Positions 1-64,000 of a DNA stretch of 64,000 bases are shown here, in pieces. Position 1 is the first letter of the stretch; each line of letters starts with the position of its first letter. The stretch is taken from contig NZ_CP109485.1 in the NCBI RefSeq assembly GCF_035918235.1, positions 2,666,001 to 2,730,000 on the forward strand, given 5' to 3'. The position numbers were made by a program, and so were the translations under genes. The notes under the pieces were generated by a model. It had not been told where the DNA came from, ran no database searches, and worked only from the letters and a program-made list of their open reading frames with translations. This stretch comes from Streptomyces sp. NBC_01445 (GTDB taxonomy: Bacteria > Actinomycetota > Actinomycetes > Streptomycetales > Streptomycetaceae).

Positions 1-655
1 TCAGGAACTCCCGGTCGTGGCTGACGACGACCGTGCCCGCGCGCAGCCCGCGCACGAAGGACTCCAGGCGCTCCAGGCCGTCCAGGTCGAGGTCGTTGGT
101 CGGCTCGTCGAGCAGGAACACGTCGTAGCGCGACAGCAGCAGCGAGGCGAGGCCCGCGCGCGCGGCCTGGCCGCCGGAGAGCGAGGCCATCTCCTGGTCG
201 AGCCCGACGCCGAGGCCGAGGGAGCCGCTGATCTCCTCGGCACGCTCGTCGAGGTCGGCGCCGCCGAGGTCGAGCCAGCGCTCCAGGCTCACGGAGTACG
301 CGTCATCCGCCCCCGGGGCCCCGTCGACGAGGGCCTGGGTGGCCTCGTCCATGGCGCGCTGCGCGGCGTCGACGCCGGTGCGCCGGGCGAGGAACTCGCG
401 CACGGTCTCGCCGGGGCGGCGCTCCGGCTCCTGGGGCAGGTGCCCCACGGTCGCGCCGGGCGGCGAGAGCCGCAGCTCGCCCTGCTCGGGGGTGTCGAGG
501 CCGGCGAGGAGCTTGAGGAGCGTGGACTTCCCGGCGCCGTTGGCGCCGACGAGCCCGATCACGTCCCCGGGCGCGACCACGAGGTCGAGCCCGGAGAACA
601 GGGACCGGTCGCCGTGCCCGGCGGCGAGGTTCTTGGCTACGAGAGTGGCAGTCAT
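1..655 (-). CDS. ABC-F family ATPase, N-terminal part (3' end outside window)
   Basis: This is a soluble ATP-binding cassette protein of the ABC-F type, a family that acts on ribosomes and includes translation factors and antibiotic-resistance proteins. About 218 residues are visible. The ATG at 655 opens MTATLVAKNL, followed by a Walker A (GANGAGKST near residue 40), the signature LSGGQ and a Walker B with LLDEPTNDLD, then a VVSHDREFL switch. There is no membrane domain. The inter-domain linker and second ATPase domain lie beyond the left edge. A second, full ABC-F gene is present at 27.4 kb. The family call is firm; whether it is a resistance or a housekeeping member cannot be told from this half. 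Confidence 0.88.
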   Translation of the reverse strand, partial: MTATLVAKNLAAGHGDRSLFSGLDLVVAPGDVIGLVGANGAGKSTLLKLLAGLDTPEQGELRLSPPGATVGHLPQEPERRPGETVREFLARRTGVDAAQRAMDEATQALVDGAPGADDAYSVSLERWLDLGGADLDERAEEISGSLGLGVGLDQEMASLSGGQAARAGLASLLLSRYDVFLLDEPTNDLDLDGLERLESFVRGLRAGTVVVSHDREFL

Positions 656-723
656 CAGACCGCCGATTTTAGCGATCGGACGGACCGCCCACGCCCGCCG
701 CTCCCCGGCGGCGGAAGCCCACC

Positions 724-1749
724 TCACCGGGCCATCGGCGCCACCAGCACGCTGCCCGTGGTGCGGGCCACGACGAACGACTCGCCCCTGGTCGCCTTCG
801 GGTCGAGGGCGATGCGGTGGCGGCCCGGTTCGAGTACGGCGTCGAAGACGTCCTGGGCGTGGCTGCGGTAGAGCCGGTCGAGGCGGTACGCGGTGAGGCG
901 GACCCGGCAGGCGGAGGTGACTTCCAGGCCCGCCTCCCCGTCGGCGGCGACGAGGCGGGTGAGGCGGCGCTGCGGGACGGCGCGGCGGTCCAGGGCGCTC
1001 TCTATCTGGGCGACGAGGAGCGGGATGATCGGGGCGAGCCCGTCCACGTAGGCGGTCTCGGCGCCCGCCCGCTCGAACTGTTCGCGCACCGCGGCCCGGT
1101 CGGACTCGCTGACGGCGCGGCCGAAGGCGACCGCGCCGTAGGTGCGCAGTTCGTCGGGCGGCACACCGGTCGCGTCCTGGGTGATCTCGGCGCCGATGCC
1201 GATGGTGCGCAGCGCGGCGGCGAGCTTGGCGAGGACGGCGACGCGGGCCCCGATGAGCAGGACGCGGCGGGCCGGGGCGGGCTCCGCGCCGCCGTCGAGC
1301 AGCGGCCGCAGGGACTCGCGGTACGCGGCGCCGTGGAAGCGGAAGGGGCCTATCCCGTGGTAGCCGTTGAGCTCCAGGTCGGCTCGTTCCTCGGTCTGCC
1401 AGGCGAAGTCCCGCCAGATGACGTCGGGCCCGTCCGCCTCGATGACCGCGGTGACGGCCCCGCATTCGAGGCCCTCGCACTCGGGGCACCCGTAGACGAC
1501 ATAGCGGCCGTCGGGGAGCGGAGCGTCCGCTTCGAGGAGCAGACTGCGGACGTGGTCCGTGAAGATCGCCGGCGGGATGTCGGAGGCGAGCGGGGAGACG
1601 GCGTCGAGGTCGGAGAGCTGGAACAGCAGCGGCGAGCCGTTCACGATGAAGTCCAGGAACTCCCGGTGGACTTGGTAGTCCCCGTTCGTGAGAACTCCAC
1701 CGGCGCGCATGGCCGGTGCCAGGCCGAAAGTCGCGTACTCGGCAGACAT
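724..1749 (-). CDS. Conserved hypothetical protein (possible oxidoreductase-like)
   Basis: This 341-residue protein starts at the ATG at 1749 (MSAEYATFG), which gives a 66-base divergent spacer to the D-amino-acid oxidase gene. The reading frame stays open far upstream, but those codons overlap the oxidase in antisense and look like a shadow. The N-terminal half carries a Y-G-C-P-E-C-E-G-L-E-C cluster near residues 90-100 that could bind metal. The C-terminal half has a Rossmann-like stretch (RRVLLIGARVAVLAKLAAAL near residue 180), although the glycine pattern is not a classical dinucleotide motif. There is no signal peptide or membrane helix. I do not recognise a function. Confidence 0.7.
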   Translation of the reverse strand: MSAEYATFGLAPAMRAGGVLTNGDYQVHREFLDFIVNGSPLLFQLSDLDAVSPLASDIPPAIFTDHVRSLLLEADAPLPDGRYVVYGCPECEGLECGAVTAVIEADGPDVIWRDFAWQTEERADLELNGYHGIGPFRFHGAAYRESLRPLLDGGAEPAPARRVLLIGARVAVLAKLAAALRTIGIGAEITQDATGVPPDELRTYGAVAFGRAVSESDRAAVREQFERAGAETAYVDGLAPIIPLLVAQIESALDRRAVPQRRLTRLVAADGEAGLEVTSACRVRLTAYRLDRLYRSHAQDVFDAVLEPGRHRIALDPKATRGESFVVARTTGSVLVAPMAR

Positions 1750-1815
1750 GCCCTGAGTATTCCCACCCGCGACCTGATGTGAGCACGGCATGACCCATTC
1801 CGCTACGGTCCGTTC

Positions 1816-2775
1816 GTGGACAGTGACGCGAGCAGCGATGTGATCGTGGTCGGCGGCGGGGTCATCGGCCTGACGACGGCTCTTGAACTCGTACGCATGG
1901 GGCGGCGCGTGCGGGTCTGGACGCGGGATCCCACCGCACTGACGACGTCGGCGGTCGCGGGCGCGCTGTGGTGGCCGTACAGGATCGACCCGGTGGAGCG
2001 GGTGAGTGACTGGTCGCTGCGGTCCCTGCGCGTGTACGAGGAGCTGGCGGCGCAGCCCGGTCCTGCGGGCGTGCGCATGGCGGAGGGCCTGCAGGCCGAC
2101 ACCCTCCTTGAGGGTCTTGGCCCGTGGGCGGACGGGGTGGCGGGGCTTCGTCCGGCGACCGCGGCGGAGTACGGGGGCGGCCCGGGCCTGTGGGCGCGGC
2201 TTCCGCTGGTGGACATGCCGGTGCACCTGGAGTGGCTGAAGGAGCGCTTCCTGGCGGCGGGCGGGCGCGTGGAGACGCGGGAGGTCACGGACCTCGCGGA
2301 GGCGGGCTCTCAGGCGCCGGTCGTCGTGAATTGCACGGGCTCCGGCGCCCGGGCGCTCGTGCCGGACGATGCCGTACGCCCCCTGCGCGGGCAGCTCGTC
2401 CTCGTGGAGAACCCGGGTGTGGACACGTGGTTCGTCGGCGGCGGCGACTCCCCCGACACCTCGACGTACTTCTTTCCGCAGCCCGGTCGGCTGATCCTCG
2501 GTGGCACGGCACAGGAGGACGACTGGTCGCTCGAACCCGACCTCGCCGTGGCGGAGGCGATCGTGGCGCGGTGTGCGCGGGTGCGGCCCGAGATCGCGGG
2601 GGCGCGGGTCATCGGGCATCGGGTGGGGCTGCGGCCGACGCGGCCCGAGGTGCGGGTGGAGCGTGAACGGGCTTCGTGGGGCGGGGTGTTGGTGCACAAC
2701 TACGGGCACGGCGGGGCCGGGGTGACGGTCGCGTGGGGCTGCGCCCAGGAGGCGGCAGGGCTCGCCGTCTCCTGA
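1816..2775 (+). CDS. D-amino-acid oxidase family FAD-dependent oxidoreductase
   Basis: The enzyme is expected to oxidise D-amino acids to 2-oxo acids, ammonia and hydrogen peroxide with FAD. It is 319 residues, close to the usual 320-345. The FAD-binding motif DVIVVGGGVIGL lies at the extreme N terminus, and the family's C-terminal signature HNYGHGGAGVT is intact near residue 295. The arginine-rich GLRPTRPEVRVE segment matches the substrate-carboxylate region. The start is a GTG at 1816 (MDSDASSDV). It has no signal peptide, so it is cytoplasmic. It is transcribed divergently from the hypothetical gene at 724-1749. Confidence 0.9.
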   Translation: MDSDASSDVIVVGGGVIGLTTALELVRMGRRVRVWTRDPTALTTSAVAGALWWPYRIDPVERVSDWSLRSLRVYEELAAQPGPAGVRMAEGLQADTLLEGLGPWADGVAGLRPATAAEYGGGPGLWARLPLVDMPVHLEWLKERFLAAGGRVETREVTDLAEAGSQAPVVVNCTGSGARALVPDDAVRPLRGQLVLVENPGVDTWFVGGGDSPDTSTYFFPQPGRLILGGTAQEDDWSLEPDLAVAEAIVARCARVRPEIAGARVIGHRVGLRPTRPEVRVERERASWGGVLVHNYGHGGAGVTVAWGCAQEAAGLAVS

Positions 2776-2799
2776 GCGGTTCGACCGAGTGACAGCAGG

Positions 2800-4482
2800 T
2801 CAGCCGATCGGGCCGTCCTCCCCCTCCGTGCCCTGGCCCGGCCCGATCCGGATCTCGAAGTCGCCGTCGTACTGCTCGTGGCCGGCGATGACCGCCGCCT
2901 CGACGGCCTCGTCGCCCCTGTCACTGCGGACGATCAGCGGGTCGTGGCGCAGGTCCCGCATGAGGGCCACGCACATCCCGATCATGACGAGGGTGAAGGG
3001 CGCTGCGACGAGGATCGTCAGGTTCTGCAGTCCCGTCAGCGCGTTGCCCGAGCCGTTGCCGATGAGGAGCATCACGGCGGCGACGGCTCCGGTGACGACG
3101 CCCCAGAAGATGACCACGAAGCGGCCGGGTTCGAGGGCGCCCTTCTGCGAGAGGGTGCCCATCACGATGGAGGCCGCGTCGGCGCCGGACACGAAGAAGA
3201 TCCCGACGAGGATCATCACGAGCAGGCTCGTCGCGGTGGCGATGGGGAACTCGTCGAGCACGCCGAAGAGTTGGGCCTCGGGAGTGGTCGCGCCGCGGAG
3301 GGCTCCGTGCTCCTTCAGGTCCATCGCCGTGCCGCCGAAGACCGCGAACCAGACGAGGCTGACGGTGCTGGGGACGAGGATGACGCCGCCGACGAACTGG
3401 CGGATCGTACGGCCCTTGCTGATCCGGGCGATGAACATGCCGACGAACGGCGTCCAGGAGATCCACCACGCCCAGTAGAAGACCGTCCAGCTGCCCAGCC
3501 AGGCCGCGACGCCCTTGCCGCTGGACGCCTCGGTCCTGCCGATGAGCTGCGGCAGGTCACCGAGGTACGCGCCCAGCGAGGTGGGCAGCAGGTCGAGGAC
3601 CAGGATCGTCGGCCCGGCGATGAACACGAACACGACCAGGATCAGCGCGAGAACCATGTTGATGTTGGACAGCCACTGGATGCCCTTCTCGACCCCGGAC
3701 ACCGCCGAGGCGACGAAGGCGACGGTGAGGACCGCGATGATGGTGACGAGGAGGCCCGTGCTCGCCTTGTCCATCCAGTTGAGGACCTCGAATCCGCTGC
3801 CGATCTGCAGGGCGCCGAGGCCGAGGGACGCGGCGGAGCCGAACAGCGTGGCGAAGATCGCGATGATGTCGATGACGCGGCCCCAGGCGCCGTGCGCGTG
3901 CCGCTCGCCGATCAGCGGTACGAAGACGGAGCTGATGGTCTGCCGGCGGCGGCGCCTGAACGTGCTGTAGGCGATGGCCAGTCCGACGACGGCGTAGATC
4001 GCCCAGGGGTGCAGCGTCCAGTGGAACAGGGTCGTGGCCATGGAAGTCTCCATGGCCTGGGCCGAGTCGACGGGCTGGGTGCCCGGCGGGTGCCTGGTGT
4101 AGTGGGCGAGGGGCTCGCTGACTCCGTAGAACATCAGGCCGATGCCCATGCCGGCGCTGAACATCATGGCGACCCAGGAGACGGTCCTGAACTCGGGAGT
4201 CTCGCACTCGTCGCCCAGCGTGATCTTCCCGTACCGGCTGATGGCCAGCCAGAGCGCGAACACGACGAAGCCGGACGCGGCCAGCATGAACGCCCAACCG
4301 CCGTTGTGGATCAACCCTTTGAGGAGGCGTGTCGAGACGTCCTCGAGGGAGTCGGTGGCGACGGAGCCCCAGATGACGAACGCCACGGTGAGTGCGGCTG
4401 TCACGCCGAACACCACCCGGTCGGTCGCCGGACTCCGTCGCCCCGTCGCCTCCGCGGCAGGTTTGATTTCGGGATTATTCAC
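2800..4482 (-). CDS. BCCT family (betaine/carnitine/choline) transporter
   Basis: This is a 560-residue integral membrane transporter with about twelve hydrophobic helices, expected to import quaternary-amine solutes such as glycine betaine or choline by sodium or proton coupling. The hallmark tryptophan-rich segment FYWAWWISWTPFVGMF, followed by R-I-S-K-G-R-T-I-R, is present near residues 330-355. The GTG start at 4482 follows a GAGGG ribosome site. It is the last gene of a minus-strand run behind the two secreted hydrolases (39-base gap), so it may be co-transcribed with them. The C-terminal tail is acidic. The specific substrate cannot be assigned from sequence alone. Confidence 0.93.
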   Translation of the reverse strand: MNNPEIKPAAEATGRRSPATDRVVFGVTAALTVAFVIWGSVATDSLEDVSTRLLKGLIHNGGWAFMLAASGFVVFALWLAISRYGKITLGDECETPEFRTVSWVAMMFSAGMGIGLMFYGVSEPLAHYTRHPPGTQPVDSAQAMETSMATTLFHWTLHPWAIYAVVGLAIAYSTFRRRRRQTISSVFVPLIGERHAHGAWGRVIDIIAIFATLFGSAASLGLGALQIGSGFEVLNWMDKASTGLLVTIIAVLTVAFVASAVSGVEKGIQWLSNINMVLALILVVFVFIAGPTILVLDLLPTSLGAYLGDLPQLIGRTEASSGKGVAAWLGSWTVFYWAWWISWTPFVGMFIARISKGRTIRQFVGGVILVPSTVSLVWFAVFGGTAMDLKEHGALRGATTPEAQLFGVLDEFPIATATSLLVMILVGIFFVSGADAASIVMGTLSQKGALEPGRFVVIFWGVVTGAVAAVMLLIGNGSGNALTGLQNLTILVAAPFTLVMIGMCVALMRDLRHDPLIVRSDRGDEAVEAAVIAGHEQYDGDFEIRIGPGQGTEGEDGPIG

Positions 4483-4521
4483 CCCTCAGGACCTACCACA
4501 AACGACGCGAACGCCCCGGTT

Positions 4522-5823
4522 TCAGCACGTGGTGTCGGGCTCCCCCTCGATGAGGTGGTACGGGGCACGCGCGTCGAGGAGCAGGGTCACGAGCGCTCGT
4601 TCGGACTGGCGCAGCGGCACGAACACCCCTTCCCCTGTCCGGTCCTTGCGCACGGTGATCCCGTGCAGCGCCAGCTTGTCCTTGACGGACGCGTACTGCG
4701 ACGCGTCGAGGCGGTAGCCGCACGGCGGGTTCTGGATGATCTCCGTGGGCTCGGCCGGGTCGTTGTCCGCGCCGCCGACGTAGACGGGTCCGCGGTCGCG
4801 GTATCCGGCCACGCGGGCGGCGCCGGTGGCCGCCTCGATCTTGCCGCGATGCTGGTCGGTGAACGTGAACAGGCCGCCGAGCGCGGAGAGTTGGCTCTTG
4901 ACGCGGCGCCGGTTGTTGAGCGCCGGGTCGGCCTTCTCCGCGTCGGTCTGAGGGTCGACGCGGCTCTCTATGAGCAGTCCGACCGCGTGCTTCACGCCGG
5001 AGACATTGCGCAGGATGCGCTCCTGCCCGTCCCCCGCGGTCTGCTTGACGGGCTCGCCGGTCACCGGGTCGGTCCAGATGCCGTACGTGCCGGTCGAGTA
5101 TCCGCCCGCGTTGGCGGCAGGACGGACGTACGCCGTGGAGAGGGTCTCCGCCTCGTCGTGGACCTGGGTGTCGGTGTTGAGGTTGCGCGGCCAGAGGTCG
5201 AAGAGGTCCTTGTCGTAGTACTTGGGTGTGGCCCCGTACTCGTGGAGGTCGTAGATCACGTCGGGCTTGCGGTCGCGGATGACGGCGGCCATGGCCCGCG
5301 CCTCGGCGGTCTCCAGGGCGATGTGGTCGCGGTTGATGTCGATGCCGTCGGAGTTGCCGCGGGTGTTCGCGGCGCGGCCGTCGGGGTTGGCGGTGGGGAC
5401 GACGAGCAGGGTGGTGCGGGACAGGAAGGCCTTCGACTTCCTGTCCTTGGCGTAGGCGAGGTCGCGGATCGTGGTGAGACACGCCTCGCGGCCGGACGGT
5501 TCGTTGCCGTGCTGGCTGCAGATGAGCAGCACGGTGTTCGCGGTCCGGTGCTCGCCGATGCGGACGAGCTGGACGGGCCTGCCCTGTTTGGTGGTGCCGG
5601 CCGTGTCGACGGAGACGCGGTCACTGCCCTTGTCGACCGCCGCGAGGAAGTCCTGCTCCTCGGGCTGACCGGTCCAGCGGGCGCCGTCGCTCTGCTCGAA
5701 ACCGGTCCTCGGTGGCGCGGAGCTGGCCTGGGCCGGGGCCGTGAGCAGGGGCGCGGCGAGGGCGGCCGCCGTCGCGGCCAGGGCGAGGGTACGGATACGG
5801 GGTGTCGTCGAGCGCGGTGTCAT
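4522..5823 (-). CDS. Secreted M14 family zinc carboxypeptidase
   Basis: This 433-residue exported peptidase begins with a Sec signal (basic residues, then [21 protein letters not shown], cleavage near residue 33). The zinc site of the M14 family is visible as [12 protein letters not shown] (His and Glu ligands of H-x-x-E) and IYDLHEYG (third ligand). A late LLIESR supplies a candidate catalytic glutamate. N-R-D and N-P-D-G-R motifs typical of the family lie between them. Its ATG overlaps the stop of the upstream S15-type hydrolase in an ATGA, so translation is probably coupled. Likely role: releasing C-terminal amino acids from peptides outside the cell. Confidence 0.92.
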
Positions 5824-7787
5824 CGAGTGCTGCCTCCCGGGACGGGGCGGAACGGGCGGGGGTCGGACAGGCGCTCGGGTGCCGACGTGCGCGGCGCGGC
5901 GGTGTGGGTGCCGGCCGTGGCGGACGCGAACGCGTGGGCTCCGCCGACGAGCGGGACGCGCGCGGACGTCCTGGCCAGGTCGAGGGTGAGCGTGGGCCTG
6001 GTCGACGGCGGGTCGATGAGGTCCTTGTCGGTGCCCGCGACGATCAGCGCGAGGCGGTGGCCCGCCGGCACGACGTGGTCGCTCGGGGCCAGGTCGAGGG
6101 TGATCGTGTAGGGCTTGCCCGGGGTGAGCGGCTTGCCCGTGCGCTCCGAGGCGTAGTTGCCGAGGTCGGCCCAGCCGCGGCTGAAGACGGTCCGGTCGAC
6201 GTCGGCGGTCTTGGCCTCGGTCCGCAGGAAGCAGGAGCTGTCGCCGGCCGTGCTCGCGCCCCAGCAGGTGCGGTCGGTGAGCGTGGTGATGCCCTCGCCG
6301 CCGTCGGCGTAGTCGCGGATGGTGGCCGGGCCGAGGTCGACGAGTACGGCCGAGAGGTGGGCGGTCGTGGTCGACGGGGTGGCGGTGACGGTGACCTTCG
6401 ACGAGCCGGACAGGCGCAGGTCCTTGCCGAGCGGCTCGGTGATGAACCCGGCCTTGTCGGGCGTCGACTTGTCGATCTGCGCGGCCCAGTCGGTCTCGCT
6501 CAGCTTCGGGTCGTCGGTGAACGCCTCGGTGCCCGAGCCGTGCTTGAGGCCGAGTTTGCCGACGCCGGCCGCGCTGCCCTTGGCGGGGCTCAGGCGCACC
6601 GAGTCGGTGGTGCGGGGCGGCCAGACGCGGTCGGTGGTCCAGTGGTCGGGGGTGCGCTCGATGTCGGCCATCGGTTCGCGGTCCACGCCGTTGTCGTAGC
6701 CGAGGAGTTCATGGTCGAACCAGCGGTGGAGGGTGTCGACCCAGGCACTCCGGCGGGAGTCGAAGGGGTCGACGTGGCCGGTCTGCGCGAGCCAGATCTT
6801 GCGGTCGACGCCCGCCTTCGCGAGGGCGTCCCACCACTGGCCGAAGTGCTTGGCGCGGACGTTGAGGTCCTGCATGCCGTGCACGACGAAGACGCTGGCC
6901 TTGACCTTGCCGGCGTCGGGCACATAGTTCCGCTCGTCCCACAGGCCGGTCCAGTCACCGGTCCTGGGCGCCTCGTCGACAAGTCGCTTCTGTACGGCGG
7001 CGCAGCGGGCGCGGGCCTCGGGGCTCTCGACGTAGTCGGACAGCCACTCGGGTCCGCTGTCGTACAGGGGCGCGCCCTGCTGGAAGTAGTAGTCGTACCA
7101 GGAGGAGATGCCGCCGATCGGGACGATCGTCTTCAGGCCCTCGACTCCGGTCGCGGCCACGCCGTTGGCGATGGTGGCGTCGTAGCTCTTGCCGATCATG
7201 CCGGTTCTGCCGTTCGTCCAGCCGGCCTTGGCGCGTTCGGTGCCGGTGCGGCTGGTGTAGCCCTTGCCGCGGCCGTTCAGCCAGTCGACGACGGCCTTGC
7301 CGGACTGGATGTCGGAGCGGCCGCCGACGTCGACACAGCCGTCGGAGCGGTTGGTTCCCGCGAGGTCCACGGCGACGAAGGCGTAGCCGCGCGGCACGAA
7401 GTAGTTGTCGTAGTACAGCGGGAACTGGACGACGTTCCCGTGCTCGTCATACGTCTTCAGCTGGCTCTCGTTGCCGCGGCCGCAGCAGGAGTAGTACGGG
7501 CTCGCGTCCATGATCACGGGGACTTTGCGGCCCTGCTGCGCGGGTTCGCGCGGCCGGATGATGTCGACGGCGACCCGGTCGGTCTTCCCGTCGCCGTCGC
7601 CGTCGAGCCGGGTGTCGACCCAGACGGATTCGCGGATGGCCTTGTCGTACGAGTAGACGGGCTTCGACTCACGGGGCGTGGCGCTCTGGGCGGCCCCGGG
7701 AGAGACGAGGACGGCAAGGAGTGCGGCGGTGGCCGCTGTCGCGAGCGTCCTCCACAGGGGGCGCGTGCGTCTCTCAGGTATCGGCAT
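5820..7787 (-). CDS. Secreted CocE/NonD (S15, Xaa-Pro dipeptidyl-peptidase type) hydrolase
   Basis: This 655-residue exported alpha/beta hydrolase is of the Xaa-Pro dipeptidyl-peptidase class. The ATG at 7787 is chosen because it directly precedes a signal peptide ([20 protein letters not shown], cleavage near Q-S-A); the longer open frame upstream lacks signal-like sequence. The nucleophile sits in GMIGKSYDA, the acid probably in VVHGMQDLN and the histidine in QTGHVDPF. The C-terminal third has the beta-rich fold that closes this family ([20 protein letters not shown]). Two cysteines form a Y-Y-S-C-C-G motif near residue 100. It heads the operon with the M14 peptidase and BCCT transporter. 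Esterase specificity is an alternative. Confidence 0.9.
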
Positions 7788-7991
7788 GGGGCGGAAGCTA
7801 CCCCGGTGAACTCCCTTGCAAAAGAGGGCAGTCCTTGGTGATGAAAGGCGCGATGAAAGGTCCATGGGACGGATTGGCACATGTCGGCCGAATGGCGATC
7901 GTGTGACACGAGGGGCCATGGACATGACCGGGGCGGGAGGGGCTGAATAGGGTCGGCAACAACGTTCACAGCCCTACGACTTGGAGCTTTC
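7788..7991. promoter_or_regulatory. Divergent promoter region between the S15-type hydrolase and M1 aminopeptidase
   Basis: On the plus strand TGACCG (7925-7930), 17 bases, then TAGGGT (7948-7953) makes a plausible promoter for the M1 gene with a leader of about 30 bases. Upstream of the minus-strand hydrolase is a direct repeat of GATGAAAGG at 7840-7848 and 7852-7860, a 12-base period that could hold a regulator. Both readings are inferred from pattern only. Confidence 0.45.
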
Positions 7992-9482
7992 GTGTACCGC
8001 AGACTCATCGCCCCGGGCGCACTGGCGGCCGCTCTCATGCTGGCGATCCCGGCATCGGCGGCGGACTTCTCCCCTGGGGCTTCGGGCATCGGCGACCCCT
8101 ACTACCCGGACTACGGGAACGGCGGCTACGACGTCTCCCACTACGACCTGCGCCTGAAGTACCAGCCGAAGACGGACCTCCTGGAGGGCACGGCGACGAT
8201 CCTCGCCACGTCCACGCAGGACCTCTCGCGCTTCGACCTCGACTTCGGCCTCAAGGTCAGCGAGGTCCTCGTCAACGGCAAGAAGGCCGAGTTCGCCACG
8301 TCCGGCGTGGAGGAACTCGAGGTCACTCCGCCGGCGGGCCTGCCCAAGGGATCGACGTTCACCGTCGTCGTCCGCTACGCCGGCAAGCCGTCCGAGGTGA
8401 AGCTGTACGGCTTCACGTCCTGGCAGCGCACCCCGGACGGCGGCATCGGGGCCAACGAGCCGGAATCCGCGGCCTGGTGGTTCCCGTCGAACGACCACCC
8501 GCGCGACAAGGCGACGTACGACGTGTCGGTGGCCGTGCCGGACGGGACGCAGGCGATCTCCAACGGCGTGCTCCAGTCGCAGTCGTCGAAGCTCGGCTGG
8601 ACGCGCTTCAACTGGCGTTCCAACAAGCCGCAGGCGACGTATCTGACCACGCTCGCGGTCGGCAAGTTCGACATCACCACGGACAAGACGGCGGACGGCC
8701 TGCCGGTCGTGAACGCGTACAGCAAGGACCTGGGCGACAACTACGGCGCGGCGCGCGCCAGCGTCGAGCGGACCACCGAGGTCGCCGAGTGGCTGGAGAC
8801 GAAGTTCGGGAAGTACCCGTTCAACGCGCTCGGCGGGTACGTCCCGAACGTGCCGTCCAGCTTCGCCCTGGAGACACAGACGCGGCCGTTCTACAGCCCG
8901 AAGCAGTTCGCGAACGGGTCCAACGTGTCGGTGATCGTGCACGAGCTGGCGCACCAGTGGTACGGCGACAGTGTCTCCGTCGACGGCTGGAAGGACATCT
9001 GGATCAACGAGGGCTTCGCCCGCTACAGCCAGTGGCTGTGGTCGGAGAAGGAGGGCGAGGGCACGGCGCAGGAGCTGGCGGACTACACCTACGCGCAGCA
9101 CCCGGCCGACGACGCGTTCTGGAAGGTCAAGCCGGGTGACCCGGGCGCGGAGAACCAGTTCGACATCGCCGTGTACGACCGAGGGGCGCTGGCCATCCAG
9201 GCGCTGCGCAACGAGGTCGGCGAGAAGAAGTTCGCCGCGATCCTCAAGGGGTGGCCGCAGGAGCACGCGTACGGGAACGCGAAGGTCGCCGACTTCGTGA
9301 AGTTCGCCGAGAAGGTCTCGGGCAAGCCGCTCGCGGCGCTCTTCGACACGTGGCTCTACCAGCCGTCGAAGCCGGGCACGGCCGCGGCGCAGCGGGACCG
9401 GGTCGCGCGGGCCGGGGTGGCGCCGGCGCAGCCGAAGTCGTGGAAGCAGATCGCGGCGACGAACTCGGTGCACGACCACTGA
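7992..9482 (+). CDS. Secreted M1 family metallopeptidase
   Basis: This 496-residue exported zinc aminopeptidase starts at a GTG at 7992, immediately before a signal peptide (MYRRLIAPGALAAALMLAIPASA). The HEXXH zinc motif HELAHQWYGD is at about residue 317 and the third ligand in NEGFARY about 19 residues later, the M1 spacing. It carries the N-terminal beta domain and catalytic domain but not the large C-terminal helical domain of classical PepN, so at under 500 residues it belongs to the short secreted actinobacterial class. It is divergent from two other secreted hydrolases, suggesting a shared role in extracellular protein breakdown. Confidence 0.93.
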   Translation: MYRRLIAPGALAAALMLAIPASAADFSPGASGIGDPYYPDYGNGGYDVSHYDLRLKYQPKTDLLEGTATILATSTQDLSRFDLDFGLKVSEVLVNGKKAEFATSGVEELEVTPPAGLPKGSTFTVVVRYAGKPSEVKLYGFTSWQRTPDGGIGANEPESAAWWFPSNDHPRDKATYDVSVAVPDGTQAISNGVLQSQSSKLGWTRFNWRSNKPQATYLTTLAVGKFDITTDKTADGLPVVNAYSKDLGDNYGAARASVERTTEVAEWLETKFGKYPFNALGGYVPNVPSSFALETQTRPFYSPKQFANGSNVSVIVHELAHQWYGDSVSVDGWKDIWINEGFARYSQWLWSEKEGEGTAQELADYTYAQHPADDAFWKVKPGDPGAENQFDIAVYDRGALAIQALRNEVGEKKFAAILKGWPQEHAYGNAKVADFVKFAEKVSGKPLAALFDTWLYQPSKPGTAAAQRDRVARAGVAPAQPKSWKQIAATNSVHDH

Positions 9483-9486
9483 GGCG

Positions 9487-9520
9487 CAGTGGCCTTTCGG
9501 GGTCAGTGGCCTTTCGGGGT
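9487..9520. repeat. Exact 17-base tandem duplication between convergent genes
   Basis: CAGTGGCCTTTCGGGGT occurs twice head to tail (9487-9503 and 9504-9520), in the 37-base gap between the M1 stop and the stop of the MpaB-like gene. No stable hairpin is obvious. Confidence 0.8.
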
Positions 9521-10383
9521 CAGCGGGCGCGGGCTGTTTCGGCGGCTCGCGCCCGTCGCGCCATCGGCAGATAGCGCAGGCGCTCCGGCAGGAGCGGCAC
9601 CACCCGCCGGACGACCGCGCCGAACCGTCGCAGTCTGCGCTCCTGGACCGGGGTCCACGGCAGGCCGATGGCCTCCCGCGCGTCGGGCGGCATCAGTCCG
9701 ATCGTGAGGAAGCGGCGGAAGCGGGCGAGCGGGGGCAGCAGCAGCGGCCACAGTGCGCGCAGCGCGAGCCTGACCGGCAGCGGCCCGCGATCGGGCGGCG
9801 GGACCGCTGCGTCGACGGCGACGAGTTCGCGTACGACGGCCGTCAGCTCGATCTCGTCGGCCAGAACCTTGCGGTAGTAGGGCCAGAACTCCTCGACGGT
9901 CTGCGGCATGTCGCGGTCGTGCAGGCCGAGGATCCGGCCGACCTGGAGCCACTCCGCGTAGAGCCGGCGTTCCTGCGCCTCGGTGAAGGGGCGGCGGCCG
10001 AGGTAGCGCTGGGCCTGCCGGTACACGGGGAAGCCGGTGGCGTGGACCCAGGCGTAGTACGCGGGAGTGAGCGCGTGGTAGCCGCGGCCCCGGGTGTCGG
10101 TGCCGCGGATGGTCCGGTGGAGCCGGCGCAGCCGGCGGCCTTCCTGTGCAGCGTCCTCACCGCCGTAGACCCACAGCATCACCGAGCGCAAGGAGCGCTC
10201 GCCGCGGCCCCAGGGGTCCGTGCGGAACACGGAGTGCTCGTCGACGCCCGCGCCGACGGCCGGGTGGGCGACCTGAAGGGTGAGCGCCGCGGGGAGGGCG
10301 AGCAGGGAGCGCACCTCACCGGCGATGTCCCACAGGATGCCGCCGGGCGGAGGGGGCTCGGGATCGAGGTCGTGCTGCTTCAT
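9520..10383 (-). CDS. MpaB-like oxygenase (DUF2236) family protein
   Basis: The 287-residue protein starts at the ATG at 10383 (MKQHDLDPE). The frame is open further upstream but overlaps a different small gene there. The family's features are present: GGILWDIAGEVRSLLALPAA, then AHPAVGAGVDEHS, a Y-G-G-E segment and a helical middle with R-G-T-D-T-R-G-R-G-Y-H and YYAWVHATGF. Members related to latex-clearing protein and MpaB bind heme b and act as oxygenases; the conserved histidines fit, but heme binding here is inferred. No signal peptide is visible. It converges with the M1 gene. Confidence 0.82.
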   Translation of the reverse strand: MKQHDLDPEPPPPGGILWDIAGEVRSLLALPAALTLQVAHPAVGAGVDEHSVFRTDPWGRGERSLRSVMLWVYGGEDAAQEGRRLRRLHRTIRGTDTRGRGYHALTPAYYAWVHATGFPVYRQAQRYLGRRPFTEAQERRLYAEWLQVGRILGLHDRDMPQTVEEFWPYYRKVLADEIELTAVVRELVAVDAAVPPPDRGPLPVRLALRALWPLLLPPLARFRRFLTIGLMPPDAREAIGLPWTPVQERRLRRFGAVVRRVVPLLPERLRYLPMARRARAAETARAR

Positions 10384-10450
10384 ACGGCTCCCCAGCGGTT
10401 CCCGGGTGATACGTGATCCAGTATGCGGCCCCGGGTTCCTGTGGTGCGGC

Positions 10451-10771
10451 TCAGGGGTGTGCCATGCCGCCGCCCTGCGACTCACTGCCCAGGCGGGACG
10501 CCAGGTCGGACGCGAGCTCCGAGACACAGGTGCGCAGGTCCGTCTCGGCGGCGGCGACCGGGCCGCGCGGCACGGCGGCGAGGTCCGCGCGGGGCCGGAC
10601 GGGAGCGCACTGGCAGGGCTGAGGCGGTTGCTCGCTCCCCGGGGCGGCCGCCTCCTGATCCCCGGCCCACCGCCGCGCCCGGCCGAGGACCCCCGCCGCG
10701 AACAGGGCGACGGATGCGCCGAGTTGACCCACCTTGAGGTGGAATTCCAGGGGCAGGGATACGAGGGCCAT
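10451..10771 (-). CDS. Small hypothetical protein
   Basis: This 106-residue open frame has strong G/C preference at third codon positions on this strand, which argues it is a real gene rather than a shadow. The N-terminal half contains one hydrophobic stretch (QLGASVALFAAGVLG, residues about 16-30) that could be a membrane anchor. The middle is proline-rich with two cysteines, and the C-terminal part is a short helix-like segment (TDLRTCVSELASDLASRLG). No clear ribosome site precedes the ATG at 10771. I do not recognise the family. It lies in the same orientation as the MpaB-like gene, 67 bases upstream. Confidence 0.55.
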   Translation of the reverse strand: MALVSLPLEFHLKVGQLGASVALFAAGVLGRARRWAGDQEAAAPGSEQPPQPCQCAPVRPRADLAAVPRGPVAAAETDLRTCVSELASDLASRLGSESQGGGMAHP

Positions 10772-10813
10772 GCCATGGACCTACCCGACCACCCGCCACT
10801 CGCAACGTGCGGC

Positions 10814-10894
10814 TCAGTCCCCGTGGTCGTACACCGTCACCGCTATGCCCAACGGCACGGTGGCGTCACCTCGGACATACGTGATCTCCGACAT
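10814..10894 (-). pseudogene. Probable remnant of a macro-domain (Appr-1-p processing) gene
   Basis: The 26-codon frame reads MSEITYVRGDATVP followed by L-G-I-A-V-T-V-Y-D-H-G-D and a stop. The first 14 residues match the N terminus I remember for actinobacterial macro-domain proteins, which continue with a glycine-rich ADP-ribose-binding segment that is absent here. The simplest reading is a gene truncated after its first beta strand. A genuine short peptide cannot be excluded. The family recognition is from memory, not a database search. Confidence 0.4.
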
Positions 10895-10936
10895 GACGCC
10901 ACCGTAGGGGCTGCCACTGACAGTGGGGGGCCGGCG

Positions 10937-12409
10937 TTATTCGCCGTCGGTCAGCTTGGCCAGTTCCTGGGTCGACTCACGCTGGATGCGGCGGCGGGCG
11001 GCGAACCAGCCGGCGACGAGCATGACCGCGATGACCGGGATCAGCATCAGGGTCTTGCGACCCGTGTCCGGGTCGTTCCACATGAGGCCGAGCACGAGCA
11101 GCAGGAAGACGATCGTGACGATCTCGGTGACCGGGGACCAGGGCAGGCGGAACGACGGCCGCTTGATCAGGCCCTGCTTGGCCCGCCGGACGAACGCCAG
11201 GTGGGCGACCATGATCATGACCCAGGTGCCGATGATGCCGATCGAGGAGACCTCGATGACGATCTCGAAGGCGTCGTGCGGGAGGAGGTAGTTGAGGCCG
11301 ACTCCGAGGACGCCGACACCCGCGGTGAGCAGGATGCCGCCGTACGGCACCTGGCTGCGGTTCATGCGGGCGGTGAACTTGGGCGCGGAGCCCGACATCG
11401 CCATCGAGCGCAGGATGCGGCCGGTGGAGTAGAGGCCCGAGTTGAGGCTGGACATGGCCGCGGTGAGCACGACCAGGTTCATGATGTCGCCGATGCCGCC
11501 GACGCCCAGCTTGCTGAACAGGGTGACGAACGGGCTCTCGTTCGAGGAGTACACCGAGGACGGCAGCAGCAGTGCGAGCAGCACCACCGAGCCGCAGTAG
11601 AACAGGCCGACGCGCCACATGATCGAGTTCACCGCGCGCGGGACGACCTTCTGCGGGTCGGCGGTCTCGCCTGCCGCGACACCCACCAGCTCCAGGGCGG
11701 CGTACGCGAAGACGACACCCTGCATGACGAGGATCACCGACATCGTGCCGCTCGGCATGAATCCGCCGTGGTCCGTGATCATGCTCAGGCCCGGGGTCTG
11801 GCCGTCGATCGGGTGCTGCGTGGCGATCAGGAAGACGCCCACGAACAGGAAGGCGACGAGCGTGGCCACCTTGATGATCGCGAACCAGAACTCCATCTCG
11901 CCGAAGTACTTCACCGAGATCAGGTTCACGCCGAGCACGACCGCGAGGGCGATCAGCGCGAGGACCCACTGCGGAATGGTCGTGAAGGCACTCCAGTACT
12001 GGGTGTAGAGGGCGATCGCGGTGATGTCCGCAATGCCCGTCATCGACCAGTTGAGGAAGTACATCCAGCCGGCGACGTAGGCGCCCTTCTCACCGAGGAA
12101 CTCGCGCGCGTACGACACGAAGGAACCTGAGGACGGCCGGTACACGACCATCTCGCCGAGGGCGCGCACGACCAGGTACGCGAAGACTCCGCAGACGAGG
12201 TACGCGACGGCGAGTGCGGGGCCCGCCGAATGGAGGCGGCCGCCCGCTCCGAGGAACAGTCCGGTACCGATCGCGCCACCGATCGCGATCATGTTGACGT
12301 GGCGGGCCTTGAGGTCCTTGCTGTAGCCGGCGTCACCCGCGTCGGCGGGCGCCTGGGACGCATCTGTGGGGGATGCGTCCAGAGCCGTGTTGGCGGCTTC
12401 CTTGCTCAC
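10937..12409 (-). CDS. APC superfamily amino-acid permease (AnsP/GabP-like)
   Basis: A 490-residue, twelve-helix amino-acid/proton symporter. I place the start at the GTG at 12409, which follows a GAGGGATCC ribosome site and gives VSKEAANTALDAS; the open frame continues upstream without a good start. The family motif MIAIGGAIGTGLFLGAGG opens helix 1, and FAYAALELVGVAAGETADP is the conserved helix 6 region. The N-terminal and C-terminal tails are hydrophilic. Closest in pattern to L-asparagine and gamma-aminobutyrate permeases, but substrate choice is not readable from the sequence. It is divergent from the MerR regulator, across a 345-base spacer. Confidence 0.9.
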   Translation of the reverse strand: MSKEAANTALDASPTDASQAPADAGDAGYSKDLKARHVNMIAIGGAIGTGLFLGAGGRLHSAGPALAVAYLVCGVFAYLVVRALGEMVVYRPSSGSFVSYAREFLGEKGAYVAGWMYFLNWSMTGIADITAIALYTQYWSAFTTIPQWVLALIALAVVLGVNLISVKYFGEMEFWFAIIKVATLVAFLFVGVFLIATQHPIDGQTPGLSMITDHGGFMPSGTMSVILVMQGVVFAYAALELVGVAAGETADPQKVVPRAVNSIMWRVGLFYCGSVVLLALLLPSSVYSSNESPFVTLFSKLGVGGIGDIMNLVVLTAAMSSLNSGLYSTGRILRSMAMSGSAPKFTARMNRSQVPYGGILLTAGVGVLGVGLNYLLPHDAFEIVIEVSSIGIIGTWVMIMVAHLAFVRRAKQGLIKRPSFRLPWSPVTEIVTIVFLLLVLGLMWNDPDTGRKTLMLIPVIAVMLVAGWFAARRRIQRESTQELAKLTDGE

Positions 12410-12754
12410 GTGGGGGGATCCCTCTGTGGTGCCCGGATTGCTCCGGGGTCCGGATGTGCTGCGGCCCGCGACATTCCTGACATGGCGCGGACCGACTGTG
12501 CACCTTCCCCCACCAGGCAGGGAGCACGCGGTGGCGGAGATCACATAGCGGCACTTCTCACATGATGATCAGCCTCTGTACAGCGGGTTCCGCGAGGCGT
12601 ATAAGCGCTCGCTCACACCCCAACAGCCCCTTCACACCCGCCCTTTCCACCCCGCGGCGCTTTCACAACTTTGGTGTCTCAGCAATACTGTTGAACCTGT
12701 CCGGGTGCGGAACCGGAGCACGCAGGACGCGGGACCCGAGAAGCGAGGCGCAGC
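12410..12754. promoter_or_regulatory. Divergent intergenic region with MerR promoter and a palindromic box
   Basis: The 345 bases separate the permease and MerR genes. A plus-strand promoter TTTCAC (12661-12666), 17 bases, AATACT (12684-12689) fits the MerR gene. TAAGCGCTCGCTC at 12602-12614, read on the other strand, is GAGCGAGCGCTTA, which matches 12 of 13 bases of a box upstream of the racemase gene at 20408-20420. I see no gene in the stretch. Confidence 0.45.
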
Positions 12755-13486
12755 ATGACGACGGACACCGGGGAGCCGACGCTCACGGTCGACGAACTGG
12801 CCGCGCGCGCGGGCGTCACCGTCCGTACGATCCGCTTCTACAGCACGAAGGGCCTGCTCCCGCCGCCCGTGATCGGGCCGCGCCGGGTCGGCCACTACGG
12901 CCGGGACCACCTCTCCCGGCTCGCGCTCATCGAGGAGCTCCAGCACCAGGGCATGACACTCTCCGCGATCGAGCGGTATCTGGAGCAGCTGCCGACGGAC
13001 CTGAGCGCCGACGATCTGGCGATCCACCGCGCCCTGGTCGCGAGCTGGGCCCCGGACGCGGCGGAGGACGTCACGCGGGCGGAGCTGGAGCGCCGGGCGG
13101 GGCGGCCCCTGTCCGGGGAGGATCTGGACCGGCTCGCCGCGATGGGCGTCGTCGCGTACCTGGAGGACAGCGACACCTTCCGCGTGGACCCCGGTCTGCT
13201 GCGGCTCGGGGTGGAGCTGCTCGGAGTGCCGATCGCGCACGAGACGATCCTCGCGGCGCGCACCGTCCTCATGAAGCACACGAGGGACGCCGCCCAGGAG
13301 CTGACGCGGCTGTTCCGCGACGAGGTGTGGGGGCCCTACCGGGAACGGGAGTCGGACCCGGAGCACGTGGCGGCGATGAAGTCGCTGTCGGCCCATATGC
13401 AGCCGATGGTGGTGCAGGCCCTGGTGACCGCGTTCCAGCGGTCGCTCAAGGAGCAGCTGCGGGAGGCGTTCCGCGCCGAGGGCTGA
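12755..13486 (+). CDS. MerR family transcriptional regulator
   Basis: The 243-residue protein has a typical MerR DNA-binding head (LTVDELAARAGVTVRTIRFYSTKGLLPPP, with GHYGRDHLSRLALIEELQHQGMTLSAIERYL following) in residues about 10-80. The rest is a long effector-like region rather than the short cysteine-containing tail of metal sensors. It converges on the fatty-acid degradation run and shares a hairpin with it, so a role in controlling acyl-CoA catabolism is plausible but inferred. The ATG at 12755 is preceded by GAGGCGCAGC. Confidence 0.88.
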   Translation: MTTDTGEPTLTVDELAARAGVTVRTIRFYSTKGLLPPPVIGPRRVGHYGRDHLSRLALIEELQHQGMTLSAIERYLEQLPTDLSADDLAIHRALVASWAPDAAEDVTRAELERRAGRPLSGEDLDRLAAMGVVAYLEDSDTFRVDPGLLRLGVELLGVPIAHETILAARTVLMKHTRDAAQELTRLFRDEVWGPYRERESDPEHVAAMKSLSAHMQPMVVQALVTAFQRSLKEQLREAFRAEG

Positions 13487-13501
13487 CCCCCGGCGCGGAA
13501 C
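13468..13501. terminator. Hairpin terminator between MerR and FadJ-type genes
   Basis: Two 15-base arms (13468-13482 and 13487-13501) pair with a single mismatch around a CTGA loop; the loop contains the MerR stop codon. It sits between convergent genes and can work in both directions. There is no U-tract, as is usual in Streptomyces. Confidence 0.7.
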
Positions 13502-13511
13502 CCCGTGACCG

Positions 13512-15683
13512 TCAGGCGTCGGTGAAGGTCTCGCCCTTCTCGGCCTTCTCGACGAGCAGCGCGGTCGGCTGGAAGCGCTCGCCGTAGCGCTCGGCCAGTT
13601 CACGCGAGCGGGCTACGAAGCCGGGCAGGCCGCCCTCGTAACCGTTGATGTACTGCAGGACTCCGCCGGTCCAGCCCGGGAAGCCGATGCCGAAGATGGA
13701 GCCGATGTTGGCGTCGGCGACCGAGGTCAGGACGCCCTCCTCCAGGAGGCGCACCGTGTCGAGCGCCTCGGAGAAGAGCATGCGCTCCTGCATGTCCTTG
13801 AACGGGATCTCGTGCCCGGGCTTGGTGAAGTGCTCGCGCAGGCCCGGCCACAGGCCGGCGCGCTTGCCGTCCACGTACTCGTAGAAGCCCGCGCCGCCAC
13901 TGCGTCCGGGACGGTCGAACTCCTCGACCATGCGGTCGATGACGATGTCCGAGGGGTGGCCGGCCCAGGTGCCGCCCGCCTCCTCGACGGCCCGCTTCGT
14001 CTCGTTACGGATCTTGCGGGGCAGGGTCAGCGTCAGCTCGTCCATCAGGGACAGGACCTTGGCCGGGTAGCCGGCCTGGGCCGCGGCCTGCTCGACGGAG
14101 GCGGGCTCGATGCCCTCGGCGACCATCGCGACACCCTCGTTGATGAAGTGCCCGATCACGCGCGAGGTGAAGAACCCGCGCGAGTCGTTCACGACGATCG
14201 GCGTCTTGTTGATCTGGCGGACCAGGTCGAAGGCGCGGGCGAGCGCCTCGTCGCCGCTGCGCTCGCCCTTGATGATCTCGACGAGCGGCATCTTGTCGAC
14301 GGGCGAGAAGAAGTGCAGCCCGATGAAGTCCTCGACCCGCTCGACGCCCTCGGCGAGGAGGGTGATCGGCAGGGTCGAGGTGTTGGAGCACAGCAGCGCG
14401 TCCGGCTCGATGACGTGCTGGATCTCCTTGAACACCTTGTGCTTGAGCGCCGGGTCCTCGAAGACGGCCTCGATCACGGCGTCGCAGCCGGCGAGGTCCT
14501 GCGGTTCGGCGGTGGGCGTGATGCGGGCGAGGAGCGCGTCCGCCTTCTCCTGGGTGGTGCGTCCGCGGGAGACGGCCTTGGCGCAGAGCTTCTCGGAGTA
14601 GCCCTTGCCCCGGGCGGCGGCGTCGGCGGTCACGTCCTTGAGGACGACCTCGATGCCCGCGCGGGCGCAGGAGTAGGCGATGCCCGCGCCCATCATGCCG
14701 GCGCCGAGGACGGCGACCTTGCGGACGGTGCGCTTCTCGATGCCCTTGGGCCGGTTCGCGCCGGAGTTGACGGCCTGGAGGTCGAAGAAGAACGCCTGGA
14801 TCATGTTCTTCGCGGTCTGGCCGGTGACGAGCTCGGTGAAGTAGCGCGCCTCGATGGTCAGGGCCGTCTCGAAGTCGACCTGGGAGCCCTCGACGGCCGC
14901 GGCGAGGATGTTGCGCGGGGCCGGGTAGGGGGCGCCGTTCAGCTGCTTCTTGAGGTTGGCCGGGAAGGCGGGCAGGTTCGCCGCGAACTTCGGGTTGGCC
15001 GGGGTGCCGCCCGGGATGCGGTAGCCGGGCTTGTCCCAGGGCTGCTGCGACTCGGGGTTGGCGTCGATGAAGGCGCGCGCCTGGGCGAGCATCTCCTCGG
15101 GGGTGGCCGCCACTTCGTGGACGAGGCCGTTCTCCAGGGCGCGCTTCGGCGTGTACTGGGTGCCCTGGAGGAGCACCTTCAGCAGGGCGTCGGTGATGCC
15201 CATGAGGCGTACGGCGCGGGTCACGCCGCCGCCCGCGGGGAGCAGGCCGAGCGTGACCTCGGGAAGGCCGATCTTGGAACCGGGCGCGTCGAGGGCGATG
15301 CGGTGGTGGGAGGCGAGCGCGATCTCGTAACCGCCGCCCAGGGCCGCGCCGTTGATCGCGGCGACGACGGGCTTGCCGAGCGTCTCGATGCGGCGCAGGG
15401 AGTTCTTGATGCCGGTGCCGGTCTCGAACGCCTGCTGGGCGTTCTCGGGGCCGACCTTCATCATGTCCTTCAGGTCACCGCCCGCGAAGAAGGTCTTCTT
15501 GGCGGAGGTGTAGATGATGCCGCGGATCGAGTCCTTCTCGGCCTCCGCGCGGTCGGCGATCGCCGCGATGGAGTCCTTGAACGCCTGGTTCATGGTGTTC
15601 GCGGACTGGTTGGGGTCGTCGAGGACGAGGGTGACGATTCCGGTCTCGTCCTGTTCCCAGCGGATGGTGGTGCTCTCGGTCAT
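13512..15683 (-). CDS. Enoyl-CoA hydratase / 3-hydroxyacyl-CoA dehydrogenase fusion (FadJ/FadB type)
   Basis: This 723-residue bifunctional beta-oxidation enzyme hydrates enoyl-CoA and then oxidises the 3-hydroxyacyl-CoA with NAD. The start is the ATG at 15683 (MTESTTIRW), not the longer open frame. The N-terminal crotonase domain (about 1-190) has the oxyanion segments around FFAGGDLKDM and NGAALGGGYEIALA. The dehydrogenase domain begins at about residue 330 with a Rossmann motif (VAVLGAGMMGAGIAYS) and has the HFFSPVDKMPLVE signature. It follows the thiolase gene by 41 bases on the same strand, the classic pairing of a trifunctional complex. Confidence 0.95.
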   Translation of the reverse strand: MTESTTIRWEQDETGIVTLVLDDPNQSANTMNQAFKDSIAAIADRAEAEKDSIRGIIYTSAKKTFFAGGDLKDMMKVGPENAQQAFETGTGIKNSLRRIETLGKPVVAAINGAALGGGYEIALASHHRIALDAPGSKIGLPEVTLGLLPAGGGVTRAVRLMGITDALLKVLLQGTQYTPKRALENGLVHEVAATPEEMLAQARAFIDANPESQQPWDKPGYRIPGGTPANPKFAANLPAFPANLKKQLNGAPYPAPRNILAAAVEGSQVDFETALTIEARYFTELVTGQTAKNMIQAFFFDLQAVNSGANRPKGIEKRTVRKVAVLGAGMMGAGIAYSCARAGIEVVLKDVTADAAARGKGYSEKLCAKAVSRGRTTQEKADALLARITPTAEPQDLAGCDAVIEAVFEDPALKHKVFKEIQHVIEPDALLCSNTSTLPITLLAEGVERVEDFIGLHFFSPVDKMPLVEIIKGERSGDEALARAFDLVRQINKTPIVVNDSRGFFTSRVIGHFINEGVAMVAEGIEPASVEQAAAQAGYPAKVLSLMDELTLTLPRKIRNETKRAVEEAGGTWAGHPSDIVIDRMVEEFDRPGRSGGAGFYEYVDGKRAGLWPGLREHFTKPGHEIPFKDMQERMLFSEALDTVRLLEEGVLTSVADANIGSIFGIGFPGWTGGVLQYINGYEGGLPGFVARSRELAERYGERFQPTALLVEKAEKGETFTDA

Positions 15684-15724
15684 TTCTGCTGCTCCGTAGA
15701 TGCCAGTGCGGGAAAGGACGGGGG

Positions 15725-16939
<1,215 letters not shown>

Positions 16940-17005
16940 TCGCTTGCCTTTCAATGAGGGTGGGCCGGGCGATGAGGTGGGCCGGGCCGGGAGGTCGGTG
17001 GGGAG

Positions 17006-18154
17006 TCAGCCGAGCAGGGAGCGCCCGATGATCTCCTTCATGATCTCGGTCGTGCCGCCGTAGATCGTCTGGATGCGTCCGTCGGTGAAGGCCTTGGCGA
17101 CGCGGTACTCCGTCATGTAGCCGTAGCCGCCATGGAGCTGGAGGCAGCGGTCCGCGACGCGCTTCTGGAGCTCGGTGGCCCACCACTTGGCCATCGAGGC
17201 ATGCACCGCGTCGAGTTCGCCGTTCGAGTGGTCGACGATGCAGCGGTCCAGGAAGGTCCGGGTGACGGCGCACTCGGTGGCCATCTCGGCTATCTCGAAC
17301 CGGATGTGCTGGAGCTTGGCGAGCGGGCGGCCGAAGGCCTCGCGCTCCTTGACGTACGTCGTGGTGATCTCCAGGAGGTACTCAGCGGCGGCGATCCCGG
17401 CGACGGCGATGCCCATGCGCTCCTGCGCGAGGTTCGTCATCAGGTGGACAAAGGCGCCGTTGAGCTCGCCGAGGAGATTCTCCTTCGGGACGCGGACGTC
17501 GTTGAAGAAGAGCTCGGCCGTGTCCTGCGACTTCTGGCCGATCTTGTCGAGGTTGCGGCCGCGCTCGAAGCCCTCCATGCCGCGCTCGACGACCAGGAGG
17601 GACAGACCGTGGGCGCCGCCGTCGGGCGTCGTCTTCGCGACGACGATCACGAGGTCGGCGAGGATCCCGTTCGAGATGAACGTCTTGGAGCCGTTGAGCA
17701 CCCAGTGGTCGCCGCGGTCCTCGGCCGAGGTGCGGATGCCCTGGAGGTCGGATCCGGCGCCCGGCTCGGTCATCGCGATGGCCGTGATCAGGGAGCCGTC
17801 GCAGAAACCTGGCAGCCAGCGGCGCTTCTGCTCGTCCGTGGCGAGCGACGTCAGATACGGCCCGATGATGTCGTTGTGGAGGCCGATCGCGAGGCCGGCG
17901 GCTCCCGCGCGGGTGAACTCCTCGGCGATGACGGCGCTGTAGCGGAAGTCGGCGTTCCCGCCGCCTCCGAACTCCTCGGGCACGGCGAGCCCGAGGAGGC
18001 CCTGCCGGCCGGCCGCGAGCCAGGCCTCGCGCGAGACGATGCCGTCCTTCTCCCACTGCTCGTAGTGCGGGGTGACCTCCTTGGCGAGGAAGGTGCGGAC
18101 GGTCTCGCGGAACGCGTCGTGCTCCTCGGTGAAGATCTGCCGTTCCATTGCCAT
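17006..18154 (-). CDS. Acyl-CoA dehydrogenase
   Basis: This 382-residue flavoenzyme catalyses the first, alpha-beta desaturating step of acyl-CoA degradation. The FAD and substrate signature AMTEPGAGSDLQGI lies near residue 130. The C-terminal LHGGYGYMTEYRVAK and IYGGTTEIMKEII carry the family's cofactor contacts and the position of the catalytic glutamate. The ATG at 18154 follows GGGAGGGC. It is 13 bases behind the LLM gene, so it is very likely in the same transcript. Chain-length or branched-chain preference is not evident, but association with an alpha-methylacyl-CoA racemase hints at branched acyl chains. Confidence 0.94.
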   Translation of the reverse strand: MAMERQIFTEEHDAFRETVRTFLAKEVTPHYEQWEKDGIVSREAWLAAGRQGLLGLAVPEEFGGGGNADFRYSAVIAEEFTRAGAAGLAIGLHNDIIGPYLTSLATDEQKRRWLPGFCDGSLITAIAMTEPGAGSDLQGIRTSAEDRGDHWVLNGSKTFISNGILADLVIVVAKTTPDGGAHGLSLLVVERGMEGFERGRNLDKIGQKSQDTAELFFNDVRVPKENLLGELNGAFVHLMTNLAQERMGIAVAGIAAAEYLLEITTTYVKEREAFGRPLAKLQHIRFEIAEMATECAVTRTFLDRCIVDHSNGELDAVHASMAKWWATELQKRVADRCLQLHGGYGYMTEYRVAKAFTDGRIQTIYGGTTEIMKEIIGRSLLG

Positions 18155-18167
18155 CGTGGTGCCCTCC

Positions 18168-19193
18168 CTACAGCCAGTTCTTGACGGTCTCGACCAGCCG
18201 GGCGGGGTCGGGGCCGACCGGGATGACGTTCAGCATGGTGACGCCGGCGGCGCGGAAGGCCTCGACACGCCCGCGCACGTAGCTCTCGGGCCCGCACAGG
18301 CTCATGAGCTCGCAGAACTCGTCCGGGACGGCGGCCTCGGCCTCCTTCTTCTTCCCCGAGAGGTAGAGCTCCTGGATGAGCTTGGCCTCCTTCTCGTAGC
18401 CGTAGGCCACGGCGAGGTCGTTGTAGAAGTTCTTGCCGACCGCTCCCATGCCGCCCACGTAGAGGGCGATGTTGGGGCGGGCGAGGTCGCGAGCGGCTGC
18501 CGCGTCCTCGCCGATGGCGAGCAGTCCGCCGGCGACGACCTGGAGCGGCCCGAGCTCGGGGGCGCGCTTGGCGGCGCCCTCGGCGAGCGGGGTGCCCCAC
18601 ACCTGGTGGGCCTTCTCGGGAATGAAGAGCGTAGGCAGCCAGCCGTCGGCGGTCTCGGCGGTCATCCGCACGTTCGCCGGGCCCAACGAGGCGACGTACA
18701 AAGGCACTTCGGGGCGTACCGGCTTGGAGAGGATCTTCAGGGGTTTGCCGAGCCTGCCGCCCTTCTCCGGGGGCAGCGGCATGTCCGTGATGCCGTGGTG
18801 GTCGATGACCTCGCGGCGCAGGATGCGGCGGGTCAGCTCGATGGTCTCGCGGGTGCGGCCGAGCGGCTTGTCGTACGCCTTGCCGTGCCAGCCCTCGACG
18901 ACCTGCGGGCCCGACGCGCCCAGGCCGATGATGGCGCGGCCGCCGGAGACGGCGTCGAGTCCGGCGGCGGTCTGGGCGATGAGGGCGGGGGTGCGCGAGT
19001 AGACGTTGAGGATCGCGGCGCCGATCTTCATGCGCTCGGTGCGGGCGGCGAGATAGCCCATGATCGTGGGCGAGTCGAAGCCGTAGGCCTCCGCGACCCA
19101 GACGGCGTCGAGGCCCGCCGACTCGAGCGCGGCGGCGTCGTCGGCCGCCTGCCGGGGGTCGGCTGCGTAGGCGAGGGGTGCGGACAGCTCCAT
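18168..19193 (-). CDS. LLM class F420-dependent oxidoreductase
   Basis: The 341-residue protein is a luciferase-like TIM barrel. It starts MELSAPLAYAADP at 19193; the A of that ATG is also the A of the upstream racemase gene's TGA, so the two genes are translationally coupled. The pattern AGLDAVWVAEAYGFDSPTIMGYLAARTERMKIG near residues 25-60 and the GGRAIIGLGASGPQVVEGWHG segment are characteristic of the F420-dependent branch. LLM proteins in CoA-catabolic operons of actinobacteria are common, but their substrates are mostly unknown. Here it is fixed between a racemase and an acyl-CoA dehydrogenase. Confidence 0.88.
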   Translation of the reverse strand: MELSAPLAYAADPRQAADDAAALESAGLDAVWVAEAYGFDSPTIMGYLAARTERMKIGAAILNVYSRTPALIAQTAAGLDAVSGGRAIIGLGASGPQVVEGWHGKAYDKPLGRTRETIELTRRILRREVIDHHGITDMPLPPEKGGRLGKPLKILSKPVRPEVPLYVASLGPANVRMTAETADGWLPTLFIPEKAHQVWGTPLAEGAAKRAPELGPLQVVAGGLLAIGEDAAAARDLARPNIALYVGGMGAVGKNFYNDLAVAYGYEKEAKLIQELYLSGKKKEAEAAVPDEFCELMSLCGPESYVRGRVEAFRAAGVTMLNVIPVGPDPARLVETVKNWL

Positions 19194-20329
19194 CAGTTCT
19201 CTTCCTTCGTCAGGCTCGGTACGTCCCAGTCGCGGGCCACCCCGGCGGTGTCGGCGCCCGGCTGGGCGGGGCCGCTGCGGACGGCGGTGGGGGTCGCGGA
19301 GAAGCGGGGGGCGGGGGCGGGCTGGGTGATGCCGCCGTGGTCGGTGAAGGTGCCGCGCGCCGCCAGGTGGGGGTGGCCGGGCGCCTCGCGCAGGGACAGG
19401 ACCGGCGCCACACACGCGTCGGACCCCTCGAAGACGGCGGTCCACTCCTCGCGGGTACGGGTCTTGAAGCGGGCGGCGACGGCGTCGCGCAGCTCGCCCC
19501 AGCGGGCGAGGTCCTTGCGGGCGGGGGCCGTGTCCCCGATGCCGAGGAGCGCGCTGAACTCGTCGTAGAACTGCTGCTCAAGGGCGCCGACCGCCATGTA
19601 CTGGCCGTCGGAGGTCTCGTACGTCCCGTAGAACGGGCAGCCGCCGTCGAGGAGGTTGCTGCCGCGCCGGTCCTGCCAGCCGCCGGCCGCGAGCATGCCG
19701 TGGATCATCGCGGCGAGGTGCGAGGCGCCGTCGACGATCGCGGCGTCCACGACCTGGCCCGCGCCGGTGTCGCGCGCGTGGTGGAGGGCGGCGAGGATGC
19801 CGACGACGAGGTAGAGCGAACCGCCTGCGTAGTCCCCGACGAGGTTCGCGGGGACGGTCGGCGGCTCGTCCGGCTTGCCGATCATTCCGAGGGTGCCGGT
19901 GAGGGCGATGTACGCGATGTCGTGCCCGGCGCGCTGGGCGAGGGGGCCGTCCTGGCCCCAGCCGGTCATGCGTCCGTAGACGAGGCGCGGGTTGCGGGCG
20001 TGGCAGGCGTCGGGGCCGACGCCGAGGCGCTCGGCGACGCCTGGACGGTAGCCCTCGATGAGGACGTCCGCCTTGGCGACGAGGTCGAGGACGCGCGCGG
20101 GGCCGTCGTCCGCCTTGAGGTCGATGATCACGGAGCGTTTGTTGCGGTTGGTGATGTCGTACTCGGGGTTGATCGCGAGCCCGGCGCCTCCGGGGCGGTC
20201 CACGCGCACGACATCGGCGCCCAGGTCGGCGAGGAGCATCGCGGCGAACGGGCCCGGGCCGATGCCCGCCAGTTCGACCACGCGCACCCCGGCGAGCGGG
20301 CCGCTGTCCGTCATCCCTGCCACTGCCAT
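19193..20329 (-). CDS. CaiB/BaiF family protein, probable alpha-methylacyl-CoA racemase
   Basis: A 378-residue class III CoA-transferase fold protein. The racemase branch is favoured by the residues around the catalytic histidine (AGHDIAYIALTGTLG) and aspartate (NLVGDYAGGSLYLV) and by the LLDGGCPFYGTYETSDG segment. The enzyme would equilibrate 2-methylacyl-CoA epimers so that the acyl-CoA dehydrogenase can act. I use the ATG at 20329, preceded by GGGGGCTCG; a second ATG at 20314 is possible. It is the first gene of the minus-strand run and has its own promoter and operator-like box upstream. Confidence 0.88.
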   Translation of the reverse strand: MAVAGMTDSGPLAGVRVVELAGIGPGPFAAMLLADLGADVVRVDRPGGAGLAINPEYDITNRNKRSVIIDLKADDGPARVLDLVAKADVLIEGYRPGVAERLGVGPDACHARNPRLVYGRMTGWGQDGPLAQRAGHDIAYIALTGTLGMIGKPDEPPTVPANLVGDYAGGSLYLVVGILAALHHARDTGAGQVVDAAIVDGASHLAAMIHGMLAAGGWQDRRGSNLLDGGCPFYGTYETSDGQYMAVGALEQQFYDEFSALLGIGDTAPARKDLARWGELRDAVAARFKTRTREEWTAVFEGSDACVAPVLSLREAPGHPHLAARGTFTDHGGITQPAPAPRFSATPTAVRSGPAQPGADTAGVARDWDVPSLTKEEN

Positions 20330-20520
20330 CGAGCCCCCAGCACTGTGACACAACTGATGTAACACCAGCGATGCTAAGAACGTGTTCCACTCAGCACAAC
20401 CCCTGGCGAGCAAGCGCTTAGTAATTTACGACGCACTGCTGCGGTGTTGCCAGGAGGCACGTATGGATTCGGGGTAACTCGCCTGAAACGGGATTCCGTC
20501 ACGTCCGGCCGGGGCGGCGC
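20330..20520 (-). promoter_or_regulatory. Promoter and operator-like boxes of the racemase-LLM-acyl-CoA dehydrogenase run
   Basis: On the minus strand TTGTGC (20399-20394), 17 bases, TAGCAT (20376-20371) is a good sigma-70-type promoter with a short leader. TGTTACA and TGTCACA, seven bases apart, lie just downstream (20342-20362 region). Upstream of the -35 is GAGCAAGCGCTTA (20408-20420), whose core CAAGCGCTTA is nearly palindromic and resembles TetR operators of acyl-CoA catabolism genes such as KstR2 sites. Function is inferred. The remaining bases to 20520 hold no gene that I can see. Confidence 0.5.
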
Positions 20521-20913
20521 TCATCGCGCGTCCAGTTCGGCGACGAGCTTCTTCGTGGCCACCGTCCGGTAGCTCTCCTCCACCCAGTCGCAGAGCAGCG
20601 CCGCGCCCGGGGCGCCCTTCACGTCCAGGGGGATCCGCACCCAGCCCGCCTTGCCGAGGCCGTATCCGGCGGGCTCGGCACCCGGGGTCGTGAGCGCGTG
20701 CGCGTGGGCCTCCTCGTCCCTGAGCTTGACCGTGAGCCCCATCGGACAACTGCCGTCGTCGACGCCGAGGAACACGAACACCTTCTTGTTCACCTTCGCG
20801 ACCGTCTCGCCCCACGGGAAGTCCTCCGTGGCACCCGGCATCCCGAGTGCGAACTCCCGTACGCGCGCCCACGTCTTGAGCGCCCGCTGCGACGGCCTCT
20901 TCGGCTCGGCCAC
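20521..20913 (-). CDS. MmcQ/YjbR family protein
   Basis: The 130-residue protein matches the small MmcQ/YjbR family (cyaY-like fold with a DNA-binding-like surface): RVREFALGMPGATEDFPWGET near the start, KVFVFLG and a closing R-T-V-A-T-K-K segment. It has a GTG start at 20913. It has no transmembrane part. Biochemical role of this family in Streptomyces is unknown; the gene stands alone, divergent from the saccharopine-dehydrogenase-like gene. Confidence 0.85.
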   Translation of the reverse strand: MAEPKRPSQRALKTWARVREFALGMPGATEDFPWGETVAKVNKKVFVFLGVDDGSCPMGLTVKLRDEEAHAHALTTPGAEPAGYGLGKAGWVRIPLDVKGAPGAALLCDWVEESYRTVATKKLVAELDAR

Positions 20914-21013
20914 GACGACCTCCCGCTCCGGGCGGGGCCCCTGAACCTCCGCTCACCCCTCACGCTAGCCTCGGCCACCGACAACGGCGCGGGGCGCAGG
21001 GCTGAGGGGTGTC

Positions 21014-22255
21014 ATGACCAGGCAGGACAGCGGGCACGGCAAGGATCGGGACATGCGGGACAGGCCCGGCAGAGCCGACAGGACAGGCCGCGAGTACGAC
21101 ATCGTGCTCTTTGGGGCGACCGGGTTCGCCGGTGCGCTCACCGCCGAGTATCTGGCGGCGCACGCCCCCGAGGGGCTGCGGTGGGCCGTCGCGGGGCGCG
21201 ACACGGGGAAGCTGGAGCGGCTGCGCGAGCGCCTCACCGCGATCGACCCCGCGTGCGCCGTGCTGCCACTGGTCCGCGCGGACGTCGCCGACCCGGCGTC
21301 CCTGCGCGCCCTCGCGGCACGCACGCGCGTGGTGGCCACGACCGTCGGCCCCTACGTCACGTACGGCCAGGACCTGGTGGCGGCGTGCGCCGAGGAGGGC
21401 ACCGACTACACGGACCTGTGCGGCGAGCCCGAGTTCGTCGACGTCACCTACGTCCGGCACGACGCCCGCGCGCGGGAGACCGGGGCCCGTCTCGTCCACG
21501 CGTGCGGCTTCGACTCGATCCCGCACGACCTGGGCGTGCTCTTCACGGTGGGTCAGCTCCCCGAGGACGTGCCGCTGCGCATCGACGGGTTCGTGCGGTC
21601 GAACGCGACGTTCTCGGGCGGCACGTTCGCGTCCGCGCTGACGCAGTTCTCGCGGGGTCGGCAGATGCTGGCCGCGCAGCAGGACAGGCGGCGGCACCAA
21701 CCGCGCCTCGTCGGCCGCAGGGCGTACGCGCCGACGGGCGCGCCCCGCTACGCCAAGGAGGTCGACGCGTGGGCGCTGCCGCTCCCGACGATCGACCCGC
21801 AGATCGTGCAGCGGTCCGCGCGGGGCCTGGAGCGCTACGGTCCCGACTTCCGCTACCGGCACTACGCGGCGGTGCGGCACCTGCCCGTCGCGTTCGGCGG
21901 CGTCGCGGCTACGGGTGCGCTGTTCACCGCCGCCCAACTGCCGCCCGCACGCAGGTGGTTGTCTGATCGGCTCAAGCCGGGTGACGGCCCGGACGAGGCA
22001 CGGCGTGCGGCGAGCTGGTTCTCGGTGCGCTTCGTCGGCGAAGGCGGCGGCCGCCGCGTGTACACGGAGGTCTCGGGCGGGGACCCCGGCTACGACGAGA
22101 CGGCGAAGATGCTCGGCGAGTCCGCGATGTGCCTGGCGCTCGACGACCTGCCCGAGACCTCGGGCCAGGTCACGACGGCCGTCGCGATGGGCGACGCCCT
22201 GACGGCGCGCCTGCGGGACGCGGGGATCAGGTTCCGGGTGGCGGCTACGCGGTAG
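21014..22255 (+). CDS. Saccharopine dehydrogenase-like NAD(P)-binding protein (trans-acting enoyl reductase type)
   Basis: The 413-residue protein opens with a Rossmann domain (YDIVLFGATGFAGALTAEYL near residue 27, then AVAGRD), the signature of the saccharopine-dehydrogenase-like family that includes mycobacterial trans-acting enoyl reductases. YVTYGQDLVAACAEEGTDYTDLCGE and HACGFDSIPHDLGV are also family-typical. There is no membrane helix. The ATG at 21014 lies behind GAGGGGTGTC. No polyketide or lipid synthase is adjacent, so the substrate is open. A pair of 9-base inverted repeats (20954-20962 and 21003-21011) flanks the start region. Confidence 0.85.
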   Translation: MTRQDSGHGKDRDMRDRPGRADRTGREYDIVLFGATGFAGALTAEYLAAHAPEGLRWAVAGRDTGKLERLRERLTAIDPACAVLPLVRADVADPASLRALAARTRVVATTVGPYVTYGQDLVAACAEEGTDYTDLCGEPEFVDVTYVRHDARARETGARLVHACGFDSIPHDLGVLFTVGQLPEDVPLRIDGFVRSNATFSGGTFASALTQFSRGRQMLAAQQDRRRHQPRLVGRRAYAPTGAPRYAKEVDAWALPLPTIDPQIVQRSARGLERYGPDFRYRHYAAVRHLPVAFGGVAATGALFTAAQLPPARRWLSDRLKPGDGPDEARRAASWFSVRFVGEGGGRRVYTEVSGGDPGYDETAKMLGESAMCLALDDLPETSGQVTTAVAMGDALTARLRDAGIRFRVAATR

Positions 22256-22309
22256 GCGGCTACGCGCGCGGCGGTGCCCACGCGACACGGGGAGGCCGGC
22301 CCGGCTGGC

Positions 22310-22577
22310 GACTACGCGCGCGTGGCGCTCTCCCGGGCCTCCGGCGAGTGCCTGTGGCCGCGACGCGGTACCGGTGGCCACGCGCGCGATGCCGCGCCCT
22401 CGGCTTGCTCACCGAGGACGCGGCAGGTGGCTACGCGCGCGTGGCGCTCTCCCGGGCCTCCGGCGAGTGCCAAATGCCCGTGCCCGCGACGCGGTACCGG
22501 GTGGCCACGCGCGCGAGGCCACGCCCTGGGCTTGCTCACCGAAGAAACGGCAGGTGGCTACGCGCGCGTGGCCCCCT
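22310..22577. repeat. Tandem repeat of about 120-127 bases at the 3' end of endonuclease V
   Basis: Two near-identical units occupy 22310-22429 and 22430-22556, and a third copy begins at 22557 and runs into the end of the endonuclease V gene, whose stop codon lies in it. Each unit starts CTACGCGCGCGTGGC, itself an imperfect palindrome, and includes GGTACCGG and TGGCCACGCGCGCGA followed by CTTGCTCACCGA. The copies differ by small insertions. The 302-base spacer between two convergent genes is almost filled by this array; several arms could fold as hairpins and act as a bidirectional terminator. Confidence 0.85.
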
Positions 22578-23262
22578 CCTGGGCATCCGCCAGCGCTCGC
22601 CTGCACAGCGCGTCCGCTCTGCGGGTCGTTTCCGGCTGGCGGTACTGCGGCGTGAGGTGCAGGGTGTGGGCGCACGCGGTGTCGAGGCTCGTGCGGTGGC
22701 CGACCGAGACGTAGACGGGCTTGACGCCGTCGCGGGTGCGCAGGGCCCGGCCGACCACCTCGTCGCCGTCCAGCAGGGGCGCCGTGCTGCCGCGCGGCGC
22801 CGCCGGCTCCTCGTGCGTGAAGGTGAACGGGTTCTTCGCGACGCCGATCGTGGGCAGCCCCGTCAGGACGCCGAGGTGGCTGGCGAGGCCGAAGCGGCGC
22901 GGGTGGGCGAGGCCGTACCCGTCGCAGACGACAAGACCGGGGCCGGAGTCGAGGCCCTCCAGGGCGGCGACCACGGTCGGGATCTCGCGGAAGGCCAGCA
23001 GGCCCGGCACGTACGGGAAGGAGATCCGGCCGACGGCCGTGGACTCCTCGACGACGTCGAGGGTCGCCGCGTCGAGCACGACGGCCGCCGCCGCGACGAG
23101 GTCGCGCTCGTCGTCGTAGGCCACGTCGACACCGGTCACGAGTCCGGTGCCGGGTGGGGGCCCCGGCTCGTCGAGGACGACGCGGGCGCGCAGTTCGTCC
23201 TGGACCGCGCGCGCGGCGCGCTCGTCGGTGGGCCAGTCGGCGAGGATCTGTTGGTGGCTCAT
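22558..23262 (-). CDS. nfi: Endonuclease V (deoxyinosine 3' endonuclease)
   Basis: This 234-residue nuclease cuts near deoxyinosine in DNA (and inosine in RNA in some relatives). Family motifs are intact: GVDVAYDD with the first catalytic aspartate, then ALEGLDSGPGLVVCDGYGLAHPRR with the second acidic site, and PTIGVAKNPF followed by V-S-V-G-H-R. The start at 23262 (MSHQQILADW) is preferred over an upstream in-frame ATG that lacks family similarity. It is divergent from the YciI gene by 55 bases. Its last codons (A-Q-E-G-A-T-R-A, stop) fall in the GC-rich tandem repeat, so the tail may be derived from repeat sequence. Confidence 0.93.
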   Translation of the reverse strand: MSHQQILADWPTDERAARAVQDELRARVVLDEPGPPPGTGLVTGVDVAYDDERDLVAAAAVVLDAATLDVVEESTAVGRISFPYVPGLLAFREIPTVVAALEGLDSGPGLVVCDGYGLAHPRRFGLASHLGVLTGLPTIGVAKNPFTFTHEEPAAPRGSTAPLLDGDEVVGRALRTRDGVKPVYVSVGHRTSLDTACAHTLHLTPQYRQPETTRRADALCRRALADAQEGATRA

Positions 23263-23317
23263 GATGGCGACCACCATAGGGCCGGGGCGCCGGCGGGCCA
23301 CGGGTAGCCTGGCGATC

Positions 23318-23617
23318 ATGTTTGTACTTGAACTGACCTACACGGCCCCGGTCGAGCGTGTCGACCCGCTGCTCGAAGCGCACGTCGCCTGGCTCGACGA
23401 GCAGTACGAAGCCGGGGTCTTCATCGCTTCCGGCCGCAAGAACCCGCGCGACGGCGGGATCATCCTCGCCGTCGGGGACGACCGCACGCAGATCGAGAAG
23501 ATCACGGCGGCCGACCCCTTCGTCACCGGCGACGTGTGCGCGTACCGCGTCACGGAGTTCATCGCGACGAAGACGGCACCCGAACTGGAGCGATTCCGGC
23601 AGCAGTTGGCCGGCTAG
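23318..23617 (+). CDS. YciI family protein
   Basis: A 99-residue ferredoxin-like small protein. The ATG at 23318 gives MFVLELTYTAPVERVDPLLEAHVAWLDEQYEAG; the longer frame upstream lies over the endonuclease V promoter and start. The histidine in the E-A-H-V segment and the aspartate in A-D-P-F-V are the conserved YciI pair proposed for catalysis or metal binding. Also typical is the FIASGRKNPRDGGIIL strand. The family's function is unknown outside a few dehydrochlorinase-like members. Confidence 0.9.
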   Translation: MFVLELTYTAPVERVDPLLEAHVAWLDEQYEAGVFIASGRKNPRDGGIILAVGDDRTQIEKITAADPFVTGDVCAYRVTEFIATKTAPELERFRQQLAG

Positions 23618-23633
23618 ACGGCCCCGCCGCAGG

Positions 23634-24737
23634 TCAACGTTCGAGCCGGGCGATGCGTCCCTTCTCGCCCGAGGCCCAGCACGCGCCGTCGTGCGTGCAG
23701 TCCGCCGTGTCGTACGAGCCCGTGTCGACGGTGCGCCAGGTGCGGCCCGCGTCGAGGGTGAGGTCGGTCCCCGTCGGGCCGACCGCGAGGGCGCTCGTCC
23801 GGCTGTGCGGGAGCCAGGTGACGCCCGAGCGGTAGGCGGGGACGGGCTCGGCGGACTGCGTCCAGGTGCGGCCGCCGTCGCGCGTCGTGGCCGAGGCCCG
23901 GGGAGACGCCTGGTCAGCGCGGTAGTCGCCGCCGACCGCGATCCCGTGCGTACGGTCGCGGAAGGCGAGGCCGAAGACGCCGCGCGCCGGGTCGCCCGCC
24001 GGGACCGGGGCGTCGGTCGCCCGCCACGTCAGGCCACGGTCCGACGAGTGCAGCACACGTGCGCGTGCGCCGCCGCCCGTCGCCAGCCACACATCGCGCG
24101 ACCCCGAGCTGACCAGGCACTGGCCGCTCGCCGCGAAGCCGGCCTCGCCCTCCTGCGCCGCCGGCATGCCGTCGCCGGGCAGGACGTCCCAGGAGCGTCC
24201 TCCGTCGCGCGTGGACAGGATCCGGTACTTGCCGTCGACGGGGTCGCTCATCGCGAGGCCGTGGCGCGTGTCGAAGAACGTCAGGCAGTCGTAGAACGCC
24301 TTCGGGTCGGGGTTGCGGAAGGACTCGGTCCAGGTGGCCCCGCCGTCGTCCGTGCGGAAGACCCGCGAGGCGTCGCCCTCACCGATCGCGAGGACGACCG
24401 CGCGCCGGCTGTCGAAGGCCTCGATGTCGCGGAACTCCAGCGCGCCCGCGCCCGGCGGCGACACGTTCCGCCAGTGGGCGCCGCCGTCCGAGGTGCGAAG
24501 GACCGTGCCCTTGGACCCGGCCACCCAGGCGGCGTCGCGGTTCACGGCGGCAAGTCCCCGGAACCGCGCGTCGGTACCGGATCCCTTCAATGCCCAGTGC
24601 GGCTTCGCCTGCGCGTGCCCTCCGTCGGCCTGCGCACCCGCGGCCTGCGCCGGACCCGCCGGAGCGAACGCGAGGGCGAGTGCCGCCCCGGCCAGCCCCA
24701 TGGACACCCTGCGTCGCGACTTCCCCATGCCCCTCAT
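23634..24737 (-). CDS. Secreted BNR/Ycf48-like beta-propeller protein
   Basis: The 367-residue protein has a signal peptide (KSRRRVSMGLAGAALALAFA, cleavage after P-A-Q-A) followed by repeated beta-propeller blades, each with the S-x-D-G-G-x-x-W pattern (TSDGGAHWRN, TDDGGATWTE, TRDGGRSWDV, SSDRGLTWRA, TRDGGRTWTQ). This is the BNR or Ycf48-like fold, used as a binding scaffold in photosystem assembly factors, sialidases and oxidoreductase-like exported proteins. No catalytic residues of sialidase are evident, so the function is open. The ATG at 24737 is used; 24728 is possible. It is convergent with YciI. Confidence 0.82.
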   Translation of the reverse strand: MRGMGKSRRRVSMGLAGAALALAFAPAGPAQAAGAQADGGHAQAKPHWALKGSGTDARFRGLAAVNRDAAWVAGSKGTVLRTSDGGAHWRNVSPPGAGALEFRDIEAFDSRRAVVLAIGEGDASRVFRTDDGGATWTESFRNPDPKAFYDCLTFFDTRHGLAMSDPVDGKYRILSTRDGGRSWDVLPGDGMPAAQEGEAGFAASGQCLVSSGSRDVWLATGGGARARVLHSSDRGLTWRATDAPVPAGDPARGVFGLAFRDRTHGIAVGGDYRADQASPRASATTRDGGRTWTQSAEPVPAYRSGVTWLPHSRTSALAVGPTGTDLTLDAGRTWRTVDTGSYDTADCTHDGACWASGEKGRIARLER

Positions 24738-24992
24738 GGCGGGCGAAGCTAGCCCACTCCCCCGGCTCCGTCCAGATGGCCCGCGCCGCGGGGAGCAGCG
24801 AGCGGAGACCGGTGACAGAGGTCACTCACCTTTCCTCGGCCGTCCGGTGCACGGATTCCCTCGTTCCGCCGTCTCTTCAAGTGGCGGGGAGTCCTACCCG
24901 CCGACCCACCCGTCGTCCGACATGCCGTCCGACTCGCCGTCCGAGCTGTTGCCCGAACCGCCGTCCGTTCAGCCGTCACAAGGGAGCAGGCG
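24738..24992. promoter_or_regulatory. Divergent spacer with a 12-base periodic repeat upstream of the SsgA-like gene
   Basis: Six consecutive 12-base units (24913-24984), most beginning CCGTCCG, lie directly before the ribosome site of the SsgA-like gene. GTGACagagGTCAC at 24812-24825 is a small palindrome. GGCGGG and CCCGCC around 24894 could form a hairpin. The repeat frame is out of phase with the SsgA-like gene, so it is not its N terminus. No promoter hexamers stand out. Confidence 0.5.
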
Positions 24993-25409
24993 TTGTCCAC
25001 CGTCATCGAGCAAGCCGTAGAGGCCCGTCTCGTCGCCGCCGCGCCGCGGATGTCGACCATTCCCGCGACGTTGCGCTACGACATGCGGGACCCTTTCGCC
25101 GTGCGCATGTCGTTCCCCGCGCCGGCCACGCTCGAGGGCGTCGACGTCAGCTGGACGTTCGCCCGCGAGCTGCTCGCGGCCGGGGTGCGCGAGCCGGCCG
25201 GTGCGGGCGACGTCCGGGTACGGCCGTACGGCTACGACCGCACGGTCCTGGAGTTCCACGCCCACGAGGGCACCGCGATCGTGCACATCCGGACCGGCGA
25301 GCTGCGCCGCTTCCTCAGCAGTACGGCCGCGATGGTGCCGGTGGGCGACGAGCATCTGCACGTGGACCTGGACGGCGATCTGGCGGAGCTGATGCGGGAC
25401 GCGTACTGA
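24993..25409 (+). CDS. ssgD: SsgA-like sporulation and cell-division protein (SsgD-like)
   Basis: A 138-residue member of the SsgA-like proteins, which are confined to sporulating actinomycetes and direct septum-site localisation and cell-wall remodelling. Family blocks are clear: IPATLRYDMRDPFAVRMSF, VSWTFARELLAAGVREPAGAGDVRVRP and R-R-F-L-S-S-T with L-H-V-D-L-D near the end. The start is a TTG at 24993 behind AAGGGAGCAGG. Choice of SsgD within the family rests on overall pattern and on the S. coelicolor-like neighbourhood, both from memory; SsgD is linked to lateral-wall synthesis. Confidence 0.82.
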   Translation: MSTVIEQAVEARLVAAAPRMSTIPATLRYDMRDPFAVRMSFPAPATLEGVDVSWTFARELLAAGVREPAGAGDVRVRPYGYDRTVLEFHAHEGTAIVHIRTGELRRFLSSTAAMVPVGDEHLHVDLDGDLAELMRDAY

Positions 25410-25430
25410 CGAGAGTCCCCCCCACCGGGC

Positions 25431-26276
25431 TCAACTCCCGTCACCGAGCAGGGCGTTGAGCTCTCCGTATTCGAGCCCGCCGGCCAGACTCCCGTACGTT
25501 CCCTCGGTGAGCAGCTCCCGGGCCGCCCTGCGGACGAGGGCGTGCGCGGCCTGCGCGATGCCCGCGCCGACGCTGATCCGGGCGACCCCGAGCGCGGCGA
25601 ACTCGGCCACGGACGGCGCCCCGGGCCAGGCCATCACGTTGAGCGGCCCCTCGACACCGGCGACGAGCGCCTTCACGGTCACCGGGTCGACAGCCCCGGG
25701 CACGAAGATCCCGTCAGCACCCGCCGCGAGGTAGGCCGCGGCCCGCTCCAGCGTCGCCGCGAGCCGCTCCTCCGGCTCCCCCGCGCCCATCAGATACGTG
25801 TCGATACGCGCGTTCACGAACAGCGCCACGCCCTCCGCGTCCGCCGCGGCACGGGCCACCGCGATCCGCTCCGCCTGTGCCTCGACGGGCCGCAGCGGCG
25901 CGCTCCCGCCGTGCCAGGCGTCCTCGATGTTGACGCCGACCGCTCCGGCGTCGAGCACGGCGCGCACGGTGACGGCGACGTCCTGGGCCGCGTCGGCGTA
26001 GCCGCTCTCGATGTCCGCCGTCACCGGCACGTCCACGGCGGCGGCGATCCGCGCGACGGCGTCGAGCGCCTCGTCCCTGCCGAGCCGGTCCCCGTCCGCC
26101 GAGCCGAGGTCCCAGGACAGTCCGGCGCTGGTGGTGGCGACGGCGGCGGCTCCGGCGTCCGCGACGATGCGGGCACTCGCGACGTCCCAGGCGTTGGGCA
26201 GGACGAGCGGGCGGCCGGCGACATGCTGTGAACGGAAGGCCAGGGCCTGGTCATTGAGGTGCGTACGGTTCGTCAT
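25431..26276 (-). CDS. Isocitrate lyase / phosphoenolpyruvate mutase family protein
   Basis: The 281-residue protein is a TIM barrel of the isocitrate lyase/PEP phosphonomutase superfamily. Visible landmarks are PLVLPNAWDVASARIVADAG at residues about 23-42, the metal-binding DIESGYAD and the VNIEDA strand, and NARIDTYL. It lacks the K-K-C-G-H loop of true isocitrate lyase and no phosphonate genes are nearby, so oxaloacetate-decarboxylase-like or 2-methylisocitrate-lyase-like activity is more likely than phosphonate formation. ATG at 26276. It is convergent with the SsgA-like gene. Confidence 0.85.
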   Translation of the reverse strand: MTNRTHLNDQALAFRSQHVAGRPLVLPNAWDVASARIVADAGAAAVATTSAGLSWDLGSADGDRLGRDEALDAVARIAAAVDVPVTADIESGYADAAQDVAVTVRAVLDAGAVGVNIEDAWHGGSAPLRPVEAQAERIAVARAAADAEGVALFVNARIDTYLMGAGEPEERLAATLERAAAYLAAGADGIFVPGAVDPVTVKALVAGVEGPLNVMAWPGAPSVAEFAALGVARISVGAGIAQAAHALVRRAARELLTEGTYGSLAGGLEYGELNALLGDGS

Positions 26277-26366
26277 GCCGTACAGCCAACCACCTGGCTC
26301 CCGCGTACAGCTGGCAGGAATCCGACACGTACGTGTGACCCACGCTCAACCCTGCGCACCCCCTGT

Positions 26367-27056
26367 TCAGCCCCCGCCGCCCCCGCTCGCCGAGGCCCGC
26401 GACGCCTCCGCCGCCTTGACAGCCGCGGCGAGCGCGGCGCGGATGTCGCCCAGGCTCTGCCGCAGTTCGGGGGAGATGCCGCCGGCGCGCGCGGCGAGGT
26501 GGTCGAGGCGGTCCTTGTGCGTGCGCCTGGCCTTGCCCGGGATCAGCCGGCGCAGCTTGCCCGTGGCGGCGAGCACCGCGAGTACCGCGTCGTCCTCGTC
26601 CACCCGGCCGACCGGCTCGCCTCCCTCCAGCGCGCCGAGCACCTCGGCCCGCAGCACCTCGACGTAACCGGCGCGCTCCAGCCCGTACCGGGTGACGGGG
26701 AAGAGCCCGAAGACGCGCTTGCGCTCGGCCGACAGATAGCCCTCGGAGGCGAGTTGGCGGCGCACGGTGTCGAGGGTGGCGCGGGCGCGGTAGCCGATCC
26801 AGGCGCGCCAGGCGCGCGGCCTCGACTCCTCGGCGAGCTCCATCAGTTCGTCGAGGACGGGGTCGCCGGTGCGCGCGTCGAAGACCGGGGTGACGATCCC
26901 GTCCACGTCGCTGATGATGCGGCGCCGGGCCAGTTCGACGAGGGCGGCGGCGCGGACCGCGAGCTCGATGTCGGGGGCGCCGGAGACCCTGCCCTTCTCC
27001 GTGTCGAAACCCAGCAGCAGGAGCCGGGCGGGCAGCGAGAGCGAGCCGTGGGGCAC
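26367..27056 (-). CDS. GOLPH3/VPS74 (GPP34) family protein
   Basis: This 229-residue protein resembles the GPP34 family, known in eukaryotes as Golgi phosphatidylinositol-4-phosphate-binding proteins and widespread but uncharacterised in Streptomyces. The typical start LPARLLLLGFDTEKGRVSG, AVRAAALVELARRRIISDVDG and the helical GKARRTHKDRLDHLA segment are present. The C terminus ends in a run of glycine. It starts at a GTG at 27056 behind AGGAGGAG. The leader before it contains three copies of an 8-base repeat. Function in bacteria is unknown; a lipid-binding role is an inference. Confidence 0.85.
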   Translation of the reverse strand: MPHGSLSLPARLLLLGFDTEKGRVSGAPDIELAVRAAALVELARRRIISDVDGIVTPVFDARTGDPVLDELMELAEESRPRAWRAWIGYRARATLDTVRRQLASEGYLSAERKRVFGLFPVTRYGLERAGYVEVLRAEVLGALEGGEPVGRVDEDDAVLAVLAATGKLRRLIPGKARRTHKDRLDHLAARAGGISPELRQSLGDIRAALAAAVKAAEASRASASGGGGG

Positions 27057-27085
27057 GGGGGTCTCCTCCTGCGGGGTAGGGGCGA

Positions 27086-27109
27086 GGGCGTGAGGGCGTG
27101 AGGGCGTGA
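27086..27109. repeat. Three tandem copies of an 8-base repeat
   Basis: GGGCGTGA is repeated three times, with a degenerate fourth copy after it. It lies in the leader of the GOLPH3-like gene, upstream of its ribosome site, and just before the ABC-F promoter on the other strand. Slippage could change its copy number. Confidence 0.8.
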
Positions 27110-27126
27110 GGGCTCACGATAATTCG

Positions 27127-27422
27127 TTGACGGCCCACAGCCACCTTCGTACGGTGGACAGCGTTCCCGTTGATCCTGTTGTCGTCGATCGGAGTAGGAC
27201 GTTGCTCTTCTGAGGTTCTCAGACACCGCGTCACGCGGCCGCACCTCACCGGTGCGCCACGTGTCTTGCGTGTGCGACCTCGGACGACCGAGCCGTCCTC
27301 CCGCCTGAATCCGGCACAGGACTGTCCTTCGCGCCCTGTGCGCTCTCGTTGCTTCCGGCTGTGGTCGTCCGCGGTGTCCCCATGCGCTGCCCACCGTTCC
27401 CACCGAGCGACCGCGAGGCCGT
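27127..27422 (+). promoter_or_regulatory. Promoter and long structured leader of the ABC-F gene with a tiny uORF
   Basis: TTGACG (27127-27132), 17 bases, TACGGT (27150-27155) is a strong promoter, giving a leader of about 260 bases. In it, GGAG (27191-27194) is followed after 7 bases by TTG CTC TTC TGA (27202-27213), a three-codon uORF. Its stop is in the stem TCTGAGgttCTCAGA (27209-27223). CCGCGtcaCGCGG (27226-27238) and CTCGGacgaCCGAG further on are additional hairpins. Long attenuator leaders with short uORFs are known for antibiotic-resistance ABC-F genes; that this one is an attenuator is inference. Confidence 0.5.
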
Positions 27423-29057
27423 ATGTCTACCTCCCCCACCTCCATCACCTGTACCTCCCTCACCTACGCCTGGCCCGACGGCACTCGGGTCTTCGACGGT
27501 CTTCAGGCCGCGTTCGGCCCCGGCAGGACCGGGCTCATCGGCCTCAACGGCGCAGGAAAATCAACGCTGTTGAAGCTGATCTCCGGAGAGCTCGCCCCGG
27601 CGGACGGCGCCGTGAAGGTGGCGGGCGAGATCGGCTATCTGCCGCAGAACGTCACCCTCGAAACCTCGCTGCGCGTCGACGAGGCCCTCGGCATCGCCGG
27701 TGCGCGCGCCGCGCTGCACGCCATCGAGGCGGGCGACGTACGCGACGAGCACTTCGCCGCGGTCGGCGACGACTGGGACGTCGAGGAGCGCGCCGTCGCG
27801 ACCCTCGACGGGCTCGGTCTCGGCCGCATCGGTCTCGACCGCACCGTCGGCGAGCTCTCGGGAGGCGAGTCCGTACTGATCCGCCTCGCCGCGCTGCTCC
27901 TGCGCCGCCCCGACGTCCTGCTGCTCGACGAGCCGACCAACAACCTGGATCTGGCCGCCCGCAGGCGCCTGTACGCGGCCGTCGAGGCGTGGCCGGGCGT
28001 CATGGTCATGGTCAGCCACGACCGCGAACTCCTCGAACGGGTCGACCAGATCGCCGATCTGCGCGCGGGCGGCCTCGTTCGCTTCGGCGGGAACCTCTCG
28101 GCGTACGAGGAGGCGCTCGCGACCGAGCAGGAGGCGGCGGAGCGCATGCTGCGGGTCGCCGATGCCGACCTGAAGAAGCAGAAGCGCGAACTGGCGGACG
28201 CCCAGGTCAAGTTGGCCCGGCGCAAGCGCTACGGACAGAAGATGTGGGACACCAAGCGCGAGCCGAAGGCGATCATGGCCCAGCGCAAGCGGCAGGCCCA
28301 GGTCTCGGCGGGCAAGCACCGCCAACTGCACGAGGGCCGGCTCGCCGAGGCGAAGGAGCGGCTCGACGAGGCGGTGGAGGCCGTGCGCGACGACGACGAG
28401 ATCCGCGTCGATCTGCCGCACACAGCCGTGCCGCCCGGCCGTTCCGTGTTCACTCTGTGCCGGCTGAGGATGGCCTACGGGGCGCGCGTGGAGGGCGAGT
28501 TCGAGGTGCGCGGCCCTGAGCGGATCGCGCTCGTGGGGCGCAACGGTTCGGGCAAGACCACGCTGCTGCGCACGATCGCCGGGGACCTCGAACCCGTCGC
28601 GGGTGAGGTGGTCGCGCATGTTCCGCTGCGGTTCCTGCCGCAGCGGCTCGACGTGCTCGACGAGGGCCTGACCGTCGCCGAGAACGTGGCGCGGTTCGCT
28701 CCCGGAGTGACGAACAACCGCGTCAGGGCGCGGCTCGCCCACTTCCTGTTCAAGGGGGCACGGGCCGATCAGCCGGCGGCGACCCTCTCGGGCGGCGAGC
28801 GGTTCAGGGCGACCCTCGCGGCGCTGATGCTCGCCGAGCCGGCACCCCAGCTGCTGATGCTCGACGAGCCGACGAACAACCTCGACCTGGCGAGCGTCCG
28901 GCAGCTGACCACGGCCCTGGAGTCCTACGAGGGCGCGCTGCTCGTGGCCAGCCACGACCTGCCGTTCCTGAAGTCCATCGGGGTCACGCGGACGCTGCTC
29001 ATGGAGGGTGGGCGGCTGCGGGACGTCACGAAGGGGGAGGCCGGATACGGCGGGTAG
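27423..29057 (+). CDS. ABC-F family ATP-binding cassette protein
   Basis: A complete 544-residue ABC-F protein with two ATPase domains and no membrane part. Domain 1 has Walker A GLNGAGKST (near residue 43), signature LSGGE and LLLDEPTNNLD. Domain 2 has Walker A GRNGSGKTT (near residue 375), LSGGERFRATLA and MLDEPTNNLDLASV. The linker of roughly 90 charged residues (KKQKRELADAQVKLARRKRY and following) fits the P-site tRNA interaction motif. Such proteins bind the ribosomal E site. A resistance role is suggested by the long leader with a small uORF but not shown. ATG at 27423. Confidence 0.93.
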   Translation: MSTSPTSITCTSLTYAWPDGTRVFDGLQAAFGPGRTGLIGLNGAGKSTLLKLISGELAPADGAVKVAGEIGYLPQNVTLETSLRVDEALGIAGARAALHAIEAGDVRDEHFAAVGDDWDVEERAVATLDGLGLGRIGLDRTVGELSGGESVLIRLAALLLRRPDVLLLDEPTNNLDLAARRRLYAAVEAWPGVMVMVSHDRELLERVDQIADLRAGGLVRFGGNLSAYEEALATEQEAAERMLRVADADLKKQKRELADAQVKLARRKRYGQKMWDTKREPKAIMAQRKRQAQVSAGKHRQLHEGRLAEAKERLDEAVEAVRDDDEIRVDLPHTAVPPGRSVFTLCRLRMAYGARVEGEFEVRGPERIALVGRNGSGKTTLLRTIAGDLEPVAGEVVAHVPLRFLPQRLDVLDEGLTVAENVARFAPGVTNNRVRARLAHFLFKGARADQPAATLSGGERFRATLAALMLAEPAPQLLMLDEPTNNLDLASVRQLTTALESYEGALLVASHDLPFLKSIGVTRTLLMEGGRLRDVTKGEAGYGG

Positions 29058-29189
29058 CTGCCGCGTCGGGCGGGCGGGGAGAAACGGGGCGCGGGCCGGG
29101 GATTCCGTCACCGGCGCCGGGCTGTGCATGATGTGCGCGCCGGACCATGAACCCGCCCACGAGCCGTCCAGCCCCGAGGAGAGCCGCCC

Positions 29190-29966
29190 GTGCCCAGCCA
29201 GAAGGCCCTGATCCGCCGCCCCGGACCCCGCCTCGCGGACGGGCTCGTCACACACGTCGAGCGCACGCCCGTCGATCCGGAGCTGGCGCTCACGCAGTGG
29301 GAGGCCTACGTCGCGGCGCTCGGGGAGCACGGCTGGGAGACGGTCGAGGTCGGGGCCGCCGACGAGTGCCCCGACGCGGTCTTCGTCGAGGACGCGGTCG
29401 TCATGTACCGCAACGTCGCGCTGATCACCCGTCCCGGCGCGGCGTCCCGGCGTGCGGAGACGGCCGGCGTCGAGGAGGCCGTGGCCCGGCTCGGCTGCTC
29501 CGTGAACCGAGTGCGGGAACCCGGCACCCTCGACGGCGGCGACGTCCTCAAGGTCGGCGACACGATCTACGTGGGCCGTGGCGGGCGCACGAACGCGGAC
29601 GGCGTGCGGCAGTTGCGAGCCGTGTTCGAGCCGCTCGGGGCACAGGTCGTCGCCGTACCGGTCAGCAAGGTGCTGCACCTGAAGTCGGCGGTGACGGCCC
29701 TGCCCGACGGCACGGTCGTCGGGCACGAGCCGATGGTGGACGCGCCGTCCCTCTTCCCGCGCTTCCTGCCCGTCCCGGAAGAGGCCGGTGCGCATGTGGT
29801 GCTCCTGGGCGGCGGGAAGCTCCTCATGGCGGCGAGCGCGCCGAGGACGGCGGAGCTCTACGCGGATCTCGGCCTGGAGCCGGTTCTGGTGGACATCGGC
29901 GAGTTCGAAAAGCTCGAGGGCTGTGTGACGTGCCTCTCAGTCAGGCTCCGCGAGCTGCATTCCTGA
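29190..29966 (+). CDS. Dimethylarginine dimethylaminohydrolase family protein
   Basis: The 258-residue enzyme belongs to the guanidine-modifying amidinotransferase fold and is expected to hydrolyse N-omega-methylated arginine to citrulline and an alkylamine. Landmarks: CPDAVFVEDAVVMY with the substrate-binding acids, EPGTLDGGDVLKVG, the catalytic histidine at about residue 163 (KVLHLKSAVTAL) and the nucleophilic cysteine at about 248 (GCVTCLSVRL). It starts at a GTG at 29190 behind GAGGAGAG. It lies downstream of the ABC-F gene (132-base gap), same strand, possibly independent. Confidence 0.92.
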   Translation: MPSQKALIRRPGPRLADGLVTHVERTPVDPELALTQWEAYVAALGEHGWETVEVGAADECPDAVFVEDAVVMYRNVALITRPGAASRRAETAGVEEAVARLGCSVNRVREPGTLDGGDVLKVGDTIYVGRGGRTNADGVRQLRAVFEPLGAQVVAVPVSKVLHLKSAVTALPDGTVVGHEPMVDAPSLFPRFLPVPEEAGAHVVLLGGGKLLMAASAPRTAELYADLGLEPVLVDIGEFEKLEGCVTCLSVRLRELHS

Positions 29967-30130
29967 GGCGCAATGAAGCCTTGGAGGCCACTGAGACCGG
30001 AGGGGCCGGTTCCGGGGGGCCCTTTACAGAGGGTTTAACCTACGGCAACGTAACCTACGACACCGTAGGTACAACCGCTCGTGCCTGCGAGTCGTCCCCT
30101 CGCACTACTCCCGTCCCCCCTGGAGCCCTC
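29967..30130 (+). promoter_or_regulatory. Desaturase promoter with double TetR-type operator
   Basis: Two palindromes of form TACG-N4-CGTA lie 15 bases apart, at 30041-30052 and 30056-30067. The second extends to ACCTACGacacCGTAGGT, a perfect 7-base inverted repeat. A -35-like TTTACA sits at 30023-30028, so a bound protein would overlap the promoter. Such paired sites fit a TetR-family repressor responsive to acyl-CoA. No regulator gene is adjacent. Confidence 0.6.
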
Positions 30131-31108
30131 GTGACCATCACCTCTCCCCACCTCGGCAGCTCGTCCTCCACCTGGACGGACGCCCAGCTGCTGTACGCGC
30201 TGGAGGAAGTGGTCGAGAAGGAACTGAACCGGCACCTCAAGGTGGCCAAGGACTGGATGCCGCACGAGTACGTGCCGTGGGCCGACGCCCGCAACTTCCC
30301 CGGTTTCTTCGAGGACGGCGAGGCCTGGGCGAAGGACCAGTCCAAGGTCACCGAGATCGGCCGGATCGCGCTCGTCGTCAACCTGCTGACCGAGGACAAC
30401 CTCCCCAGCTACCACCACGAGATCGCCTCCCTCTTCGGCCGCGACGGCGCCTGGGGCACCTGGGTGCACCGCTGGACCGCCGAGGAGGGACGCCACGGCA
30501 TCGTGATGCGTGACTACCTGCTGGCGTCGCGCGCCGTCGACCCGGACCAGCTCGAGCAGTTCCGCATGGCGCACATGGCCGAGGGCTTCGAGTCCGACAA
30601 CCGGCACTCGATGCTGCACTCGGTCGCTTACGTCGCCTTCCAGGAGCTCGCGACCCGCGTCTCGCACCGCAACACCGGCCACCAGTCGGGCGACCCGGTC
30701 TGCGACCGCATGCTGTCGCGCATCGCCACCGACGAGAACCTGCACATGGTCTTCTACCGGAACCTGCTCGGTGCGGCCTTCGAGCTCGCCCCCGACCTCA
30801 CGATGCAGGCCGTGCGCGACGTCGTCGTCAACTTCCGCATGCCCGGACACGGCATGCCCGGCTTCGAGCGCGCCGCCGCCCAGATGGCCATCGGCGAGAT
30901 CTACAACATGCGCATCCACCACGACGACGTGATCCAGCCCGTGCTGCGCTACCTGAAGGTCCTGGACATCGACGGGCTCGGCCCGGAGGGTCTCAAGGCC
31001 CAGGAGGAGCTCGGTCTGTACATGGGCGGCCTGGACAGCGAGGCCTCCAAGTTCGACGAGAAGCTCGCCGCCCGCAAGGCCCGCATGGCGGCCCGCGCCG
31101 CGGGCTGA
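30131..31108 (+). CDS. Acyl-ACP desaturase (ferritin-like diiron)
   Basis: This 325-residue soluble desaturase introduces a double bond into an acyl chain bound to ACP (or CoA), using a diiron centre and reduced ferredoxin. Both E-x-x-H iron ligands are visible: TAEEGRHGIVMRDY near residue 122 and TDENLHMVFYRN near residue 205. The start is the GTG at 30131, six bases behind GGAG; the longer open frame upstream is not supported. The protein has no membrane helices. It is probably controlled through the double operator upstream. Related genes in mycobacteria are desA1 and desA2. Confidence 0.94.
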   Translation: MTITSPHLGSSSSTWTDAQLLYALEEVVEKELNRHLKVAKDWMPHEYVPWADARNFPGFFEDGEAWAKDQSKVTEIGRIALVVNLLTEDNLPSYHHEIASLFGRDGAWGTWVHRWTAEEGRHGIVMRDYLLASRAVDPDQLEQFRMAHMAEGFESDNRHSMLHSVAYVAFQELATRVSHRNTGHQSGDPVCDRMLSRIATDENLHMVFYRNLLGAAFELAPDLTMQAVRDVVVNFRMPGHGMPGFERAAAQMAIGEIYNMRIHHDDVIQPVLRYLKVLDIDGLGPEGLKAQEELGLYMGGLDSEASKFDEKLAARKARMAARAAG

Positions 31109-31136
31109 GCCTCGCGCGGTAAACCCCGCACACCGA

Positions 31137-31163
31137 GCGCCGCGGCTGGTTCAGCCGCGGCGC
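31137..31163. terminator. Perfect hairpin between desaturase and WhiB-like genes
   Basis: Twelve-base arms at 31137-31148 and 31152-31163 pair perfectly around a three-base loop. The stop codon of the WhiB-like gene starts in it. It sits between convergent genes and can serve both. Confidence 0.75.
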
Positions 31164-31459
31164 AGCTGGTGGCGCTCCTTCTCGGAGAGGCCTCCCCAGA
31201 CGCCGAAGCGCTCATCGTTGGCGAGCGCGTACTCCAGGCAGGCGGAGCGCATCTCGCACCGGCCACAGATGCTCTTCGCCTCGCGTACCGAGCTGCCGGG
31301 CTCGGGAAAGAAGAAGTCGGCGCCCGTCTGGGCACACAGCGCCTCGTCCTGCCAGGAGGGGACGGACACTGCCGCGCCCCCCGGGTTCATGGCCTGCCGC
31401 GCGGAGGTGGGGGCCCCGGGAGCGCTCGTGACGGGGCGCAGCGTGTGGTTCGAGTACAT
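31151..31459 (-). CDS. WhiB-like (Wbl) iron-sulfur transcription factor
   Basis: A small protein with the four-cysteine [4Fe-4S] cluster motif: one in E-A-L-C-A-Q-T, two in SICGRC and the last in R-S-A-C-L-E-Y. Downstream is the turn motif GVWGGLSEKER and a basic tail (HQLRRG). Wbl proteins bind sigma-A and DNA and control development or stress. I place the start at 31459 (102 residues) because the extra codons keep strong GC3 bias; a start at 31390 (79 residues) has the better ribosome site. The position relative to the laccase matches SCO6715 of S. coelicolor as I remember it. Confidence 0.88.
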   Translation of the reverse strand: MYSNHTLRPVTSAPGAPTSARQAMNPGGAAVSVPSWQDEALCAQTGADFFFPEPGSSVREAKSICGRCEMRSACLEYALANDERFGVWGGLSEKERHQLRRG

Positions 31460-31574
31460 GCCACTGATCGTGCCGCGCGGCGAAAAACAGACGATCAACG
31501 ACTGATCAACGCGGCGCGCCGGGCGGATTCGGCCTGAGCCCGCCCGGCCCTTCCGGGACGTGCCCGGACCCGGC

Positions 31575-32366
31575 TCAGGTCTGGTTCGGGTCTCCCTTGA
31601 TCACCGCGAAGCGGGCGCCCTGCGGGTCGGTGAGCTTGGCGATGCGGCCGACGCCCGGCAGGTTCGTGGGCGCGAAGCGCACCTTACCGCCGAGCTCCTG
31701 CGCCCGGGCGGCGATCGCGTCGACGTCCGGCACATGGAAGTACGGCGACCAGTGCGCCCCGATGTCGGACTCCGCCGGGTCGTCGCCCAGTGTGACCATG
31801 CCGCCGAACATGTCGTCCTCGCCCGTGCCCGCCGGGTTCACCGTCACGTAGGTGCCGCCGGGGAACGGCACGTCGAACGTGCCCCAGCCGAGCACCGAGC
31901 CGTAGAAGTCCTTCGCCACCTCGACATCCGGGGTGTACAGCTCGATCCAGTTCAGCGAGCCGTCCTCCGTGGCGAGACCCAGGCCCTTGTTCTGACCGGG
32001 CTGCCAGAGGCCGAACGTCGCCCCAGCGGGATCGGCGATGATCGCCATGCGGCCCAGGTCCGTCACGTCCATGGGCCGGAAGGGCGCGGATCCGCCGGCC
32101 TGCTCCGCGGCCTTCACCGTCGCATCCGCGTCCTGCGTCTGGAAATAGACGGTCCAGGACGGCGGCGCCTGGTCGGGCGTGACGGTCATCCCGCCGGCGA
32201 CGGTCTTGCCGTCCAGCTGGAACAGGCCGTAACCGCCGACCTCGGGGCCGCCCGACTGGAACTGCCAGTCGAAGAGCCCGGTGTAGAAGGAAACGGCGGC
32301 GTCGAGATCCGGGGTTCCGAGATCCAGCCAGTTCGGCGAGCCGTCGACGAAACGGGTGGTGAGCAT
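31575..32366 (-). CDS. Two-domain VOC (glyoxalase-like) family protein
   Basis: This 263-residue protein consists of two tandem vicinal-oxygen-chelate domains (about 1-125 and 135-263). Each opens with PNWLDLGTPDLDAAVSFYTG or LNWIELYTPDVEVAKDFYGS and closes with D-P-x-G-A-x-F-x-L/V. The exact metal and substrate are not evident. The ATG at 32366 follows GAGGAGGG. The leader contains an unusual C5/G5 hairpin near 32389-32402. It is divergent from the glucanase gene across 311 bases. Confidence 0.88.
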   Translation of the reverse strand: MLTTRFVDGSPNWLDLGTPDLDAAVSFYTGLFDWQFQSGGPEVGGYGLFQLDGKTVAGGMTVTPDQAPPSWTVYFQTQDADATVKAAEQAGGSAPFRPMDVTDLGRMAIIADPAGATFGLWQPGQNKGLGLATEDGSLNWIELYTPDVEVAKDFYGSVLGWGTFDVPFPGGTYVTVNPAGTGEDDMFGGMVTLGDDPAESDIGAHWSPYFHVPDVDAIAARAQELGGKVRFAPTNLPGVGRIAKLTDPQGARFAVIKGDPNQT

Positions 32367-32677
32367 GGTGCCCTCCTCGTTGAGGGTGCCCCCCCTTGGG
32401 GGTCCCGTTGTCTGCCTCACCGAGTCTGGCACCGCGCACTGACAATCGCCGTTCCACTCGCCGTCACCACGCGGCCGCCGCTCCGGACCGGCGCCGAGCC
32501 GCCGATGAGCCGCCGACCGTGCCACCGCGCAGCCAACACCCGGCATCACCAAGCCATCGCCAAGCCATCGCCAAGAGTTGAACGGTCCACAGAAATGGGA
32601 GCGCTCCCCGTCACAAGTCTTGACCCGTCGCGCCGCACTCGCAACAGTGGGGCTCCCCCACATCTCAGGAGTCCTCC
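32367..32677. promoter_or_regulatory. Divergent promoter region with a CebR-like box before the GH64 gene
   Basis: TGGGAGCGCTCCCC (32596-32609) differs in only the last base from TGGGAGCGCTCCCA, the operator of the cellobiose/cellotriose repressor CebR in Streptomyces. Ten bases downstream is TTGACC (32620-32625), 17 bases, AACAGT (32643-32648), the likely glucanase promoter. A hairpin GTGGGGctcCCCCAC follows in the leader. The rest of the spacer holds no gene. Confidence 0.6.
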
Positions 32678-33904
32678 GTGATATCGCGCAGACTGTTCCT
32701 GACCGGCGCCGCCACGGCCGCCACCGCACTGACCTACCCGGCCTGGGGCAGCTCCCTCAGCCCGGAGGCCAAGGCAGCACCCGCCACCTGCGAACTCGCC
32801 CTGCAGAACAAGTCGTTGCCCGGCACTGTGCGTGCCTATGTCACGGGCCACGAGCAGGGCACCGACCGCTGGGTGCTGCTCAAGCCCGACGGCGGGGTCT
32901 ACCACCCCGACTCGCCGTCAGCCCCGCAGACCCCGCTGCCCGTCGACTGTGCCATCCCGCTGGGCGCGGCGGGTTCGGCACCAAAGGTCCTGACGCTTCC
33001 TCAGATGTACGGCGCCCGCGTCTACTTCGTACGCGACAGCACGCTCGACTTCTTCCTCAACCCGGGCCCCGCGCTCGTCGAGCCGGCCTTCGCGACCTCC
33101 ACCGACGCGAACTACGGGAAGACCTGGTCGTTCTGTGAATTCACCTTCAACTCCGATCAGTTGTACGCGAACATCAGCTACGTCGACCTGGTGACGGCCC
33201 TGCCCATCGGCCTGACCCTGGAGGGCGATGCCACGCACACCGTCGCGCCGCTCCCGGACGGCGCGGTGGACAGGATCGCCGCGGATCTCGCGGCCCAGAC
33301 CGCCAAGGACGGGCAGCCCTGGGACAAGCTCGTCATCCGCGGAGGCGACGGCAAGGTCCTGCGCGTCATCTCACCGCAGAACCTGATGGCCCCGTACTTC
33401 GACCGCCCCGACGAGATGCCGTTCCGGGACGTCTGGGACAGCTATGTCGACCAGGTCTGGGAGAAGTACCGCACGACGGACCTGAAGATCGATCTCCAGG
33501 GCGGCCGGGGCGTGTTCACGGGCCGGGTCAGCGGCGACACCCTCACCTTCAACGGCGGGCACAGCTTCCCCAAGCCCGCCTCGAAGGACATCTTCACCTG
33601 CAACCACGGCCCGTTCACCAACAACCCCGGCGACCCCGACGACAAGAAGGGCCTCCTCGCCCGTCTCGCCGCCGGGTTCAACCGGAGCATCATGCTGACC
33701 CACCCCGAGCAGCCGAACGGCACCACGACGGCCGACTACTACCAGGGCGACGTCACCAACCACTGGTCACGGGTCGTGCACGCCAACTCGCCCATCGGGT
33801 ACGCCTTCCCGTACGACGACGTGCGCCCCGACGGGCAGCCGGACGTGTCCGGCGCGGCGCACGACGGCAACCCGCGGCGCTTCACGGTCAGCGTCGGATC
33901 GTAG
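32678..33904 (+). CDS. Secreted GH64 beta-1,3-glucanase
   Basis: A 408-residue exported protein of glycoside hydrolase family 64, which cleaves beta-1,3-glucan (laminarin, curdlan, fungal wall) mainly to laminaripentaose. The GTG start at 32678 precedes a twin-arginine-like signal (ISRRLFLTGAATAATALTYP). Typical family blocks include VRAYVTGHEQGTDRWVLLKPDG, TWSFCEFTFNSDQLYANISYVD and the thaumatin-like GHSFPKPASKDIFTCN followed by HANSPIGYAFPYDDV. No carbohydrate-binding module is attached. The CebR-like box upstream suggests cello-oligosaccharide or laminari-oligosaccharide control. Confidence 0.88.
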   Translation: MISRRLFLTGAATAATALTYPAWGSSLSPEAKAAPATCELALQNKSLPGTVRAYVTGHEQGTDRWVLLKPDGGVYHPDSPSAPQTPLPVDCAIPLGAAGSAPKVLTLPQMYGARVYFVRDSTLDFFLNPGPALVEPAFATSTDANYGKTWSFCEFTFNSDQLYANISYVDLVTALPIGLTLEGDATHTVAPLPDGAVDRIAADLAAQTAKDGQPWDKLVIRGGDGKVLRVISPQNLMAPYFDRPDEMPFRDVWDSYVDQVWEKYRTTDLKIDLQGGRGVFTGRVSGDTLTFNGGHSFPKPASKDIFTCNHGPFTNNPGDPDDKKGLLARLAAGFNRSIMLTHPEQPNGTTTADYYQGDVTNHWSRVVHANSPIGYAFPYDDVRPDGQPDVSGAAHDGNPRRFTVSVGS

Positions 33905-33916
33905 GTCCCGGACGAC

Positions 33917-35506
33917 TCACGCCCCGGCGTCCTCGCGGATGAGCTCTGCGGCCTTCTCCGCGAGGGCGACGGTCGGGGCGTGGGTGTGACCGCGGGTGAT
34001 GCGCGGCATCACCGAGGCGTCGACGACGCGCAGGGCCTCAACACCCCTGACCCGCAGGCGCGGGTCGGTCACCGAGCCCTCGTCGGCGCCCATGCGGCAG
34101 GTGCCGACCGGGTGGTAGAGCGTCTCGGCACCCGAGCGGATCACCTGCGCCAGCTCCTCGTCGCCGACGGCCCCCGGGTACGGAGCGAGGGGCCCGTCGG
34201 TGTACGGGGCGAGCGGCTCGGCCGCGAGGAGTTCCTCGGCGCGGCGCACTCCGGCCATCAGCGTGCGCAGGTCCTCTTCGCGGGCGAGATAGCCGGGGTC
34301 GATCAGCGGCCGCGCCGACGCGTCCGCCCCGCCCGGGGTGATGCGGCCCTCGCTCGCGGGCTGGAGCAGGACGACGCCGATCGTGATGCCGTGCTCGACG
34401 GGCGGGGTGAGCCCGTGGTTGACGAACGGCACGGGAGCGTAGATCAGCTCGATGTCAGGGGAGGTCAGTTCGGGGCGTGTCCTGATGAAGGCGACCGCCT
34501 CGCCGACGTTCGACGTGAGCGGTCCGCGCCCGGCGAGAAGGAAGCGGCCCACATTGGTGAGGGAGTCCGCGCCGGTGAGGGTGACGGGCCGGGGGCAGCG
34601 CATCGTGACGGCGAAGGAGAGATGGTCCTGGAGGTGACGGCCCACGTCGGGGGACGCGACGCGGACGTCGATCCCCGCCTCGGCGAGCTGCCCGGGGTCA
34701 CCGACGCCCGCCTGCTGGAGCAGCTGCGGTGAACCGATGGCGCCCGCGCTGAGGATCACCTCGCGGCGGGCGCGCAGGATGCCGGGGACTCCTTCGGCGA
34801 CGACGCCGGCCACGCGGGTGCCGTCGAAGTCGAGGCGCGTGACCCGGGCGTCGGTGTGGATGTGCAGGTTGGGCCGGCGCGCGGCCGGTTTCAGATAGCC
34901 GTCGGCCGCGCTCCACCGGCGGCCGCGGCGCTGGTTGAGCGGGGTGAGCGCGAAGCCGCCGTGGTCCTCGTGGTTCAGCTCGGTCAGCTCGCGCAGACCG
35001 GCGGCGCGGCAGGCGTCGAGGAACGCCGACGTCGTCACGTTCGGGTCGCGCGGCGGGGAGATCCAGAGCGGGCCCAGGGTGCCGTGCGGCGAGTCGGCGC
35101 GCCGGGTGCCCGCCCAGCGTTCGGCGCGCTGGAAGTAGCGCGCGAACTGCTCGTACGACCACTCCTCGCCGGCCGCCTCGCCCCACGCGTCGTAGTCGTC
35201 CCGGTGGCCGCGCACCCACATCATGGCGTTCATCGAGGAGGAGCCGCCGAGTGTGTGGCCGCGCGGCCAGTACAGCTCGCGCCCGTCGAGCGCGGACTGC
35301 TTGGACGTCGAGTAGTCCCAGTCGTACGGCGTCCTGAACAGCTTCGGGAACGCCGCCGGTATGCGGATCTCGGCTTTGCGGTCGCGCGGGCCCGACTCGA
35401 CGAGCGCGACGCGTACGGCCGGATCCTCCGACAGCCGCGCGGCCAGCACACAGCCGGCCGACCCGGCCCCGACGATGACGTAGTCGTACTCGCTGTCCTT
35501 GCTCAA
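33917..35506 (-). CDS. GMC family FAD-dependent oxidoreductase (choline-dehydrogenase-like)
   Basis: The 529-residue flavoprotein has the N-terminal FAD motif YDYVIVGAGSAGCVLAARLS and both GMC signatures: RGHTLGGSSSMNAMMWVRG and the later S-A-G-A-I-G-S-P-Q-L-L segment. The C-terminal HPVGTCRMG carries the first active-site histidine. It has no signal peptide, so it is intracellular. Substrate could be choline, an alcohol or an aryl alcohol; the BCCT transporter is too far away to argue for choline. The start is a TTG at 35506 with a GGGAG site. It converges with the GH64 gene and runs in the same direction as the laccase. Confidence 0.9.
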   Translation of the reverse strand: MSKDSEYDYVIVGAGSAGCVLAARLSEDPAVRVALVESGPRDRKAEIRIPAAFPKLFRTPYDWDYSTSKQSALDGRELYWPRGHTLGGSSSMNAMMWVRGHRDDYDAWGEAAGEEWSYEQFARYFQRAERWAGTRRADSPHGTLGPLWISPPRDPNVTTSAFLDACRAAGLRELTELNHEDHGGFALTPLNQRRGRRWSAADGYLKPAARRPNLHIHTDARVTRLDFDGTRVAGVVAEGVPGILRARREVILSAGAIGSPQLLQQAGVGDPGQLAEAGIDVRVASPDVGRHLQDHLSFAVTMRCPRPVTLTGADSLTNVGRFLLAGRGPLTSNVGEAVAFIRTRPELTSPDIELIYAPVPFVNHGLTPPVEHGITIGVVLLQPASEGRITPGGADASARPLIDPGYLAREEDLRTLMAGVRRAEELLAAEPLAPYTDGPLAPYPGAVGDEELAQVIRSGAETLYHPVGTCRMGADEGSVTDPRLRVRGVEALRVVDASVMPRITRGHTHAPTVALAEKAAELIREDAGA

Positions 35507-35597
35507 CTCGACTCCCGGGGTGGGTGGTTGAGGACCAGGTGATGATCCGCTTCCTCCCCGGAGGTGTACACCCGTGGCGCACCCCTGCGAAAGCCCC

Positions 35598-36572
35598 CTA
35601 GCCGGTGTGCCCCGCCGGGTGGTGCGGCTCGTAGCCCGGGATGGTGCCGTCCTCCTTCTTCACCAGGAAGAGCCCCACCATCCCCATGTCGGAGTGGCTC
35701 TGGACGTGGCAGTGGTACATCCAGGCGCCCGCCCCGACGCCCTCGCCCGCGATGATCTGGAAGCCGAACGAGTCCGCGGGGCCGACGATCTTGTTGTCGA
35801 CGACCTGGCTCGGGTCGTCCGGGCCGGTCAGCATGCCCGTGCGGTTGTCCGCCCAGCGATGACCGTGCATGTGGAAGGTGTGGTAGTACTCGCCGTGCGT
35901 GATCATGACGATCTCGACGCGATCACCCACCGTGGCCTCGAAGTCGGGACCTGAGTGCGCCGGCATGTTGTTGATGGTCATGTCGTTGAAGACGATCGTG
36001 AACGTGGTGTCCGGGAGGACGTCGCCCTTGCGCCGGACGATGACCGGCCCGTACAGGCCCTTGCGGATGCCACCGGTGCCGTGTTCCGTGCCGACGACGT
36101 GGTCGTGGTAGTGCCAGTACCCCGCGCTGCCCGCGCGCCACGTGCCGTCCTTGCGCCGGCCGGGAACGTGCGTCCGCCAGGTGTAGGTGCGCTTGCCGCC
36201 GGGCTCGACGTCGCTCTTGTTGAGCTTGGTGCCGTCGCTGGAGACCTCGTAGTCGAGGCCGTGGACGTGCAGGCTGGCCGCCACGTCCATCGTGTTCTCG
36301 AACTCGATGTGCAGGGTGTCGCCCTCGTTGAGCTCGATCAGAGGGCCGGGTACGGAGGCCTTGCCCTTCTCGAACCCGTAGCCCATCTGCCCGTCCGCGA
36401 GCTTCTCCGCGTACATCTTGATGCGCTTGACCTCACCGCCGGCCGGAGCCGTGCGCACCGGGCCTTCCGCGGGGGCGGCGTCCGTCGCCGCGATGAGCGA
36501 CAACGATGTCGCGGTCGTCGCGACGGCGGCCCCGCCCATCAGCACCCGCCGGTTGAAGCTGCGCCTGTCCAT
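35598..36572 (-). CDS. Small two-domain laccase (SLAC), multicopper oxidase
   Basis: This 324-residue exported copper oxidase oxidises phenols and reduces oxygen to water. It has a Tat signal ([14 protein letters not shown]). Copper ligands are seen at residues 102/104 (LHVHG), 154/156/158 (YWHYHDH), 231/234/236 (HTFHMHGH), and the type 1 set H231, C288, H293, M298 in [12 protein letters not shown]. Numbering from the ATG at 36572 coincides with S. coelicolor SLAC, including the redox-active Tyr108, which supports this start. Two-domain laccases assemble as trimers. It is divergent from a coupled sugar-dehydrogenase operon. Confidence 0.96.
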
Positions 36573-36614
36573 GCCGAACTCCCCACCCTCGTACGGGATT
36601 TGCGGACGTGCCAC

Positions 36615-36778
36615 CAGTGCCTGCCGTGACGACCAGAGAGACGGTAACCGGGTGATCTTCGTTTATCCACACTCAGGACAAAGTTCGTGCCATTGCGGCC
36701 ATACCTATTGGCGCGTCGCGAAAAGAGGTCTAGCTTCGTCCGCGCCGTACCTGTGACCGACGAGGGGTGGGTGAACTC
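36615..36778 (+). promoter_or_regulatory. Promoter of the ThuA-dehydrogenase operon
   Basis: TTGGCG (36708-36713), 17 bases, TAGCTT (36731-36736) precedes the operon, with a leader of about 40 bases. The spacer is shared with the divergent laccase, so coordinate control is possible. No clear operator palindrome is visible here. Confidence 0.55.
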
Positions 36779-39295
36779 ATGCGGTCCACGCCGCATCAAA
36801 AACCCTTGGGCGTAAGAGGGTTGGACAGAGACAGACGCAGACGACGCCGTGCAGTCGCCGCGGTCCTGGCGTCCGGGGCGGTCGCCGCCGGACTCCTTAC
36901 CGGGCCCGCCGCCAGCGCGCGTCCGGGTCCCGAACCATCCGTGACAACGATGTCCCTGCCGTCGCCTCCCGGCGGCTCGAATGTGCGCGTCCTGGTGTAC
37001 TACGGCTCCGCCGCGGGCGGCGACGAGTCACCGGTGGTGAACGCGGGAATCGCGGCCATCGAGAAGATCGGCCAGAGCGGCCCCGCCGCCCAGCGCTTCA
37101 AGATCACGGCGACGGACGACGCGTCCGTGTTCACCAACGCCACGAAGCTGGGCCGCTACAACGCGGTCGTCTTCCTGACCGGCGGCGGCGATGTGCTCGA
37201 CCCGGACCAGGAGGCGGGGCTCGAGTCGTTCATGGAGGCCGGCGGAGGGTTCGTCGGCATCCACGACGCGGCCCGCGCCGAGCCGTACTCGGACTGGTTC
37301 ACCGGCCTGATCGGCGCGCGTCCGGCCGACTCCAGCCCGGCGAACGTCCAGCGGGCCACCGTCGAGGTCGGTGACCGCCAGCATCCGGCCACCAAGGACC
37401 TTCCCGTGCAGTGGAAGCGGCCCGACCAGTGGCTGAACTGGGTGAAGAACCCGTCCGGCTCGGTGCACACAGTGGCCCGGGTCCGCGAGTCGACGTACCA
37501 GCCGGGCGCGAGCGCCAACGGCGCGGACCACCCGGTGTCCTGGTGCCGTGACTACGACGGCGGCCGCTCCTTCTACACGGGCATGGGCGGCACGGCCTCC
37601 AGCTACGACGAGGTGGACTTCCAGTCGCATCTGCGCGGCGCCCTGCTGTGGACGAGCCGCATCGTGCGCGCCGACTGCAAGGCCGCGATCGACTCCAACT
37701 ACAAGGCTGAGCGACTCACCCAGCCCAACCAGGCGGGGCAGAACGACCAGATCGGCGAGCCGCACGGCCTGGTCACCGCGCCCGACGGACGCGTCCTGTA
37801 CATCGGCCGCGGCGGCGCCGACTCCTCGCAGCCGGTGATCACCGACTGGAACAACCCCGACGTCGGCAAGGGCAAGGGCGAGATCCACGTCTACGACCCG
37901 AAGACCAAGAAGGTCACCCAGGCCGGGGCGCTCACCGTCTTCGGCAACAAGGGCGGCGGCGACGAGCTCACCAAGGTCGAGGAGGGGCTGCTCGGCATCG
38001 AGCTCGACCCGAAGTTCGAGCAGAACGGCTGGGTGTATCTGCACTACACGCCGCACTCGGGGCTCGACCGCGACAAGCAGATGGCCGAGCGGCAGGTCTC
38101 CCGCTTCACGCTCGACCTGAACACCAACAAGCTGGACCTGAGCAGCGAGAAGGTGCTGCTCAAGTGGCCGGTGCAGGTGCACAGTTGCTGCCACGCGGGT
38201 GGCGGGATGGCCTGGGACTCCAAGGGCAACCTGTACATCGCGACCGGTGACAACAACTCCTCCGGCTTCAGCGACGGCTACTCGGGCAACAACCCGCAGC
38301 CGAACTACAAGGGCGTCTCCTTCGCGGACGCGCGCCGCACCGCCGGCAACACGAACAACCTCAACGGCAAGATCCTGCGCATCCACCCGGAGGCCGACGG
38401 CACGTACACGCTGCCGGAGGGCAACCTCTTCACGGGCAAGGAGACCGCGGAGGGCGGCGGCAAGACCCGCGGCGAGATCTATGTGATGGGTGTCCGCAAC
38501 CCGGCGCGCATCTCCGTCGACAAGAAGACCGACACGCTGTACGCGGGCTGGGTCGGCCCGGACGCCGGTGAGCCGTCGACGACCTGGGGTCCGGCGAAGT
38601 ACGACACGTTCGCCGTGATCACCAAGGCGTCCAACCGTGGCTGGCCGTACTGCATGGGCAACAAGCAGCCCTACCGTGACCGCAATCTGCCGGACCCGAC
38701 GAAGCCGCTCGGCTGGTACGACTGCGACCACCCGAAGAACGAGTCGCCGAACAACAACGGCCTGGTCAACCTGCCGCCGGTGACCGGCAACAACATCTGG
38801 TACTCGCCGCAGGGCGGGGGGCCGGACTACCCGCGCGACGCCAACGGCATCCCCTCGTACAAGAAGGAGGAGGCCAAGTACCTCCTGCCGTGGCTGAAGG
38901 GCGGCGGGCAGGCCGCGATGGACGGGCCCGTCTACCGCTACGACGCGTCGATCCCGAACGCGGACAAGTGGCCGAGCTACTGGGACGGCAAGTGGTTCGT
39001 CGGCGACTTCTACGACGCCACGCAGCCGCGGCACGCGGTGATCACCGACCCGAAGACGGCCGGTGACGGCGGCATCCCGGTGCACGCCGAGAACCTCAAG
39101 AAGATCGTGCCGGTCGGCAACGACGGCATCAAGAACCTCATGGACTGGAAGTTCGGCCCCGACGGCGCGCTCTACGTCCTCGACTACGGCCGCGGCTTCT
39201 TCACCTCGGATGCCAAGTCGGCCCTGTGGAAGGTGACTTACACGGGCGGCGAGGCGACCCCTGCGGCCGGTGACCTGGCCAGGAAGGCGCAGTGA
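36779..39295 (+). CDS. Secreted ThuA domain / PQQ-type sugar dehydrogenase fusion
   Basis: This 838-residue exported protein starts at the ATG at 36779, followed by an arginine-rich segment and a signal peptide (AVAAVLASGAVAAGLLTGPA). Residues about 60-300 are a ThuA-like domain (VRVLVYYGSA, then VFLTGGGDVLDPDQEAGLESFMEAGGGFVGIHDA), a class-I-amidotransferase-like fold linked to 3-keto-sugar metabolism. Residues about 310-835 are a glucose/sorbosone dehydrogenase beta-propeller (HSCCHAGGGMAWDSKGNLYIATGDN, KFGPDGALYVLDYGRGFF). PQQ is the expected cofactor. Its stop overlaps the start of the next gene by ATGA, so the two are coupled. Confidence 0.9.
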   Translation: MRSTPHQKPLGVRGLDRDRRRRRRAVAAVLASGAVAAGLLTGPAASARPGPEPSVTTMSLPSPPGGSNVRVLVYYGSAAGGDESPVVNAGIAAIEKIGQSGPAAQRFKITATDDASVFTNATKLGRYNAVVFLTGGGDVLDPDQEAGLESFMEAGGGFVGIHDAARAEPYSDWFTGLIGARPADSSPANVQRATVEVGDRQHPATKDLPVQWKRPDQWLNWVKNPSGSVHTVARVRESTYQPGASANGADHPVSWCRDYDGGRSFYTGMGGTASSYDEVDFQSHLRGALLWTSRIVRADCKAAIDSNYKAERLTQPNQAGQNDQIGEPHGLVTAPDGRVLYIGRGGADSSQPVITDWNNPDVGKGKGEIHVYDPKTKKVTQAGALTVFGNKGGGDELTKVEEGLLGIELDPKFEQNGWVYLHYTPHSGLDRDKQMAERQVSRFTLDLNTNKLDLSSEKVLLKWPVQVHSCCHAGGGMAWDSKGNLYIATGDNNSSGFSDGYSGNNPQPNYKGVSFADARRTAGNTNNLNGKILRIHPEADGTYTLPEGNLFTGKETAEGGGKTRGEIYVMGVRNPARISVDKKTDTLYAGWVGPDAGEPSTTWGPAKYDTFAVITKASNRGWPYCMGNKQPYRDRNLPDPTKPLGWYDCDHPKNESPNNNGLVNLPPVTGNNIWYSPQGGGPDYPRDANGIPSYKKEEAKYLLPWLKGGGQAAMDGPVYRYDASIPNADKWPSYWDGKWFVGDFYDATQPRHAVITDPKTAGDGGIPVHAENLKKIVPVGNDGIKNLMDWKFGPDGALYVLDYGRGFFTSDAKSALWKVTYTGGEATPAAGDLARKAQ

Positions 39296-41502
39296 TGAGG
39301 ATCCGCACCAAGAACCGGCGAAGACTGTGGACGGCGCTGTTCGCCGCCGTGCTGCTGATGCTCGGACTCGGCTCCCCCGTCGCGTTCGGGCAGGACGCCC
39401 CGGTCGCCGCGGCCCAGCAGGTCCTGAACTGGACCGGCAGTGACGACATCACCAAGTACGCCTCGGCGCCGACCACTGCGGTGGCGGGCGCGACGACGAT
39501 CGTCTTCGAGAACAGCGCGGCGACCGGCAACACCATGGGCATGCCGCACACGCTGACGTTCGACACGTCGGACCCCGAGTACAACAACGACGTGTCGGTG
39601 AACATCCTGGCCAACCCGAACGACAGTGAGGGCGGCAAGCACTCGGTCGAGGTCACCCTGACCCCGGGCCGTTACCGCTACCACTGCTCGATCCCCGGCC
39701 ACGAGGGCATGCAGGGCATCCTCGTCGTGACCGAGGGCGGCGGCGAGGACACGGCCGCACCGGAGACCTCGGCGAAGGTCGAGGGGCAGAAGAACGCTCA
39801 AGGGGAGTACGTCGGTTCGGCGTCGGTCAGTGTGACGGCGACGGACGCGGGCTCCGGGGTCGACAAGGTCGAGTACGCGGTCGGCGCCGACGGCGCCTGG
39901 CAGCCGTACACGACCGCGGTGGTCGTCGACCAGGTCGGTACGCACAAGATCCGCTACCGGGCGTCCGACAAGGCGGGGAACGTGGCGGCGGAGAAGTCGG
40001 TCGACTTCACCGTGGTCGCGCCGCCGACGGACGACAAGACGCCTCCGGAGACCTCGGCGACGGTGAGCGGCGAGAAGAACGACAAGGGCGAGTACCTCTC
40101 GATGGCGACGGTCACGGTGACGGCCTCCGACACCGGATCCGGCGTCAACTCCATCGAGTACGCGGTGGGTTCGGACGGCGCCTGGCAGCCGTACACCTCC
40201 CCTGTGATGGTGCACGAAGTGGGCGCCCACACCGTGCGCTACCGGGCCGCGGACAAGGCGGGGAACGTGGCGGCGGAGAAGTCGGTCGACTTCACCGTGG
40301 TCGCGCCGCCCGTCCAGGACAAGACGCCGCCCGAGGTGTCGGCGAAGGTCGACGGCGACAAGAACTCCGACGGCGCGTACCTCAAGAGCGCCAAGGTGAC
40401 GGTCTCCGCGACGGACGCCGACTCGGGCGTCGAGAAGATCGAGTACTCGCTCGACGCGGGCCCCTACCTCGCCTACACCGCGCCGGTCGTGGTGGACCGG
40501 GCGGGCGCGCACACGGTCGCGTACCGAGCGAGCGACAAGGCCGGCAACACGTCGGCGGCGAAGTCGGAGGCCTTCACGGTCACGACGGGCGGCGGGGTCC
40601 CGGCGCCCAACTGCGCCGAGTTCGACGAGCGGTTGACGGTGATCGTCGGCACGGTCGACACGGGCATCCCGAACCGGGTCACCAACAACCGGTGCCGGAT
40701 CAACGAGTTGATCGAGGACGAGCGGGAGTGGACCTCGCAGGCCCTCTTCCTCAAGCACGTCAAGACCGTCACCGACAAGCTCCTCAAGGAAGGCGTGATC
40801 GACCAGCGCGAGTACAACAAGATCAACCGCGCCGCCAGGCAGTCGGGGATCGGCAAGCCCGGCCAGACCGAGGGCTACCGCAAGATCTTCGACGGCACGC
40901 AGGGCTCGCTCGACAAGTGGGAGCAGGTCGGCGGCGGCAAGTTCGGCCTGAACGCGGACGGCTCGATCACGTCGAGCACCACCGTCGAGGGCATGGGCAT
41001 GCTGTGGTTCCCGCAGCGCAAGTACGGCGACTTCTCGCTGAAGCTCCAGTGGCGGGACGACGCACCGGGCACCGGCAACGCCAACGGCGGTGTCTTCGTG
41101 CGCTTCCCGTGGGTCCACGACCACCCGGAGGAGTCGCGGCCGGAGTGGGTCGCCATCAAGTACGGGCACGAGGTGCAGGTCCTCGACCGTCCTGACGGCG
41201 ACATGTACAAGACCGGTTCGATCTACGGCTTCGACCGCGTGGGTCTTGCGGGCGCGGGCGTCACCCAGAAGGGCACGTGGAACGACTACGAGATCCGTGT
41301 GGTCGGCCAGCACTTCTCGATCCTGCGCAACGGCGTCCTGATCAACGAGTTCGACAACACCGGCGGCCAGGTCTTCGAGCCCCCGCGCGGGGACGACCCG
41401 GGCACGGACGGCCGGCGGTACTCCTCCGGCTATGTCGGGCTCCAGGTGCACAGCACGACGGACGTCATCTCGTACCGGGACATCCGCGTCAAGGAGCTGT
41501 AA
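39292..41502 (+). CDS. Secreted cupredoxin / Ig-like repeats / DUF1080 protein
   Basis: A 736-residue exported protein with a mosaic layout. A signal peptide (AALFAAVLLMLGLGSPVAFG) is followed by a plastocyanin-like domain (about 40-147) with type 1 copper ligands H86, C132, H137, M140 (HTLTF, HCSIPGHEGM). Next come three Ig-like or OmpL47-type repeats of about 95 residues (152-432), two of which share a 59-base identical DNA stretch. After a helical linker the C-terminal domain (about 530-736) is DUF1080, the 3-keto-disaccharide-hydrolase/concanavalin-like fold. It is translationally coupled to the ThuA/sugar dehydrogenase gene. It could be an electron acceptor and a sugar hydrolase at once. 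Confidence 0.87.
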   Translation: MMRIRTKNRRRLWTALFAAVLLMLGLGSPVAFGQDAPVAAAQQVLNWTGSDDITKYASAPTTAVAGATTIVFENSAATGNTMGMPHTLTFDTSDPEYNNDVSVNILANPNDSEGGKHSVEVTLTPGRYRYHCSIPGHEGMQGILVVTEGGGEDTAAPETSAKVEGQKNAQGEYVGSASVSVTATDAGSGVDKVEYAVGADGAWQPYTTAVVVDQVGTHKIRYRASDKAGNVAAEKSVDFTVVAPPTDDKTPPETSATVSGEKNDKGEYLSMATVTVTASDTGSGVNSIEYAVGSDGAWQPYTSPVMVHEVGAHTVRYRAADKAGNVAAEKSVDFTVVAPPVQDKTPPEVSAKVDGDKNSDGAYLKSAKVTVSATDADSGVEKIEYSLDAGPYLAYTAPVVVDRAGAHTVAYRASDKAGNTSAAKSEAFTVTTGGGVPAPNCAEFDERLTVIVGTVDTGIPNRVTNNRCRINELIEDEREWTSQALFLKHVKTVTDKLLKEGVIDQREYNKINRAARQSGIGKPGQTEGYRKIFDGTQGSLDKWEQVGGGKFGLNADGSITSSTTVEGMGMLWFPQRKYGDFSLKLQWRDDAPGTGNANGGVFVRFPWVHDHPEESRPEWVAIKYGHEVQVLDRPDGDMYKTGSIYGFDRVGLAGAGVTQKGTWNDYEIRVVGQHFSILRNGVLINEFDNTGGQVFEPPRGDDPGTDGRRYSSGYVGLQVHSTTDVISYRDIRVKEL
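39967..40310 (+). repeat. Exact 59-base intragenic direct repeat
   Basis: 39967-40025 and 40252-40310 are identical, 285 bases (95 codons) apart, inside the Ig-like repeats of the cupredoxin-DUF1080 gene. Flanking parts of the units have diverged, which points to recent gene conversion or strong constraint in this strand. Confidence 0.85.
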
Positions 41503-41533
41503 CAGGCAGTATCCGTAGGTGAGTTGAGCGAGT

Positions 41534-41568
41534 CGAGCCGGGTCAGTCCTCGTGTCTGGCCCGGCTCG
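41534..41568. terminator. Hairpin between cupredoxin-DUF1080 and LigD-polymerase genes
   Basis: CGAGCCGGG (41534-41542) pairs with CCCGGCTCG (41560-41568), and the loop contains the stop of the polymerase gene. It lies between convergent genes. Confidence 0.55.
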
Positions 41569-42568
41569 GCTGTACCCGCTTGGGCTCGCCCGGCATCTTC
41601 GGGTACTCGGGCGGGTACGGCATGTCGCCGAGGCCGCGGTCCCGTTCGTCCCGGTCGGCGAGTTCGAGGAGCGCGTCGAGCCGGAAGGCATGCTCGTCCA
41701 TGTCCTCGTGGACGTCGCCGAGTTCGGCGTAGCGGGACGGCATCGACCCGATGTCGAAGTCGGCCGGGCGCGCGTCGTCGACCTCGTCCCAGCGCAGCGG
41801 CGCGGAGACGGGGGCGTTCGGCCGTGGCCGTACCGAGTAGGCGGAGGCGATGGTGCGGTCGCGTGCGGTCTGGTTGAAGTCGACGAAGATGCGCTCGCCG
41901 CGCTCCTCCTTCCACCAGGCCGTGGTGGCACGGTCGGGCATACGGCGCTCCAGCTCGCGGCCGCAGGCGATGGCCGCGCGGCGCACCTCGACGAACGTCC
42001 AGTGCGGGGCGATCGGCACGAAGACGTGCATGCCGCGGCCGCCGGACGTCTTGGGCCAGCCGCGCAGACCGCCGAAGTCATGGAGGACGGAGCGCAGCTC
42101 GTGGGCGGCGCGGACGGCGTCGGTGTAGTCGGTGCCGGGCTGCGGGTCGAGGTCGATGCGCAGCTCGTCGGGGTGGTCGGGGTGCGCGCGCCGGACGGGC
42201 CAGGGGTGGAAGGTGAGGGTGCCGTACTGGGCCGCCCAGATGACGGCGGCGATCTCGGTGGGGCACATCTCGTCCGCGTGGCGCCCGCTGGGGAAGGTGA
42301 TGGTGCCGGTGGGGATCCAGTCGGGCAGGTTCTTGGCGGCGCGCTTCTGGTAGAAGGACTCGCCGTCCAGGCCCTCGGGGTAGCGCTGGAGGGTGGTGGG
42401 GCGGTCGCGCAGGGCGCGCACGATGCCGGGGCCGACGGAGAGGAAGTAGCGGGCGAGGTCGAGCTTGGTGTAACCGGGCTCGGGGAACATGACCCGGTCC
42501 GGGCTGGACAGGCGTACCGTCCGCTCCCCCGCCTCCAGCTCCACGGCCGCACCGTTCGACTTGCCCAT
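41543..42568 (-). CDS. LigD-type polymerase/primase domain protein
   Basis: A 341-residue stand-alone archaeo-eukaryotic-primase-like polymerase, the module that fills gaps during non-homologous end joining. The ATG at 42568 gives MGKSNGAAVELEAGERTVRLSS. Catalytic acids are in RIDLDPQPGTDY (about D139 and D141), and the TSGGRGMHVFVPI motif near residue 175 supplies the conserved histidine. In mycobacteria this module is fused with ligase and nuclease; here it is separate and divergent from the ligase gene. No Ku gene lies in the window. Confidence 0.92.
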   Translation of the reverse strand: MGKSNGAAVELEAGERTVRLSSPDRVMFPEPGYTKLDLARYFLSVGPGIVRALRDRPTTLQRYPEGLDGESFYQKRAAKNLPDWIPTGTITFPSGRHADEMCPTEIAAVIWAAQYGTLTFHPWPVRRAHPDHPDELRIDLDPQPGTDYTDAVRAAHELRSVLHDFGGLRGWPKTSGGRGMHVFVPIAPHWTFVEVRRAAIACGRELERRMPDRATTAWWKEERGERIFVDFNQTARDRTIASAYSVRPRPNAPVSAPLRWDEVDDARPADFDIGSMPSRYAELGDVHEDMDEHAFRLDALLELADRDERDRGLGDMPYPPEYPKMPGEPKRVQPSRARHED

Positions 42569-42642
42569 GCGGGCCACGCTAGGCGCATCGGCCTCCGTGC
42601 GCATACCGGGCGGGTGACGGCGTATCGCGACAGAATCGGCTC

Positions 42643-43710
42643 ATGGTCATGGATCTGCCGGTGATGCCGCCCGTGAAGCCGATGCTCGCCAAGTCCGTCG
42701 CGAAGATCCCGCCGGGGATGAGTTACGAGGCGAAATGGGACGGCTTCCGCGCGATCGTGTTCCGTGACGGCGCGGACCTGGAGATCGGCAGCCGCACGGG
42801 CAAGCCCCTGACCCGCTACTTCCCCGAACTGGTCGCCGCCCTCCTCGACCGGCTGCCGGAGCGCTGTGTCCTCGACGGCGAGATCGTGATCGCCAGGGAC
42901 GGCCGGCTCGACTTCGACGCGCTCACCGAACGCATCCACCCGGCCGCGTCCCGGGTGAAGACGCTGGCGGAGCGCACCCCGGCGTCGTTCGTGGCGTTCG
43001 ACGTACTGGCCCTCGGCGACGAGTCGCTGATGGACACGCCCCTGGTGGACCGCCGGTCCCGCCTGGCCGAGGCGCTGTCCGGCGCGACGCCGCCCGTCCA
43101 CCTGGCCCCGTCGACGACCGACGCCGAGCTGGCGCAGACGTGGTTCGAGCAGTACGAGGGCGCGGGCCTCGACGGGGTGATCGCCAAGCCGTTCGACCTG
43201 CGCTACCGCGAGAACGAACGCCTGATGTTCAAGATCAAGCACGAGCGGACCGCGGACTGTGTCGTGGCCGGCTACCGCTTCCACAAGAGCGGCCCGGTCG
43301 TCGGCTCCCTGCTGCTCGGCCTGTACGACGACGAGGGCGTTCTCCAGCACGTGGGCGTGTGCGCGGCGTTCACGATGAAGCGGCGTACGGAGCTGATCGC
43401 GGAGCTGGAGCCGCTGCGCCTCGAGTCGGCGCAGGACCATCCGTGGGCCGCGTGGACCGAGGAGTCGGCGCACGAGAAGGCCCGCCTGCCCGGGGCGACG
43501 AGCCGCTGGACCGGCAAGAAGGACCTGTCGTGGGTGCCCCTCGAACCGCGGCTCGTCGCCGAGGTGGCGTACGAGCACATGGAGAACGGCGCGCGCTTTC
43601 GCCACACGGCCCGCTTCCGCCGTTGGCGCCCGGACCGGACGCCCGAGAGCTGCACGTACGCGCAGCTGGACGAGCCGGTGCGGTACGACTTGGCGGATGT
43701 CCTGCGCTAG
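42643..43710 (+). CDS. ATP-dependent DNA ligase (LigC/LigD ligase type)
   Basis: This 355-residue ligase consists of an adenylation domain and an OB-fold domain without further modules. The adenylated lysine is K31 in YEAKWDGFRA. Other nucleotidyl-transferase motifs are LDGEIVI and FDVLAL, then GVIAKPFDLRYRENERLMFKIK. It is transcribed divergently from the polymerase gene across 74 bases, consistent with a two-gene end-joining or base-excision repair unit. The ATG at 42643 is taken; the second at 42649 is as likely. Confidence 0.94.
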   Translation: MVMDLPVMPPVKPMLAKSVAKIPPGMSYEAKWDGFRAIVFRDGADLEIGSRTGKPLTRYFPELVAALLDRLPERCVLDGEIVIARDGRLDFDALTERIHPAASRVKTLAERTPASFVAFDVLALGDESLMDTPLVDRRSRLAEALSGATPPVHLAPSTTDAELAQTWFEQYEGAGLDGVIAKPFDLRYRENERLMFKIKHERTADCVVAGYRFHKSGPVVGSLLLGLYDDEGVLQHVGVCAAFTMKRRTELIAELEPLRLESAQDHPWAAWTEESAHEKARLPGATSRWTGKKDLSWVPLEPRLVAEVAYEHMENGARFRHTARFRRWRPDRTPESCTYAQLDEPVRYDLADVLR

Positions 43711-43806
43711 CCGGTACGAGCGTCGGCTCACGCGAGCTCCGCCAAGTATTTCGAACATGTTCGACCGGAACTGATCGATCCGCCCCTGGGCGGGTATCAC
43801 CCACAG
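43711..43806 (+). promoter_or_regulatory. Spacer with perfect palindrome before the DUF3048 gene
   Basis: TCGAACATGTTCGA at 43751-43764 is a perfect 14-base palindrome. It has the half-sites of the actinobacterial SOS box (TCGAAC and GTTCGA) but only two bases between them instead of four, so LexA binding is doubtful. Confidence 0.45.
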
Positions 43807-44769
43807 GTGCGAATACGACGGATGCGGGTGACACGCGTGCGGCGGGCCGCGATCGTCGCGGCGGTCCTGGCCGCTACGGCCGCCGGGTGCACGGTCGGCG
43901 ACGGACACCCGCCGGACGGCCACTCCGCGAGCCCCACCGGAGGGGGAAGCCGTGGCCCCGTTCTCGCCGTGAAGATCGACAACGTGGGTCCGGCCCGCCC
44001 GCAGACCGGCATCGGCCGGGCCGACATCATCTACGCGGAGCAGGTCGAGAGCGGTCTGAGCCGGCTGATGGCCGTGTACGCGACCCGGCTGCCGCCCGTG
44101 GTCGGCCCGGTACGCAGCGCCCGCGAGACCGATCTCGAACTGCTGCGGCAGTTCGACCGCCCCACGCTCGCGTTCTCCGGCGCCCAGTCGAAACTGCTGC
44201 CGCTGATCGCCGAGGCCCCGCTCGACGCGCTCCCGCCCGGCAAGGCCCCGGCGGCCGCCTACTTCCGCGGCAGCGACAAGCCTGCGCCGCACAACCTCTA
44301 CCTCCGACCCGGCAAGCTGGGCGTGACGCCGCAGGCGGGCGCGCTGGCGGCGGCCGGGGTCACGTTCGGGGCGCGCCCGGCGGGCGGGCAGGCGAAGAAC
44401 GCCCTCACCGTGCGCTTCCCGGCGGCGCGCTTCACCTTCAACTGGTCGGCCCAGAGCCGTAGTTGGCAGGTGTCTATGGACGGCACCCGGGCACGCACCA
44501 CGGACGGCGGGATGCTGAACGCCTCGACCGTCGTCGTCCAGTACGTCGATGTCCGAAGCTCGCGGTTCCACGACCGGTCGGGGAGCACGTCACCGTTCTC
44601 CGACACCGTGGGTTCGGGCAAGGCGACGGTACTGCGGGACGGGCGGGCGTACGACGTCCGGTGGGAGCGGCGCTCGGCGGCCGACGGCACACAGTTCACG
44701 ATGGCGGGCGGCGGCAAGCGCATGACGTTCGCGCCCGGGCAGGTGTGGGTCCTCTTCGCCCAGCGGTGA
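43807..44769 (+). CDS. DUF3048 (YerB-like) lipoprotein
   Basis: This 320-residue protein has a lipoprotein-type signal (RRAAIVAAVLAATAAGC, cysteine near residue 28), so it is anchored on the outer face of the membrane. DUF3048 landmarks are VLAVKIDNVGPARPQTGIGRADIIYAE, VGPVRSARETDLELLRQF and the C-terminal LNASTVVVQYVD with GQVWVLFAQ. YerB-type proteins are thought to relate to cell-wall or transpeptidase-like functions, but no catalytic mechanism is established. GTG start at 43807. Downstream of the ligase gene by 96 bases, with its own palindrome. Confidence 0.87.
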   Translation: MRIRRMRVTRVRRAAIVAAVLAATAAGCTVGDGHPPDGHSASPTGGGSRGPVLAVKIDNVGPARPQTGIGRADIIYAEQVESGLSRLMAVYATRLPPVVGPVRSARETDLELLRQFDRPTLAFSGAQSKLLPLIAEAPLDALPPGKAPAAAYFRGSDKPAPHNLYLRPGKLGVTPQAGALAAAGVTFGARPAGGQAKNALTVRFPAARFTFNWSAQSRSWQVSMDGTRARTTDGGMLNASTVVVQYVDVRSSRFHDRSGSTSPFSDTVGSGKATVLRDGRAYDVRWERRSAADGTQFTMAGGGKRMTFAPGQVWVLFAQR

Positions 44770-44798
44770 GAGCCCCGGCTCGCACCGGGACACCGCCG

Positions 44799-45260
44799 TC
44801 AGGCCTTCGCGAGCGGCTCCGTCGGATTGCGAAGCCCCTCCGCCGCGTCCGAGACGCGCTGGATCAGGTCGAAGAAGACGGCCTGCTCGTCGGCGGACAG
44901 CGGCGCGAGGAAGATCTGATTCATCCGGGCCGTGCGCACGGTCAGCTTGCGGTGGACGCGCGTCCCGTCGTCGGTGAGGCGCAGCAGGGAGCGGCGGCCG
45001 TCCTGCGGGTCGCGCACCTTGTCGATCAGTCCGCGGCGGCTGAGGCGGCTGATGACCTCGGCGATGGTCGAACGGTCGAGGCCCACGCGCTCGCCCACGG
45101 TGCGCTGGTCGAGGCCGGGCTCGGCGACGAGCGCGTTCAGGACGGCGAACTGCGGTGAGGTGATCTCCTCGGAGACCATCGTGTTCCACAGCAGGTAGTG
45201 CGCCTGCTGGAGGCGCCGGGCCAGGTGCCCCGGGTGGGTGGTCAGATCCACCGCGGCCAT
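44799..45260 (-). CDS. pcaV: PcaV, MarR family repressor of the protocatechuate operon
   Basis: A 153-residue MarR protein divergent from pcaIJFHGBL. The winged-helix is evident (SPQFAVLNALVAEPGLDQRTVGERVGLDRSTIAEVISRL, wing DPQDGRRSLLRLTDDG). Arg15, which contacts protocatechuate in the known PcaV of S. coelicolor, is present (R15 in H-L-A-R-R-L-Q). It represses the operon until protocatechuate binds. The ATG at 45260 is behind GGAGGTCC. TCGACA, 17 bases, GAGTAT on this strand may be its promoter. Confidence 0.95.
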   Translation of the reverse strand: MAAVDLTTHPGHLARRLQQAHYLLWNTMVSEEITSPQFAVLNALVAEPGLDQRTVGERVGLDRSTIAEVISRLSRRGLIDKVRDPQDGRRSLLRLTDDGTRVHRKLTVRTARMNQIFLAPLSADEQAVFFDLIQRVSDAAEGLRNPTEPLAKA

Positions 45261-45409
45261 CGCGGACCTCCGGTCTTTTTCGGGTGTGTACTGACCAATA
45301 CTCGACCATAGGGCGGCTCATGTCGAGTCGACTCCCCTGCCTACAACCACGCTAACCCTGGGCTATTGACGGTACGGGCATGCGGTGGCACCGTAAGCGC
45401 CAGTTACAT

Positions 45410-45433
45410 AAATGCTCAGTGTGCTGAGCATTT
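45410..45433. promoter_or_regulatory. Perfect palindrome, probable PcaV operator of pcaI
   Basis: AAATGCTCAG (45410-45419) and CTGAGCATTT (45424-45433) are perfect 10-base arms around TGTG, 26 bases before the pcaI start. A -35-like TTGACG is at 45366-45371. Size and symmetry suit a MarR dimer, and the position is where a repressor would block transcription. A second, smaller palindrome GAGTCGACTC is at 45325-45334, nearer pcaV. Confidence 0.75.
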
Positions 45434-45458
45434 CAGGTTCGTGGAGAGGCTGGCTCGG

Positions 45459-46241
45459 ATGGACAAGGTGGTGGCGACGGCCGCGGAAGCGGTCGCCGAC
45501 GTGGGGGACGGGGCGTCCCTCGCGGTCGGCGGGTTCGGCCTGGTCGGCGTCCCGAACGTGCTCATCGGCGCGCTCCACGAGCGCGGCACCACGGGCCTGA
45601 GCGTGGTCTCCAACAACTGCGGGGCGATGGACTCGGGCCTGGCCGTGCTGCTCGCGGCCGGGCGGATCGCCCGGGTCACCGGGTCGTACATCGGCGCCAA
45701 CAAGGAGTTCGCCCGCCAGTACCTGTCCGGCGAGGTCGAGGTCGAGATGATCCCGCAGGGCACGCTCGCCGAGCGCCTGCGGGCCGGCGGCGCCGGCATC
45801 CCCGCGTTCTACACGCCCGCCGGCGTCGGCACCCAGGTCGCCGAGGGCGGACTCCCCTGGCGCTACGACGGCCAGGGCGGCGTCGCGCTGGCGTCCCCGC
45901 CCAAGGAGGTCCGCACCTTCGACGGCACGGACTACGTCCTCGAGCACGGCATCCGCACCGACTTCGCCCTCGTGCGCGCCGCCAAGGGCGACCGCCACGG
46001 GAACCTCGTGTTCAACAAGTCCACCCGCAATTTCAACCCCCTCGCCGCGATGGCCGGACGCGTCACCGTCGCCGAGGTGGAAGAACTCGTTGAACCCGGC
46101 GACATCGACCCCGACGCCGTGCACGTGCCCGGCATCTTCGTCCAGCGCGTCGTGCCCCTCACGCCCGAGCAGGCCACGGACAAGCAGATCGAACGGCGCA
46201 CCGTCTCCGCGCCTCCGGCACGAGGAACGGTGAGCAGCTGA
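45459..46241 (+). CDS. pcaI: 3-oxoadipate CoA-transferase subunit A
   Basis: A 260-residue alpha subunit of 3-oxoacid CoA-transferase. It hands CoA from succinyl-CoA to 3-oxoadipate together with PcaJ, in the cytoplasm. The N-terminal glycine-rich segment [13 protein letters not shown] and VSNNCG are characteristic. The ATG at 45459 is behind GGAGAGGC; a GTG at 45441 in frame is a weaker choice. It is the first gene of pcaIJFHGBL, behind the presumed PcaV operator. Its TGA shares a base with the ATG of pcaJ. Confidence 0.95.
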
Positions 46242-46885
46242 TGGCCTGGACCCGAGAAGAGATGGCCGCGCGCGCCGCCCGCGAGCTGCGCGACGGCCAG
46301 TACGTCAACCTCGGCATCGGCCTGCCGACGCTCATCCCGAACCACCTGCCGCCCGGCGTCGAGGTCGTCCTCGAATCCGAGAACGGCATCCTGGGCGTCG
46401 GCCCCTACCCGGCCGACGACGAGGTCGACCCCGATCTCATCAACGCCGGCAAGGAGACCGTCACCGTCCTGCCCGGCGCCTCGTACTTCGACTCGGCGCT
46501 CTCCTTCGGCATGATCCGCGGCGGTCACATCGACGTCGCCGTCCTCGGCGCGATGCAGGTCTCCGCCCGCGGCGACCTCGCCAACTGGGCCGTCCCCGGC
46601 AAGATGATCACCGGTATCGGCGGGGCCATGGACCTCGTCCACGGCGCGCGGAGGGTCATCGTCGCCATGACCCACACCGCCAAGGACGGCACACCCAAGA
46701 TCGTCGAGGACTGCACTCTGCCGCTGACCGGCAAGGCCTGCGTCAACCGCGTCATCACCGACCTCTGCGTCCTCGACGTCACCGCCGAGGGGCTCGAACT
46801 CGTCGAGCTGGCCCCCGGCGTCACCGCCGACGACGTCACCGCGAGGACCGCCGCCAAGGTCCGCATCCCGGAGGAAGCCCGATGA
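46241..46885 (+). CDS. pcaJ: 3-oxoadipate CoA-transferase subunit B
   Basis: The 214-residue beta subunit partners PcaI. The catalytic glutamate, which carries CoA as a thioester, is E47 in [26 protein letters not shown] near residue 26 and the [10 protein letters not shown] region are typical. One-base overlap with pcaI and a four-base overlap with pcaF keep the products in ratio. Confidence 0.95.
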
Positions 46886-48084
46886 AGGACGTCTATGTCG
46901 TCGATGCCGTCCGCACGCCGGTCGGCAGGTACAACGGCTCCCTCGCCGCCGTCCGCCCGGACGACCTCGGCGCGCATGCCATCCGTGAACTGCTCGCGCG
47001 TACACCGGAGTTGGACCCGGCGCTGATCGGCGACGTGTACTTCGGCAACGCGAACGGCGCGGGCGAGGAGAACCGCAACGTCGGCCGCATGGCGGGGCTG
47101 CTCGCCGGGCTGCCCACCTCCGTGCCCGGCGTCACCGTCAACCGGCTGTGCGCCTCCGGCCTCGAAGCCGTCATCCAGGCCGCGCGGGCCATCGCGCTCG
47201 GCGACATCTCCATCGCCCTGGCCGGCGGTGTCGAGTCGATGACCCGCGCTCCCTACGTGCTCCCCAAGAGCGACCGGCCGTTCCCCGCGGGCAACACGGA
47301 GCTGTACTCCACGACCCTGGGCTGGCGCATGGTCAACCCGCGGATGGAGCCGCAGTGGACGGTGCCGCTCGGCGAGTCGGCCGAGCTGATCGCCGACAAG
47401 CACGGGATCACGCGTGAGCAGCAGGACGCGTACGCGCTCGCCTCGCACGAGAAGGCGTCCGCCGCGCAGAAGAACGGACTGTTCGACGCCGAGATCGTGC
47501 CGGTGGCCGTCCCGCAGCGCAAGGGCGACCCGCTCGTCGTGGCGCGCGACGAGTGCGTGCGCGAGAGCGCCTCACTGGAGGCCATGGCCACGCTCAAGCC
47601 GTCGTTCCGCAAGGAGACCGGGACGGTGACCGCGGGCAATGCGTCGCCGCTCAACGACGGCGCCGCAGCGCTGCTGCTCGTGGACGACGAGGGCCTGAAG
47701 GCCACCGGCCGCGAGCCGCTCGCCCGGGTGACGGCCTCCGGGGTCGCCGCGATCGACCCGCACTACTTCGGGCTCGGCCCCGTCGAGGCGGTCCACCGCG
47801 CGCTCGCCAGAGCAGGCAAGGGGTTCGGCGACCTGACCACGCTCGAACTGAACGAGGCGTTCGCCGCGCAGGTCCTCGGCTGTGTCGCCGAGTGGCCCGA
47901 GTTCGACCCCGCGATCCTCAACCCGCGCGGCGGCGCCATCGCGATCGGCCACCCGCTCGGCGCGTCCGGCGCGCGGCTCGCCGGATCCGTCGCGCACCAG
48001 CTCAAGGCCGCCGGTTCCGGCACCGGCGTCGCCACCCTCTGCATCGGCGTCGGACAAGGCCTCGCCCTCGTCCTCGAACGCTAA
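46882..48084 (+). CDS. pcaF: 3-oxoadipyl-CoA thiolase
   Basis: A 400-residue thiolase that splits 3-oxoadipyl-CoA into succinyl-CoA and acetyl-CoA, ending the beta-ketoadipate pathway. The acylated cysteine is C90 in [12 protein letters not shown]; the histidine is in [10 protein letters not shown] and the C-terminal cysteine in LCIGVGQG. The start overlaps the pcaJ stop in ATGA. It is distinct from the beta-oxidation thiolase at 15.7-16.9 kb, which has the G-G-G-M-G version of the last motif. Confidence 0.94.
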
Positions 48085-48101
48085 GGACTCAGGAACCCAC
48101 C

Positions 48102-48872
48102 ATGGCACTCACCCAGTCGGACATCGACATCGAGGTCGCGGACCTCCAGAGCGCGTACGACAAGGCGCGCGCGGGCGGCGCGCCCGCCCAGCACCACCCG
48201 CCGCGCGACTACGCCCCGTACCGCAGCTCGCTCCTGCGTCATCCGAAGCAGCCGCTCGTCGCCGTGAACGGCGGCGACCCGGAGACCGTCGAGCTGTCCG
48301 GGCCCGTCTTCGGCGCCACGGACATCACCGACATCGACCAGGACCTGACGCGTCAGCACGCGGGCGAGCCGCTCGGCGAGCGCATCACCGTCTCCGGACG
48401 GCTCCTCGACAGCGACGGCCGCCCCGTGCGCGGCCAGCTCGTGGAGATCTGGCAGGCCAACGCGTCGGGCCGGTACGCGCATCTGCGTGACCAGCACCCT
48501 GCGCCGCTCGACCCCAACTTCACCGGTGTGGGGCGAACGCTGACCGATGATCAGGGACGCTACTCCTTCACCACCGTGAAGCCGGGCGCGTACCCGTGGC
48601 GCAATCACACCAACGCGTGGCGCCCCGCGCACATCCATTTCTCCCTGTTCGGTGACGCCTTCACGCAGCGGCTCGTGACGCAGATGTACTTCCCGAACGA
48701 CCCGCTGTTCCGCTACGACCCGATCCTGCGGTCGGTGACGGACGACGCGGCGCGCGACCGCCTGGTCGCGGCGTACAACCACGACCTGTCCCAGCCCGAG
48801 TTCTCCCTCGGCTACGAGTGGGACATCGTCCTCGACGGTCCCTCCGCCACCTGGATCGAGGAAGGCCGATGA
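48102..48872 (+). CDS. pcaH: Protocatechuate 3,4-dioxygenase beta subunit
   Basis: This 256-residue subunit carries the non-heme Fe(III) of the intradiol dioxygenase that opens protocatechuate to 3-carboxy-cis,cis-muconate. Iron ligands are visible as the tyrosines in GRYAHLRDQ and GAYPWRNH and the histidines of RPAHIHFSLFG. The core VEIWQANASGRY with PNFTGVGRTLTDDQGRYSF is the family signature. ATG at 48102, 17 bases after pcaF. The next gene overlaps by four bases. Confidence 0.95.
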   Translation: MALTQSDIDIEVADLQSAYDKARAGGAPAQHHPPRDYAPYRSSLLRHPKQPLVAVNGGDPETVELSGPVFGATDITDIDQDLTRQHAGEPLGERITVSGRLLDSDGRPVRGQLVEIWQANASGRYAHLRDQHPAPLDPNFTGVGRTLTDDQGRYSFTTVKPGAYPWRNHTNAWRPAHIHFSLFGDAFTQRLVTQMYFPNDPLFRYDPILRSVTDDAARDRLVAAYNHDLSQPEFSLGYEWDIVLDGPSATWIEEGR

Positions 48873-49447
48873 CCTCCGTGCCCGAGAAGCTCCTCCCCAC
48901 GCCGTCGCACACCGTCGGCCCGTTCTACGGCTATGCCCTGCCGTTCCCCGAGGGCGAGCAGGTCGCGCCGAAGGGGCATCCCGACACGATCGCCCTGCAC
49001 GGCTACGTGCTCGACGGCGAGGGCGCCCCGGTACCTGACGCCATCCTGGAGTTCTGGCAGGCCGGACCCGACGGCTCGCTCGACGGGGCACCCGGCTCGC
49101 TGCGCCGCGACCCCACGACCGGCGGTCATCTAGGCCGCAACGGCACGGACTTCACCGGATTCGGCCGGGTCGCCACGGACGCCGACGGGCACTACGCGCT
49201 CTTCACACTGCCGCCGGGCAACGCGGGAGTGCCGTACGTCAGCGTGTGCGTGTTCGCGCGCGGTCTGCTGCACCACCTGTTCACCCGCGCCTACCTCTCC
49301 GACGGCGCGGACCCGCTCCTCGACGCCTTGCCCGCGGAGCGGCGCGCGACGCTGCTCGCGCAGCCGCAGGAAGACGCGCACCGCACGTACCGTTTCGACA
49401 TCCGCCTTCAGGGCGAAGGCGAAACGGTCTTCCTGGAGTTCCAGTGA
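48869..49447 (+). CDS. pcaG: Protocatechuate 3,4-dioxygenase alpha subunit
   Basis: A 192-residue alpha subunit, structurally like PcaH but without the iron ligands. SHTVGPFYGYALPFPEG at the N terminus and ILEFWQAGPDGS, then FTGFGRVATDADGHY are characteristic. It forms the (alpha-beta-Fe) protomer with PcaH. The ATG at 48869 overlaps the pcaH stop by ATGA; the longer frame upstream lies in pcaH. Confidence 0.94.
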   Translation: MTSVPEKLLPTPSHTVGPFYGYALPFPEGEQVAPKGHPDTIALHGYVLDGEGAPVPDAILEFWQAGPDGSLDGAPGSLRRDPTTGGHLGRNGTDFTGFGRVATDADGHYALFTLPPGNAGVPYVSVCVFARGLLHHLFTRAYLSDGADPLLDALPAERRATLLAQPQEDAHRTYRFDIRLQGEGETVFLEFQ

Positions 49448-50778
49448 CACACGTCGATCCCGACGCCGGACTGCTCGCCCCCGGCCGGGCGGGCTCCCCC
49501 GCCGAGTCGGCCACCTCGGACGCGGCGGTCCTGCGCGCCCTGCTCGACGCGGAGGCGGGGCTCACCCGGGCGCAGGCCGCCCTGGGCCTGGCGCCCGTCG
49601 CCGCGGCGGACGCGGTGACGCGCGCCGCCGCGGACGAGGGGCGCTTCGACCCCCGTGACCTCGCGCTGCGCGCCCGCTCCGGGGGCAACCCGGTGATCCC
49701 GCTGGTCGCCGACCTGACGGCAGCGGTGGCCGGGGAGCACGCCCCGTACGTCCACCGGGGCGCCACCAGCCAGGACATCCTGGACACGGCGCTCATGCTG
49801 GTCGCGGCCCGGACGCTGGACGGGCTGCTCGGCGACCTGACGCGCACGGAGAGCGCGCTCGGTCGACTCGCGTCGGCGCACCGCGACACCGTCATGCCGG
49901 GCCGCACGCTCACGCAGCACGCCGTGCCGACGACGTTCGGCCTGAAGGCGGCGGGCTGGCGCTCGCTCGTCCTCGACGCACGCGACCGGCTGAACACCGT
50001 GCGGGCCGCTCTTCCTGTCCAACTGGGCGGCGCGGCAGGCACGTTGGCAGCGTTCGGCGTGTTCGGCGCCACGAACGCCGGTGAGCTGACCGAGGCATAC
50101 GCGGCCGAACTCGGCCTGGTCGCGCCCGTGTTGCCCTGGCACACCCTGCGCACCCCGGTCGCCGACCTCGCGGGCGCGCTCGCCTTCGCGGCCGGGGCCC
50201 TCGCCAAGCCGGCGGCGGACGTGCTCACGCTGTCCCGTACGGAGATCGGTGAGCTGTCGGAGGGGGCGGGCGGCGGTTCCTCCGCGATGCCGCACAAGGC
50301 GAACCCGGTCAGGGCCACGCTCGTCGCGGCGGCCGCCCGCCGCGCACCCGCGCTCGCCGCGACGCTGTACGCGTCGATGGCGGCCGAGGACGAGCGCCCC
50401 GCCGGTGCCTGGCACGCGGAGTGGGAGCCGCTGCGCGACCTCCTGCGGCTGGTGGGCGGCGCGGCGCGCGACGCGGCCGAGCTCGCCGAAGGGCTTCAGG
50501 TCCACGCGGACGTGATGCGTGAACACCTCTTCGCCACCCATGGGTTGATCGTCTCGGAGCGCCTGGCGGCCGAACTGGCGCCCCTGCTCGGGCGTGCCCG
50601 CGCGAAGTCCCTGCTCACCGAGGCGGCGCGGCGCACCCGCGCCGAGGACAGGCCCCTGGCCGAGATCCTGGCCGACGAGCCCGATCTCAAGGGCGTCGAC
50701 CTGGCCGACCTCACCGACCCCGCCCGTTACACCGGCTCCGCCGGAGCCCTCACCGACCGTGCCCTGGAGCGACGTTGA
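49444..50778 (+). CDS. pcaB: 3-carboxy-cis,cis-muconate cycloisomerase
   Basis: This 444-residue member of the fumarase/aspartase superfamily forms gamma-carboxymuconolactone from the ring-opened product. The superfamily signature GGSSAMPHKANPVRA lies near residue 280, and YVHRGATSQDILDTA near residue 103. The GTG start at 49444 overlaps the pcaG stop (GTGA). The length agrees with bacterial PcaB. The C terminus overlaps pcaL by four bases. Confidence 0.94.
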   Translation: MTHVDPDAGLLAPGRAGSPAESATSDAAVLRALLDAEAGLTRAQAALGLAPVAAADAVTRAAADEGRFDPRDLALRARSGGNPVIPLVADLTAAVAGEHAPYVHRGATSQDILDTALMLVAARTLDGLLGDLTRTESALGRLASAHRDTVMPGRTLTQHAVPTTFGLKAAGWRSLVLDARDRLNTVRAALPVQLGGAAGTLAAFGVFGATNAGELTEAYAAELGLVAPVLPWHTLRTPVADLAGALAFAAGALAKPAADVLTLSRTEIGELSEGAGGGSSAMPHKANPVRATLVAAAARRAPALAATLYASMAAEDERPAGAWHAEWEPLRDLLRLVGGAARDAAELAEGLQVHADVMREHLFATHGLIVSERLAAELAPLLGRARAKSLLTEAARRTRAEDRPLAEILADEPDLKGVDLADLTDPARYTGSAGALTDRALERR

Positions 50779-51929
50779 GCACTGCATCCCCCGACCGCGG
50801 CACCCTTCTTCACCACCGCGCCGAAGGCCCCGCCACCGCTCCCCCGCTCCTCCTGGGCCCCTCGCTCGGCACCTCCACCGCCCTGTGGGACGCGGTCGCG
50901 CCCGAACTGTCCGCCACCCACCGTGTGGTGCGCTGGGACCTGCCGGGACACGGAAAGTCCCCGGCAGGCCTGATCGGCCCGGGCGCGACCGTCGCCGATC
51001 TGGCCGGGCTCGTCCTGGACCTCGCCGACTCCCTCGGCATCGAGCGCTTCGCGTACGCGGGGGTGTCGCTCGGCGGCGCGGTGGGCCTGCACCTCGCCGT
51101 CCACCACCCGGACCGGGTGACGAGCCTCGCGGTGATCTGCTCGTCGGCGCACTTCGGCGGCTCGAAGCCCTGGGAGGAACGGGCCGAGCTCGTACGCCGC
51201 GAGGGGCTCGGCCCGGTCGCCGAGACCGCCGACCGGCGCTGGTTCACGCCCGGATTCACCGTCCCCGCCCTCATCGAGGACCACCGCACCGCCAACCCGG
51301 AGGCGTACGCGGCCTGTTGCGACGCCCTCGCCGCGTTCGACATCCGCGAGGAGCTCGCCTCGATCACGGCTCCCACGCTGCTGATCGCGGGCCGCGAGGA
51401 CCCGGCGACGCCGCCCGCGCATCTGCGGGAGATCGCCGATGCGGTGCCCGGCTCGTCGCTCGTCGAGATCGCGGGTGCCTCGCACCTCGCCCCCGCCCAG
51501 TGCCCCGAACCCGTGATCACGGCGCTGCGCGCCCAGCTCGGCGGGGGTGCCGGACGCGGCATGGAGGTGCGCAGGCAGGTGCTCGGCGACGCGCACGTCG
51601 ACCGCGCGCAGGCCCGGCAGAGCCCGTTCACGGCCCGCTTCCAGGACTTCATCTCGCGCTACGCGTGGGGCGAGATCTGGACCGACCCGACGCTGACGCG
51701 CCGCGAACGCTCCATGATCACGATGACGGCACTCGTGGCCCACGGCCACTACGACGAGCTGGCCATGCACGTACGCGCCGCGCTGCGCAACGGCCTGACG
51801 CCCGACGAGATCGGCGCCGTACTGCTGCAGTCCGCGGTGTACTGCGGTGTCCCCGCGGCCAATTCGGCGTTCGCGGTGGCTCAGCGGGTCCTCGCCGAGG
51901 AGAGCGGAGAGGACCCGGCCGCGGACTGA
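50775..51929 (+). CDS. pcaL: PcaL: fused 3-oxoadipate enol-lactonase and 4-carboxymuconolactone decarboxylase
   Basis: A 384-residue fusion of PcaD and PcaC, as known from Streptomyces. The N-terminal alpha/beta hydrolase (about 1-255) has the nucleophile in YAGVSLGGAVGL, an acid near L-L-I-A-G-R-E-D and the histidine in GASHLAPAQ. The C-terminal decarboxylase (about 260-384) has GEIWTDPTLTRRERSMITM and AVYCGVPAANSAF. The TTG start at 50775 overlaps the pcaB stop. It closes the operon, giving a complete path from protocatechuate to the CoA products. Confidence 0.95.
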   Translation: MSTASPDRGTLLHHRAEGPATAPPLLLGPSLGTSTALWDAVAPELSATHRVVRWDLPGHGKSPAGLIGPGATVADLAGLVLDLADSLGIERFAYAGVSLGGAVGLHLAVHHPDRVTSLAVICSSAHFGGSKPWEERAELVRREGLGPVAETADRRWFTPGFTVPALIEDHRTANPEAYAACCDALAAFDIREELASITAPTLLIAGREDPATPPAHLREIADAVPGSSLVEIAGASHLAPAQCPEPVITALRAQLGGGAGRGMEVRRQVLGDAHVDRAQARQSPFTARFQDFISRYAWGEIWTDPTLTRRERSMITMTALVAHGHYDELAMHVRAALRNGLTPDEIGAVLLQSAVYCGVPAANSAFAVAQRVLAEESGEDPAAD

Positions 51930-51948
51930 ACCTCGCGCACGCCGACGG

Positions 51949-54621
51949 TCAGCGCAGGCCGCGTCCCGTGTCCAGGACCTCACGGGCGCGGGCGGCCAGG
52001 CCGTCGGCGCCGCACGACTTGGCCAGGGTGAGGCCTCGGGTGAGTTCCGCGACCGAGCGGGCGGCGATGCCGTACTCGACGCGGGCCACCGCGTGTTCGT
52101 ACGCGCAGGGCGACGCCTCGAGGTACGTGACGGACTTCGCGTAGAGCGTCAGGGAGCGCTGGCCGGTCTCCAGGGCGGCTTCGCAGCGCAAGGCCTCCCC
52201 GATCGCCGTGTCCGTGCCGAAGCGCTCGGCCTGGAGCCGGGCGTCGGCGGCCAGTTCCCTGGAGCGCGTCGGGTCCTCGGTGGCGAGCGCGCGGGCCAGG
52301 TCGCAGGCCCAGGGCGCCATGATCGTGTTGTGTCCGCCGCGGGCGGTGGCCGCCTTGGCCGCCGCCTCCAGCTCGTTGACGCCCTCCTCGGTGCGGCCCG
52401 CGGCGATCAGCAGGCGTCCTCGGACGGAGTGCGCGTCGGGCAGGACGATCGTGGAGGGGTAGGGCGGGCCGAAGGAGTAGCGCTCCGCGATCTCCATCGC
52501 CTCGCCGATCCGGCCCCGGGCCACGAGCGTGTCGATGAGCATGCACGCGGCGTCCCAGTGCATGGGCAGGCCGCGGCCGACGCGGTCGGCCAGGCGCAGG
52601 CTCTCGCGCAGGACGGCCTCGGCGTCGGTGAGGCGGCCGCGCCTGCGGTGGACGTAACCGACGAAGGCGTGCGCGAGCGCCAGATGGCCGCCGCTCCAGC
52701 GCGCCGTCTCGTAGGCGCGTACGGCCTCGGTGAACAGGCTCTCCGCGCGGTCGAGCCGGTCGGCGAAGAGATAGGCGCTGCCGAGCATGGCGAGGAGTTC
52801 GAAGCCCCACTCGGGGTCGGTCCAGCCGAGGCCCGGCGCGAGGCGTTCGTTGACGAGGGAGCGGTCGCAGAGTTCGACCACCTCCTCCGCGTTCTCGCCG
52901 CGCGTCATCGCGTCGAAGGCGCGCAGGACGAGCAGGACCCGCTCGGGGTTGTCCCGGCCGGTGAGGGAGCCCGCGAGCGCGGCGAGATTGCGGGAGCGGC
53001 CCGGGGAGTCCTCCTCGCCCGCGTGGATGCCCTCCCACATGTAGCGCATGGCCTGGAGGCGGAGACGGGCCGGACCCGGGTCGAGCCGCGCGGCCTCGGC
53101 GTCGATCTCGCGCAGCGCCACTTCCAGCTGGTTGTTGTGGACGAGGGCCTGGGACAGCCGGCACACGGCGTCCACGCGCGCGTCCCCGTCGAGGCCCGGG
53201 TTGGTGTCGAGGGCCTGGCGCAGGTAGCCGATGGTGACGGCGGGCGAGGTGAGGAGGGTGGCGCAGCCCAGCTCGTAGAGCAGTCCGGACCGTACGTCGG
53301 GCAGCGGCGGTTCCTGGAGGGCGCGCTCCAGACAGCGGCGGGCGGCCTCCGGGGCGCCGACCGCGAGGTGTTCGCCGGCCGCCGCGCGCAGCTGCTCGAC
53401 GAGTTCCGGGTCGTCGTCCGGGTGGACCTGGAGCAGATGCCGGGAGGCGGCCGCGGCGCCGTGGCCCGAGGCGGTGACGGCCCAGGCGGCCTGCCCGTGC
53501 ATGGCGGTGCGGGTGGCCGCCGGGATGGAGCGGTACACGGCGCTGGCGATCAGCGGGTGGACGAACTCCAGCCTCACGGCGCCGTCTTCGTACGTCACGT
53601 CGGTGAGGATGCGGGCGGCGCGCAGCCGCACGGCGCAGCGGCCGGCCTCGCCCGGCGTCATCCCGGCGAGGCGCGCCGCGAGGTCGTGGGCGATCCGGGT
53701 GCCGAGGATGGCGGCGGCCCAGGCGAAGCGCGTCGCGTCGGTGCCGAGGCCTTCGAGGCGGTCGACGAGGCCGCGGCCGCGCGCCGACTTGTTCAGGGCG
53801 CGCAGCTCGCCGGCCGAGCCCTCCGCGGGTTCGAGTTCGCTGTCCTGGACCTTGGCCAGGAGCTCGACCGTCTCGTACGGGTTGCCGCCGGTGACGGCCC
53901 ACACCTCGCGGCAGAAGGGGGCGTCGGCGTGCTCGCCGAGGGTGGCGCGGGTGAGTCCTGCGGTGGCGTCGGGGGTGAGGGCGTACAGGGTGGTGCGGGG
54001 CCGGGCGGCGGCGCCGACGGCTTCGAGGTGTCCGGTGGAGGCGGCGGTCGCCTCGCCGTCGCGGTGGGCGACGACCACGAGGACGGGGAGGTCGTCGAGG
54101 CGTTCGGCGAACGCGGCGAGCCAGTGGAGGGTCTCCTCGTCGGCCCATTGCGCGTCGTCGACGAGCAGGACGAGCGGCCAGTGCAGCCGGGCGAGCCGGG
54201 ACACGGCCGCGACGAGTCCGTCGCGCACACCCTGCGGGTCGGCCTGGCGGCCGCCCGGTTCGGCTATGCCGAGGGCGGGGCCGGCGATCTCGTACCAGTC
54301 GCCGAAGTACTCGCGGGCCTCCTCCTGCGAGAGCACGAGGAGGGCGGGCTGCAGCAACTGGCGTACGACGTTGAAGGGGACGGAGGTGACGGTCTCACCG
54401 CCGCGGGCCGACCAGACCGTGGCCCGTCCCGCCGCGATGCGGCGCACCTCTTCGAGGAGGGCGGTCTTGCCGATGCCCGCTTCGCCCCTGAACACGACGA
54501 GGCTGCCCGACGACGCCGCGTCCCCGCAGAGTTCGCCGAGCGCCCGCTCGACGTCCGCGATCTCCTTGTCCCGCTCCCACAGGGCGGCCGAGGCGGCTCC
54601 TTCAGGCCGACTCCGCGTCAT
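51949..54621 (-). CDS. Large ATPase regulator-like protein (LAL type) lacking the LuxR HTH
   Basis: The 890-residue protein has the layout of LAL (large ATP-binding regulators of the LuxR family): an N-terminal NTPase with Walker A FRGEAGIGKTALLEEV (near residue 45) and Walker B LVLLVDDAQWADEETL (near 150), a winged-helix-like region, and a long TPR-like helical part. LALs normally end in a LuxR helix-turn-helix; here the sequence stops with ARAREVLDTGRGLR and only 19 bases separate it from pcaL, so no HTH can follow. It may act by protein contact instead. It is convergent with the pca operon. Confidence 0.82.
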   Translation of the reverse strand: MTRSRPEGAASAALWERDKEIADVERALGELCGDAASSGSLVVFRGEAGIGKTALLEEVRRIAAGRATVWSARGGETVTSVPFNVVRQLLQPALLVLSQEEAREYFGDWYEIAGPALGIAEPGGRQADPQGVRDGLVAAVSRLARLHWPLVLLVDDAQWADEETLHWLAAFAERLDDLPVLVVVAHRDGEATAASTGHLEAVGAAARPRTTLYALTPDATAGLTRATLGEHADAPFCREVWAVTGGNPYETVELLAKVQDSELEPAEGSAGELRALNKSARGRGLVDRLEGLGTDATRFAWAAAILGTRIAHDLAARLAGMTPGEAGRCAVRLRAARILTDVTYEDGAVRLEFVHPLIASAVYRSIPAATRTAMHGQAAWAVTASGHGAAAASRHLLQVHPDDDPELVEQLRAAAGEHLAVGAPEAARRCLERALQEPPLPDVRSGLLYELGCATLLTSPAVTIGYLRQALDTNPGLDGDARVDAVCRLSQALVHNNQLEVALREIDAEAARLDPGPARLRLQAMRYMWEGIHAGEEDSPGRSRNLAALAGSLTGRDNPERVLLVLRAFDAMTRGENAEEVVELCDRSLVNERLAPGLGWTDPEWGFELLAMLGSAYLFADRLDRAESLFTEAVRAYETARWSGGHLALAHAFVGYVHRRRGRLTDAEAVLRESLRLADRVGRGLPMHWDAACMLIDTLVARGRIGEAMEIAERYSFGPPYPSTIVLPDAHSVRGRLLIAAGRTEEGVNELEAAAKAATARGGHNTIMAPWACDLARALATEDPTRSRELAADARLQAERFGTDTAIGEALRCEAALETGQRSLTLYAKSVTYLEASPCAYEHAVARVEYGIAARSVAELTRGLTLAKSCGADGLAARAREVLDTGRGLR

Positions 54622-54795
54622 CCCGCACCCTCCCGAAGTCGCTCAACCGACGTACAGATGTCGAGAGTAGCCGGAGGCGGGGGGTTGTGGGTGGGGGTCT
54701 GCGCAGGTCTTCGCCGTAAGTGAGGAGGTGCCCTTCCGGAACCGGACCTGCCCCCTCTCATGCCTCTTTCACGCACGCCTCATACTGTGGCGCCC
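54622..54795. promoter_or_regulatory. Divergent spacer between LAL-like and DUF2510 genes
   Basis: A TACTGT hexamer near 54785 may be the -10 of the DUF2510 gene, close to its start. I see no palindrome of note and no gene here. Confidence 0.3.
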
Positions 54796-55857
54796 ATGAC
54801 CCAGGTGACTCCCCCCGGCTGGTACCCCGATCCCGGCCAGAAGCCCGAAGGCCCCCGCACCGAACGCTGGTGGGACGGCAGTGTGTGGACGGAGCAGACC
54901 CGTGCCGCCGGGGCCGGCGCCACGCCCGCCCCGCCCGCGTACGCGCCGACGGCTCCCGGCGCGCATCCTCAGGCGTACGGCTATCCGCAGACCTCCCAGC
55001 CGCAGGGGCAGTTCGGCCATCCCGGATACCCGGGCTACCCCGCGTACCCGGAGCCGAAGCCGAAGCGCGGCCTCAAGATAGCCATCGCCGCCGTTGTCGC
55101 TGTGGTGGTGCTCGGCGGCATCGTCGGCGGCGTGTACGCGCTGACGTCCGGGGACGGCAACGGCAAGAGCGACCGGGCCGGCTCCTCGCCAAGTCCCTCT
55201 GCTTCCCCGGGACTTCCTCAGGGGCCGGAGGGCGGGACGGGCGGTAGCGGGGGCAGCGACGGGTCCGGTGGCTCCGGTGGCGAGAGCGGCGCTCCGCAGG
55301 CGCCGGGTTCCGGCGACGGCTTCGCCGCCGACCTGGTCAACGGGGTGTCGATACCCGTGCTCGACGGCTGGACCGGCGGCACGACGAAGGGCGGCAACGC
55401 GGGGGTGACGACCGGCCCGTACGCCTGCCCCGGCGACACGAAGCAGCAGTGTGTGCGCGGCGGCGCGTTCTCGGCGTCGGCCGAGGCGCTGAAGCTCAAG
55501 GCGACCGGCGCGGAGGCCGCGGCCAAGGAGGACATCTCCAAGAACGCGCAGGAGTCCTACGGCGGCGCGATCTACGGGAAGATCACCTCGCACAGGGAAC
55601 TGGCCTCCCAGGCCGTCACCGTGGCGGGCCGGCAGGGCTATCTGGTGCGCTGGCAGGTCGTCACGGCCAAGGGCGACGACGGCTACGTCGAGTCGCTGGT
55701 CGTCCCCGCGCCGGGCAACCCCAAGTCGCTGGTCGTCGTCCGCTTCGGCATCGACGTGAACGACAAGGCGCCGGACGTGACCTCGATGGACAAGATCACC
55801 AAGGGCATCAAGAAGTCCGCGATCGCCGAGGGCGGCGGCAACGGGCAGGACGTGTAG
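54796..55857 (+). CDS. DUF2510 domain membrane-anchored protein
   Basis: A 353-residue protein. The N-terminal DUF2510 (TPPGWYPDPGQ, then R-W-W-D-G-S-V-W-T-E) is followed by a proline/tyrosine-rich stretch with GYPGYPAYPEP repeats, one transmembrane helix (LKIAIAAVVAVVVLGGIVGGVYAL, about residues 92-115) and a glycine/serine linker. The extracellular C-terminal domain (about 175-345) is undefined and has two cysteines (Y-A-C-P-G and Q-C-V-R). The ATG at 54796 precedes the DUF2510 block. Function unknown; DUF2510 is common in actinobacterial membrane proteins. Confidence 0.85.
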   Translation: MTQVTPPGWYPDPGQKPEGPRTERWWDGSVWTEQTRAAGAGATPAPPAYAPTAPGAHPQAYGYPQTSQPQGQFGHPGYPGYPAYPEPKPKRGLKIAIAAVVAVVVLGGIVGGVYALTSGDGNGKSDRAGSSPSPSASPGLPQGPEGGTGGSGGSDGSGGSGGESGAPQAPGSGDGFAADLVNGVSIPVLDGWTGGTTKGGNAGVTTGPYACPGDTKQQCVRGGAFSASAEALKLKATGAEAAAKEDISKNAQESYGGAIYGKITSHRELASQAVTVAGRQGYLVRWQVVTAKGDDGYVESLVVPAPGNPKSLVVVRFGIDVNDKAPDVTSMDKITKGIKKSAIAEGGGNGQDV

Positions 55858-55920
55858 GGCTCCACGCAACACGTGCAGGACCCCGTGACAACCCGTCGGG
55901 CGCCACAGGGGAAAGCCCAG

Positions 55921-55966
55921 GGGCCGGGCGGGTCCCACTCCGCTCAAGGAGGGACCCGCCCGGCCC
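55921..55966. terminator. Perfect 16-base-pair hairpin terminator
   Basis: Arms at 55921-55936 and 55951-55966 pair perfectly (GGGCCGGGCGGGTCCC on the left) around a 14-base loop. It lies between the convergent DUF2510 and TetR genes, and is strong enough to serve both. Confidence 0.85.
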
Positions 55967-56048
55967 GGGGGTGCGCGCCGCGCCCGTCCCCACGGTGCGG
56001 CGCGGGCAGACCGCCGTCCGGTCATCCCGACAGACGGCGGCCTCCCGT

Positions 56049-56669
56049 TCAGGTGGCTTCGCTCAGGCCGAGTGCGGGCAGCACCACGGCGTCGACGAAG
56101 CGGGTGAGGTAGTCCGCGTCCGCGTACCGGCCCTCGAGGACCGGGCGGATGCGCTGCACCCCGAGCAGCTGGGCGGCCAGGAACTCGACGGCCGGATGGT
56201 CCGCGGCGATCTCGCCGCGCGCCACGGCCCGGTCGACCATCGCCCCGAGCGCGGCCAGCTCCGGCTCGACCAGGGCCTCGCGCAGCGCCCCCTGGAGTTC
56301 CTCGTCACTGAGGACCGCGTGGCCGAGGGCCTGGACGAGCTGAGTGTCGCGTCCGGCCTGCTGCGCCGCCGCGCGAGCGGCCGAGCGCAGGTCCCCGGCG
56401 AACGTACCCGTGTCGACACTGGCGAACTTCACGCAGCGTCCCGCCCGCAGTGCGGCGGCCACGAGCTGCGGCTTCGTCTTCCACTGCCGGTAGAGCGTGG
56501 ACTTGCTGCAGCACGCCTGGGCCGCGACGCCCTCCATGGTGAGCGCCTCGTAGCCGTTCTCGCGGAGCTGGTCGAGGACCGCGTCGTAGAACTCCCGCTC
56601 GCGCTCCGGAGTGATCTTGGAGCGGCGCGAAGTGGTCACTGATGTGCCTGCCTGCTCCTGGGACTCCAT
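56049..56669 (-). CDS. TetR/AcrR family repressor divergent from PAP2 gene
   Basis: A 206-residue regulator. The N-terminal HTH reads FYDAVLDQLRENGYEALTMEGVAAQACCSKSTLYRQWKTK, preceded by a short serine/arginine-rich tail. The C-terminal ligand domain is all-helical. It almost certainly binds the 54-base palindromic region between itself and the PAP2/EamA operon, and would repress both. The doubled cysteine in the recognition-helix region (A-A-Q-A-C-C-S-K-S) is unusual and might give redox sensing. ATG at 56669. Confidence 0.92.
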   Translation of the reverse strand: MESQEQAGTSVTTSRRSKITPEREREFYDAVLDQLRENGYEALTMEGVAAQACCSKSTLYRQWKTKPQLVAAALRAGRCVKFASVDTGTFAGDLRSAARAAAQQAGRDTQLVQALGHAVLSDEELQGALREALVEPELAALGAMVDRAVARGEIAADHPAVEFLAAQLLGVQRIRPVLEGRYADADYLTRFVDAVVLPALGLSEAT

Positions 56670-56694
56670 GGCTCTTCTCCTCGCGATCTCCGCT

Positions 56695-56748
56695 ATCGAT
56701 ACGCCAGTGTACCGGTACGCCAGCGTTTCGGTACACTGGCGTATCGAT
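56695..56748. promoter_or_regulatory. Long perfect inverted repeat, TetR operator
   Basis: Arms of 20 bases at 56695-56714 (ATCGATACGCCAGTGTACCG) and 56729-56748 match perfectly. The 14-base spacer contains a third TACGCCAG half-site (56716-56723). Located 25 bases from the TetR start and about 70 bases from the PAP2 start, it probably overlaps both promoters. Confidence 0.8.
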
Positions 56749-56818
56749 GAGCTCGGTTCACGCCGTGCTCACCTCCGCATCACCGCACCACCCAGTCGTC
56801 ATGAAAAGGGGCCGGGGG

Positions 56819-57874
56819 ATGAATTCCCTTACCGAGCCTGCCGAACCGGAGCCGGACACAGCCGGCCGCGAGACGGACGCCGTCGGCCACCAGCCGGATG
56901 TCGTCGCCCGCCCGCCCCTGGTCCGGGAGCTCCTGCTGGTCGTCGGACTGTTCCTCGTCTACAAGTTCGGCAGGCAACTGGCCAATGGCCACACCGGCGA
57001 GGCGTTCCACAACGCGCACCGCGTGTGGGACCTCGAACGCGCCGTCCATCTGCCGGGCGAGGGCGCCGTGCAGCATGCCCTGCTGCACAGCGACGGCCTC
57101 GTCCACATCGCGAACACGTACTACGCGACGGTGCACTTCCCGGCGACGGCGGCCTTTCTGATCTGGCTGTATCTGTGCAGGCCCCGGCACTACATATGGA
57201 CGCGCCGGGTACTGGCCGCCCTCACCGCGGCGGCCCTTGTGCTGCATCTCACCTTCCCGCTGGCCCCGCCCCGGATGCTGGCCGCCGCGCACCTCGTGGA
57301 CACCGGGCAGGTGTACGGGCCGACCGTCTATGGCGCGACGCCGCAGACCGACTCGATGGCGAACCAGTTCGCCGCGATGCCGTCGCTGCACTTCGGCTGG
57401 GCCCTGATGGTCGCCGTCGGCCTGATCGCCGCGACCCGCTCCCGGCTGCGCTGGCTGTGGCTCCTGCACCCGGCGCTCACTCTGTTCGTCGTCGTCGGCA
57501 CGGCGAACCACTACTGGCTGGACGCGATCGTGGCGACGGCCCTCCTGGGCATCGCGCTCGCGGCGATCCGGCTGCCCGGCACCACTCAGGCCGCGAAGCC
57601 CGGTCCGTCCATCGGCCGGCACCTGCTGCCCGCCCCGCGCACCGCGTCCTCGCTCACGGCGACCGCGGAGACCATGGGCGCGGCGATCCCCGCCCCCTGG
57701 ACCCCGGCGCATCAGCGCGGCGGCTCCCTCTCCGCGTCCGAAGTGCTCGCGCGCATCCCGGTGTCGGTGACGGCGGGCTCTGCGTCCGCCGTCGACGCGC
57801 CGGTCGCGTCGGTCACCTCGGGAGCGGCACGTCCGGGGCGCGAAGTCCTCACGGCGTCAGGAGCACACCGGTGA
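56819..57874 (+). CDS. PAP2 family phosphatase (inositolphosphotransferase-like)
   Basis: A 351-residue membrane protein with about six helices. The PAP2 signature is of the Aur1/Ipt1-like branch: AAMPSLHFGWALMV with one histidine and ANHYWLDAIVAT with the second. It would act on a lipid phosphate or transfer a phospho-head group at the membrane. An upstream in-frame ATG at 56801 exists, but GGGG before 56819 favours the latter. The last about 90 residues are a hydrophilic tail with low complexity. The EamA gene overlaps by four bases (GTGA). Confidence 0.88.
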   Translation: MNSLTEPAEPEPDTAGRETDAVGHQPDVVARPPLVRELLLVVGLFLVYKFGRQLANGHTGEAFHNAHRVWDLERAVHLPGEGAVQHALLHSDGLVHIANTYYATVHFPATAAFLIWLYLCRPRHYIWTRRVLAALTAAALVLHLTFPLAPPRMLAAAHLVDTGQVYGPTVYGATPQTDSMANQFAAMPSLHFGWALMVAVGLIAATRSRLRWLWLLHPALTLFVVVGTANHYWLDAIVATALLGIALAAIRLPGTTQAAKPGPSIGRHLLPAPRTASSLTATAETMGAAIPAPWTPAHQRGGSLSASEVLARIPVSVTAGSASAVDAPVASVTSGAARPGREVLTASGAHR

Positions 57875-58929
57875 ACGCCACCCTCCTCTCCGTCGCACTC
57901 TCCCTCGTCTCGGCGGTCGCCTACGCCGCTGCCGCCGTCGCCCAGGAACGCCTCGCGTCACGCACCGCGGGGACCGACTCGGGCGTCCTCGGCCTGCTCG
58001 GCACGGGCGCCTGGTGGGGGTCGGTCCTGCTCAACGCGTCCGCCGCGCTCCTGCACGTGGGGGCCCTCAAGTACGGCCCCCTCACCCTCGTACAGCCCCT
58101 CGGCGCGCTGACGCTCGTCGCGGCCGTGCCGCTCGGGGCGCGGCTGGCCGGGCGGCGCGTCCTGTCCATCGAATGGCGCGGCACCGCGCTCACGCTCGCC
58201 GGACTCGGCGCGCTCCTGCTCACGGCCTCGGGCCCGGCCCCCGACGACACGCTCAGCCTCGGCGAGGCGCTCGCCGTCGCCGGTGCCACGGCCGCCCTGA
58301 TCGGTCTCCTGTCGCGGCGCGGCGCGAAGCCCGGGCTGCGGCACGCGACGGCCTCCGGTCTCGCCTCGGGCATCGCCTCGGCGCTCGCCCAGACCGTGAC
58401 CGTCGCGGTCACCGACCGGACGGGGCCGCTGCTCAGCGTCAAGGTGATCGTCGTGGCGCTGCTGATCGCGGCGTTCGCGGCGGGCGGCCTGCTCCTGTCC
58501 CAGATCGCCTACCGCGGTGGCCTCGGCGCTCCGCTCGCGATGGTCACCCTCTCCAACCCGGTGGCCGCGGCGATCATCGGCGTCACACTGCTCGGCGAGC
58601 GGCTCCAGGGCGGGATCACGGGGATTCTGCTCGCGGCGGCGGGGGCGACGCTCGCGGCCCGCGGCGTCCTGCTCCTCACGCGCACGTCACCGGAGACACA
58701 GGAGACCCAAGAGGCTCCGGAGGCCCGACCGCAGCCGTCGCTCACGGCGGCGGAACCGCTGCCCGAGCTGCCGCCCCGCGTGACGGAGCCGGGCCCGGTC
58801 GCGAGCCTGCCCGGGCTGCCGGGCCTGCAGAGCCTTCCGCCGATGCCCGTACTGCCGGGCACGGTGGTCATCCTGCCGTCGGTCCCGCCCCAGCCGGAAC
58901 CGGCACCGGGCGCACTCCAGGCGTCCTGA
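57871..58929 (+). CDS. EamA/DMT family transporter
   Basis: The 352-residue protein has around nine or ten hydrophobic helices in about 290 residues, the drug/metabolite transporter arrangement (ALKYGPLTLVQPLGALTLVAAVPLGARL and PLAMVTLSNPVAAAIIGVTLLGE are typical). The final 60 residues are a proline-rich cytoplasmic tail (LPELPPR, LPGLPGLQSLPPMP). The GTG at 57871 overlaps the PAP2 stop, so both are made from one transcript under the TetR operator. Substrate unknown. Confidence 0.9.
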   Translation: MNATLLSVALSLVSAVAYAAAAVAQERLASRTAGTDSGVLGLLGTGAWWGSVLLNASAALLHVGALKYGPLTLVQPLGALTLVAAVPLGARLAGRRVLSIEWRGTALTLAGLGALLLTASGPAPDDTLSLGEALAVAGATAALIGLLSRRGAKPGLRHATASGLASGIASALAQTVTVAVTDRTGPLLSVKVIVVALLIAAFAAGGLLLSQIAYRGGLGAPLAMVTLSNPVAAAIIGVTLLGERLQGGITGILLAAAGATLAARGVLLLTRTSPETQETQEAPEARPQPSLTAAEPLPELPPRVTEPGPVASLPGLPGLQSLPPMPVLPGTVVILPSVPPQPEPAPGALQAS

Positions 58930-58969
58930 GAGCGACCCCTTCACGGCCCCGCATCACGCGATCCGCTTT

Positions 58970-59008
58970 ACGGGTCCCGCGTCACGGCTTGCGAGGCGCG
59001 GGACCCGT
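58970..59008. terminator. Hairpin terminator between EamA and second TetR gene
   Basis: ACGGGTCCCGCG (58970-58981) pairs perfectly with CGCGGGACCCGT (58997-59008). The TetR stop codon lies in the loop, so the right arm is coding sequence. The genes converge here. Confidence 0.75.
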
Positions 59009-59572
59009 CCTCATCCCGTCGAGCGTGATGCCGAAGACCCGGTCGCGCTGCTCGGTGTCCACGTAGGCCGCGCCGGTGACGCCGGAGATCAGGCGGAGCA
59101 GGTCATCGAAGGACATGTCCTCGCGGACCTCCCCGGCCGCCTGCGCGCGCAGCAGCAGCGGTTCACCGGCGTCGATCATGGCGCGGCGGCAGGAGACGAA
59201 GATGTCCGACTCACCACTGAGTGCGTCCCTGATGGCGCGCTTGGTGACGGTGTAGTCCACGAACCGGCGCAGCCACGCGGCGAGCCCGTCCCACGGCGGG
59301 GCGTCCGCGAGTTCGTCCGCGAGCCGGCACAGGGCGTCGACCTCTTCCGCGTAGACCGTCTCGAAGAGGTGCCTGCGCGTGGGGAAGTTGCGGTACAGCG
59401 TGCCGATGCCGACGCCGGCCTTGCGGGCGATGTCCTCGAGCGACGCCTCCGCGCCCTTCTCGGCGAACGCGTCGCGGGCCGCGGCGAGGAGCGCGTCGAA
59501 GTTGCGGCGCGCGTCCGCGCGGCGCGGACGCTGGGCCGCGACGATCCCGCCGACGAGTTCCCTGTCCGTCAT
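58982..59572 (-). CDS. TetR family regulator of the MFS gene
   Basis: A 196-residue TetR protein. The HTH is NFDALLAAARDAFAEKGAEASLEDIARKAGVGIGTLYRNFPTRRHLFETVY. The ATG at 59572 is chosen because the additional upstream codons cross the operator region. It is divergent from an MFS exporter, the standard layout for an efflux repressor released by the drug. The ligand domain has one cysteine pair position (VSCRRAM) but nothing that shows its ligand. Confidence 0.93.
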   Translation of the reverse strand: MTDRELVGGIVAAQRPRRADARRNFDALLAAARDAFAEKGAEASLEDIARKAGVGIGTLYRNFPTRRHLFETVYAEEVDALCRLADELADAPPWDGLAAWLRRFVDYTVTKRAIRDALSGESDIFVSCRRAMIDAGEPLLLRAQAAGEVREDMSFDDLLRLISGVTGAAYVDTEQRDRVFGITLDGMRTGPAPRKP

Positions 59573-59612
59573 GCGTGCCACTCCCGGGGTGAGGCAGCGC
59601 GGGCTGCCGAGG

Positions 59613-59664
59613 TTGTACCGGAGGCAACCCTCCGCTATCGTTATCCAAGTCGAGGGATGCCTCC
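59613..59664 (+). promoter_or_regulatory. MFS promoter overlapped by an inverted repeat operator
   Basis: TTGTAC (59613-59618), 17 bases, TATCGT (59636-59641) is a strong plus-strand promoter. GGAGGCAACCCTC (59620-59632) and GAGGGATGCCTCC (59652-59664) are inverted copies with 12 of 13 matches. The first arm fills the promoter spacer, so binding of the divergent TetR would block the MFS gene. The leader of about 185 bases that follows holds no gene. Confidence 0.7.
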
Positions 59665-59832
59665 ACTTTAGCAGTCGGCGCACCCCACGCCCCGCCGCAC
59701 AGTGCTGCGGTCAGACCGGCCGAAACGGCCGGATCCCACCATCCTCCCAGCTCGCGCGCACCGGCGGACCGCGGCCCTTGCCGCAGGTCACGCCGGTGTG
59801 CCTGGCCACCTTCCGTTCAGAGAGACACCGCC

Positions 59833-61377
59833 TTGAACCGGAATCTCACGACGTCCCCTCGCACGACCCGGAATCCCATGTCCCGGAATCCCATGTCCCG
59901 GAGTCCCCAGGCGCCGAGCCCGGCGCCCAGAAGCTCCAACCGCCTCACCTTCGCGGTCCTCGCGACGGGTGCCGGCGTGTTCTCGATGATGCAGTCGCTG
60001 GTCGCCCCGGCCCTGCCCACCGTCCAGCACGCGCTGCACACCAGCCAGGCCACCTCGACCTGGGTGATGACCGCCTATCTGCTGTCCGCCTCGATCTTCA
60101 CGCCCATACTCGGCCGGGTCGGCGACCTCGTCGGCAAGAAGCGCACCATGGTCGCCGCGCTCGTCGCGCTGACCGTGGGCTGCGTGCTCGCGGCCCTCGC
60201 CCCGAGCATCACCGTGCTCATCGTCGCCCGCGTCGTCCAGGGCATCGGCGGCGCGCTCTTCCCGCTGTCGTTCGGCATCATCCGCGACGAGTTCCCCGGC
60301 CACCGGGTCAGCCCCAGCATCAGCAACCTGTCCGCCGTCATCGCGGCCGGCGGCGGTGTGGGCATGGTCGCGGCCGGGCCGATCGTGGGCGCGCTCGACT
60401 ACCGCTGGCTGTTCTGGCTGCCCGCCGCCGTCGTCGCGGTGACGGCTCTGATCGCGTACCGCTACGTTCCCGAGTCGCCGACGCGCGGCACGGGACGCGT
60501 GAACTGGCTCGGCTCCGTGCTGCTCTCCGGCTGGCTCGTCGCCCTGCTGCTGCCCATCAGCCAGGCCACGTCCTGGGGCTGGGCATCGATCAAGGTCGTC
60601 GGTCTGCTGGCCGCCGCCGTGGTCCTCTTCGCCGCGTGGGTGCTCGCCGAGGCACGCTCCGCGAGCCCGCTGATCGACCTGCGCGTCATGCGGCTGCCCG
60701 CCGTGTGGACGACGAACACGGCCGCGCTGCTCTTCGGCGCGGGGATGTACGCGGTGTGGTCGTTCCTGCCCGGGTTCGCCCAGACACCCTCGTCCGCCGG
60801 GTACGGCTTCGGGGCGAGCGTGACGGGCGCGGGGCTGTTGATGCTCCCCATGCTCGTGGCGATGTTCCTCGCCGGGGTGCTCAGCGGCCGGCTCGAACCC
60901 GCCGTAGGGGCGAAGACACTGCTCACCACCGGCGCCGCGCTGGGCGCCGTCTCCTGCGCGATGCTCGCCGCCTGGCACTCCGAGCAGTGGCAAGTCGCCC
61001 TCGCGGCAGGCGTGTTCGGACTCGGCATCGGGCTCGCGTTCGCGTCCATGGCGAACCTGATCGTGCAGAGCGTCCCGGCGGCGCAGACCGGCGCGGCCAC
61101 CGGCATGAACGCCAACATCCGCACCATCGGCGGCTCGATCGGCGCCGCCGTGATGAGCAGCCTGGTCACGGGGCACCTCCAGGCGTCGGGACTCCCCTAC
61201 GCCTCCGGGTACACCCACGGCTTCACGCTGCTCGCGGCGCTGTGCCTCGCCGCCGCGCTCGCGGCGCTGCTGGTCCCGGCCGCGCGCCGGGCGGGCGGAA
61301 CGCGCGTCCCGGCCGCGCACGGGACGACGGCCGGGGCGGACGAGCAGGCGGTCCTGGAGCAGCCCACGTCGCGGTGA
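59833..61377 (+). CDS. MFS drug efflux transporter (DHA2, 14-helix type)
   Basis: This 514-residue transporter has about fourteen helices. The motif LGRVGDLVGKKRTMV follows helix 2 (motif A) and RVVQGIGGALFPLSFG is motif B of proton antiporters. The start is a TTG at 59833 behind GAGAGA. The first 40 residues include a 5-residue repeat (R-N-P-M-S) encoded by a 15-base tandem repeat. A TetR gene and its operator lie upstream, so antibiotic or metabolite export under induction is likely. The substrate is unknown. Confidence 0.92.
   Translation: MNRNLTTSPRTTRNPMSRNPMSRSPQAPSPAPRSSNRLTFAVLATGAGVFSMMQSLVAPALPTVQHALHTSQATSTWVMTAYLLSASIFTPILGRVGDLVGKKRTMVAALVALTVGCVLAALAPSITVLIVARVVQGIGGALFPLSFGIIRDEFPGHRVSPSISNLSAVIAAGGGVGMVAAGPIVGALDYRWLFWLPAAVVAVTALIAYRYVPESPTRGTGRVNWLGSVLLSGWLVALLLPISQATSWGWASIKVVGLLAAAVVLFAAWVLAEARSASPLIDLRVMRLPAVWTTNTAALLFGAGMYAVWSFLPGFAQTPSSAGYGFGASVTGAGLLMLPMLVAMFLAGVLSGRLEPAVGAKTLLTTGAALGAVSCAMLAAWHSEQWQVALAAGVFGLGIGLAFASMANLIVQSVPAAQTGAATGMNANIRTIGGSIGAAVMSSLVTGHLQASGLPYASGYTHGFTLLAALCLAAALAALLVPAARRAGGTRVPAAHGTTAGADEQAVLEQPTSR
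59867..59911 (+). repeat. 15-base tandem repeat in the MFS N terminus
   Basis: CCCGGAATCCCATGT is present twice (59867-59881 and 59882-59896), then a partial third copy. It encodes R-N-P-M-S units in the cytoplasmic tail before helix 1. An ATG in each copy offers alternative starts. Confidence 0.8.
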
Positions 61378-61404
61378 ACCGGCGCCCGCCGGGCGCCGGC
61401 CCGG

Positions 61405-62334
61405 TCAGCCGAAGCCGCGTGCGTCCTGCTTGAGGGCGGTGTCCACCGTGAGGGCGGTCGCCACGACGAGGCTCAGGAGCGGCTCGGGCAGCTGGTAGTG
61501 GATCTGGAGGACGTAGTTGTCCGCGGTCGTGAACATCGTCTTGGCGAGTCCCTCCCACGTCTTCGTGATGCGGGCGACCTCGTTGTCGGCGTGGTCGACG
61601 ATCGAGAAGTTCCAGGCCCGCCAGTTCTCGGCCTTGATCGCGCCGATCTGCTGGCCGTTCACGTTGATCCCGAAGTTGATCTTGCCGATCATGTTCTGCT
61701 GGACGATCTCGCCGACGGGCGAGCCGTCCGGGCGCTCCACGACGACACGCGACTTCATGAACTTCGCGGGCCGCGTCATGACGAGCTGCGGCTGCCCGTA
61801 CGCGTCGCGGATCTCCAGCTTGTGGGTCATGAACTGGTCGAGGCTGGAGACGAAGCGCGCGACCTTCTTGAGGGTGCTCTGGCCGACCTGGACGACGGAG
61901 CCGATCTGCGCGCCGTTCTGATCCATGACGGTGTACTCGTTCGTCAGCTCGATCAGCTTGGCCTTCTGGTTCACCACCAGGACCGGCTCGGTGAAGAGGC
62001 TGCCGCCGCCCTGCGCGGTGGGCGCGACACCGGCCTGGTGCTGCACCTGGCGCTGCACCTTGGCGGGGTCGACGTAACTCTGCTGCTGCGGGGCCTGCTG
62101 CCCGTACGGGCCGGCCGCGTGCTGCTGCTGCTGCGCGAACTGGCCCTGGACCGGCTGCTGCACTTGCTGCTGTTGAGGCTGCCGCTGCGCCTGCTGCGGG
62201 ACCTGCTGGCCCGCGGGCTGCTGCACAGGGCTGGTGTGCTCGGTCCACTGCGCGCCGTCCCACCACCGCAGGGTCTGGGGCGCGCCCTGGGGGTCGGGGT
62301 ACCAGCCTGCCGGGGTGTTCGAATGCGTCGTCAC
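61405..62334 (-). CDS. DUF2510 / LURP-one (scramblase-like) protein
   Basis: A 309-residue protein with an N-terminal DUF2510 (AGWYPDPQGAP, then R-W-W-D-G-A-Q-W-T-E), a low-complexity region of about 70 residues that is nearly all glutamine and proline, and a C-terminal LURP-one/phospholipid-scramblase-like beta-barrel (about 110-309, FTEPVLVVNQKAKLIELTNEY and E-I-R-D-A-Y-G). The DUF2510 is the second of the window. A membrane-associated lipid function is inferred by analogy only. GTG start at 62334. It converges with the MFS gene. Confidence 0.85.
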   Translation of the reverse strand: MTTHSNTPAGWYPDPQGAPQTLRWWDGAQWTEHTSPVQQPAGQQVPQQAQRQPQQQQVQQPVQGQFAQQQQHAAGPYGQQAPQQQSYVDPAKVQRQVQHQAGVAPTAQGGGSLFTEPVLVVNQKAKLIELTNEYTVMDQNGAQIGSVVQVGQSTLKKVARFVSSLDQFMTHKLEIRDAYGQPQLVMTRPAKFMKSRVVVERPDGSPVGEIVQQNMIGKINFGINVNGQQIGAIKAENWRAWNFSIVDHADNEVARITKTWEGLAKTMFTTADNYVLQIHYQLPEPLLSLVVATALTVDTALKQDARGFG

Positions 62335-62486
62335 CCGGGCACACTACCGCGCCATCCTGTGGTGGCATCCAGGCCGGACAGATGTGACGTACGCCGCCGC
62401 CCGAACCGGTACGGAACGGGCGGCGGCGCGATTTTCGAGTGTCCTGGAGGTCTTGGAGGTCTTCGAGATCGAAGCCCCCTGCGGGG

Positions 62487-64000
62487 TCAGACCGTGAGGA
62501 TCCCGGGGTCGCTCACGCCGGCCTGTCCGTTCTCGACATGGCCCGCGAGGCGGCGCAGGTACGTGCTGTCGCTGTCGGCGGTCACCTTCAGGTCGTACCA
62601 GCGCTTGGTCGCACGCAGGTCGACGGTCTGCGTGACAGTGGCACCGGCCCGCACGGTGTACGTCTGCGGCGTTCCGCCGTAGGCGTTGGTCACGGTGAGG
62701 TGGACGTCGGCGCCGGTGGGGTTCGTCAGCGTGAGCGTGAGGTTGCCCGTGCTCGCGTCGTGGCGGGCCGTGAGTCCGGGCTCGGCGACGGTGTTGGTGC
62801 CCTTGAAGGCGCGCAGGAATCCGTTCGGGCCGTGCACCGTGAGGTCGTACTTCCCGGCGGAGTAAGTGGAGTTCCAGGCGTCCGAGATCGACTTGCCGGC
62901 CTCGGTGGAGTACGTCCAGGGGCCGTCGGTCCGGTTGAGCGACCTCACCTGGAACGCCGCGCCCGCGGAGGGCCCGCCGCTGAACGTGAGCTGGAACTTG
63001 CCGGTCGACGGTGTGGAGACCCCGTCGACGTAGGGCGCGTACGGCAGCGGGCGCGCGGGACGGGAGCCCGACTCCTGCTTGGGCAGCACGGGGCTGGCCG
63101 GCGGCTTCGGCACGTAGCTGTTGTGCCGGTCGTGGTCCGGCGGCAGGTACCCGGCGGTGCTGGGCAGTTGCGCCGGAGTCGTGTTCGTGAGGGAGAAGTC
63201 GAAGGCGGTGGAGAGGTCGCCGCAGATGGCGCGGCGCCACGGCGAGATGTTGGTCTCCTTGACGCCGAAGCGCTTCTCCATGAACCGCAGGATCGAGGTG
63301 TGGTCGAGCGTCTCCGAGCACACGTAACCGCCCGTGGACCACGGCGAGACGACGATCATGGGGACGCGCTGCCCGAGGCCGTAGGGGCCCGCCGAGTAGC
63401 TCGCGTTGCCCTTGAAGTAGTCGAGGGTGGTGTCGGCGGTGGACAGGCCCTGGTTCGCGGAGGCGGGGGCGTACGGCGGCACCACGTGGTCGAAGTAGCC
63501 GTCGTTCTCGTCGTACGTGATGAACAGCGCCGTCCTGCTCCACACGTCCGGGTTGGACGTGAGCGCGTCGAGGACCTGCGAGATGTACCAGGCGCCGTAG
63601 TTCGCGGGCCAGTTGGGGTGCTCGGAGAACGCCTCGGGCGCCGCGATCCAGGAGATCTTGGGGAGCTTCCCGGCCTTGACGTCGGCCTTCAGGACGTCGA
63701 AGTAGCCGTCGCCCGCCTTGGCGTTCGTGCCGGTGCGGGCCTTGTCGTAAAGGGGGTCGCCCGGCTTTGCGTTGCGGTAGTTGTTGAAGTAGAGGAGCGA
63801 GTTGTCGCCGTAGTTGCCGCGGTAGGCGTCGTCGATCCAGCCCCAGCTCCCGGCGGCGTCGAGGCCGTCGCCGATGTCCTGGTAGACCTTCCAGGAGACC
63901 CCGGCCTTCTCCAGGCGCTCGGCGTACGTGGTCCAGCCGTAGCCGGCCTCCTGGTTGCCGAGGACGGGCCCGCCGCCGGTGCCGTCGTTGCCGACGTGGC
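62487..64000 (-). CDS. Phosphocholine-specific phospholipase C, C-terminal part (5' end outside window)
   Basis: About 504 residues are visible, continuing past the right edge. The sequence belongs to the non-hemolytic PlcN/PlcH family of secreted phosphocholine-specific phospholipase C. It shows the phosphoesterase core (LFITYDENDGYFDHVVPP, then GLGQRVPMIVVSPWSTGGYV and LDHTSILRFMEKRFG) and two C-terminal beta-sandwich domains (from about GKFQLTFSG and from about LTLTLTNPTGADVHL, DUF756 type). It would hydrolyse phosphatidylcholine or sphingomyelin. The Tat signal and the first catalytic residues are outside the window. The stop is at 62487. Confidence 0.93.
   Translation of the reverse strand, partial: HVGNDGTGGGPVLGNQEAGYGWTTYAERLEKAGVSWKVYQDIGDGLDAAGSWGWIDDAYRGNYGDNSLLYFNNYRNAKPGDPLYDKARTGTNAKAGDGYFDVLKADVKAGKLPKISWIAAPEAFSEHPNWPANYGAWYISQVLDALTSNPDVWSRTALFITYDENDGYFDHVVPPYAPASANQGLSTADTTLDYFKGNASYSAGPYGLGQRVPMIVVSPWSTGGYVCSETLDHTSILRFMEKRFGVKETNISPWRRAICGDLSTAFDFSLTNTTPAQLPSTAGYLPPDHDRHNSYVPKPPASPVLPKQESGSRPARPLPYAPYVDGVSTPSTGKFQLTFSGGPSAGAAFQVRSLNRTDGPWTYSTEAGKSISDAWNSTYSAGKYDLTVHGPNGFLRAFKGTNTVAEPGLTARHDASTGNLTLTLTNPTGADVHLTVTNAYGGTPQTYTVRAGATVTQTVDLRATKRWYDLKVTADSDSTYLRRLAGHVENGQAGVSDPGILTV

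Follow-up and report, generated by a model that had tools for sequence, protein, structure and literature searches.

A conserved actinobacterial gene cluster joins a small laccase to a ThuA-GSDH dehydrogenase and a cupredoxin-DUF1080 protein

Streptomyces small laccases are heavily studied, and to our knowledge no natural partner of theirs is agreed upon. The window analysed here, a stretch of 64,000 nucleotides from Streptomyces sp. NBC_01445, raises the question of what such a laccase does beside genes for a putative sugar dehydrogenase and a cupredoxin. A sequence-only reading had described a laccase gene (LAC), a fusion of ThuA with a PQQ-type dehydrogenase (TG; the dehydrogenase is GSDH in Pfam terms), and a gene for a cupredoxin with three Ig repeats and DUF1080 (CD). 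Profile matches place all three genes where that reading had put them. The proposed divergence of LAC from an overlapping TG/CD pair is borne out as well, with the TG stop overlapping the likely CD start in TGATG (39293-39297).

35598..36572, minus strand: LAC, SLAC-type two-domain laccase (Pfam Cu-oxidase_2 and Cu-oxidase_3; phmmer match to 3cg8)
36660..36737, no strand: conserved core of the divergent promoter region (alignment of Streptomyces rows)
36779..39295, plus strand: TG, ThuA + GSDH (PQQ sugar dehydrogenase fold), probably secreted (profile and fold matches)
36986..37654, plus strand: ThuA domain of TG, aa 74-296
37682..39259, plus strand: GSDH beta-propeller of TG, aa 306-831
38180..38194, plus strand: HSCCH motif of TG, aa 472-476, its last His aligned with His144 of soluble glucose dehydrogenase (sGDH)
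39295..41502, plus strand: CD, cupredoxin + three OmpL47 Ig repeats + helical linker + DUF1080
39400..39741, plus strand: cupredoxin domain of CD, aa 37-150, ligands H86, C132, H137 and M140 (Pfam Copper-bind)
39748..40584, plus strand: three OmpL47-type Ig repeats of CD (NCBIfam NF047446, three stretches)
40873..41499, plus strand: DUF1080 / 3-keto-disaccharide hydrolase domain of CD, aa 528-736 (3keto-disac_hyd profile)

The LAC ORF spans 35598-36614 on the minus strand, and the Met at 36572 probably marks its start, because the phmmer match to 3cg8 (E 1.5e-190) opens at residue 15. Both Cu-oxidase profiles are matched in Pfam, two SLAC-homologous domains are present, and 50 distinct sequences of two-domain laccases in the PDB match at E 1e-115 or better. 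LAC is a plain member of the SLAC / EpoA / Ssl1 small laccases (3cg8 and relatives), with the ligand positions kept. Its N-terminus from Met 36572 (14 residues) appears twin-arginine-like; the predicted Sec or Tat export of LAC, TG and CD comes from N-termini read by eye. TG (ORF 36767-39295, plus strand; likely start ATG 36779) scores 202.8 bits with the Pfam ThuA profile and 88.3 bits with GSDH. Its ThuA region is matched by both family profile and fold, and its N-terminal segment is absent from distant paralogues. CD (ORF 39292-41502, plus strand; likely start 39295) scores 27.3 bits with Pfam Copper-bind (cut-off 21.2) and 114.3 bits with 3keto-disac_hyd. The CD linker (aa 441-520) is similar to the tail of giant relatives, FIMAH being a candidate assignment. 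DUF1080, Ig and lectin-like folds dominate the Foldseek and VIA-align results for CD, and no cupredoxin is found among the 50 matches listed, which are uninformative on that domain. An Rfam scan gave no match at the gathering threshold.

Performing a search of one draw of 121 Streptomyces genomes with TG, LAC and CD, we found LAC in 74, a TG orthologue (66% identity or more) in 72, and CD in 73. TG homologues with 84-87% identity to that of the window carry the name Streptomyces. LAC and TG occurred together in 71 genomes, LAC alone in 3, TG alone in 1 and neither in 46 (Fisher p = 1.4e-28, genome relatedness ignored). The survey asked whether the TG/CD pair mostly lacks the laccase, and the answer was no: 71 of the 72 TG genomes have LAC, and the two genes are adjacent in 71/71. 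CD adjoins them in 70, and with three genes together in 70/121 genomes we do not regard the triad as a chance arrangement. The exceptions are varied. One genome carries CD on a separate contig from the adjacent LAC-TG (G120), and in another with TG and CD the contig ends 290 bases past the TG match, where LAC is expected (G073). A deletion scar is seen in G048 (L011:7291-8067), where TG is missing and what remains of LAC and CD, their 3′ parts, lies in facing orientation. In G116, LAC lies beside ligase-like genes in a genome without TG orthologue or CD; G058 has a laccase, with TG and CD both absent, and in G037 CD is shortened and lacks DUF1080.

Between LAC and TG, a 78-base core shows a mean pairwise identity of 0.76, versus 0.45 to its left and 0.63 to its right (25 rows; the alignment has 26, all Streptomyces, two of them from the window). 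This core possibly holds an operator common to LAC and TG. We propose TTGGCG-17-TAGCTT at 36708-36736 as a candidate TG promoter, by eye, since a sigma-70 consensus scan found no site in the LAC-TG promoter region. A divergent promoter region common to LAC and TG in Streptomyces would suit a reading in which the three products are separate secreted plant-biomass enzymes, commonly regulated and used in the same ecological setting without exchanging electrons. So would carbohydrate substrates, as suggested by an F5/8 type C insert in a fused dehydrogenase and by the CBM6 of distant relatives.

We then consider how far the linkage reaches. In a class draw of 216 genomes, LAC was found in 34 (13 Streptomyces and 21 others), and a TG-like gene (55% identity or more) lay beside it in 33 of these, with G422 as the exception; positions were compared by eye. 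Conversely, none of the 33 genomes carrying a TG-like gene at that identity lacks LAC. A further six in this draw have distant TG matches alone (42% identity or less) and are without LAC. A phylum draw of 296 genomes contains eight, none of them Streptomyces, whose LAC is 48-56% identical and in which TG has no match at E 1e-90; the LAC-TG link is therefore characteristic of the class and does not extend to every laccase of this kind.

A scan of named genomes with a TG-DUF1080 dehydrogenase as query covered the best 80 of 217 relatives, nine titled Streptomyces and the rest other actinobacteria; some of these loci are also in the set of other fetched loci. Laccase, dehydrogenase and cupredoxin stand together in 75 of these 80, representing 24 genera by record title. 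Among the five incomplete loci, three are cut by a contig end (L101, L123, L136), L075 is without cupredoxin, and L079 is without laccase and cupredoxin in the flank examined. The 75 complete loci fall into five gene orders (LAC>TGD>C in 55, C< LAC>TGD in 10, CD>LAC>TGD in 7, LAC< TGD>C in 2 and TGD>C>LAC in 1), and the window adds a sixth. The cluster is thus real and widely conserved, and it is built of known enzyme types. A linkage kept across six gene orders, co-directional and divergent, needs more than one shared promoter, and we consider the separate-enzymes explanation improbable.

Three loci show no dehydrogenase gene. L061 and L062 carry laccases and a cupredoxin-Ig protein without TG, and L060 carries the same two kinds of gene on a contig that starts inside the cupredoxin gene, in a genome (G422) without a TG match. 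These loci favour a direct link between laccase and cupredoxin, and, with their genomes all from a single genus (g212), they count as one case.

Other neighbours of the triad were also noted. LigD-polymerase-like and ligase-like genes (names that we take as working labels) flank it at 41543-43710; their relatives adjoin the triad in L021, L022, L023, L024 and L029, and the laccase in L014. A flanking GMC oxidoreductase and a GH64 gene do not appear to belong to the cluster, as among 30 loci, several too short to show flanks, GMC occurs only in the window copy and L028, and GH64 only in L022. The nearby GMC protein matched choline dehydrogenase models below their cut-offs.

In the cupredoxin, the type-1 copper ligands H86, C132, H137 and M140 are present in 119/119 rows (114 distinct; the window copy enters two times, as do some of the loci). 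In the laccase, twelve positions were picked by motif as the presumed type 1 and type 2/3 copper ligands; the window has them all, and 122 of 131 rows keep them intact. Among the nine altered rows, L027 and L011 are truncated, L019 differs at the Met position only, and six are second laccase copies. In these six loci (L046, L047, L050, L060, L061, L062), two laccase genes are neighbours and one copy is without some copper-ligand positions. In window numbering, the change is H307Y in L050, L060 and L061, H307Y plus two more in L062, and C302T, H307F and M312V with two further His changed in L046 and L047. The degenerate copies look as if they could be pseudo-subunits of a mixed trimer.

The cupredoxin site also bears on another explanation, namely that the cluster serves copper handling or morphogenesis, the cupredoxin supplying the laccase with copper and the sugar enzymes modifying the cell wall. 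Copper proteins do cluster together, and EpoA of S. griseus was reportedly linked to the onset of morphogenesis by Endo et al. However, a full Cys-containing type-1 site in every row is a hallmark of electron transfer, and the copper chaperones known to us carry other motifs. We regard this explanation as very improbable.

The dehydrogenase itself has the beta-propeller family fold in its GSDH part, with residues aligned to sGDH His144, presumably the catalytic residue, and to Arg228 and Asn229, presumably of the PQQ site. Its C-terminal half, the region of the remaining PQQ/calcium ligands, gave no alignment to sGDH above threshold. HSCCH is present in 121/122 close rows and 0/20 distant rows. 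TG differs from the soluble PQQ aldose dehydrogenases (sGDH 1c9u, Asd 2g8s, S. coelicolor Adh 3das) by the ThuA fusion, by HSCCH at the active-site His, by the adjoining cupredoxin gene and by having no PqqC link. PqqC is present in the window's own genome; across the 121 Streptomyces genomes it does not track the cluster (14/72 TG genomes versus 12/49 others), and the sought link with PQQ synthesis was not found.

A carrier attached to the same dehydrogenase family is seen in Runella slithyformis (Bacteroidota), where a GSDH-PKD-cytochrome c-CBM6 protein bears a one-electron carrier. There the carrier is a fused haem, whereas in the cluster described here an adjacent gene encodes a blue-copper carrier. 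No laccase was found near the Runella gene among the three annotated features of a 7.3 kb stretch.

The DUF1080 domain of CD is matched by family profile and fold, the closest folds among the matches listed being 3-keto-glycoside eliminase/hydratases. An alignment of the domain shows a set of invariant columns. Among solved structures, 8rr2 has 3-keto-glucose bound and 9fbe has 2-hydroxy-3-keto-glucal. Its placement varies. In most of the non-Streptomyces loci fetched, DUF1080 lies on the dehydrogenase polypeptide and the next polypeptide is a cupredoxin with Ig repeats and no DUF1080; one such pair reads, in Pfam terms, ThuA with an F5/8 type C insert, GSDH, PKD and DUF1080, followed by cupredoxin + Ig. 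A tree built from a selection of 67 available DUF1080 domains places cupredoxin-borne (97/83) and dehydrogenase-borne (98/93) domains in separate clades, which rules out a simple swap of one DUF1080 between the polypeptides. A free-standing DUF1080 (L037) falls in the cupredoxin-borne clade, and some Micromonospora and Phytohabitans loci have both kinds. The same enzyme type has therefore become tied to the cluster in two places. Two apparent dehydrogenase-cupredoxin fusions were rejected: in Micromonospora (long tblastn ranges) a stop after DUF1080 separates two ORFs, and in G043 (L026) the two reading frames differ.

Taken together, co-occurrence and adjacency, 75 loci in five orders, DUF1080 on either polypeptide, invariant cupredoxin ligands and cytochrome c fused to a dehydrogenase relative strongly support a functional linkage of laccase, dehydrogenase and cupredoxin that reaches far beyond the window. 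The sequence-only reading had proposed a dehydrogenase-cupredoxin-laccase-DUF1080 system; its linkage holds on this evidence, and its chemistry stays conjectural, with PqqC not tracking the cluster. The best reading, in our view, is electron flow from dehydrogenase to cupredoxin to laccase to O2, preferred as the simplest because every part is used. The GSDH propeller of TG, with ThuA, would oxidise a sugar unit, probably to a 3-keto-glycoside, with PQQ that may be cell-made or scavenged. Oxidation at C3 by an enzyme of the GSDH family is not known to us. Single electrons would pass to the type-1 copper of the CD cupredoxin, and the reduced cupredoxin would dock at the laccase type-1 copper, where the laccase would reduce O2 to water. 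Judging from the nearest solved structures, DUF1080 may cleave or hydrate the 3-keto product, and the Ig repeats may act as a spacer or stalk. That the cluster is a secreted redox module, oxidising a glycoside and passing electrons to oxygen along this route, we hold to be quite possible, just short of probable.

The main rival is a phenolic-glycoside pathway: TG would oxidise the sugar moiety of a phenolic glycoside from plants, DUF1080 would split it, and the freed phenol would be the laccase substrate, with laccase-made quinones or phenoxyl radicals re-oxidising the dehydrogenase directly or via the cupredoxin. The eliminase/hydratase-like fold of DUF1080 noted above agrees with this. An enzyme from a different family releases a phenolic aglycone by eliminating 3-keto-glucosides (PMC10628242), laccase-made radicals can act as oxidants for polysaccharide-oxidising enzymes (PMC13353379), and a silA laccase mutant of S. 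ipomoeae solubilised less straw lignin and released less CO2 (PMC5675413). By itself, however, such a pathway calls for neither a cupredoxin whose type-1 site is invariant nor the TG-less loci with laccase and cupredoxin-Ig (L060-L062), and we consider it unlikely.

Returning to the electron-chain reading, the oxidise-then-cleave logic and the DUF1080 family are common to the cluster and to Caulobacter LacABC + DUF1080 and Bacteroides BT2157, as described in PMC9007349. The oxidiser there is periplasmic LacABC, whereas here it would be GSDH with a copper carrier and an O2-reducing laccase, in a Gram-positive. SLAC, EpoA and Ssl1 figure as stand-alone phenol oxidases in the parts of the literature at hand, and LAC here belongs to a conserved cluster. 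No description of this cluster was found in the open-access literature, among the matches listed. The conserved partner genes in many soil actinobacteria suggest a natural job for the small laccase, that of carrying sugar electrons to O2 outside the cell. More specifically, and more doubtfully, SLAC-type laccases in actinobacteria may be the O2-reducing end of a secreted quinoprotein-cupredoxin chain that makes 3-keto-glycosides, cleaved by the DUF1080 enzyme. If true, this would be an extracellular, oxygen-driven alternative to glycoside hydrolysis, and it would join copper oxidases to 3-keto-glycoside breakdown, fields unconnected in the literature among the matches listed. Small laccases gain a concrete physiological hypothesis, one that the conserved partner genes open to direct testing.

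Further arrangements of the same domains were seen. A ThuA-GSDH-PKD-CBM6-PKD paralogue of TG (L031:6593-10129, 42% identity) has no laccase or cupredoxin match in the stretch examined. A cupredoxin-like stretch in the giant protein of L041 was set aside as weak, being below the Pfam cut-off and without Met in the usual place. In G120, a ThuA-DUF1080 fusion (L036:9128-10867) is found ~1.9 kb away from the laccase; in G047, a GSDH gene adjoins a separate DUF1080 gene (L037:4050-8003). Giant secreted-type proteins (2261-2897 aa) starting with ThuA-GSDH-PKD-CBM6 occur in other actinobacterial classes (L038, L041, L043), and that of L038 also contains DUF1080.
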